Origin: a virus
IMG/VR virus record: IMGVR_UViG_3300023179_000410
Span: 1-28,160 of that record
Length of the DNA stretch: 28,160 nucleotides
Reading direction: 5' to 3' (one strand)
The notes beneath the pieces are model-generated. The model was given only the letters and a program-made list of their open reading frames with translations. It searched no databases and had not been told where the DNA came from. Below are positions 1-28,160 of the stretch, piece by piece. The position numbers and the translations under genes were made by a program. Each line of letters begins with the position of its first letter. The stretch's first letter is position 1.

Positions 1-1306
1 CTGTTAGATCGTTAACTCCGTTAGCACGTAATTCCCAAGGAAACACACCTTGTCCATATCGTGTACGATCACTATTTAAACACTTGCCACGTTCTTTTGC
101 TAATTCAACACTAGACTCAGTTAGATAAAATGCCTGATGTTCCATGAACGATTTGACTTCGGCCAGTGCATCTTTCTCACCGTATTTAAGACCTCGCTTT
201 GCGAAAAAATATGCAAGATTAGTAACACCTATGCCCAGTGGTCTAATCTCGTCGTTGCTAAGTTTACTTTGAATACTCAAAAAGTCTTGATAATCTAGAA
301 TATTATTAAGACTTCGATGTAGTATCCTTGTTGCTCTACGCATATCTTCTGGATTACGGAAAGCACCCCAATTCATCGACCCCAAGGTACACAAGGCAAT
401 TCTGCCAGTATCGTCATCTAGTCGTTTAAAGGAACGAGTAGCAAGTAAAATCTCTTGGCATAGATTACTTTGATATATAGGATCAATTAGAGTATCAAAT
501 GGTCCTTGGCGCTGTACATTATCAATATATGTTAAGTAGATACGCCCCGTATCAGTACGTTCTTTGAGAATACCGCCTTTAAATACTTCCTCTGCACTCA
601 TTGTTTTCTTGCGGATATCAGTACGTGACTCATATTCTACATACAGCTTTTCAAACAACTCAATGTCTCTATAGAACGCTTCGTACAAGTCAGGAACTTC
701 GTTAGGGTCAAAGAAAGTAATATTACCTTGCTCTTTGAATCTGCGCCAAAAGAATGCTGATAATACTACGTTGTAGTCCATGTGACGGACGCGAGTTTCT
801 TCTGTTCCTTGATTGTTCTTTAATACGATTAGATCATCAAACTGATAATGCCAAATGGGATATGTGATGGTAGCACTAGCATTGCGAATTCCGCCTTGCG
901 AATTGTGAGTTAGTACCATCGGTCCATCGTTACTAGCAGAAGCAAAAAACGTATGAGTGTCTTCTACTGTAATGTCAATGTAGCCCGTATCGTTTTGCTG
1001 GGCAAAGTCGGCGACCAGCAGTCGAGTAAATCCGCCTTCCGTAAGTACTCGATCTTCGCTAGTAAGTTCCCTCGGTTTCTTTTGTAAGAACGAACCGGAT
1101 TCTGACCATACCATTATAGGGTGATTCATTGAACAGTTTAATGTTACTCCGTTTTCAAATTCCAAACGAACTTGATCTTCATGGTTAACAACGGTGTCCC
1201 ATTTATTAGTTACTGCTTTGAACACAATATCACCTTGCTCAGTCTTAGTTTTAATTTTCATACCCACTGATAGGTCTTTTATTTGAATCTTTTTAGTTTT
1301 TACCAT
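1..1306 (-). CDS. nrdA: Split-intein C-half fused to C-terminal half of class Ia ribonucleotide reductase large subunit (runs off window)
   Basis: Read by hand from ATG at 1304-1306 to the window edge, 435 codons with no stop. Residues 1-135 are an intein C part: block B has NCSMNHP (His62), block F is GYIDITVEDTHTF (108-120), and it ends VLTHN (His134, Asn135). Residue 136 is the Ser +1 of SQGGIRNASATITYP, which continues NrdA. The reductase part keeps the radical and active-site residues: N281-x-C283-x-E285 in SNLCQE and C306 in ALCTLGSMNWG, matching E. coli N437, C439, E441 and C462. The C-terminal tyrosines and redox cysteines lie outside the window. The start overlaps the end of the HNH gene by 14 bases in another frame. 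The protein should be joined in trans to the upstream NrdA N-half to give an enzyme reducing ribonucleoside diphosphates. Confidence 0.93.
   Translation of the reverse strand, partial: MVKTKKIQIKDLSVGMKIKTKTEQGDIVFKAVTNKWDTVVNHEDQVRLEFENGVTLNCSMNHPIMVWSESGSFLQKKPRELTSEDRVLTEGGFTRLLVADFAQQNDTGYIDITVEDTHTFFASASNDGPMVLTHNSQGGIRNASATITYPIWHYQFDDLIVLKNNQGTEETRVRHMDYNVVLSAFFWRRFKEQGNITFFDPNEVPDLYEAFYRDIELFEKLYVEYESRTDIRKKTMSAEEVFKGGILKERTDTGRIYLTYIDNVQRQGPFDTLIDPIYQSNLCQEILLATRSFKRLDDDTGRIALCTLGSMNWGAFRNPEDMRRATRILHRSLNNILDYQDFLSIQSKLSNDEIRPLGIGVTNLAYFFAKRGLKYGEKDALAEVKSFMEHQAFYLTESSVELAKERGKCLNSDRTRYGQGVFPWELRANGVNDLT
902..1306 (-). other. C-terminal split-intein segment (IntC, 135 aa)
   Basis: This is the coding segment for residues 1-135 of the downstream nrdA fragment. 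The splice junction is Asn (902-904) followed by Ser (899-901). Block B His, block F Asp/His, the penultimate His, the terminal Asn and the +1 Ser are all present, so the chemistry of trans-splicing looks intact. The boundary is fixed by alignment with E. coli NrdA, where KSC is followed directly by SQGG. Confidence 0.92.
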
Positions 1307-1982
1307 TTTCGTGTTCTTCTTTCAAAACTTTACAATTATTGCCGTGCCACCTGCTATAGGATCCTGCTTCTATTTCTCTATTACAATGCGGACATATTTT
1401 CTTTTTAGTTTTATTTCTAGAATTTAAATCTACTTCACTTATGTTTTTATTTTCTTTACATTTCAAGCCATGGTATTTTTTGTACGGTCCAGCGGACACC
1501 TCTTTATCACAAAATTCGCATTTCTTTTTTAATAACGGTCTACCTGTTAATGATTTACTTATTTTTTCTCTATATTCCGGTGTTCTTGTCTTACCAAAAG
1601 AATGATGCTTATCTCCTACAAACCGTCCCACCATATGTTCCGAATGCAACCTTGCAAAATTTTCTCTTACTATTTGATATTGAGTTGCTGTGGGGGCATA
1701 TCTCTGTTGATGTTGATTTGACATTAACATTTTATTAACTGCACATACCATTTTATACTTAATGTTACCCGTTGTGCATTTAGCTAATAACAAATGACAA
1801 ATAAAATGTTCTTTTGCAGTTAAGGAAACAATATTATTAATATTATCGTCTCCGCCAGCTGATCTAGGAATCACATGATGTTTCTCAATGTAGCCGGTTG
1901 GATTTCTAAATTTCGCCCTATTTACAATGTTGAAATACCATTTTGAATATTTGTTCTCGACAAATATGTTAGTCAGTGTCAT
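1293..1982 (-). CDS. Free-standing HNH homing endonuclease with two zinc-finger-like repeats, inserted between the nrdA halves
   Basis: About 229 residues. The HNH core is KHHVIPR (about 34-40), an Asn in DNINNIVSL (about 45-53) and a His in AKEHFICHLLL (about 56-65), as in phage HNH endonucleases. The C-terminal part has two repeats of the form CxxC-Y-HG-C (CEFC...HGLKC and CPHC...HGNNC), probably zinc-binding DNA-recognition modules. The middle carries an NUMOD-like stretch around GKTRTPEYREKISKSL. The frame opens at 1997, but ATG at 1980-1982 has AAGGGG six bases upstream, so I prefer it; 1985 is also possible. The gene overlaps the nrdA N-half end and the C-half start in different frames. 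Its likely role is to cut intein-less nrdA alleles and spread the intein. Confidence 0.85.
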   Translation of the reverse strand: MTLTNIFVENKYSKWYFNIVNRAKFRNPTGYIEKHHVIPRSAGGDDNINNIVSLTAKEHFICHLLLAKCTTGNIKYKMVCAVNKMLMSNQHQQRYAPTATQYQIVRENFARLHSEHMVGRFVGDKHHSFGKTRTPEYREKISKSLTGRPLLKKKCEFCDKEVSAGPYKKYHGLKCKENKNISEVDLNSRNKTKKKICPHCNREIEAGSYSRWHGNNCKVLKEEHENGKN

Positions 1983-2922
1983 CATGGTCCCCTTCATCTA
2001 GAATCTCTACCCAAGTCTCCGGGGTAACACAACAAGATCGAAGGTCTCCGAAGAATTTTTTCAAAAATGGCAAGAGACCTGTATGCATGATTTCACCCCC
2101 TCGAATAGGACTGCCTAAGGGTCGTAGTCTTCCAATCTCTAACCCAATGCCAGCACGTTTGCTGGCATACTTTGCCATCATTTCACCTGAAGCAAAGATT
2201 GAATCCAAGTTGTCATCACTACGAATGAGTACGCAACTGCTAAATTGCTTAGTAGGAGTACCCAGCCCGGCAAGGACAGGAGTAGCCAACGTAAAAAGAC
2301 CATCACTTGCTGCATTGTAATATTCTTTGATGTATCGCATTCTCGCTGAGTTCGGTTCTTCTCGGTGAAATATAGTAGCGGCCGCGACCATGTATCTAAT
2401 TTGCGGAGTTTCATAAATTTCCTTTGTTGCTCGATTTCTTACTAGGTATTTTTCGATTAGTTGTTCAAGTGCTGCATAGCTATATTGCTCGTCTTTACCG
2501 TGATCGATGATCTGTTCCATTTTATTCCAGTCATCTTCACTGTACCATTCAAGTAGTTCAGGGGTATATAATCCTACACCGACATTTTTCTTTACAATTT
2601 CATATATATGTGGAACAGCATATGTGCCATATACATCTTTTCTAAGCATACTTAATCGTTGTTTACCAGCAACATACTGATAATTAGTATGTCCTACTTC
2701 TGGATTAGATTCAACATCGATCAAATCTACAATAGCTCTAAGTGTGATACCATCGATGTCTCTGGTGGTAATACCATCATAGAAGTGGGGATGAGCTTTA
2801 ATTTCAATCATTGACTGACTGACATCAGCGATTCCTTGACAAACTTTTGCCACTTGGGATTGCCATTTTTCAATGGTCAGTGGTTCTTTTTTGTTATTTC
2901 TTTTTATTACTTGAATTTCCAT
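1969..2922 (-). CDS. nrdA: N-terminal half of class Ia ribonucleotide reductase large subunit fused to a short split-intein N part
   Basis: 317 residues. Residues 1-95 form an ATP-cone-like allosteric region (VIKRNNKKEPLTIEKW, then HFYDGITTRDI), and the start of the catalytic barrel follows. C230 in KQFSSCVLI corresponds to E. coli C225 of the redox-active pair. RAGIGLEIGRLRPLGSPIRGG is the usual family signature. The NrdA part stops at RSC297, and Cys298 is the intein Cys1. The start at 2920-2922 is chosen because AGAGAA lies just upstream and homology begins there; an in-frame TTG-led extension to 2967 would overlap the preceding gene. Alone it is an incomplete enzyme. It must pair with the fragment at 1-1306 by protein splicing. 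Confidence 0.94.
   Translation of the reverse strand: MEIQVIKRNNKKEPLTIEKWQSQVAKVCQGIADVSQSMIEIKAHPHFYDGITTRDIDGITLRAIVDLIDVESNPEVGHTNYQYVAGKQRLSMLRKDVYGTYAVPHIYEIVKKNVGVGLYTPELLEWYSEDDWNKMEQIIDHGKDEQYSYAALEQLIEKYLVRNRATKEIYETPQIRYMVAAATIFHREEPNSARMRYIKEYYNAASDGLFTLATPVLAGLGTPTKQFSSCVLIRSDDNLDSIFASGEMMAKYASKRAGIGLEIGRLRPLGSPIRGGEIMHTGLLPFLKKFFGDLRSCCVTPETWVEILDEGDHDDTD
1972..2031 (-). other. N-terminal split-intein segment (IntN, 20 aa)
   Basis: This encodes the last 20 residues of the upstream nrdA fragment, starting at Cys1 (codon 2029-2031) with block A CVTPETWVEI and ending before the TAA at 1969-1971. The preceding RSC and the SQGG after the C part together restore the uninterrupted NrdA sequence. 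An IntN this short matches the atypical split inteins cut near block A, rather than the usual roughly 100-residue IntN. Confidence 0.9.
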
Positions 2923-2935
2923 TATTGATTCTCTT

Positions 2936-3382
2936 TTATTGTAGCTTGTCCAAACCCAAATCAGCAATTGATATTTTTCTTATCAGTTTTAGGTTCTGAG
3001 GCATTTGTTCTTTATTTACTATTTCATCATGAATGTAATTAAGTACATATTTACCGCCTTGTACTACAACCGCATTGATTTGTTCTTTGGTAGTTACATC
3101 GCTGAAAATTTGAATCTCCAGGTCGGTTTTATGATTACTGAGATATAAAGTATACACTATCCCCAGTGCTTTAGCAAGATCGCAATAGTAGTTTTCGTAA
3201 ATTAGTTCCCAAGGGCCAGGCCATTCTTCAATATGATCGGTGGTTAAATAATGAGCCACATAGGGAGCATAACACCAAAGATGTTGGGTTGTATGTAATG
3301 CCTCAGTGAATGATTGTTTATTGATAGATTGTCTGAAATCTTGCCAATGGCGAAGCCTTTCGTCGGGTTTTAAATTCCACAT
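2936..3382 (-). CDS. Conserved phage protein of unknown function (148 aa)
   Basis: A soluble 148-residue protein, Trp/Tyr-rich in its first half (HWQDFRQSI, HLWCYAPYVAHYL, EEWPGPWELIYENYYCDLAKALGI). I recall similar proteins in T4-like phages from marine sources but know no function. There is no membrane segment or recognisable catalytic motif. ATG at 3380-3382 is preceded by a CTAAG-like ribosome site and, about 20 bases further up, by a CTAAATA late-promoter-like box. Its stop is 13 bases before nrdA, so it may be co-transcribed with that gene. Confidence 0.8.
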   Translation of the reverse strand: MWNLKPDERLRHWQDFRQSINKQSFTEALHTTQHLWCYAPYVAHYLTTDHIEEWPGPWELIYENYYCDLAKALGIVYTLYLSNHKTDLEIQIFSDVTTKEQINAVVVQGGKYVLNYIHDEIVNKEQMPQNLKLIRKISIADLGLDKLQ

Positions 3383-3400
3383 CTTAGATATTAAATGATA

Positions 3401-3407
3401 TATTTAG
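3401..3407 (-). promoter_or_regulatory. T4 late-promoter-like box CTAAATA
   Basis: CTAAATA on the minus strand, 19-25 bases before the ATG at 3382, overlapping the stop codon of the preceding gene. This is one of a set of boxes in front of virion-type genes here. Confidence 0.45.
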
Positions 3408-3922
3408 AAAGTAACTGTTGTAAAACTAAATTTTAAATTGGCATCATAGCCGGTATTAGTTGTATTTGCACTTAGCTGTGCATAGGTATTGGAAATCTGA
3501 GTCACCGTAAAGGTGAATCCAATGTTGCCAGTTTCAGTGTATTCTTCATCATAAGCCAGTTTACTGTTTAATTGGCTTATTCTCAAAGTGCCAGTTCTAA
3601 CATTAGCCGATCGAGTTATTACATAATTCATAATAACTCCGGGATATGAACTGTTCAAGGGCGCAATGGGATAAAGTGAAACATTTGCTGTAGTATTATT
3701 TGATATAGTTTGGCTAACCACTGCACTATTGGCAAATGGTAAGTCTTTTTCAGTTAGCACTCGAGTATTGCCAACTTCGGGTGAACCTTCAGACAAGTCA
3801 CCATTACCAATGTATAATTTCTGAGTATCAAGACTCCAACCTAATTCAGCTGATCCCAGCTGTGGTAAATCTGACTGAAGACCCCTACGATGTTTAATTT
3901 GTGAAATTTGTACTACGGCCAT
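3404..3922 (-). CDS. Virion/tail-fibre-type protein with Mtd-like N-terminal domain
   Basis: 172 residues. The N-terminus (QISQIKHRRGLQSDLPQL, then AELGWSLDTQKLYIGNGD) matches the short module that opens many phage fibre and tropism-determinant proteins (Mtd N-terminal or hyaluronidase-like), in which an RRG segment is followed by ELG...T..LYIGDG. The rest is Thr/Asn/Ser-rich beta-structure with no catalytic motif. The ATG at 3920-3922 has AAGGAA upstream and a CATAAATA box at 3942-3949, which fits late expression. It is likely a small fibre, baseplate or capsid appendage; the exact role is unknown. Confidence 0.75.
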   Translation of the reverse strand: MAVVQISQIKHRRGLQSDLPQLGSAELGWSLDTQKLYIGNGDLSEGSPEVGNTRVLTEKDLPFANSAVVSQTISNNTTANVSLYPIAPLNSSYPGVIMNYVITRSANVRTGTLRISQLNSKLAYDEEYTETGNIGFTFTVTQISNTYAQLSANTTNTGYDANLKFSFTTVTF

Positions 3923-3941
3923 GTTTATTCCTTGTTGTTCT

Positions 3942-3949
3942 TATTTATG
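3942..3949 (-). promoter_or_regulatory. T4 late-promoter-like box CATAAATA
   Basis: CATAAATA on the minus strand, 20-27 bases before the ATG at 3922 and followed by an AAGGAA ribosome site. It overlaps the stop codon of the exonuclease gene upstream. Confidence 0.55.
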
Positions 3950-4658
3950 CATGAAATCTGTAATAAGTCTCGACTCTTGTCCACCAACAATCCGCCCAAT
4001 AATCAAATTTATCAGATGATAAAATAAACTCTTGATAAACAGGAACATCAGTGCCAGTAGCAGAGTCTTGAGGTTTCACACACATCAAAACTACCCCTTT
4101 ACGTATATTGCTACCATATACTTTGTTATGAGCTAGGGCATAGGCGGCCAGTTGCAAAAAATAATCCTGTATCCACTCTTCCTTTTTAGGTTTGTTAGTC
4201 TGTTTGTAGTCCCAAATACTTTCATCATTTAGATGCAATCCGCAGGCATCGGTTGTGCCAGCATACAGACCAGGGTAATACAATGGTACTTCTACCCCCC
4301 AAACTTCATTGACATTGACCAATCCTTGTTTAATAATGGAATAGGCCATGGCGTGGCTTTGTTTGCTGTAGGGATTAGAACCAGGATCTTTTAATTCCCC
4401 GGTTAATACAAAATCTTCAAGAAATTTATGCATTCGAGTACCTCTGGCCGCGGATTCGGTACTGATTTCTTGAGCCTTTTGAACCCCTACACGATTTCGC
4501 CAATTAGTCAAGGCAATTTTTTTATCTGCAGGTGCAGTTTTATCTAAAATGGTTGTGACCGAAGCTAATTTCTCACCGTCAGGGGTTAAGTAAACTCGTT
4601 TTCCTTCTTGTGTTTGCCTGGAAAGTGGTGTGTAAGTATATTTGTTGGCTATAAGCAT
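3945..4658 (-). CDS. PD-(D/E)XK nuclease (Cas4/RecB-like exonuclease)
   Basis: 237 residues from ATG 4656-4658. All core motifs of RecB/Cas4-type PD-(D/E)XK nucleases appear in order: RGTRMH (His77), WGVEVPL (Glu123), AGTTD (Asp137), WDYK (Asp150, Lys152) and QLAAY (Gln169, Tyr173). There is no iron-sulphur cysteine cluster, unlike Cas4. Such exonucleases are common in T4-like phages and are assumed to act in DNA recombination or host-DNA breakdown. The frame extends to a TTG at 4685 that overlaps the previous stop. Neither start has a clear Shine-Dalgarno sequence, so the start is uncertain by nine residues. The motif identity is strong; the cellular role is inferred. Confidence 0.88.
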   Translation of the reverse strand: MLIANKYTYTPLSRQTQEGKRVYLTPDGEKLASVTTILDKTAPADKKIALTNWRNRVGVQKAQEISTESAARGTRMHKFLEDFVLTGELKDPGSNPYSKQSHAMAYSIIKQGLVNVNEVWGVEVPLYYPGLYAGTTDACGLHLNDESIWDYKQTNKPKKEEWIQDYFLQLAAYALAHNKVYGSNIRKGVVLMCVKPQDSATGTDVPVYQEFILSSDKFDYWADCWWTRVETYYRFHA

Positions 4659-4681
4659 AGTTACAAGTATACAGTATTTTA

Positions 4682-5056
4682 TCAACTCTGTCTACGTTTC
4701 ATCGCTGATTTAGCCATTTTAGATACGGTTTGTTCTGGATTAGCCACTGAGTTTTCTTGGTTGTCGGGATTCTTTACAGTCTTTTTAGTACTGGTACTGA
4801 CTGTAACAAATTCTGGAGTTATGTTTGACAGTATATTTTTAATTGCAGAATCCGTTTCATTAGCTGCAATTAGGTCTTCATAGCTAAAGCTAGTTAGACC
4901 TGTATTTTTTATATATCTAATTACTAGATCAGTTCGAACCTTGGGTTTCAAATCACCCTCACGAATTTTAACTTGTAGGAGCCGCAGTGCTGTAAGCACA
5001 TTTGTGCTTACATGATCTTTCTTTTCTGCCTCAATAATAAATTCGGAAGATCGCAT
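4682..5056 (-). CDS. Unknown phage protein, possible prohead/virion component (124 aa)
   Basis: 124 residues, starting MRSSEFIIEAEKKDH. I associate this kind of N-terminus with phage head or virion proteins, but that is only an impression. It is charged and helical, with a basic C-terminal tail (SKMAKSAMKRRQS). It starts at ATG 5054-5056, overlapping the stop of the 5056-5700 gene in a TAATG arrangement, so the two are translationally coupled and probably work together. No domain is recognised. Confidence 0.72.
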   Translation of the reverse strand: MRSSEFIIEAEKKDHVSTNVLTALRLLQVKIREGDLKPKVRTDLVIRYIKNTGLTSFSYEDLIAANETDSAIKNILSNITPEFVTVSTSTKKTVKNPDNQENSVANPEQTVSKMAKSAMKRRQS

Positions 5057-5700
5057 TATCTACGTGCTCGTCCCAAGGGCTCTGTTCCACCGGCAGCAGC
5101 ATCAGTGGCTGAAAAATCATCCTCTTGATCGAAATCGTCGAAGTCCGGTACTTTTGGCATGTTACTATCAGGTGTAGATACTTGCTCCCCAGCTAGTGCT
5201 CTTGCACCAGAATCAAGAGCGTCACGTGCAGTATTTAATCCGTCCATTAACCCTTGCAGTGCACTGGTTACTGAATTTTTAAATGCGTCTGCCTGTGCAG
5301 TACCAACTTGATCTCTAATGGTGTCTAATAGTGGGGGTAATTGCTCATTGAGCATTTTACTGGCATCAGTAATCATATCCTGAACAGAATCAACCATGTC
5401 TTTGGCCGCTAGCACTGCTTCAGCAGTTTCCAACTCGCCTTCCATGAGCGTTTCTTGTTGGCTTAACCAGGCATTAAGACCCTCTTGCACCATAAGCATT
5501 TCCATGTATTTTGGATTGCGTTCAGAAGTGTGTACTCCGTAGCTTTTGCGTATTTTATTTAAATTTTCAGTGATGGCTAAATTTAATCTCTGAGCTTTAC
5601 TGTAACTTAGATTTTTATAATCAATAGTAAAACCAAAGCGACTTTCCATAACTTTGTTTAATTTTTTTGTAGTTTTAGGTGCTAACTCTTTTAAATTCAT
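5056..5700 (-). CDS. Helical phage protein, possible prohead core/scaffold-type (214 aa)
   Basis: 214 residues from ATG 5698-5700; a TTG in frame at 5715 adds five residues but has no advantage. It is almost wholly alpha-helical. The N-terminal block is basic (NLKELAPKTTKKLNKVMESR), the centre is a long Ala/Asp/Gln-rich helix (about 85-175), and the C-terminal segment is very acidic (DFDDFDQEDDF). No enzyme motif is visible. This composition and the late-promoter-like CTAAATA box upstream suggest a virion or scaffold-type protein, but I cannot assign it to a named T4 gene. Confidence 0.75.
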   Translation of the reverse strand: MNLKELAPKTTKKLNKVMESRFGFTIDYKNLSYSKAQRLNLAITENLNKIRKSYGVHTSERNPKYMEMLMVQEGLNAWLSQQETLMEGELETAEAVLAAKDMVDSVQDMITDASKMLNEQLPPLLDTIRDQVGTAQADAFKNSVTSALQGLMDGLNTARDALDSGARALAGEQVSTPDSNMPKVPDFDDFDQEDDFSATDAAAGGTEPLGRARR

Positions 5701-5727
5701 AATATGTGGTCCCAAAATTGTATAATG

Positions 5728-5734
5728 TATTTAG
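5728..5734 (-). promoter_or_regulatory. T4 late-promoter-like box CTAAATA
   Basis: CTAAATAC on the minus strand, about 28 bases before the ATG at 5700. A GGGACC ribosome-site-like sequence lies between. Confidence 0.5.
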
Positions 5735-5742
5735 CTGCGATG

Positions 5743-6273
5743 TTATTTTTCTAATATACTGGTCCAGAGTTTGGCATATTTGGCAGAATGTAATTTAATA
5801 TCTAGCTCTGATTTAGCCAGCAAATATCTAGCTTTGGCGTCAGTATGTCGTGTGCGCCAAAGTTGAATTTTAAAATGGTCAGCATTGACTTTTGATTTGC
5901 TTAACTTCTTAGAATAAAAATGTAATTCATCATTGAGTTTGGCGGTCTTTTGATCTAACTCCAAGATTGCGTCTGCGGATTTAAAATAATTGCATTTAGT
6001 GAAAACTGAATAATAGATAGCTGCATGTTTGCTGTAAAATGCGTGAACTAACTTATCATCTACAGTTACGGGCCAGCAATGTTCGCCATGTTTGGAAATC
6101 TGATAACCCCCAACTAACCATGAATTGTCTGATGTTTGAAGACAAATAGGAAATTTCGACTTTTGTATTATAGACTCTATTTCCTTATTTGCCCAAGAGT
6201 CTAAATGCTTAAATGCTAGATCTATTAAAACTTTACCCAGCGCGTTTTTTGTAATTGATTTTTCCGTTTTCAT
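5743..6273 (-). CDS. Unknown phage protein with predicted coiled coil (176 aa)
   Basis: 176 residues. The first half mixes alpha and beta structure (KFPICLQTSDNSWLVGGYQI, then HCWPVTVDDKLVHAF). The second half, roughly residues 100-170, is a charged helical stretch (ELDQKTAKLNDELHFYSKKL) that looks like a coiled coil. The ATG at 6271-6273 lies 41 bases inside the upstream gene and lacks a clear Shine-Dalgarno sequence, implying translational coupling. No catalytic motif or membrane segment was found. Function unknown. Confidence 0.72.
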   Translation of the reverse strand: MKTEKSITKNALGKVLIDLAFKHLDSWANKEIESIIQKSKFPICLQTSDNSWLVGGYQISKHGEHCWPVTVDDKLVHAFYSKHAAIYYSVFTKCNYFKSADAILELDQKTAKLNDELHFYSKKLSKSKVNADHFKIQLWRTRHTDAKARYLLAKSELDIKLHSAKYAKLWTSILEK

Positions 6274-6445
6274 TTTGACGAATTAAAATATTCTTATTGA
6301 CTAATTGATTTGCCAATAATTGCTGTCTGTCAGTCATCTTGTTTTTAGGTAGGACAGGAGTTTCCTCATCGAATTGAAGAAGTAAATCCTGCTCCTCATT
6401 GGAAATTGGAACACTGATCTTGCTGGTTAGTTCAATAATTTTCAC
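6233..6445 (-). CDS. Small unknown protein, GTG start (70 aa)
   Basis: 70 residues from a GTG at 6443-6445 (KIIELTSKISVPISNEEQDLLLQFDEE). The ribosome site is poor, but the frame is intact and fills the space between neighbours. An ATAAATAC late-promoter-like box lies at 6466-6472. The middle (MTDRQQLLANQLVNKNILIRQ) resembles a small winged-helix or helical module, but this is weak. It overlaps the next gene by 41 bases. Confidence 0.6.
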   Translation of the reverse strand: MKIIELTSKISVPISNEEQDLLLQFDEETPVLPKNKMTDRQQLLANQLVNKNILIRQNENGKINYKKRAG

Positions 6446-6457
6446 GATATATTTTTG

Positions 6458-6877
6458 TTATACTGTATTTATGTCAATTTCTGATGTGAAATATATGTTT
6501 TTAAGTGTGCTATAACTATGAAATATTGGTAATAAAAATCTCGCAGTTTCATCCAATCCAAGAATCACAGGGACTTGTTCAAAATCCTCATCAAGTTGAT
6601 CCAAAGTGTAAACATCATTTCTCTCACTCATAAAACGAAATGCCCATAAATTATGACTACCTAAATAAAAGTCACCAAATATTGATGTTTTTTTACTTAG
6701 AGTAAAATCAGTTATCAATGCGGGCTCTTCCAGTATTATTGCCTGAGTTCTTAATCCCAATACCTGTAATACAGTTTCCCAGTTACGGTTTTGATCACGC
6801 TCTTTGCTTTCGCCACGAGTTACCCCAGTAGGAGTTATATCTATTAAGGTTATACCTATCCAACATTGAGACATCAT
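6458..6877 (-). CDS. Conserved phage protein of unknown function (WIGITLIDITPTGVTR family, 139 aa)
   Basis: 139 residues. The start WIGITLIDITPTGVTR and the block QNRNWETVLQVLGLRTQ look like a family I recall from T4-like aquatic phages, of unknown function. The rest is mixed alpha/beta with FGDFYLGSHNLWAFRF. Two adjacent ATGs (6875-6877 and 6872-6874) could start it, and there is no Shine-Dalgarno sequence. A perfect TATAAATA box ends one base before the first ATG, which is odd (see findings). The gene follows a strong terminator and so begins a new transcription unit. Confidence 0.75.
   Translation of the reverse strand: MMSQCWIGITLIDITPTGVTRGESKERDQNRNWETVLQVLGLRTQAIILEEPALITDFTLSKKTSIFGDFYLGSHNLWAFRFMSERNDVYTLDQLDEDFEQVPVILGLDETARFLLPIFHSYSTLKNIYFTSEIDINTV
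6466..6472 (-). promoter_or_regulatory. T4 late-promoter-like box ATAAATA
   Basis: CATAAATACAG on the minus strand, about 21 bases before the GTG at 6445 and inside the end of the upstream gene. Confidence 0.4.
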
Positions 6878-6878
6878 G

Positions 6879-6886
6879 TATTTATA
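6879..6886 (-). promoter_or_regulatory. Perfect T4 late-promoter box TATAAATA
   Basis: An exact match to the T4 late -10 consensus. It is placed just after the terminator at 6893-6918 and one base before the ATG at 6877, so transcription would begin at or inside the annotated start codon. Confidence 0.55.
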
Positions 6887-6892
6887 GTCAAG

Positions 6893-6918
6893 AAAAAGGC
6901 AACAGAATGTTGCCTTTT
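6893..6918 (-). terminator. Rho-independent terminator after the 6948-7370 gene
   Basis: On the minus strand a 7-bp perfect stem (GGCAACA / TGTTGCC, 6898-6914) with a 3-base loop is followed by a run of five T. A run of A on the other side makes it potentially bidirectional. A second short palindrome (TAGTAAAACTTTTACTA) lies just upstream, at about 6921-6937. Confidence 0.88.
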
Positions 6919-6947
6919 AATAGTAAAAGTTTTACTATTACTGATTA

Positions 6948-7370
6948 TTAAGCACCAGCTGTGGTAACAAACTTCAGTCCAGGCTGTGCAACCTTGACGC
7001 CAGTTAAGTTAACAGTGCTAACTGTACCCAAAGCTACAATGTTAGCTTGCAAGTCAGTAGCGTTCCAAGAGCTTTCTTCAACGATAACGCTGATTAGACC
7101 ATTGGTAATACCACCAATACCAGCAGAGTCAACTTGATAAGCCAGCAATGTACTGTTGATACCAACAACACGAAGAATAGCTTCAACTGCTTGGCCAGTA
7201 CCCACTGCCGATGTGAATGCAACATTAGAGTTAATACTGAATGCCTGAACAGGCTTACCAATACCAGTGCTTATTACTGCACCCACTGATTCAGAGGCTT
7301 GCGAAACACCAACGTTACCTGTATTGACTACGTTTTGTGCATTACCATTTGTACGTGTAAAAATTGCCAT
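6948..7370 (-). CDS. Probable abundant virion structural protein (140 aa)
   Basis: 140 residues, beta-rich and Val/Ala/Gly/Thr-rich (FSINSNVAFTSAVGTGQAVEAILRVVGIN), with no signal peptide, no catalytic motif and few charges. It stands alone: a CATAAATA late box at 7412-7418, a strong AAAGGA ribosome site before ATG 7368-7370, and a strong terminator right after the stop. Such an isolated, well-signalled unit is typical of a highly expressed capsid, decoration or tail component. I do not recognise the family, so the structural role is inferred from context and composition. Confidence 0.8.
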   Translation of the reverse strand: MAIFTRTNGNAQNVVNTGNVGVSQASESVGAVISTGIGKPVQAFSINSNVAFTSAVGTGQAVEAILRVVGINSTLLAYQVDSAGIGGITNGLISVIVEESSWNATDLQANIVALGTVSTVNLTGVKVAQPGLKFVTTAGA

Positions 7371-7411
7371 TTTGTTTTTCCTTTGTTATACTGCGATTTA
7401 ACGCATGTAAA

Positions 7412-7418
7412 TATTTAT
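7412..7418 (-). promoter_or_regulatory. T4 late-promoter-like box CATAAATA
   Basis: GCATAAATATT on the minus strand, about 42 bases before the ATG at 7370. The AAAGGA ribosome site lies between. Confidence 0.6.
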
Positions 7419-7445
7419 GCCAGACCCTAAATTTCGGGCTTCTGA

Positions 7446-8741
7446 CTAAGTATTCTTCCAATTCTTAACCGCATTTGCATTAGCATGACTAAATTCTAGC
7501 CTATCAACCAGCTTGACTGCCCCACCATCGTGCCCTACAGCCACAAAACCTTCGGGCCTAGTTACTTGATATCCTGTATCTGTTTTAATAAAGGTATTGG
7601 CATAGCTTTCAATTTGGGTTAGCTTTTTGATTATTATTAATTTTAACTCTATTACCTTTTTATATATTGCCAAAACACCCAACAATGTGTTGCTGTGATC
7701 AGCTATAAATTCTTCTTTTTCCTTGATCTTACTCAAACGAGCTTGTGCAGCTTTGCTGTCTGGGCCACCCTTTAATTGGGCTATGGCCTTTTCCTGCTCA
7801 CCTTTATAATAAGACACAAATTGTTTAAGGAATTTGGTTGGGTCGGCCAGTGGTTGCCCTGCATTGACCAATGAATTTATAAATGGCTTTACAAATTTTG
7901 AAAATTCTGTGTTTGCTGAATCTTTATCAGCTGTGGCGCTGGTTTTCAATACCTTGTTGAAATTGTGAGGGGTAATTTTCCTCAATGTTATAGCAGCTTG
8001 ACCTAGGCCACGTTGCAGATTTGAATTTTCTTCAGGCGTTAAACTAGCTATACCTGTGTAATCATGGTAAAAAGCATCATCAAACCAAACATTTTTAGAT
8101 TGATTTAAACCTGCAACACTGAATCCAAATCTGGCATTCATGTGCAAAATATCTGGGCCTTCATAATAGGTATGAAATATAATACCCAACTTGGCACTGG
8201 CCATTTTTTTAGCCAATGCCGAATCAGCTTTGACTGCATAAGTAATGGTATTGGGGGTAAAAGTAAGGTAATTTTCGCCATCAATAGTATTGTTTACTAA
8301 GTCACTGGCAGTAAACATTAAATCGCCTTTTATTACTCCGCTAATGCCCAAACCAGGCAAATATTTTAAACACAATTCTAATTTATCTGCCAAGCCAGGC
8401 CTTTCACTATACCATTTTTTAATGTCTCTTTTGGTTTTACAAATCTTAGGTTCACCCTGTGCAAAAACGCTTTTGGTTCCAACAAAAAATTTACCGTCAC
8501 TGGGATCTATTCCACAGGTTATACTGGGCGCCCCGTCCCATTTTATAGTTATATTGCTGGACTTGCCGCTGCCCTGCACCAGCATCGATCTAATGCTTTC
8601 AATATAATTTAGTGCTTTTTGTGCTCCGAGATATCCCTCATTGAAAATTAAATCTTCAATGTGTTCTAAGTGTGCGGCTTTTTCTGTAGCTGATTCACAT
8701 AAAAGCCATTTTGGAGTCTTTTTAATTTCAAATAACTTCAT
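7446..8741 (-). CDS. DUF6267-like protein with nucleotidyltransferase/ligase-type motifs
   Basis: 431 residues from ATG 8739-8741, which overlaps the upstream TGA. The sequence HLEHIEDLIFNEG, then ITIKWDGAPS (Lys67) and FFVGTKSVF, resembles the phage family I know as DUF6267. KWDG is the KxDG motif I of DNA/RNA ligases and capping enzymes, where Lys carries the nucleotidyl group. GVIKGDLMF (135-143), LGIIFHTYYEG (185-194), EGFVA (397-401) and VKLVDR (409-414) fall where motifs III to V would. Residues 300-375 are a Lys/Glu-rich helical insertion. It probably transfers or binds a nucleotide, perhaps as an RNA or DNA end-joining enzyme. The activity is inferred; the motif I match is direct. Confidence 0.8.
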   Translation of the reverse strand: MKLFEIKKTPKWLLCESATEKAAHLEHIEDLIFNEGYLGAQKALNYIESIRSMLVQGSGKSSNITIKWDGAPSITCGIDPSDGKFFVGTKSVFAQGEPKICKTKRDIKKWYSERPGLADKLELCLKYLPGLGISGVIKGDLMFTASDLVNNTIDGENYLTFTPNTITYAVKADSALAKKMASAKLGIIFHTYYEGPDILHMNARFGFSVAGLNQSKNVWFDDAFYHDYTGIASLTPEENSNLQRGLGQAAITLRKITPHNFNKVLKTSATADKDSANTEFSKFVKPFINSLVNAGQPLADPTKFLKQFVSYYKGEQEKAIAQLKGGPDSKAAQARLSKIKEKEEFIADHSNTLLGVLAIYKKVIELKLIIIKKLTQIESYANTFIKTDTGYQVTRPEGFVAVGHDGGAVKLVDRLEFSHANANAVKNWKNT

Positions 8742-9508
8742 ATGATTGGTCCTAAATTCACTGCGCGGCCTGCGGCAATTTCCCCATTTAACCAATTAAT
8801 ACTTGAAACCCCGGTAATAATATCACCCTCTAATGGAGTCGAATCGCCACCGACGCTTTCAAGATGCCATTCTTGTGACTCCGGATCTTTATAGTAACTG
8901 CCGCCAGCTGGACTAATAACTTTGTAAACCACATTTGTAGGGTTTATTTTTTTGGCTCTTCCCGCATTTACTTCTCCATTTAACCAATCTATGCTTGCTT
9001 GATTGTTAACAACGGTATGGTCATCTGCCCTCTTCCATTCATTGCTGGATGGATCATAGAGATACTTACGTTTATTTTTTGGGTTTACCACCAATAATAT
9101 TTGGTTTGAGGGAGTAAAGTCGGACAATGACTTATTTGCCATACTTTTAGCCGTTTGTCTAGCTTCTGCTGCCGATAAAAAATAATCCCACAATGTAGCT
9201 AATGTAAAATTCAAAGGCAAGTTAATTCTTTTTATATTCCCCAAAATATAAGAGGCAGTTTTTTGATCCTCGCCCGATGTCATGTATTTGTTTAGATAAT
9301 CTATTGCTATTTTTTTAATTTGATCGGCATTGGCTGTGTTGTTTATATCTAAATTATTGGCCTTCAATCTCTTGGTTAAATCGTCATAACCAGTCTTTGC
9401 AATTGCTTTTAAAACTGCTGAGTTTTTATTACGGTCAGAAGCAGCAGTGAATTTATTTATTACCCCGTTCAAAAAGCCTGCTTCACCTATGATTTCAATT
9501 GATTTCAT
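8738..9508 (-). CDS. Unknown phage protein with internal C-terminal repeat (256 aa)
   Basis: 256 residues. The N-terminal half is helical (residues 1-120). The C-terminal half holds two related units: YLYDPSSNEWKRAD leading to ASIDWLNGEVNAGRA, and YYKDPESQEWHLES leading to SSINWLNGEIAAGRA. Each has a (Y/D)P(S/E)S(N/Q)EW turn and an SI(D/N)WLNGE(V/I) helix. It starts at ATG 9506-9508, overlapping the preceding gene by 14 bases, and its stop overlaps the ligase-like gene, so the three form one unit. No known domain was recognised. A virion or assembly role is possible from context. Confidence 0.78.
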   Translation of the reverse strand: MKSIEIIGEAGFLNGVINKFTAASDRNKNSAVLKAIAKTGYDDLTKRLKANNLDINNTANADQIKKIAIDYLNKYMTSGEDQKTASYILGNIKRINLPLNFTLATLWDYFLSAAEARQTAKSMANKSLSDFTPSNQILLVVNPKNKRKYLYDPSSNEWKRADDHTVVNNQASIDWLNGEVNAGRAKKINPTNVVYKVISPAGGSYYKDPESQEWHLESVGGDSTPLEGDIITGVSSINWLNGEIAAGRAVNLGPII

Positions 9509-9758
9509 TTTTGCCTTCTTGTTTAAGACGTTTTACTCCTCTACTAAACTTATTGGGATCCTGGGCTCTTATGCTATTTAAAAGGCGCCTTTCCAATTCT
9601 TCAGACTGAACTGCATCATAATTTTCTCTAATAAAGTTAATCAGATTGATTGCCCCTTGGATAACATGATTGGCCCTACTTTCTATTAGATTTTCACGAT
9701 CTTTATGCAATCGTAAAGTATCTAATTCTTCCAATAGGCTGCGAGTTTTTTTCTGCAA
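9495..9758 (-). CDS. Small helical unknown protein, TTG start (87 aa)
   Basis: 87 residues, highly charged and helical (RSLLEELDTLRLHKDRENLI, then SEELERRLLNSIRAQ). The start is a TTG at 9756-9758, chosen because CGGAG lies seven bases upstream and no better start follows. A CTAAATAC box at 9780-9786 provides a late-type promoter. It is coupled to the next gene by a 14-base overlap. Function unknown. Confidence 0.7.
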   Translation of the reverse strand: MQKKTRSLLEELDTLRLHKDRENLIESRANHVIQGAINLINFIRENYDAVQSEELERRLLNSIRAQDPNKFSRGVKRLKQEGKNEIN

Positions 9759-9779
9759 GGTAGTACTCCGTATAACTTG

Positions 9780-9786
9780 TATTTAG
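9780..9786 (-). promoter_or_regulatory. T4 late-promoter-like box CTAAATA
   Basis: CTAAATAC on the minus strand, about 22 bases before the TTG start at 9758, with CGGAG between. It overlaps the stop codon of the helicase gene and would start the late unit 9758 to 7446. Confidence 0.55.
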
Positions 9787-11222
9787 CCATTTGTTTTTAG
9801 ACTTGAGATCAAGTGTTTTAACTTAGCACTTTGTATTTCTCCGCTGGATTTGCCAGCCAATGGGTCTATTCCATCTCGTGGTTTGGCTCGTTCCCAGGGT
9901 TTGTTTGCATTGGAGTCGCTAGTCCCCTTGGATTTAATTTGCTGCATAATGCTACTGACTTGTGGTTTTAGTGTACCTGGTGTTCCCTGTGCTTCCTCGC
10001 CGGGATCAGTGATACGCAAACTATCTACGTCAAAATCCAAATCAATTTTTTGACCCAGGCCTGAACTTGTACGAGTTTTCATACACTGTATTTGATATCT
10101 ACCACGCTCACGCATCGCTCTGCTGGTAAAAATGCCAATAACATTGTCAGCAGTTTGAATCTTACTGATCCCTCCCGATATGTGGCTGTGATCAAATTCA
10201 ACTTCCTCAACTGCTGACCTATTTAATTGTGCTGCTGTAACAACCACCGACTGTGTTTCCATAGCTAAATTTCTTAGTTCCTCACTAACATACTTGTCTT
10301 TGACAAACAAGTCAGAAGGGGAAACCTTTACACTCAATGGCATCATTAAATCCAAATAATCCACCAATAAAATATCAGGAGTTTTACCCGTTTTTACTTT
10401 ATATTCCTTGATATACGATCTAAGGTCATTGCAATTTTTACCTGATGGCAAATACTTAATTTGAACTCCGCCTGCATTTTTACCAGTTACCCTAACTTTT
10501 AGCTCAACATCATCCAAGTTTTTAAAAATCTCCCGGCTGGAAATGCCAGTGATCATTGAGTCTATACGCATACCCACCAATTCTTCACTGAGCTCAAAAG
10601 TAAAATAAATCACATTTAAACCGGCTAAAGAAAAATTGACTCCAAGATTGGCTAAGAATAAACTCTTTCCACCGCCTGACCCTGCACAAAAAATATCAAG
10701 CTCTCCACGCTTAAATCCGCCATATAACTTTTTGTCCAGTGTGGGCCAGCCTGTTGTGATTTGACCATTATTGTCTTTGAGTTTCATTAGTCGAGCTCGT
10801 GGATCAGCAAAGTAATCTGTACCCATGTCCTTGGTCAAACTAATTTGAACTGCATCTTTGATAATTTTTTCCACAGGATCATACTCACCCTTTTCCAACA
10901 TGTCTGCACATTTTAAAATCGCACGTTCAAGTTCCTGCCTGCGTGTAAAACTCTCAAACTCCCCCAGGAACCATTCATAATGGCTATCTAATAAATCTGG
11001 TATTGGCTTTAAATCTACTCCTGTTACGGCTTTGACTTGCTCAATTGAAGCCATGGCTTTGTAGTCATCAACATGATCTTTGATAAATTTTGCTGCGGAC
11101 CTTAGACTTCTGTCAAAGTTTTCAGGATTGTAAATATTTTGTATTCTTATGTAACTGCCATGATCCTGCAATATCATTTCCAAAAAAAGTTTTTGCAAGT
11201 CTGCTGAATATTCCTTACTCAT
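9783..11222 (-). CDS. gp41: Replicative DNA helicase, T4 gp41/DnaB-like
   Basis: 479 residues, the size of T4 gp41. The N-terminal helical domain is followed by a RecA-like core: TGWPTLDKKLYGGFKRGELDIFCAGSGGGKS with Walker A at 181-187, YFTFELSEEL (207-215), Walker B ILLVDYLDLM (284-293) and a VVVTAAQLNRS motif. It should unwind the phage replication fork as a hexamer moving 5' to 3' on the lagging strand. The C-terminal 60 residues are a basic, low-complexity tail. ATG 11220-11222 overlaps the primase stop by eight bases, so helicase and primase are made from one message, in keeping with their joint primosome role. Confidence 0.95.
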   Translation of the reverse strand: MSKEYSADLQKLFLEMILQDHGSYIRIQNIYNPENFDRSLRSAAKFIKDHVDDYKAMASIEQVKAVTGVDLKPIPDLLDSHYEWFLGEFESFTRRQELERAILKCADMLEKGEYDPVEKIIKDAVQISLTKDMGTDYFADPRARLMKLKDNNGQITTGWPTLDKKLYGGFKRGELDIFCAGSGGGKSLFLANLGVNFSLAGLNVIYFTFELSEELVGMRIDSMITGISSREIFKNLDDVELKVRVTGKNAGGVQIKYLPSGKNCNDLRSYIKEYKVKTGKTPDILLVDYLDLMMPLSVKVSPSDLFVKDKYVSEELRNLAMETQSVVVTAAQLNRSAVEEVEFDHSHISGGISKIQTADNVIGIFTSRAMRERGRYQIQCMKTRTSSGLGQKIDLDFDVDSLRITDPGEEAQGTPGTLKPQVSSIMQQIKSKGTSDSNANKPWERAKPRDGIDPLAGKSSGEIQSAKLKHLISSLKTNG

Positions 11223-12264
11223 ATTTTTTAGATAATAGTTTTATTTTTAATTTGTTTGACTCTCTAGAGTCTAGAATCGCTTTTAATGTAAATAGTTTGC
11301 CATACTTTATAACCGCAGCATTTATATCTTTGCATGTTTCTGCCCAAACTGGAAAACTTACACTCCAACCGAATTCCATGGCCTGTTCTATGGTACGTTG
11401 GCCAGACCAAACACTTCGACCACGATTATTAACCTGTGCGTCAAAATCTGGAACTACTATTACTTCTTTCCCCAATGACTCAATTAATTCTGCTTGGTTA
11501 TCTGAAATTTCATTGCCCTGAATACTGACTGCATCTAAGCTCATTGCATCCATGGGGCCTTCGCTGACTATAACGAACTTATTATTTACCGCTTGGCGAT
11601 CTAGATTAAAGACAAAATCACTGGGGGTATTACTTAGATATTTGGGTTTAATTGAGTTGTCTATAGCTCTGGCAGTGTATCCCACAATTTGGTTTTTGTA
11701 AACAAATGGTATAATAATTCTTCGATTTAGCCTTTCTTCAGTGTCTGGCGACCAATAAAAGTCATAGTTTTTTAAATTGATAGCCCTACTGCCAATATAG
11801 TTCAAGGCTTCCATAAAATCTGAGTGTACAGTGTTTTCAACATTGTCAGAATAATAATTTGCCCACTCAGTCAATGTTAAAGCCGTTTCTGGCAGTTTTC
11901 TTGGTTCAAAGGAAATTTCTTCTTGATCTTTTATATCCTCTGGAGTAATCAATTCTTTGATGCGTACAGATTCAATTATTAATCTCTGTATTTCATTTTC
12001 ATCAGCCCCTAGCCAAAACAAAAATTTTCTAAATTTGAAACTTAGAATTCTGCCTGGAGTATAACTGGTTTTGAATTTGCAATTAAAACAGGAATACGAA
12101 ATTTTGGAGTCGGCATTTACAATAATCCCACCCCTACCACGTGTATCGGCAGTTTCCCCGTTGTGGGTACAGCAGACTGCATTGAAACTGATCCAACCAC
12201 CCTGAGTGTACTTTTTCTTGGCCGGTAATATACTTAATGTGTAATCTTTAACTGAGCTAAACAT
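11215..12264 (-). CDS. gp61: DNA primase, T4 gp61-like
   Basis: 349 residues, as in T4 gp61. The N-terminal zinc-binding domain has Cys31/Cys32, His34, Cys59 and Cys62 (VCCTHNGE and YSCFNCKF). A TOPRIM catalytic domain follows: VSEGPMDAMS with Glu235, VPDFDAQ with Asp273 and Asp275, and KDINAA (Lys312, Asp313). It makes RNA primers for lagging-strand synthesis together with the helicase encoded immediately downstream. ATG 12262-12264 sits only eight bases after a TATAAT box, with only a weak CTAAG-like ribosome site. RNA-priming activity is inferred from the family. Confidence 0.94.
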   Translation of the reverse strand: MFSSVKDYTLSILPAKKKYTQGGWISFNAVCCTHNGETADTRGRGGIIVNADSKISYSCFNCKFKTSYTPGRILSFKFRKFLFWLGADENEIQRLIIESVRIKELITPEDIKDQEEISFEPRKLPETALTLTEWANYYSDNVENTVHSDFMEALNYIGSRAINLKNYDFYWSPDTEERLNRRIIIPFVYKNQIVGYTARAIDNSIKPKYLSNTPSDFVFNLDRQAVNNKFVIVSEGPMDAMSLDAVSIQGNEISDNQAELIESLGKEVIVVPDFDAQVNNRGRSVWSGQRTIEQAMEFGWSVSFPVWAETCKDINAAVIKYGKLFTLKAILDSRESNKLKIKLLSKKYE

Positions 12265-12272
12265 CTTAGCTT

Positions 12273-12301
12273 ATTATACACATTACATTTTTGAAATACA
12301 A
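12273..12301 (-). promoter_or_regulatory. Candidate sigma70-type promoter for primase-helicase
   Basis: TTGTAT (12296-12301), a 17-bp spacer, then a perfect TATAAT (12273-12278) on the minus strand. The -35 matches only TTG. The -10 is eight bases from the primase ATG. Confidence 0.5.
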
Positions 12302-12348
12302 TGTTAATGGTTACTATCAACAAAAAGTCAGAAATACTCAAAACCGAT

Positions 12349-13953
12349 TTATATTATACTCCAATGAGCCCCAGTCCATAAAACAGTCATTGATCCATAA
12401 TTAGAAGCTATATCCACTGAAGCGCTGCCATCAATAGTATCAGTATTACTGGTAGCCACTGTGATACGTTTAGACCCTGCACCAGCTGACCCACCTTCGT
12501 CTTTGATTATAAACTGACGGCCAATGGGTACGGTAGACCCTGCTGGTAATGTTACGACACATGAGCCTGTAGCAGATCTTATAGTACCAAAATATTGGTC
12601 TTCTATAGACAATGTAGCAGTGGCCGAATTGTTGCCAGTGATCACTGATTGTAACCCATTTATCTTGGAAATAGTTACATTGCCTGTAGATCCAGATAAA
12701 ACGATGTTGTTGCCACTGGTTAAATTGGTAACCGCCAATACTGATCCGCTCAATGTCAAGTTGCCAGAACTTGTTACATTACCACTTAAAGTTATCCCAC
12801 TAACTGTTCCTGTACCCTGTACATTGGTAACTGTTCCAACTCCGGTTAAGTGTGACCCATTGCCCAGTATATAGTTACCTGTGATATTACCCAAAGAGCT
12901 TATTGCTCCTGTATTAGTCAAATTGGTAGAATTTAAGTTTGATACTGTAATGTTAGTTAAGAAAAATCCTGCGGTATTTGCTGTACCTATGGAATTATTG
13001 CTTTGGGTGCCACCAACGTGGAAGATTAATTTTGTATTAGCACTGGCTGTACCCAGTGTTAAATCTCCGCCAACATTATATAAGTATCCAGTATTTGGTC
13101 CACCAATTGAGTACGCAGGATCAGCATAGGTACTGGAATTTATACCCATGTCTATATAATAATTATCATCAGTTCCAAGATTATTCACAGCAACCAAATC
13201 ACTGCTGGCTTTAGTACCAGTGCTGTGATTTTTAATCACATGTTGCATATATGAATTAACATTACCATCTATTTGAATAGCAGAATTACCGAAATCGTAT
13301 CCCAGATAGTTAGATCCAAAATGTGCAGTTCGTGCTACATACAAAATGTCCAATGCACTGGTATTTGCAGTTAAATTTGAAGTCTTTAATCCGGCAACTC
13401 CAGTATCCCATCTGTCATTGACCAAATTATAAAGAATACTTCGTGCAAAAGCATTCGCACCCAATATTACACCACCGGCATCAATTTGACTTGAATCAGT
13501 TGCAGTATTGGCCAGCGTCATTGTTTTACTTGTTATTGTGGACTGTCCTGCAGAAGTAGTTATGCCATTAACAGTTAAGTTTCCTGTTATAGTCAAATTG
13601 GCAAAGGTCACAGTGGAATTTGTTGCAATATTTTGAGGCAAACTAAGTGTTAAATTTTTACTGCCTGCATCATAAACAGTTACTTGATTGGGTGTCCCTG
13701 TAACTCCTTGAACCCCTGTTGCATCAATACCAACATTACCCACTGATTGGGTCTGAGTCAAACCTACCCCAACGGTAATGGAAGTAACTGCCACAGTATC
13801 AATCAGGTTTGAAACAGGGTGACCACCTGGGGTTTCGCCATCATGAACTAGTAAATCATAATTATCAGTATTAATAGTGATCTCACCCTGAGGACCAATG
13901 TAAGTGCTATTTTCTACAGTGTTTCCTCTTTTCCATTGAACTGTTTTACTCAT
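12349..13953 (-). CDS. Tail-fibre-like virion protein (534 aa)
   Basis: 534 residues. The N-terminus (VQWKRGNTVENSTYIGPQGE, then YDLLVHDGETPGGHPV) is the RG...GE(I/L)...LLVHDG module shared by phage fibre proteins. The body is made of Asn/Thr/Ser/Gly-rich beta repeats with recurring TLSGNVTSSGNLTLSG-like and NLTNTGAISSLGNITGNY-like units and the fibre motif ILGNGSHLTG. The C-terminus has a RQFIIKDEGGSAG...ITV...TIDGS domain ending in a Trp segment, a fold seen at fibre tips. It is likely a receptor-contacting fibre or baseplate decoration. ATG 13951-13953 overlaps the upstream TAA (TAATG) and has GGGA upstream. Confidence 0.86.
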   Translation of the reverse strand: MSKTVQWKRGNTVENSTYIGPQGEITINTDNYDLLVHDGETPGGHPVSNLIDTVAVTSITVGVGLTQTQSVGNVGIDATGVQGVTGTPNQVTVYDAGSKNLTLSLPQNIATNSTVTFANLTITGNLTVNGITTSAGQSTITSKTMTLANTATDSSQIDAGGVILGANAFARSILYNLVNDRWDTGVAGLKTSNLTANTSALDILYVARTAHFGSNYLGYDFGNSAIQIDGNVNSYMQHVIKNHSTGTKASSDLVAVNNLGTDDNYYIDMGINSSTYADPAYSIGGPNTGYLYNVGGDLTLGTASANTKLIFHVGGTQSNNSIGTANTAGFFLTNITVSNLNSTNLTNTGAISSLGNITGNYILGNGSHLTGVGTVTNVQGTGTVSGITLSGNVTSSGNLTLSGSVLAVTNLTSGNNIVLSGSTGNVTISKINGLQSVITGNNSATATLSIEDQYFGTIRSATGSCVVTLPAGSTVPIGRQFIIKDEGGSAGAGSKRITVATSNTDTIDGSASVDIASNYGSMTVLWTGAHWSII

Positions 13954-14471
13954 TATATGTTCCCAAAATCTTCGATTAGACTGTTATATCCATCACCAAC
14001 TTGTCCCAAATCTAACCCTGGAGTATTAACGGGATATGCGCTGGGTATAAGTCTTATTTGTCCTATGGCATTATAATTATCGCCCACATAAGCTGCAATG
14101 TTGGCGGTGCCATTGTTTATTTTTATATTATAATTGTATTGCTCTCGTTCCAATTGGACTAGATCAAGATTGGTCAAGGTCACTGACCCCAGGCCAGCAC
14201 TGGCATTGGTAACAGTAACATTAGCGCTCAGCACTACGGTGGCGTTGGCATTTACATAAGCATCTACTAGATTAAAACTCAATGACAAGTTTGCTATGTT
14301 TATGGGTTTTTGGTCAGCATTTTGCACTTTTACTTTAAGTACATTGTCTACACCTTTGTATATATCTAGGGTTCGTGTGTACACTACTCTGTTCCTTTGT
14401 TCAACCGTAGGATCTATGTCATATTGCACTAAGATCGCGTTATCATAACTATATGCGTTTATTTGTTGCAT
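13953..14471 (-). CDS. Virion protein with BppU-like N-terminal fold (172 aa)
   Basis: 172 residues from ATG 14469-14471. An in-frame TTG at 14510 would add 13 residues but has no ribosome site. The centre (GVDNVLKVKVQNADQKPINI, SLSFNLVDAY, GLGSVTLTNLDLVQL, YNYNIKINNG) follows the pattern of baseplate-upper-protein N-terminal domains: a beta sandwich with 'D..PI.I...SLSF.L.D' and 'G...VTLT..D...L'. It is probably a baseplate or fibre-attachment protein acting with the coupled fibre gene downstream. A GATAAATAC box ends four bases before the ATG. Confidence 0.75.
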   Translation of the reverse strand: MQQINAYSYDNAILVQYDIDPTVEQRNRVVYTRTLDIYKGVDNVLKVKVQNADQKPINIANLSLSFNLVDAYVNANATVVLSANVTVTNASAGLGSVTLTNLDLVQLEREQYNYNIKINNGTANIAAYVGDNYNAIGQIRLIPSAYPVNTPGLDLGQVGDGYNSLIEDFGNI

Positions 14472-14475
14472 TAGG

Positions 14476-14483
14476 TATTTATC
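14476..14483 (-). promoter_or_regulatory. T4 late-promoter-like box GATAAATA
   Basis: GATAAATAC on the minus strand, four bases before ATG 14471. It faces away from the plus-strand box at 14512-14519, so the pair drives two divergent genes. Confidence 0.5.
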
Positions 14484-14511
14484 CCAGTTTAAGATTTGGC
14501 TTAAAACCAAA

Positions 14512-14519
14512 GATAAATA
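14512..14519 (+). promoter_or_regulatory. T4 late-promoter-like box GATAAATA on the plus strand
   Basis: AGATAAATAAC, ending five bases before the GTG start of the plus-strand gene. A T4-type late start site would fall on the GTG itself. Confidence 0.45.
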
Positions 14520-14524
14520 ACTTT

Positions 14525-14899
14525 GTGGATTTACATTATCAAAATTTATTAAAAGATCACCCTTTTCTCTCGTATTTGACCTACGGGGGCAATGAATACG
14601 TGGGTATCATTCAAAACATTGATGACATAATAACCAGTGTCTATGATTTCGCGGTTTTAAAAACAGAGAGTCAAAAAATATTATTTTTAAATCTCGGTGA
14701 AGCTTGGTGGTGGGAATCCAATAGGCAAATACCCATAAATATCTTTTTAAAACAGGATTGGGCCCAATTTAGACCCACTTTGAAAACTTTTAACAGTAAA
14801 GATGTAGAAATAATTTATGGACCAGCCCTGAGTCTTAAAGAATCAGCACAAAGAAGATCCAAAAGACGCAGTATTACCCTGGTGAGACGAGTAAGCTAA
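14525..14899 (+). CDS. Conserved phage protein of unknown function, only plus-strand gene (125 aa)
   Basis: 124 residues plus stop, starting at GTG 14525-14527 (DLHYQNLLKDHPFLSYLTYG). The frame is open further back, to an ATG at 14453, but that part lies inside the divergent gene and does not look conserved. Blocks I recognise from T4-like aquatic phages are HPFLSYLTYGGNEYVGIIQN, FLNLGEAWWWESNRQIPI and the basic end RSKRRSITLVRR. Function unknown; the basic tail may bind nucleic acid. Its stop overlaps the convergent gene's stop by a few bases. Coding reality is supported by these blocks and the local late-type box. Confidence 0.78.
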   Translation: MDLHYQNLLKDHPFLSYLTYGGNEYVGIIQNIDDIITSVYDFAVLKTESQKILFLNLGEAWWWESNRQIPINIFLKQDWAQFRPTLKTFNSKDVEIIYGPALSLKESAQRRSKRRSITLVRRVS

Positions 14900-15471
14900 T
14901 TTTCTGACAGCAAATTCATATGTACAACTACCAAATTTTGATAGGCGGCTGCATGAGCTTTTTTAAATCCATAACTGCCATCTTCTGATTTATCCCAAAT
15001 TGTCTTGGCGACTTCATTCCAAGGTAAACCAATTAAATGACGTTTAGCTGGTCTAATTGCAGCCATAAACATCATCAATCTCCCGGCAGAATTCACTGCT
15101 TCGGGGAATTTTATAAGAGTATTGTAGTGTGACCCAATATGTATTAACTTACTGCAAAAGTCGGGGTCATATAACTTATCCCAAGCTGGTTCACGATTCA
15201 TTAATTCTAATAGATGTTGCTCATTTTTAATTTGTTGATAGATTGAAACATTAAGAAAATCCAGCTTTAAATACCCACGTCTTTCTGCTTCTTGATAGTC
15301 TAAAGCAGCTCGGCCAGATTCTGGATCTACAGGAATAGCTGTTACATAAACACCGGTGGCATGCTTATGCAAAACACCATCTTTAAGAATAGAGGCCGGG
15401 GTATGGTCAAGCACCCCCAAAGCCTGAGATCTATCGCCGAAATCTATGTCAATATCACTGGTAAACTTCAT
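14896..15471 (-). CDS. Miniature DnaE-like (C-family polymerase palm) protein (191 aa)
   Basis: 191 residues from ATG 15469-15471, with GAGG upstream and an ATGA overlap with the previous stop. It aligns in order with bacterial DNA polymerase III alpha: DIDIDF (6-11) with E. coli PDFDVDF (catalytic D401, D403), KHATGVYVT (36-44) with the KHAGGVVI segment, YLKLDFLNV (67-75) with KFDFLGL (catalytic D555), AAIRPAKRHLIG (137-148) with the ALFRPGP segment, and SYGFKKAHAAAY (166-177) with YGFNKSHSAAY. It lacks PHP, most of the fingers, thumb and tail domains, at about one sixth of DnaE length. Whether it polymerises is unknown. It lies in a replication gene cluster. Confidence 0.78.
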   Translation of the reverse strand: MKFTSDIDIDFGDRSQALGVLDHTPASILKDGVLHKHATGVYVTAIPVDPESGRAALDYQEAERRGYLKLDFLNVSIYQQIKNEQHLLELMNREPAWDKLYDPDFCSKLIHIGSHYNTLIKFPEAVNSAGRLMMFMAAIRPAKRHLIGLPWNEVAKTIWDKSEDGSYGFKKAHAAAYQNLVVVHMNLLSEN

Positions 15472-16211
15472 AATCCCACCTCTGACAAAATACCTTTTAT
15501 CCAAAGTACATCGGATTTATAAATGTTGAATTTTTTATTCCAAACTTCAGGATTAATCCAGGGCATAATTATGCCCAGCTGCTCTTCTGATAATCCCTCA
15601 AGCCAGTTTATACCAGTGTTGCAATTAAAAATTACCCAGGGACTAATTCTACCATGGGTAATATGATGGCATATACGATTACTGGATCCCAACTTAAAGT
15701 AATTGGTAAAATTTTCTTCCAATATCTTGTCGTTGTCAGCATATTCCTGCATGACTCTAAGAGATCGTTCCAGTGCGTCTTGAGTATTTTCCTTGCTGAT
15801 AAAATCCAAAAGCCAAGTTGAATACAATGAATCTTTGCACCAGTCGTCCAGTCTTTTATTATTTTTAAATAACCATTCTGTAAACTTTTCTGCATTCACA
15901 GCTTTGATATCTACTAGATATCTGCCATATTTTACAAATGCAGTATAGTAAGTACTTTTAATAAAATCGTCATAGGATTTAGCTTTACCAGGACCCTGGG
16001 TCATTTGATAAAAACGATTGAAGGTTTGAAATCCAAGTTGTACCCCCACCTCTTGAGATTGCTGAACCCGACGTTTGGGCTCGCATAGATGTGTTGATAG
16101 TGTACTGAGTTTGGTAAATTCCCTCTGACAGAACTGACAAACATGTTCTTTGGCCTTGGGAGAGACCCCACTGTCCTGAACTAATTTTAAAATAGCTGCC
16201 ACATCTTTCAT
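15468..16211 (-). CDS. Conserved phage protein with N-terminal zinc finger (247 aa)
   Basis: 247 residues. Residues 24-42 form a C2HC/C2H2-type finger (CQFCQREFTKLSTLSTHLC: CxxC, then His and Cys). The remainder is helical and Trp/Tyr-rich (KSYDDFIKSTYYTAFVKYGR, LLDFISKENTQDALERSL, ICHHITHGRISPWVIFNC). I recall close relatives in T4-like aquatic phages, always of unknown function. It overlaps both neighbours by ATGA junctions, linking it to the DnaE-like gene and the 16208-16687 gene. A DNA- or RNA-binding accessory role in replication is a reasonable guess, no more. Confidence 0.8.
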   Translation of the reverse strand: MKDVAAILKLVQDSGVSPKAKEHVCQFCQREFTKLSTLSTHLCEPKRRVQQSQEVGVQLGFQTFNRFYQMTQGPGKAKSYDDFIKSTYYTAFVKYGRYLVDIKAVNAEKFTEWLFKNNKRLDDWCKDSLYSTWLLDFISKENTQDALERSLRVMQEYADNDKILEENFTNYFKLGSSNRICHHITHGRISPWVIFNCNTGINWLEGLSEEQLGIIMPWINPEVWNKKFNIYKSDVLWIKGILSEVGL

Positions 16212-16687
16212 CCTAGATCACGCCGTATATCAACATCAGACATTCCCATTTCACGAGCCATCAATTTCAAATCTTTGATGTCATTTATTTCACTGAGTAA
16301 TTCTAATTCATCCTGCTTTAAATCTGGACGCATCTTAGACAAAAATTTAACCGCCTTGGTGTTACTGCCTTCTTTTTTCTTGGGAGATAACCAATAATGC
16401 CGCTGTTTACCCATGCCTGGACTAACAGTGGTACAAGCTAACCATTGCAATTTAGGATGCTTTCCTAGGTCAAAGAAATTCGTGTTTACTCGCTCATTGG
16501 TGGCGCGCAAATACCATTCCTGTAGTTCTGGGCTACCCTCAACATTGGCCGCATATTTTAACATTAGATAAGTGGAAAATTTCTTTCTCTCCTCATCGGT
16601 TAACTCATCGTAAAAATTGACGTTCTTATTGTCAAGTTCTGCCATTTCATTGTTAATACCCAATTTGTCAAAGCTCGTCTGTGTCAT
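16208..16687 (-). CDS. Conserved phage protein, possibly T4 gp62-like clamp-loader subunit (159 aa)
   Basis: 159 residues from ATG 16685-16687, with AGGA seven bases upstream and a TGATG overlap with the preceding stop. Blocks: FSTYLMLKYAANVEGSPELQ, YLRATNERVNTNFFDLGKHP, LQWLACTTVSPGMGKQRHYW. Its size, its all-helical prediction and a pattern of 'N...f.yl....P.Gk...w' faintly resemble T4 gp62, the small clamp-loader subunit, and the neighbourhood is replicative. The gp62 idea is weak and rests on pattern and context only. It could equally be an unrelated conserved protein. Confidence 0.7.
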   Translation of the reverse strand: MTQTSFDKLGINNEMAELDNKNVNFYDELTDEERKKFSTYLMLKYAANVEGSPELQEWYLRATNERVNTNFFDLGKHPKLQWLACTTVSPGMGKQRHYWLSPKKKEGSNTKAVKFLSKMRPDLKQDELELLSEINDIKDLKLMAREMGMSDVDIRRDLG

Positions 16688-16962
16688 CAATCATCCTTAT
16701 TTTTTTTACAAAGGTAATACAGCATTATAACACGGTCAAGTTCTGTCTGCAATGTTATATTAGTTCGAGCCAGTCTACGTATATCGTTCCATAATTTATC
16801 TTCGCGTATATGGTCAATCAATGGGCGCCCATCATAGGTTCTGTGGTCATACCCCACCACTTCTCGATTTAGCGATCCAGTCTCACGACGATAAATGGTA
16901 TTATCCACTCGCTCATAAATATATGTGGCGTTGGGGTTAAGACTTCCCATATTCATAGCCAT
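16687..16962 (-). CDS. Small conserved phage protein (91 aa)
   Basis: 91 residues. The start MGSLNPNATYIYERVDNTIY, the block REVVGYDHRTYDGRPLIDHI and the final LQTELDRVIMLYYLCKKNKDD suggest a compact helical protein. ATG 16960-16962 lies within the end of the 47-residue gene upstream; ATG 16954 or 16948 would also fit. There is no good ribosome site, so translation is probably coupled. Function unknown. Confidence 0.72.
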   Translation of the reverse strand: MAMNMGSLNPNATYIYERVDNTIYRRETGSLNREVVGYDHRTYDGRPLIDHIREDKLWNDIRRLARTNITLQTELDRVIMLYYLCKKNKDD

Positions 16963-17080
16963 ATTGAGAATGAGCCCAGCGAAGGAAACGCTCTAAACCA
17001 GTTCGATCATCAGGATAGCTTTCTAAGTAAATCCTAACTAATCGAGTCAATGTTTCAAAAACTTCATGTTCTGTGTACAT
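16937..17080 (-). CDS. Small conserved phage protein (47 aa)
   Basis: 47 residues, found by reading the frame. It begins MYTEHEVFETLTRLVRIYLE and continues DDRTGLERFLRWAHSQYGYE. The balanced charged/aromatic composition and exact fit between neighbours (a four-base gap after the upstream stop, a 26-base overlap with the next gene) argue for a real gene. An AAGG precedes ATG 17078-17080, though very close. Function unknown. Confidence 0.75.
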   Translation of the reverse strand: MYTEHEVFETLTRLVRIYLESYPDDRTGLERFLRWAHSQYGYEYGKS

Positions 17081-17083
17081 ACC

Positions 17084-17587
17084 TTACCATGCCTTGCTGT
17101 AGTTTATTATTTCGCTGTATCTACTTATGTCTTTGACAAAGTAAACACACAGAGGTTTTTCTACCCCGGTTTCCAAGGGCACAGCCAAAAGCTGGCCAGG
17201 TTTAAGTTTGGGAAAATACCATTTTACATCATGGTAAATGTCCACAACTTCTACAGATAAAAAACTGGGCTTAAAACTGGTCAATGGATTGAATGCAAAA
17301 GCACTAAATCCACGATCATTTAAACTGGTTAATGGAACTACTTCCAAGTCACCAACGTCTTGTTCACCTATAAGTAACTGCCAATCAATGGGCATTTTAA
17401 TAATACTGTCACCTATCTTCAATACCAAAGCCGGACTATTAAAACTTTCTAAAAAAATTAAAGGAATAAAAAAATAGTCTGGTTCTTTGACATCTGAATT
17501 GTCAAAAACACAAAATCTAATATCGTCAATTTCCTCGGGTATCTCGGAAATTTCATAGCTGGTGTTGTCTAAAGTTAGTAATCTCAA
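17084..17587 (-). CDS. Conserved phage protein of unknown function, TTG start (167 aa)
   Basis: 167 residues. Strong blocks are IPEEIDDIRFCVFDNSDVKE, YFFIPLIFLESFNSPALVLK, EVVPLTSLNDRGFSAFAFNP and VKWYFPKLKPGQLLAVPLE. I recall relatives in T4-like aquatic phages but know no function. The TTG at 17585-17587 is preceded by AAGGA at proper spacing and by a sigma70-type promoter (17606-17635), so the start is well supported despite the rare codon. It is mostly beta with a hydrophobic core and no membrane segment. Confidence 0.8.
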   Translation of the reverse strand: MRLLTLDNTSYEISEIPEEIDDIRFCVFDNSDVKEPDYFFIPLIFLESFNSPALVLKIGDSIIKMPIDWQLLIGEQDVGDLEVVPLTSLNDRGFSAFAFNPLTSFKPSFLSVEVVDIYHDVKWYFPKLKPGQLLAVPLETGVEKPLCVYFVKDISRYSEIINYSKAW

Positions 17588-17605
17588 TCTGAATCCTTTT
17601 TAATT

Positions 17606-17635
17606 ATTATACAATCTTTATCAGGTAAAAGTCAA
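17606..17635 (-). promoter_or_regulatory. Sigma70-type promoter TTGACT-18-TATAAT
   Basis: The -35 TTGACT (17630-17635) and the perfect -10 TATAAT (17606-17611) are 18 bp apart on the minus strand, just after the uvsW stop. The leader to the TTG at 17587 carries AAGGA. Confidence 0.75.
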
Positions 17636-17638
17636 TTT

Positions 17639-19126
17639 TTATTTCCAAGAAATTTTTTCTATTGAAAACTTATAATTTGCTTCGTTATAAAAAGTCTTAC
17701 GCTTTGTCAAATGCCGTTTGGAAAATTTGCATGAACTTGTTATATCATATATATCAACTGCAACTTTGTCCTCGGCTTTTCTAAGACCACGACCTATGCT
17801 TTGTATTACCCTAGTAAAACTTTTGCCTGGTTCAAATAAAACCAAGTTAAAAATTCTAGGTATGTTAATGCCCACCGCGGCTACCCCATAGGTAGCTATT
17901 AGAATCTTATTGTTAGCAGTTGCCACTTCATCGTATTCAGCTTTGCGATTTTTGGATTTGGTCACACCTGAAACAAAAGCAACTTCTGGTTTGTCACCCA
18001 ACAAACTGTGCAAGTTGCTTAATTCTATTTGCAACATCTTACCTGTTTCAATTCGATCGACCAGTATTAGCGTATTACCTGTATCTTTGATGCGATCAAT
18101 GATCTTTGCAATATACGCTATTCGTTCTGGATTTGAGGTCAGGTATTTCAATTCACTTTGATAATTAGAATATTCTGCGTGATCCATTAACTGTAAAATG
18201 TTAACATGACAGTTTGCCAAATGACCAGCCTCTTGCAATTCGCTGGCCGCCAGTTTACCTATAGTCTCACCTATACTGCATTTAATGCTTACAGCTTGAT
18301 ATTCCTCTTTGGGTATAGTGCCAGTAAGTCCCCAGCGTATGGGTATATTGGAAAAAACCGTAGTCAGTAAAGTTTTTAAGGCTGTGGCAGTTGCCGCATG
18401 CGCCTCATCGACTATAACACAAACCACTCCATCAATAAAGTCATTGATAGTAAAATTAGTATCACCCGTCTGTGTTAGTTTTAACAGATTATTCAAACTT
18501 TGCCAAGTACATATGGTATGAGTACGGTCAAGCTCTTTACGATCACCAAAAAACACCCCCACATTTAGTCCCACATTAATATAGTCGGATTCAGTCTGTG
18601 TTACCAATGTTTTATTTGGCACAATGACAATGCTTCTACCATATTTTTCCACACTTGCGCTCAGTGCGGCAGTCATGATCGTTTTCCCGGATCCAGTGGC
18701 AATTTCCGATAAACATTGGGTGTTGTTTAAAAACCTATTGATAATTTCAACTTGATAATCCCTTATCAATATGGGAGTACCAGCAGCTGGATGTCCAGGT
18801 GGCCAGTTAATATGTGCAAATGAATTCTCATGTATTTTGTCAAACTCAAATTTATTTAAAGACACCCTTTGGTCTAGGACATCTAACTCATAGCCCTGAT
18901 CGTAGAGATAGGGAATAATGTCAGGTAACAAATTGATATAAGTTGAGCCACTTTGCTGAAAAAATGCTATCTTACCATCCCATCGTCCCAATCTTACAGC
19001 AGGTTGATATCTTGCACCAGGTATTTCATATTTGAACTTATTGACCAAAAACTTTTTGGCCTGTAAGTCTAATCCCGTCAGTTTGCAATTTACCTCATCA
19101 ATTATTTCTATAGTGCATTGTTTCAT
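17639..19126 (-). CDS. uvsW: ATP-dependent DNA helicase UvsW (SF2)
   Basis: 495 residues, like T4 UvsW (about 500). An N-terminal DNA-binding part (KYEIPGARYQPAVRLGRWDG) precedes the helicase core: RDYQ (122-125), Walker A ATGSGKT (143-149), VDEAH (239-243), LTGT (267-270), ILVDR, and motif VI QSIGRGLRKAED near the end. T4 UvsW unwinds branched DNA and R-loops, and helps shift replication from origin- to recombination-dependent initiation and regress stalled forks. ATG 19124-19126 overlaps the upstream TGA, so it is coupled to the 19123-20175 gene. All helicase motifs look intact. Confidence 0.95.
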   Translation of the reverse strand: MKQCTIEIIDEVNCKLTGLDLQAKKFLVNKFKYEIPGARYQPAVRLGRWDGKIAFFQQSGSTYINLLPDIIPYLYDQGYELDVLDQRVSLNKFEFDKIHENSFAHINWPPGHPAAGTPILIRDYQVEIINRFLNNTQCLSEIATGSGKTIMTAALSASVEKYGRSIVIVPNKTLVTQTESDYINVGLNVGVFFGDRKELDRTHTICTWQSLNNLLKLTQTGDTNFTINDFIDGVVCVIVDEAHAATATALKTLLTTVFSNIPIRWGLTGTIPKEEYQAVSIKCSIGETIGKLAASELQEAGHLANCHVNILQLMDHAEYSNYQSELKYLTSNPERIAYIAKIIDRIKDTGNTLILVDRIETGKMLQIELSNLHSLLGDKPEVAFVSGVTKSKNRKAEYDEVATANNKILIATYGVAAVGINIPRIFNLVLFEPGKSFTRVIQSIGRGLRKAEDKVAVDIYDITSSCKFSKRHLTKRKTFYNEANYKFSIEKISWK

Positions 19127-20175
19127 CGTGTTATATGTATTATTTTTTCAGCTCTAGTAAACCAAGATTGCTTTTTGTTTCCCATGATAATGGGAGTGGT
19201 GGTTACCAGTAACTTTGGCCTCAGTGCAGGAGGCCCAAAAGATTGTTTTAAGTATTTAACTTCATCGGTGTCTAATTGTTTATTAGCCATGGGATCGTAA
19301 ACATGTATGGGCAATCTATTTACTTGACGAGCATAAATCAAAACTTCTTCAAGATAACTACCGTCATGCTTCAAAGAGGTTTTTCTTTTAAGAATAAAGT
19401 CCATGAGTTTGTCGGGATACTGGTGCGTAATCTTGTTTGTGATTTCCTCAGACAATGTATAACCCAAAGTTTCTGCATTGTCTGCTAAAATTAATAAGTT
19501 AGACAAATCAAACCCGCCCAGGTTTTCCTCAATGTAGTCAATGAGGTTTGAATCTGCGTTTGTTATTGAATATTTAGAACCAATCTGCTGTAATTCAATT
19601 TTATGCCCAATAACTTCAGACTCCAGCACACTTGTGTATAAGTCAAGTAAATCAGAACTTATATCAAAATTATGATGTTTCCCCAGTGTAACCGCCCAGT
19701 TAACCATATTTTCTGTCAATGTCACAACCCAAATCTTCTTTATATGATCAAAACGTACTGACCCTGTTCCCTCTTTGTTCTGAACACGAAACATGTTAAC
19801 CAAATTTTCATCGTAGGGAAACTTAACAACAATATGCTTATCCTCCAACAACATCGATTTGGATCTATCATAAAGCCTTATGCCAAATTTAAATTGGTCT
19901 AAGACATCAGGAACTTGAATTCCTAGCTTAGTTAATTGTCGTCTATAATTGCTTATTAATTTTACAGCCAGTGCTGCTTGCTTGTCGGTATAGGGGGTTT
20001 TTTTGTAAAGAGTTTGTTGAGCAAGACTATTGACTACATCAGCATCATATCTAGCAAGATTAATATCTTTATGATGACTCGAAAATGATAAAAATGAATG
20101 TGCCCTTCCATCAATGTCACGAAGTCCGGCTATAAATTCAATGTATTCTTCAACGAAGATAAAATTATATATCAT
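19123..20175 (-). CDS. UvsW-linked protein with possible HARP-like domain (350 aa)
   Basis: 350 residues. Residues 114-170 (IVVKFPYDENLVNMFR, then SVRFDHIKKIWVVTLTE) recall the HARP module of SMARCAL1-type annealing helicases: a hydrophobic strand with FPYD, an Arg in the following helix, then R-F-D...W...LTE. The rest is helical and unassigned, and no helicase motifs are present. It is translationally coupled to uvsW (ATGA), so it may supply DNA-fork recognition to UvsW; this is inference. ATG 20173-20175 lies six bases after a perfect TATAAT with no ribosome site, suggesting a leaderless message. Confidence 0.78.
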   Translation of the reverse strand: MIYNFIFVEEYIEFIAGLRDIDGRAHSFLSFSSHHKDINLARYDADVVNSLAQQTLYKKTPYTDKQAALAVKLISNYRRQLTKLGIQVPDVLDQFKFGIRLYDRSKSMLLEDKHIVVKFPYDENLVNMFRVQNKEGTGSVRFDHIKKIWVVTLTENMVNWAVTLGKHHNFDISSDLLDLYTSVLESEVIGHKIELQQIGSKYSITNADSNLIDYIEENLGGFDLSNLLILADNAETLGYTLSEEITNKITHQYPDKLMDFILKRKTSLKHDGSYLEEVLIYARQVNRLPIHVYDPMANKQLDTDEVKYLKQSFGPPALRPKLLVTTTPIIMGNKKQSWFTRAEKIIHITR

Positions 20176-20181
20176 AGCAGT

Positions 20182-20210
20182 ATTATAGCGACACCGTGGC
20201 TAAAAGTCAA
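20182..20210 (-). promoter_or_regulatory. Sigma70-type promoter TTGACT-17-TATAAT
   Basis: The -35 TTGACT (20205-20210), a 17-bp spacer and the -10 TATAAT (20182-20187) on the minus strand. The start site is predicted at or next to ATG 20175. The -35 directly abuts the upstream terminator. Confidence 0.85.
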
Positions 20211-20236
20211 AAAAATACCACCTAATAGGTGGTATT
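20209..20236 (-). terminator. Rho-independent terminator
   Basis: A minus-strand stem of 10 bp (ATACCACCT / AGGTGGTAT plus one pair) with a three-base loop, followed by seven T. It begins five bases after the stop codon of the 20241-20486 gene and closes the nadR operon. Confidence 0.93.
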
Positions 20237-20240
20237 GATG

Positions 20241-20486
20241 TCAGAACTGTTTAAGTGGTGTAACGTCTTTGTGTTCTACGATTAATATATGATGTAGTCT
20301 ACCCTGGAACTTTATTGGTAGATCTAAAGTAATGGTTATTCTTGGGCCAGAATTTTCAGATACGATGCTGTCGTTGCCCACACTACCAATAAAAGGGATT
20401 TGGTTCCAGCGACCAAATACTCTGTCTCCAATTTTATACTTGCCCAGATAACGCCTAGTGGAAAAATAGTCATTCAGTGATGTCAT
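20241..20486 (-). CDS. Small unknown protein (81 aa)
   Basis: 81 residues, beta-rich (KYKIGDRVFGRWNQIPFIGS, PRITITLDLPIKFQGRLHHI, ILIVEHKDV). GDRVFGRWNQIPFIGSV resembles a small SH3-like barrel opening, but no family is recognised. It is the last gene before the terminator and overlaps the upstream gene by 17 bases. ATG is at 20484-20486. Confidence 0.75.
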   Translation of the reverse strand: MTSLNDYFSTRRYLGKYKIGDRVFGRWNQIPFIGSVGNDSIVSENSGPRITITLDLPIKFQGRLHHILIVEHKDVTPLKQF

Positions 20487-20658
20487 TGTTTGCCTCAGGG
20501 TTTATTAGAATGCGTAGCCGTTGTATTTCTTCTGCTGCTTCCTCCAGTAGGTCTGAGAGGCGATCTCTGGTGCCCTCTATAACACTTTTTCTTGTGGGTA
20601 TTTGTCTACGTATCTCTGCTCGTTTTTTTAATCGGTATATTAGATCTTCTTCTTTCAT
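20470..20658 (-). CDS. Small helical unknown protein (62 aa)
   Basis: 62 residues from ATG 20656-20658 (MKEEDLIYRLKKRAEIRRQI); the frame runs six codons further up without a better start. It is highly charged and helical, with RDRLSDLLEEAAEEIQRLRI resembling a short coiled coil. A TATAAT hexamer at 20665-20670 ends six bases before the ATG, but no convincing -35 is seen. Function unknown. Confidence 0.72.
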   Translation of the reverse strand: MKEEDLIYRLKKRAEIRRQIPTRKSVIEGTRDRLSDLLEEAAEEIQRLRILINPEANNDITE

Positions 20659-20665
20659 GATTTCA

Positions 20666-20797
20666 TTATACTGCATTTTCCAAATCTTGAGTAAACTCTG
20701 TATAGACCAAAGTTAAATCTGATTCCTCGACGAATTTATAACTATTGTCCAGTTTTAGATGAACTTCTTTTTTCCACAATACTGTTTTAGATATCAT
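20666..20797 (-). CDS. Very small protein (43 aa)
   Basis: 43 residues, read by hand: MISKTVLWKKEVHLKLDNSY, then FVEESDLTLVYTEFTQDL and a final ENAV. It starts at ATG 20795-20797, overlapping the previous gene by 11 bases, and stops seven bases before the next ATG, so it fills what would otherwise be a gap in the operon. A sensible amphipathic pattern supports it. Function unknown. Confidence 0.6.
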   Translation of the reverse strand: MISKTVLWKKEVHLKLDNSYKFVEESDLTLVYTEFTQDLENAV

Positions 20798-21065
20798 TGG
20801 TGCTGCCGCCAAACTTAGTTTTAATTTTGAACTTAATTAGATCACAAGCTGCTGCACCTTCGGCATAAATTTCACGCTCGTCCGGTAGCGAAATCTTACG
20901 CATGTTTTCATATGATCCTTGCAAGTCAGTGACCATGGCTGTTACGTCAGTCAACAACATTTGTGCAAACCTTTCTTCATCAAATGTTTGATTCAGTAAT
21001 TCGCCATTTACTCCATAGGTGTCGATATAACATCGTTTTGCAAATTCTCGAATTTGTGCGTTCAT
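20787..21065 (-). CDS. Small protein distantly related to the FAELIV family (92 aa)
   Basis: 92 residues. MNAQIREFAKRCYIDTYG and FDEERFAQMLLTDVTAMV share the layout of the small repeated family at 25753-27848 (MNxRIxELA near the start, then F-A-E/Q-L/M-I/L-V), but the HFGVEE end is missing; it ends KFGGSTNDI instead. ATG 21063-21065 overlaps the NadR stop. Function unknown. Confidence 0.75.
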   Translation of the reverse strand: MNAQIREFAKRCYIDTYGVNGELLNQTFDEERFAQMLLTDVTAMVTDLQGSYENMRKISLPDEREIYAEGAAACDLIKFKIKTKFGGSTNDI

Positions 21066-22036
21066 AATTTTACGCCGCTTAACACATCAAAAACAGTGCG
21101 AACTCTATTAGAGACACTGCCACCCACTACATGATAATTTGTCAAATTATCCCTATAATATTGCTCCTGTTTAACCCCAAACTCTATTCCTGCGCGAGTA
21201 CCATCGTCAACATAGGGGAAGTCCCTTGCACACAAAAAAACATAATCGTATGTTCTTGTTGCCAGCACGTCAAGCTCGGGGTCAACTTTTTGGAATAATT
21301 GCTCACTATAAAATTTTGTTACCAAAGGTGATGTATCGCAAAACACAAAGCCATTGGCTTGTAGTTTCATTGCTGTTTCCTCTAAGGCAACTTGTTTTCT
21401 TGCAATCTCCAACATATCGTCAAATTGCAGTTTGCCCTGTCGTCGATGCCACATTTCACGCCCGTATTCTGGTACCCAGGATGAATTCAGTGAGTCATGA
21501 TTGGCGCAGGCTTCTGACAATGTGGTTTTACCGGAACTTTCTGATCCAATAAATAATACTGTTTTAGCCAGTGGCTGCTTTACAATACTGCTAGTCCAGT
21601 TTTCAAAGTCTTTTTCACCATTTCTCAATGAGGTGCCTGATACTGGAAATTGTTTACGCATTTGATCTACTACCACTGGAAAAGCTGATAAGTATCTTGC
21701 AAATCCTGGTATATATTCATCTGATCCAAAAACTGCGTCTGGCATCAATCCCAATTTGGCCAGCAGTGACCTACAATATTCTCTGTGTACTATTGCTTCA
21801 TCGTCATCATCAGGAAATCCAGATTCTGGCACAATCACAATGGCATCGGGATACAATGTAGAAAGCCAGAGCCGTCGATGACTGGCAGGGTAATAAGATT
21901 TGCTGGTATAGCTAAGTATCACCACTTGTTTTGATTGTGCATGAGCGGTGTTGATCACCAACTCATGCCCCAAATGTAGTGGGCAAAATTTACCCACTAC
22001 CAATCCAATATCATACACTGGCTTTTTGTTCAGCAT
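21062..22036 (-). CDS. nadR: NadR-like bifunctional NMN adenylyltransferase / ribosylnicotinamide kinase
   Basis: 324 residues from ATG 22034-22036. The N-terminal adenylyltransferase domain has GKFCPLHLGH (HxGH at 21-24) and SGTSLR (133-138), the ISGTxxR nucleotidyltransferase signature. The C-terminal kinase domain has Walker A GSESSGKTT (164-172), then EYGREMW and FCDTSPLVTKFYSE. It should phosphorylate nicotinamide riboside to NMN and adenylate it to NAD+. The N-terminal helix-turn-helix repressor domain of enterobacterial NadR is absent. It overlaps pnuC by 26 bases. The pair forms a riboside-import-to-NAD+ route, comparable to that of phage KVP40. Confidence 0.93.
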   Translation of the reverse strand: MLNKKPVYDIGLVVGKFCPLHLGHELVINTAHAQSKQVVILSYTSKSYYPASHRRLWLSTLYPDAIVIVPESGFPDDDDEAIVHREYCRSLLAKLGLMPDAVFGSDEYIPGFARYLSAFPVVVDQMRKQFPVSGTSLRNGEKDFENWTSSIVKQPLAKTVLFIGSESSGKTTLSEACANHDSLNSSWVPEYGREMWHRRQGKLQFDDMLEIARKQVALEETAMKLQANGFVFCDTSPLVTKFYSEQLFQKVDPELDVLATRTYDYVFLCARDFPYVDDGTRAGIEFGVKQEQYYRDNLTNYHVVGGSVSNRVRTVFDVLSGVKL

Positions 22037-22586
22037 AAAGTTTATTCCAGTGCATATGCGAAATAATAGCATTGACCCAGAATACACCATACAAAGCCGA
22101 GGTCAAGTAAAGTTCTCGCGAGTAAAACATTGGCACACTCAGTGAATTAACAAACAACCAGATCATCCAAGTTTCACGATATCTACGCATCAGCAACAAT
22201 TGTGCCACTACACTAAATGTTAATACCAAAGAATCAATCCAAGGAGCATAAGCGTCGGTATAGTGGTGCAAAATAGCGCCGTAGGCCAGTGCAGTTGCTA
22301 ATGCAATTGATAGATATTTTAGCAAAGTATACATCTGTATACTCTTAATATGCTCTTTGTTGGCAAATGCTCGATTCGAATCCGCCCAGTTATACCATCC
22401 AATTATCCCAGTTACAACAAAAAACACTTGCAGAGAAACGTCAGCATAGAGTTTGGAATCGAAAAACAAAAAACCAAACAGGATACATGCAACAATACCC
22501 GTCCACCAAGTATGTACATTATTTCTACCTGCCAGTATGATACAGACCGCAGTCATTACATTTGCCGAAATTTCAAGAAACGTCAT
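22011..22586 (-). CDS. pnuC: PnuC nicotinamide riboside transporter
   Basis: 191 residues from ATG 22584-22586, with TGGAG at good spacing; a longer frame from 22631 would start inside a hairpin. It has about seven hydrophobic segments. Family hallmarks are DVSLQVFFVVTGIIGWYNW (the WxxW substrate-binding region, around 50-68), DSLVLTFSVVAQLLLMRRYR and ETWMIWLFVN. PnuC proteins are inner-membrane facilitators for nicotinamide riboside, driven by intracellular phosphorylation. That step is supplied by the overlapping nadR gene. Confidence 0.93.
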   Translation of the reverse strand: MTFLEISANVMTAVCIILAGRNNVHTWWTGIVACILFGFLFFDSKLYADVSLQVFFVVTGIIGWYNWADSNRAFANKEHIKSIQMYTLLKYLSIALATALAYGAILHHYTDAYAPWIDSLVLTFSVVAQLLLMRRYRETWMIWLFVNSLSVPMFYSRELYLTSALYGVFWVNAIISHMHWNKLYAEQKASV

Positions 22587-22627
22587 ATTAATCTCCAATA
22601 TTAACTGATTGACCAAACATATTTTCG

Positions 22628-22662
22628 GCATTTTGGTAAGTGATCACACTGTACCAAAATGC
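22628..22662 (-). other. Long perfect hairpin between the ATPase gene and pnuC
   Basis: GCATTTTGGTA (22628-22638) pairs with TACCAAAATGC (22652-22662) over 11 bp. An inner AGTG/CACT adds four pairs around an ATCA loop, with one bulged G. No T run follows on the minus strand, so it is not a standard terminator. It could be an attenuator, an mRNA end-stabiliser or a protein-binding palindrome. Confidence 0.8.
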
Positions 22663-22675
22663 ACAGAAGTTACTA

Positions 22676-23719
22676 TTAGTCAGTTTTCATGCAAGTAGTC
22701 TTCGTCATCAGTTTCCAGTTGTTGGGGAAGCTTTTACGAAGATCGGCAATTTTCAATGCCATACGTAGCGACATTTCACGAAGCTTGTTCTGATTTTGAT
22801 CCATGAACTCAATGATCTCATCTTGAACAACTTGATCAAAATCGTAGTCACTAAACAATTCACCGTCTTGTGCAATCTGACGAATTCGCAAAAGTTTGTC
22901 ACGCATAGTATCCAAGGTCAGATCCAAATAGTGACAACGGCTTTGCAGAGCATCCAAGTGATCGCGCAGTTTCTGTGACTTCATCTTGTCGAATTTCAAA
23001 TTCGTAATGAAGATAATACTGCCTTTGAAGTCAAAACTATCTGGCACACCTTCACGACGCAGCATGTTACTGTCGCTGAGCCAGCTGATCTTACGCTTTT
23101 TACCGGAATCCAGTGCACCCTTGAGCAGGTTCAGCGCAACATCATCCAAGAGAATGCTGTCACAGTCGTCGAAGACCAAGACACAATTGGGGTCAGAGTA
23201 TTTGTACAGGGTGCAATAAAGACCCAGGGCAGTAGCAGAACCTTTGACCACTTCAGCCCGCAGTTTCTTGCCTGCAATCTGATCAAACAAACAAGCCTGC
23301 TCAACAACTTGTTCAACACCAAAGCTTTTGCCCACACCAGGAGGGCCACTGACAATCATTGCGCGAATATCGCCATTAGTTGCAGCCTTGGACATTTCAG
23401 TGAGAATTTCGAAACGCTCACGGATTCGAGCAATGGCTTGCTCGTCAGTTTCAGTTTCTTTAACTGCGGCAACCACCGCTTCTTGACGATTTTGCATGGG
23501 TTTATGACTTTCGATATCGGAAACAAACTCGTAGTCATTCTGCGATGAGACTGCAATACGGATTGTTTCGGGAAAATCTGGAAAATTGCCGCCATTGCGA
23601 ACAGTAACGAAACTATTTTTCTTGGTAGCTTTGAACTCTTCAACAAGCTCAAAACACATTCCAGCAGCACTACGGTTACGATAAACACCCTGGACAATGC
23701 GAACGATAGCTTGGGACAT
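22676..23719 (-). CDS. AAA+ ATPase (347 aa)
   Basis: 347 residues. Residues 1-95 form a non-catalytic N-terminal domain. The AAA+ core has Walker A GPPGVGKS (125-132), Walker B LVFDDCD (181-187), sensor 1 IIFITN (235-240) and a candidate arginine finger QSR (259-261). The C-terminal 80 residues are helical. Such single AAA+ proteins are common in large phages. The substrate is unknown; remodelling of DNA- or protein-bound complexes is the usual expectation. ATG 23717-23719 has CAGGAG upstream, and its own sigma70 promoter is at 23752-23780. Confidence 0.9.
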   Translation of the reverse strand: MSQAIVRIVQGVYRNRSAAGMCFELVEEFKATKKNSFVTVRNGGNFPDFPETIRIAVSSQNDYEFVSDIESHKPMQNRQEAVVAAVKETETDEQAIARIRERFEILTEMSKAATNGDIRAMIVSGPPGVGKSFGVEQVVEQACLFDQIAGKKLRAEVVKGSATALGLYCTLYKYSDPNCVLVFDDCDSILLDDVALNLLKGALDSGKKRKISWLSDSNMLRREGVPDSFDFKGSIIFITNLKFDKMKSQKLRDHLDALQSRCHYLDLTLDTMRDKLLRIRQIAQDGELFSDYDFDQVVQDEIIEFMDQNQNKLREMSLRMALKIADLRKSFPNNWKLMTKTTCMKTD

Positions 23720-23751
23720 AATTTAACTCCTGTTTGTTACTGTATGTATGT

Positions 23752-23780
23752 ATTATAGCGCGTATTGGATTAAACGTCAA
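23752..23780 (-). promoter_or_regulatory. Sigma70-type promoter TTGACG-17-TATAAT
   Basis: The -35 TTGACG (23775-23780), a 17-bp spacer and the -10 TATAAT (23752-23757) on the minus strand, with a leader of about 25 bases carrying AGGAG before the ATPase gene. The extended -10 context CGCTATAATAC is shared with the 20182 promoter. Confidence 0.88.
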
Positions 23781-23789
23781 ATCTATTTT

Positions 23790-24164
23790 TCAAGCAGATT
23801 TGCTAAAATAGCGGTAGGGGACACCCAACAGGTAAGACAAGTATTCACAATCACCGTTGCTGCCCTCTGCATCATGAAGCCAGTTGATAGCAGTTTCGCG
23901 GGTCTTTGCGCCCAATTTGATAATGTCGGCAATGTGCTGTTCAACTCGGGCAATTGCCTGAGCTTGATACAATTCTTTCTGGGCAGCATTGTCATCAATG
24001 ATGCGGCTCAAAGCTTTGAATTCTGACAGGAAATCCTCTTCAGTCCAGCTGGAAGTGTCAATACCACGTGGACGGATGCCATAAGCATCTTTGTACATAT
24101 CCCAGTACTGGCTAGCCATTTGCTCCAAAACACTCAGCTCTTCCCAGGACTTGAATTCAGACAT
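23790..24164 (-). CDS. Conserved phage protein of unknown function (124 aa)
   Basis: 124 residues from ATG 24162-24164, with CGGAG upstream; an in-frame extension to 24197 lies inside the promoter. Blocks: EMASQYWDMYKDAYGIRPRG-type core (QYWDMYKDAYGIRPRGIDTS), SWTEEDFLSEFKALSRII, and ETAINWLHDAEG near the end. I recall this YWDMYKDA(Y/F)G(I/F)RPR family from other phages, with no function. It is helical and acidic. A consensus sigma70 promoter precedes it. Confidence 0.82.
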   Translation of the reverse strand: MSEFKSWEELSVLEQMASQYWDMYKDAYGIRPRGIDTSSWTEEDFLSEFKALSRIIDDNAAQKELYQAQAIARVEQHIADIIKLGAKTRETAINWLHDAEGSNGDCEYLSYLLGVPYRYFSKSA

Positions 24165-24196
24165 ATTTGCTCCGTTAGTTAACTGTCTAAGTATCA

Positions 24197-24225
24197 ATTA
24201 TATACTAGACGGGATTTATTGTCAA
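24197..24225 (-). promoter_or_regulatory. Consensus sigma70 promoter TTGACA-17-TATAAT
   Basis: Perfect -35 TTGACA (24220-24225) and perfect -10 TATAAT (24197-24202) with ideal spacing on the minus strand. ATAAATC directly follows the -35, and the leader contains TTGATACTTAGACAGTTAA. Both elements recur at 25238-25296. Confidence 0.93.
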
Positions 24226-24234
24226 CCAAAAGTT

Positions 24235-24633
24235 CTATTTCTTGGATTTTTCCGCTGCAATCACAGCTGGTAACAATAGTATTGCAGCAGGATCTGAGCT
24301 TAGTTCAGCCCATACTCCCAGCTCATCACTGGGCATGTAGAGATATTGGGCACTTTGTTCCCAGGCCACAAGTGCTGCCAATGCTCCCCAAATCAACTGT
24401 CTAACCAACTCCTGGGATTTAAGTTTCAATAATGCCCTGCCAAGTTCAATAAAAAGTATTTCGCCTGTTTTTTTTCTGGCATCATTCCAAGACATCAAAT
24501 AACGATCTCGATCTAGACCACCATTATAAAATTTACTACAAACCCATAACATGTTAGGGTCAGAGGCACAATTCAAGATGTGATCAATTTCTTTGGCATT
24601 GGGCAAATGACTCCAAGCAGTTTTTTCAGTCAT
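24235..24633 (-). CDS. Unknown phage protein (132 aa)
   Basis: 132 residues. The N-terminus (MTEKTAWSHLPNAKEIDHIL) and a Trp-containing helix-rich core (YLMSWNDARKKTGEILFIEL, QLIWGALAALVAWEQSAQYL) are seen. The stretch around residues 82-95 is hydrophobic but probably not a membrane segment. ATG 24631-24633 has no clear ribosome site. Function unknown. Confidence 0.72.
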   Translation of the reverse strand: MTEKTAWSHLPNAKEIDHILNCASDPNMLWVCSKFYNGGLDRDRYLMSWNDARKKTGEILFIELGRALLKLKSQELVRQLIWGALAALVAWEQSAQYLYMPSDELGVWAELSSDPAAILLLPAVIAAEKSKK

Positions 24634-24664
24634 ACAGTTCTAAATATAAAGAAAAGACTGAGAA

Positions 24665-24889
24665 TTATTTACAACTAATGCTGTGTCCTTGCGCGTCCAA
24701 AATCTGTGTCACTGTATTGCGGGCTTGTACAAATTTAAACCCACCTACACACTTTTCCTCTGTCCATCCACCAGACACTGACCATTTAATATTGCCGTTA
24801 CTAAACGCAATGGGTGCAACAATTGCTCCCAAAATTGCCAAGATCGCTACTACGATCATGACTTCGATGAGTGTGAAACCTTTTTTCAT
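24665..24889 (-). CDS. Type IV pilin-like small protein with class III signal peptide (74 aa)
   Basis: 74 residues. It begins MKKGFTLIEVMIVVAILAIL, an exact prepilin signature: a short basic leader, Gly before the cut, Phe at +1 and Glu at +5, then a 20-residue hydrophobic helix. The remainder is short, with two cysteines (EKCVGG and SISCK) that could form a disulphide, and the block CVGGFKFV...QILDAQGHSISC, which I associate with small phage envelope or lipoprotein-like proteins. It is far shorter than a normal pilin. It could be processed by the host prepilin peptidase and act in the inner membrane. There is no good ribosome site. Confidence 0.78.
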   Translation of the reverse strand: MKKGFTLIEVMIVVAILAILGAIVAPIAFSNGNIKWSVSGGWTEEKCVGGFKFVQARNTVTQILDAQGHSISCK

Positions 24890-24916
24890 GAATTAAAAAC
24901 AGTGATTTTAGTCTGA

Positions 24917-25021
24917 TTATTTACGCTTACGTACCACCCGTTGAGCCATGGCTTTTACAGTCTTGGGCTTTGGTGGTTTTTTACCTTTTAGAATTTGGCT
25001 AACTCGTCGTGGGCTAGGCAT
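24917..25021 (-). CDS. Very small basic protein (34 aa)
   Basis: 34 residues, read by hand, with an ideal AAGGAG site before ATG 25019-25021. It begins MPSPRRVSQILKGKKPPKPK and ends MAQRVVRKRK. About 40 percent Lys/Arg with prolines, so it is likely to bind nucleic acid or be a short peptide regulator. The ribosome site makes translation very likely; function unknown. Confidence 0.72.
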   Translation of the reverse strand: MPSPRRVSQILKGKKPPKPKTVKAMAQRVVRKRK

Positions 25022-25045
25022 AATGAACTCCTTGTATATTTATTT

Positions 25046-25237
25046 TCATCCGTGAATTACCTTGTTGCAGGCTGCTTCGTAAACTTCGTCAATGTCTTTG
25101 TGGACTTTTTCACAGTCAACTTCAAAAATCCAAGCTACAATATGAGCACCTTCAGATTGTGGCATCAGGTCACCACCATAATAACTATTAGCTTTGGAGA
25201 GAGCCAATTTCCAAACTGCATCTTCGTACTTGATCAT
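25046..25237 (-). CDS. Small unknown protein (63 aa)
   Basis: 63 residues from ATG 25235-25237, with AAAGAG upstream; a TTG two codons earlier is less suitable. Sequence: MIKYEDAVWKLALSKANSYY, then HIVAWIFEVDCEKVHKDIDE. It is helical and acidic. A degenerate copy of the 24197 promoter and leader lies upstream. Function unknown. Confidence 0.75.
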   Translation of the reverse strand: MIKYEDAVWKLALSKANSYYGGDLMPQSEGAHIVAWIFEVDCEKVHKDIDEVYEAACNKVIHG

Positions 25238-25296
25238 TTTCAACTCTTTTAATTAACTGTTTAAGTATCAAATTACTTAAAACGATTTATTGTAAA
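25238..25296 (-). promoter_or_regulatory. Degenerate copy of the 24197 promoter/leader module
   Basis: TTTACA (25291-25296) is followed by ATAAATC and, further on, TTGATACTTAAACAGTTAA. Order and spacing match 24177-24225 except for a two-base shortening that spoils the -10 (no TATAAT). It is probably a weak or regulated promoter for the 25046-25237 gene. Confidence 0.55.
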
Positions 25297-25369
25297 TCTT
25301 TTTTCGACAATGTCACATAAACTAGTACAGAAAACATTAGACTGAAGTGTTTTTCGCTATGACTTCAAT

Positions 25370-25753
25370 TTAACGACTATTGTAGAATACAGTATATTGA
25401 TAAGGAGTTAATATATCCTCTTCTATTATTTGGCTTAACTTTAGTGTTACGCTATTTTTGAACCCAAGAATAGCATACTGCTGTTCTAGTAGTTCATAGA
25501 TAAAACTCTTATCCACAAGCAGTTTTTGAACACTGGTTTCTTTATTAACATATGTGCCGGCGCCCATGCCTGCGTAGCCATTGTAGGTCCAGATGGGCCG
25601 GTTATTGTATATCTCTACATACGCTTCGGGAGTAGGTAAGGGTTGATCTAGTAGTTTTTTGAGTGCTCTGGCGTGTCGCCAAGATAGTCCGAGAATATTA
25701 TCACGGCTCTCCAAGATCTCTCTCAATAGGCTTCTGTCAACTAATACTTTCAT
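25370..25753 (-). CDS. Unknown protein with two tandem ~50-residue repeats (127 aa)
   Basis: 127 residues from ATG 25751-25753, which has GGAG upstream and overlaps the previous TAA. Residues 1-52 and 76-127 are clear copies: KVLVDRSLLREILESRDNIL against KLLVDKSFIYELLEQQYAIL, and LPTPEAYVEIYNNR against LTPYQYTVFYNSR. The linker is GYAGMGAGTYVNKE. Each unit resembles a short helical module ending in an aromatic strand. Function unknown; a pseudo-dimeric protein is likely. Confidence 0.8.
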   Translation of the reverse strand: MKVLVDRSLLREILESRDNILGLSWRHARALKKLLDQPLPTPEAYVEIYNNRPIWTYNGYAGMGAGTYVNKETSVQKLLVDKSFIYELLEQQYAILGFKNSVTLKLSQIIEEDILTPYQYTVFYNSR

Positions 25754-26001
25754 TATTTTACTCCAAAAATTTGTTTCATGCTTATCTGACACTCTGCAAG
25801 ATGTTCGGTCCAGCTGGGATCATTGGGATTTTGTAAAATCTTTCTGCGTTGCTGTTCGCAGATGTTCATGCACTCTTCAACAATCAGTTTGGCAAACTGT
25901 TCTAGTGCAGATTCACTGAAGGTATATGTAATTCCTAGTTTTTCATCTTTGGATCTACGATTGGCCCACACGTTGGCCAACTTCTCGATATGTTCGTTCA
26001 T
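25753..26001 (-). CDS. FAELIV-HFGVEE family small protein (82 aa)
   Basis: 82 residues. MNEHIEKLANVWANRR, FAKLIVEECMNICEQQ and the terminal QIFGVK define it as a divergent member of a family repeated in this region. ATG 25999-26001 overlaps the upstream stop. I know similar small proteins from many phages; no function is known. Confidence 0.8.
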   Translation of the reverse strand: MNEHIEKLANVWANRRSKDEKLGITYTFSESALEQFAKLIVEECMNICEQQRRKILQNPNDPSWTEHLAECQISMKQIFGVK

Positions 26002-26219
26002 TCTTCAACTCCGAAATGTTCTTCAATCAAACTTGCCGCATAATGATATGGTTCACCTTCACCGGAAAAATAAGTTCCATGTTGAGTCAAAACCCTAGCA
26101 CATTCCCTAACAATCAACTCGGCGAACTTTTCTTTGTTAAAGTCGTTAAATGCCAAACGGACTGTGGGCAAATCTTTATACCCGGCCTCGATAGCAAGTT
26201 CTTGAATTCGTTTGTTCAT
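25998..26219 (-). CDS. FAELIV-HFGVEE family small protein (73 aa)
   Basis: 73 residues. MNKRIQELAIEAGYKD at the start, FAELIVRECARVL in the middle and IEEHFGVEE at the end make it a typical member of the family. It overlaps both neighbours through ATGA junctions. Helical and acidic; function unknown. Confidence 0.82.
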   Translation of the reverse strand: MNKRIQELAIEAGYKDLPTVRLAFNDFNKEKFAELIVRECARVLTQHGTYFSGEGEPYHYAASLIEEHFGVEE

Positions 26220-26494
26220 AATTTAAATACATTTCGTTTGTATTCTTTTTGTATAGCACTGATTACCTCACACACTGCAATGTCAAGTTTAGTTGCTTCT
26301 CGCACTGTTACCTCACTAACTGAGCCGTGCCTCCAGTGTGGGTCGTCCATCTTTAAAAAAGTTTTACCGTTTTCTTCTCGGAGATATTCACCACCATCAA
26401 GAAATCGGTACAAACGTCGAATAGTGATATCATTAACGGTATCGTTACTAAGATCGAGTTCTTCGTAAACAGTTCTTTTATATTCAACTTTCAT
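26216..26494 (-). CDS. Unknown small protein (92 aa)
   Basis: 92 residues: MKVEYKRTVYEELDLSNDTV, LYRFLDGGEYLREENGKTFL, VREATKLDIAVCEVISAIQK. Mixed alpha/beta. It sits between two genes with family-type C-terminal motifs, joined by ATGA overlaps, but lacks the FAELIV motif. No domain is recognised. Confidence 0.75.
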   Translation of the reverse strand: MKVEYKRTVYEELDLSNDTVNDITIRRLYRFLDGGEYLREENGKTFLKMDDPHWRHGSVSEVTVREATKLDIAVCEVISAIQKEYKRNVFKL

Positions 26495-27060
26495 TCTTCA
26501 ACTCCAAGATGTTCTTTTTCAAATTCAACAATCCAGGCTATATCGAATAGTTTGTATTTTTGGTAATGCTCGATTGCATATTCGACCGTGTTACTTTCAG
26601 CATCGTTCATAAACCAGCGTTTAATCTGCTTGGCATAATATGCATCATACAGTGGACCAAACTCGTCGGGCTCAATCTCCAATACTTCGATAGCATATTT
26701 AGATGACCATCGTTTTTCCAGGTCCTTCTCTTGTTCAGAAAGCACATAGTTGCGGAAGTTATCTTCGTGGTGCCACGCGAACACAATGCGCGGCTCACCA
26801 TTGACTGTTACGAAACTGATATCACCGTCGTCATAAACAGCGTGGTGAATCACGTGCAACAGACTGGCAAAAGATTCGGCTGATTTAGTACAACCTGCCC
26901 AATTCTCTGGGAGATATGAATATGGGTTGGCATCAGTCTCCATCATCCACTTGACCAACCCGTTTATTTGGGGTTCGTGTTTTCCTGGTTCCAGAAAGCG
27001 TTTGATCGACTCAATTGCTTGGTCGTAGTTCTTTTTGAATGCTGCAAATTTGTCGTTCAT
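26491..27060 (-). CDS. Unknown protein with family-type C-terminal tail (189 aa)
   Basis: 189 residues: DANPYSYLPENWAGCTKSAE, ISFVTVNGEPRIVFAWHHED, RWFMNDAESNTVEYAIEHYQ. It ends EKEHLGVEE, echoing the HFGVEE tails of the nearby small proteins. ATG 27058-27060 has AGGAATTG-type spacing after a sigma70 promoter at 27092-27120, so it heads a five-gene run down to 25370. Function unknown. Confidence 0.8.
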   Translation of the reverse strand: MNDKFAAFKKNYDQAIESIKRFLEPGKHEPQINGLVKWMMETDANPYSYLPENWAGCTKSAESFASLLHVIHHAVYDDGDISFVTVNGEPRIVFAWHHEDNFRNYVLSEQEKDLEKRWSSKYAIEVLEIEPDEFGPLYDAYYAKQIKRWFMNDAESNTVEYAIEHYQKYKLFDIAWIVEFEKEHLGVEE

Positions 27061-27091
27061 AGTTCAATTCCTGTTTTGTTACTGTAGCTGT

Positions 27092-27120
27092 ATTATAGCA
27101 GCAAACTGATTATTTGCCAA
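27092..27120 (-). promoter_or_regulatory. Sigma70-type promoter TTGGCA-17-TATAAT
   Basis: The -35 TTGGCA (27115-27120), a 17-bp spacer and the -10 TATAAT (27092-27097) on the minus strand, with the GCTATAATAC context shared with two other promoters here. The -35 lies inside the last codons of the upstream gene. Confidence 0.88.
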
Positions 27121-27355
27121 CTCCAAAATGTTTTTTCATATCTTCGTAAGTAAAATCAATGGCTCGGTCCCATTCAACACCATCCCCGTTGCCTCCTCCA
27201 TATTGTTTTTCGACAACTTCCATACATTCCCGCACGATCAACTCGGCGAATTTTTCTTCAAACATATCGTCAAACTCCGCTGGACTTAAAGATGTCGGAA
27301 TATCCAAAACCCACTTTTGTGCTCGGTTGCGTAGTTCTTTAATTCTGTCGTTCAC
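27110..27355 (-). CDS. FAELIV-HFGVEE family small protein, GTG start (81 aa)
   Basis: 81 residues starting at GTG 27353-27355 (NDRIKELRNRAQKW). Family motifs are FAELIVRECMEVVEKQ and the end MKKHFGVGK; it has an extra Gly-rich loop (YGGGNGDG). A TATAAT with a palindrome lies about 65 bases upstream. Function unknown. Confidence 0.8.
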   Translation of the reverse strand: MNDRIKELRNRAQKWVLDIPTSLSPAEFDDMFEEKFAELIVRECMEVVEKQYGGGNGDGVEWDRAIDFTYEDMKKHFGVGK

Positions 27356-27415
27356 TTAATACACTCTACATTTAATTAACAAGAAATAAAACATTTGATT
27401 TGTATCTACTATCTA

Positions 27416-27432
27416 GGTATATATTATATACC
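27416..27432 (-). promoter_or_regulatory. TATAAT box inside a perfect palindrome
   Basis: GGTATATATTATATACC is a perfect inverted repeat (8-bp arms, one central base) that contains TATAAT (27423-27428, minus strand). ATAAATCGTTTT follows at the spacer position used in two other promoters. The -35 is poor. It may be a regulated promoter with an overlapping operator. Confidence 0.55.
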
Positions 27433-27441
27433 CAAAACGAT

Positions 27442-27678
27442 TTATCGGTCGCCAAGGATGTCTACTGATTTCACCAATGAATCTCGCATATCATTAACCG
27501 TAATTGCCCGACCAGTGGTATAAACAATGTCAAAACTATCATTGACAATGTAACGCTTGCTGCGGTCACAATTTACATATTCACCCTTAGCATCGGTATA
27601 TACTTGACGCATCTGTGTATAAGTGTGATCCACGGCACCATCGAGGATAACTCTGGTAGTGATTTTACGCTTGTTCAT
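27442..27678 (-). CDS. Unknown small protein (78 aa)
   Basis: 78 residues: MNKRKITTRVILDGAVDHTY, CDRSKRYIVNDSFDIVYTTG. Beta-rich and basic, and lacking the FAELIV and HFGVEE motifs despite the similar start. ATG 27676-27678 overlaps the upstream TGA. Function unknown. Confidence 0.76.
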   Translation of the reverse strand: MNKRKITTRVILDGAVDHTYTQMRQVYTDAKGEYVNCDRSKRYIVNDSFDIVYTTGRAITVNDMRDSLVKSVDILGDR

Positions 27679-27848
27679 TCTTCAACTCCGAAATGTTTTT
27701 CAATACGATCCATATCATCATTGTGATAACATAGTAACATACACTCTGTCACAATCAACTCGGCGAACTTTTCGATATCACCTTGCTGCGACTCGTAATA
27801 TGGCTGTAGACCAGATTGTTTCAGCAGTTCTTCCATTCGTTTATTCAT
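27675..27848 (-). CDS. FAELIV-HFGVEE family small protein, shortest member (57 aa)
   Basis: 57 residues, read by hand from ATG 27846-27848, with CAGGAG upstream. Start MNKRMEELLKQSG, core FAELIVTECMLLC, end EKHFGVEE. All family marks are present in a minimal length, and the stop overlaps the next gene (ATGA). Function unknown. Confidence 0.85.
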   Translation of the reverse strand: MNKRMEELLKQSGLQPYYESQQGDIEKFAELIVTECMLLCYHNDDMDRIEKHFGVEE

Positions 27849-27927
27849 TGCCTACTCCTGTTTGTTTACGCTATGAGTTGGTCGATGTGCGAGGCCGCGG
27901 GTAAATGACTCCACGACGATGATTCAT

Positions 27928-28158
27928 TCATACTTTTACTAGATAGCTGTAACCGGCGCCTCGCCGAATATGGCCACGAACTTGTTTCAAAAATCCTGTT
28001 CGAATTAGTTTCTTCAAGTCTGGGTCGTTTTTGACCTGGGGACGATATTTACGGTTAACATGATATTGTCCATCGGGATTGGCATTAAACCAATCTTTGA
28101 TAAACTTGCGGCGTTCTTTGCCATAAGCCATCGTTTCGGGCACGTAAAGGAATGGCAT
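27928..28158 (-). CDS. Small basic protein, possible winged-helix (76 aa; may be truncated at window edge)
   Basis: 76 residues from ATG 28156-28158, two bases from the window end, so a longer upstream part cannot be excluded. FIKDWFNANPDGQYHVNRKY, LKKLIRTGFLKQVRGHIRRG and the final GYSYLVKV give a helix-turn-helix-then-wing pattern with many Lys/Arg. DNA binding is plausible but inferred. Confidence 0.75.
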   Translation of the reverse strand: MPFLYVPETMAYGKERRKFIKDWFNANPDGQYHVNRKYRPQVKNDPDLKKLIRTGFLKQVRGHIRRGAGYSYLVKV

Positions 28159-28160
28159 CA

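What the first reader, a model, noticed from the sequence alone, without database searches (positions are those of the whole stretch)
1..2922. Fractured nrdA: split intein with a 20-residue N part and a free-standing HNH gene nested in the break
Three genes in three frames make up this locus: NrdA-N plus IntN, an HNH endonuclease, and IntC plus NrdA-C. They overlap by short stretches (the nrdA N-half end at 1969 lies inside the HNH frame; 1293-1306 overlaps at the other side). Seen directly: Cys1, block B His, block F, the terminal His-Asn and the +1 Ser. Known background: fractured phage genes with split inteins and intervening endonucleases, and atypical inteins split near block A, are established types. 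The combination in nrdA with an HNH enzyme may be a new member and a potentially useful short-IntN trans-splicing pair.
Basis: partly seen in the sequence, partly recalled or inferred. Interest (0 to 1): 0.88.

Follow-up and report, generated by a model that had tools for sequence, protein, structure and literature searches.

The report
Split intein breaking phage nrdA gene
In this phage the gene for an essential DNA-building-block enzyme is broken in two beside its active-site cysteine, the halves carry the two parts of a protein-splicing element that should rejoin them, and a DNA-cutting enzyme gene sits in the break; relatives show the same break holding unrelated cutting enzymes, worn-out remnants or nothing.

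Summary
Observation confirmed. On the minus strand three intact, overlapping ORFs encode NrdA-N plus a 20-aa IntN (2922-1969), an HNH/NUMOD3 endonuclease (1985-1293) and a 135-aa IntC plus NrdA-C (1306-2, cut by the contig end). The intein lies exactly between the catalytic thiyl Cys and the next Ser (RSC|CVTP...LTHN|SQGG). About 60 IMG/VR loci and a few cultured phages carry the same intein at this site or one codon away, so an assembly error is very unlikely for the family. The model of a contiguous relative is a HINT fold (pLDDT 94), with the split at the S1 site, as in VidaL and PolB16. In relatives the break holds a GIY-YIG-like ORF (commonest), another GIY-YIG-like type, a restriction-nuclease-like homing enzyme, HEG remnants or nothing; contiguous mini-inteins and empty nrdA sites also occur. 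The window is the only HNH case found; the 3' tail of its HNH gene matches the GIY-YIG ORFs, suggesting one HEG replaced another. Fractured nrdA, S1-split inteins and an HNH gene inside a split intein (phage MIJ3 PolB) are published, so the locus is a new member of a known kind. The slot series, a 12-aa IntN in cultured phage KARL-1 and split inteins 8 residues apart are newer. Splicing and cleavage are inferred.

The parts
2032..2922 (-). NrdA N-extein, 297 aa, ends ...FFGDLRSC; the last Cys is the equivalent of the E. coli Cys439 thiyl residue
   Evidence: the E. coli equivalence rests on the aligned KSCSQGG motif (own knowledge; Cys439 is named in PMC8772380)
1969..2031 (-). IntN, 20 aa CVTPETWVEILDEGDHDDTD plus stop TAA; Cys1 nucleophile
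   Evidence: compare IntN of contiguous relatives in A1
1989..1994 (-). Shine-Dalgarno-like AAGGGG inside the IntN codons, just upstream of the HNH ATGATG
   Evidence: read directly
1293..1985 (-). free-standing HNH endonuclease gene, 230 aa (HNH at about residues 32-65, NUMOD3 118-143, two CxxC...H...C zinc-finger-like motifs near the end); alternative start at 1997
   Evidence: phrog_655 homing endonuclease, E 1.1e-48
1307..1326 (-). 3' tail of the HNH gene (agaagaacacgaaa before the IntC ATG), matching the 3' tail of the GIY-YIG-type ORFs in relatives
   Evidence: 60-80% identity over these 20 nt against 15-45% further upstream
902..1306 (-). IntC, 135 aa MVKTKKIQ...MVLTHN; block B CSMNHP, block F YIDITVEDTHTFF, block G VLTHN
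2..901 (-). NrdA C-extein SQGGIRNAS..., 300 aa, incomplete (contig end); +1 Ser

Best explanation
This is a fractured nrdA of a T4-like phage. A class-1-type mini-intein inserted between the catalytic Cys and the following Ser is split after its second beta strand (S1 site) into a 20-aa IntN on the NrdA N-half and a 135-aa IntC on the C-half. The parts associate and trans-splice through Cys1, Ser+1 and the terminal His-Asn, giving ...RSC-SQGG... and an intact NrdA; unspliced halves should be inactive because the break sits at the radical site. An HNH homing endonuclease gene lies in the break and is probably translationally coupled to both neighbours by the overlapping frames. It would spread the intein or slot by cutting nrdA alleles that lack it. 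It most likely replaced an earlier GIY-YIG-type occupant, keeping that gene's last ~14 nt before the IntC start. Shown: the anatomy, conserved splice residues, recurrence, fold of a relative, empty sites and exchange of slot contents between close relatives. Inferred: splicing, DNA cleavage, coupling, and the direction of replacement.
For: ORFs, junction residues and domains. The same intein at the same site in 54 loci, extended, with slot contents exchanged. 25 columns invariant across 24 relatives, including CSxNHP and LTHNSQG. IntC dN/dS about 0.04-0.07. The contiguous relative L003 (88% identical IntC) is modelled at pLDDT 94.2 and matches solved inteins including VidaL 6vgv and the NrdJ-1 split intein 8ubs. 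In L003 the split point lies between strands 7-12 and 15-20, the S1 position described for VidaL and PolB16. Empty nrdA sites with mostly 86-96% N-half aa identity and patchy intein/HEG states on the nrdA tree fit mobility. L007 and L037 share 87.5% nt over 2.4 kb up to the IntN end, then hold unrelated HEGs. Tail similarity supports the HEG swap.
Against: No splicing or cleavage data. The HNH version is seen in one contig only; its nearest HNH relatives in IMG/VR are about 50% identical and none was found in this slot. The HNH could be inactive or not specific to nrdA. Pfam intein hits on IntC are below the curated cut-offs, so the assignment rests on motifs, fold and relatives. The shared 3' tail is short and could partly reflect selection on a ribosome-binding site.
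Confidence: 0.86

Rival explanations
1. Genes in pieces without splicing: the two NrdA polypeptides assemble non-covalently, as in Aeromonas phage Aeh1, and the intein remnants are inert.
For: Aeh1 nrdA split by the HNH gene mobE keeps function without splicing (PMC2988022).
Against: Both intein parts keep all splice residues and IntC is under strong purifying selection. The intein sits beside the catalytic Cys, and contiguous forms at the same site occur in relatives, where splicing is needed.
Confidence: 0.06
2. Assembly or frameshift artefact: the true gene has a contiguous intein or no HNH insertion.
For: Single contig for the HNH version; reads not available.
Against: Dozens of independent contigs and the cultured phage KARL-1 show the same kind of break with intact intervening ORFs. 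All three window ORFs are intact with ordinary overlaps, and the slot tail matches relatives.
Confidence: 0.03
3. RNA-level joining (a group I or II intron carrying the HNH gene) rather than protein splicing.
For: Phage nrd genes often carry introns with homing endonuclease genes (PMC3653736).
Against: No Rfam intron match in the window or in ten related loci; coding intein parts flank the gap, and the HNH ORF fills the gap and overlaps both sides.
Confidence: 0.02
4. The split intein works, but the HNH gene is an unrelated free-standing passenger that targets another site and does not move this intein.
For: HNH genes of this family are widespread in phages away from nrdA; the closest in the tree (L087) lies about 2 kb from an nrdA, on the other strand.
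Against: It sits exactly in a slot that elsewhere holds other homing-endonuclease-like genes. Still, target specificity is untested.
Confidence: 0.3

Closest known systems
Fractured genes with split inteins and intervening endonuclease genes (Dassa et al. 2009; metagenomic nrdA cases cited in PMC3653736)
   Same: conserved enzyme gene broken by a split intein with a free-standing endonuclease gene between the parts; nrdA is a known target
   Different: paper not held, so its nrdA split sites could not be compared; here the split is near the N-terminus, and the slot is shown to hold several nuclease types in one intein family
Pseudomonas phage MIJ3 split PolB intein with HNH orf154 (PMC6892783)
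   Same: HNH homing endonuclease gene inside a split intein
   Different: host gene is polB; intein not compared here
Atypically split inteins VidaL (16-aa IntN) and PolB16 OarG (15-aa IntN)
   Same: short IntN, S1 split after beta 2, HINT fold
   Different: other host genes; PolB16 uses Ser1 and Ser+1, this one Cys1 and Ser+1; only structural similarity to VidaL was measured
Acinetobacter phage KARL-1 nrdA (MH713599)
   Same: homologous IntC (about 50% identity over IntC plus flanking residues), split with a nuclease-like ORF between the parts
   Different: IntN only 12 aa, GIY-YIG/DUF7487-type ORF, insertion one codon earlier so that the catalytic Cys is the +1 residue
Aeromonas phage Aeh1 nrdA split by mobE
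   Same: HNH gene inside nrdA
   Different: no intein; halves work unspliced according to the literature (PMC2988022)

Membership tests
Fractured gene with split intein | one conserved enzyme encoded by two ORFs whose break carries complementary intein parts | tested here: met
Fractured gene with split intein | free-standing endonuclease gene between the parts | tested here: met
Fractured gene with split intein | trans-splicing restores the host protein | not testable with these tools
   needs expression or proteomics
Class 1 intein | Cys/Ser1, TxxH-like block B, block F, C-terminal His-Asn, Cys/Ser/Thr +1 | tested here: met
   Cys1, SMNH (Ser at the Thr position), YIDITVEDTHTFF, LTHN, Ser+1
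Class 1 intein | HINT fold | tested here: met
   model of contiguous relative L003; the window pair itself was not modelled
Atypically split (S1) intein | short IntN with the break just after beta 2 | tested here: met
   20-aa IntN; break between strands 7-12 and 15-20 of the L003 model; S1 definition
HNH homing endonuclease | HNH core and NUMOD DNA-binding motif | tested here: met
   PF01844 and PF07460 above cut-off, phrog_655
HNH homing endonuclease | cuts the allele lacking the element | not testable with these tools
   cleavage assay needed

The most novel reading that the evidence does not exclude
The nrdA break is a reusable docking slot: one S1-split intein family at the RNR active-site Cys takes in unrelated homing endonucleases in turn (HNH, two GIY-YIG-like types, a REase-fold type), stays split after the endonuclease is lost, and sometimes becomes contiguous again. 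Some members add a second split intein 8 residues downstream, so that NrdA would be assembled by tandem trans-splicing through a middle piece with an 8-residue extein.
Probability: 0.5. Interest if true: 0.75.

Novelty: new member of a known kind. Interest (0 to 1): 0.58.

Why it matters
The set of related loci (empty, contiguous, split with four nuclease types, split with a decayed nuclease, split with only 18-36 nt between the parts) lays out the steps by which a homing element may fracture an essential gene and by which the break persists. It gives a natural panel of short-IntN pairs for protein semisynthesis, including a 12-aa IntN in a cultured phage, shorter than the 15-aa natural minimum reported in the papers read (PMC10189870, PMC13014065). 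The position beside the radical Cys makes RNR activity a direct read-out of splicing.

Tried and rejected
Dassa 2009 is not held, so its nrdA split sites could not be compared. A genome-contig scan with the intein alignment found no relatives. The model of the 369-aa slot ORF was poor (pLDDT 58); its GIY-YIG assignment rests on the YYCY...YSGSR-type motif and a weak I-TevI match at rank 2, with no Pfam match. A local nrdA-neighbour origin of the HNH was checked by tree: the HNH genes just after nrdA do not group with it; L087 does, with SH-aLRT 93. An intron was rejected on Rfam.

Full report
OBSERVATION. The window is a 28,160-bp IMG/VR virus record whose other ORFs include a DnaB-like helicase, a primase, a further DNA helicase and an exonuclease, fitting a T4-like phage. 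On the minus strand, 2922-1969 encodes NrdA residues 1-297 ending LRSC followed by CVTPETWVEILDEGDHDDTD and a stop. 1985-1293 encodes a 230-aa HNH protein. 1306-2 encodes 135 residues ending MVLTHN, then SQGGIRNAS and the rest of NrdA to the contig end. Pfam gives the two halves of one RNR large subunit and HNH plus NUMOD3 for the middle ORF. The overlaps are 17 and 14 nt. AAGGGG lies three bases before the HNH ATGATG.

SITE. The intein sits between the catalytic thiyl Cys (RSC) and Ser (SQGG). In KARL-1 and Thanatos-1 the homologous intein is one codon earlier, VHS|CLTP...THN|CSQGG in KARL-1, so the catalytic Cys is the +1 residue. Either way the active-site loop is broken until splicing.

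RELATIVES. A scan with IntC gave 54 viral loci, 43-88% identical, at this nrdA site; a profile scan added about ten more distant ones. Reading the loci gives these states. Contiguous mini-intein: L003, L015, L031, L035, L040-L042, L045-L047, L287, L289, L291, L292, and cultured Shewanella phage Thanatos-1 and Vibrio phage SUMAE. Split with a ~369-480-aa GIY-YIG-like ORF: about 27 loci, e.g. L005, L006, L016, L036, L039, L048, L049, L281 (ORFs read for representatives; the others have the same slot length). Split with a second GIY-YIG-like type of 277-299 aa (DUF7487 where scanned): L050, L288, L293 and KARL-1. Split with a ~540- or 917-aa DUF7487/REase-like homing enzyme: L020, L037, L038, L043, L044. 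Split with no intact endonuclease: L022 (last 41 codons of the GIY-type ORF remain), L030, L033, L034, L051-L053, L054. Split with HNH: only the window. IntN length runs from 12 (KARL-1) and 13 (L050, L054) to 25 (L036). Some loci are near-copies from related samples, so these are contig counts, not independent events.

EXCHANGE OF THE SLOT. L007 (GIY type) and L037 (REase type) are 87.5% identical over 2.4 kb up to IntN, then hold unrelated genes, then align again at 74-85%. On the NrdA-N tree L005 (GIY) and L037 (REase), and L021 (GIY) and L035 (contiguous), are sisters (SH-aLRT 97 and 99); L032 (GIY) and L044 (REase) pair at 90; and 73 empty-site alleles are interleaved. The IntC tree is poorly resolved, and HEG type is not clustered on it beyond chance. 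In the window the 14 bases agaagaacacgaaa before the IntC ATG match L006 exactly; identity over the last 20 nt is 60-80% with GIY-type loci of the main group and 20-45% with the other types, while further upstream it falls to about 15-45%. The HNH protein's tail EEHENGKN is that of the GIY-type ORFs. I read this as an HNH gene replacing a GIY-type gene and keeping its 3' end; the direction is inferred.

PERSISTENCE AND RE-JOINING. In L030 and L034 only 18 and 36 nt separate the IntN stop from the start of the IntC match, these are remnants of the GIY tail, and IntN and IntC are in the same frame with one TAA between them. L003 runs straight through and keeps the IntC start ATGGTAAAAACT in frame inside its intein. 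These fit loss of the endonuclease followed by re-fusion, but the order of events was not tested.

FOLD AND CHEMISTRY. The L003 intein, the closest contiguous relative, is modelled with pLDDT 94.2 and pTM 0.88 and matches many solved HINT structures including NrdJ-1 8ubs and VidaL 6vgv. The split maps to the turn after strand 7-12, the S1 site (PMC13014065). Cys1, CSxNHP, block F and THN|S are conserved, and IntC evolves under purifying selection. Trans-splicing is therefore very likely, but was not demonstrated.

THE HNH. It belongs to phrog_655 homing endonucleases. Its relatives lie at many places in phage genomes, a few just after nrdA. No close copy in a split intein was found, though near-copies of the window's own genome may be hidden by the tool. 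Its target is unknown: it may cut empty nrdA or an HEG-less intein.

COMPARISON AND NOVELTY. Fractured genes with split inteins and intervening endonucleases, including nrdA, are known (Dassa 2009, cited in PMC3653736). An HNH gene in a split intein is known in phage MIJ3 (PMC6892783). Short-IntN S1 splits are known (PMC10189870, PMC13014065). The window is thus a new member of a known kind. I found no description of exchange of unrelated endonucleases in one split-intein slot, of the KARL-1 12-aa IntN, or of the tandem arrangement below, but the literature search was limited to open-licence papers.

TANDEM SPLIT INTEINS. In L006, L009 and L012-L014 the IntC polypeptide continues THN|SQGGIRNA|CVHIDSYV... 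and stops after about 60 residues of a second IntN; a 309-aa ORF follows, then IntC2 ending LLLAHN|SATIFYP. In L051-L053 the second intein is contiguous. If both splice, the middle piece donates only eight residues to NrdA. Several loci also carry a canonical split or contiguous intein at QSNLC and another break about 15 residues later. The window reads through these positions without a break.

Noticed in passing
L006 4001-6438; L009, L012, L013, L014 likewise: Two adjacent split inteins 8 residues apart: the IntC1 polypeptide carries only SQGGIRNA as extein and then a second IntN (CVHIDSYV...); a 309-aa ORF and an IntC2 follow. Implies tandem trans-splicing with an 8-residue middle extein.
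   Followed up: partly
L051-L053, from 4001: Same pair of intein sites, but the second intein (CVSADSYV...VVHN) is contiguous and is separated from the first by SQGGVRGG.
   Followed up: partly
L137 2228-5947 (Acinetobacter phage KARL-1): A cultured phage carries the split form with a 12-aa IntN (CLTPDTKVEILV); the gene in the break is annotated hypothetical protein and looks like a GIY-YIG-type endonuclease with DUF7487.
   Followed up: yes
L137 and L138 versus window 890-2040: The homologous intein occurs in two registers one codon apart around the RNR catalytic Cys (Cys as -1 or as +1 residue).
   Followed up: partly
L020, L035, L036, L045, L009 downstream of site 1: Further inteins at QSNLC in NrdA: canonical split type (about 105-aa IntN, about 36-aa IntC with ILVHN|C) in L020, L035, L036; contiguous in L009.
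   Followed up: partly
L003 1958-2135, L016 3739-4592, L021 4897-5765, L009 and L012 near 6900-8042: Another nrdA break just before IALCTLGS: the left piece ends in about 45 extra residues (EFKLTLDNGEEITLPGQHKVLLS...), the right piece starts MKxIKKECTRKVP; no Cys1 or His-Asn seen. Unexplained.
   Followed up: no
L006 2905-4011 and relatives (A2): 369-aa slot ORF with a divergent GIY-YIG-like N-terminus and repeated ~30-residue modules (YVGxTxGxV...D..TG.......EF); no Pfam match.
   Followed up: partly
L009 7975-7667, L011 2524-2216, L024 3581-3360: HNH-like ORFs related to the window HNH lie antisense inside a downstream nrdA break.
   Followed up: no
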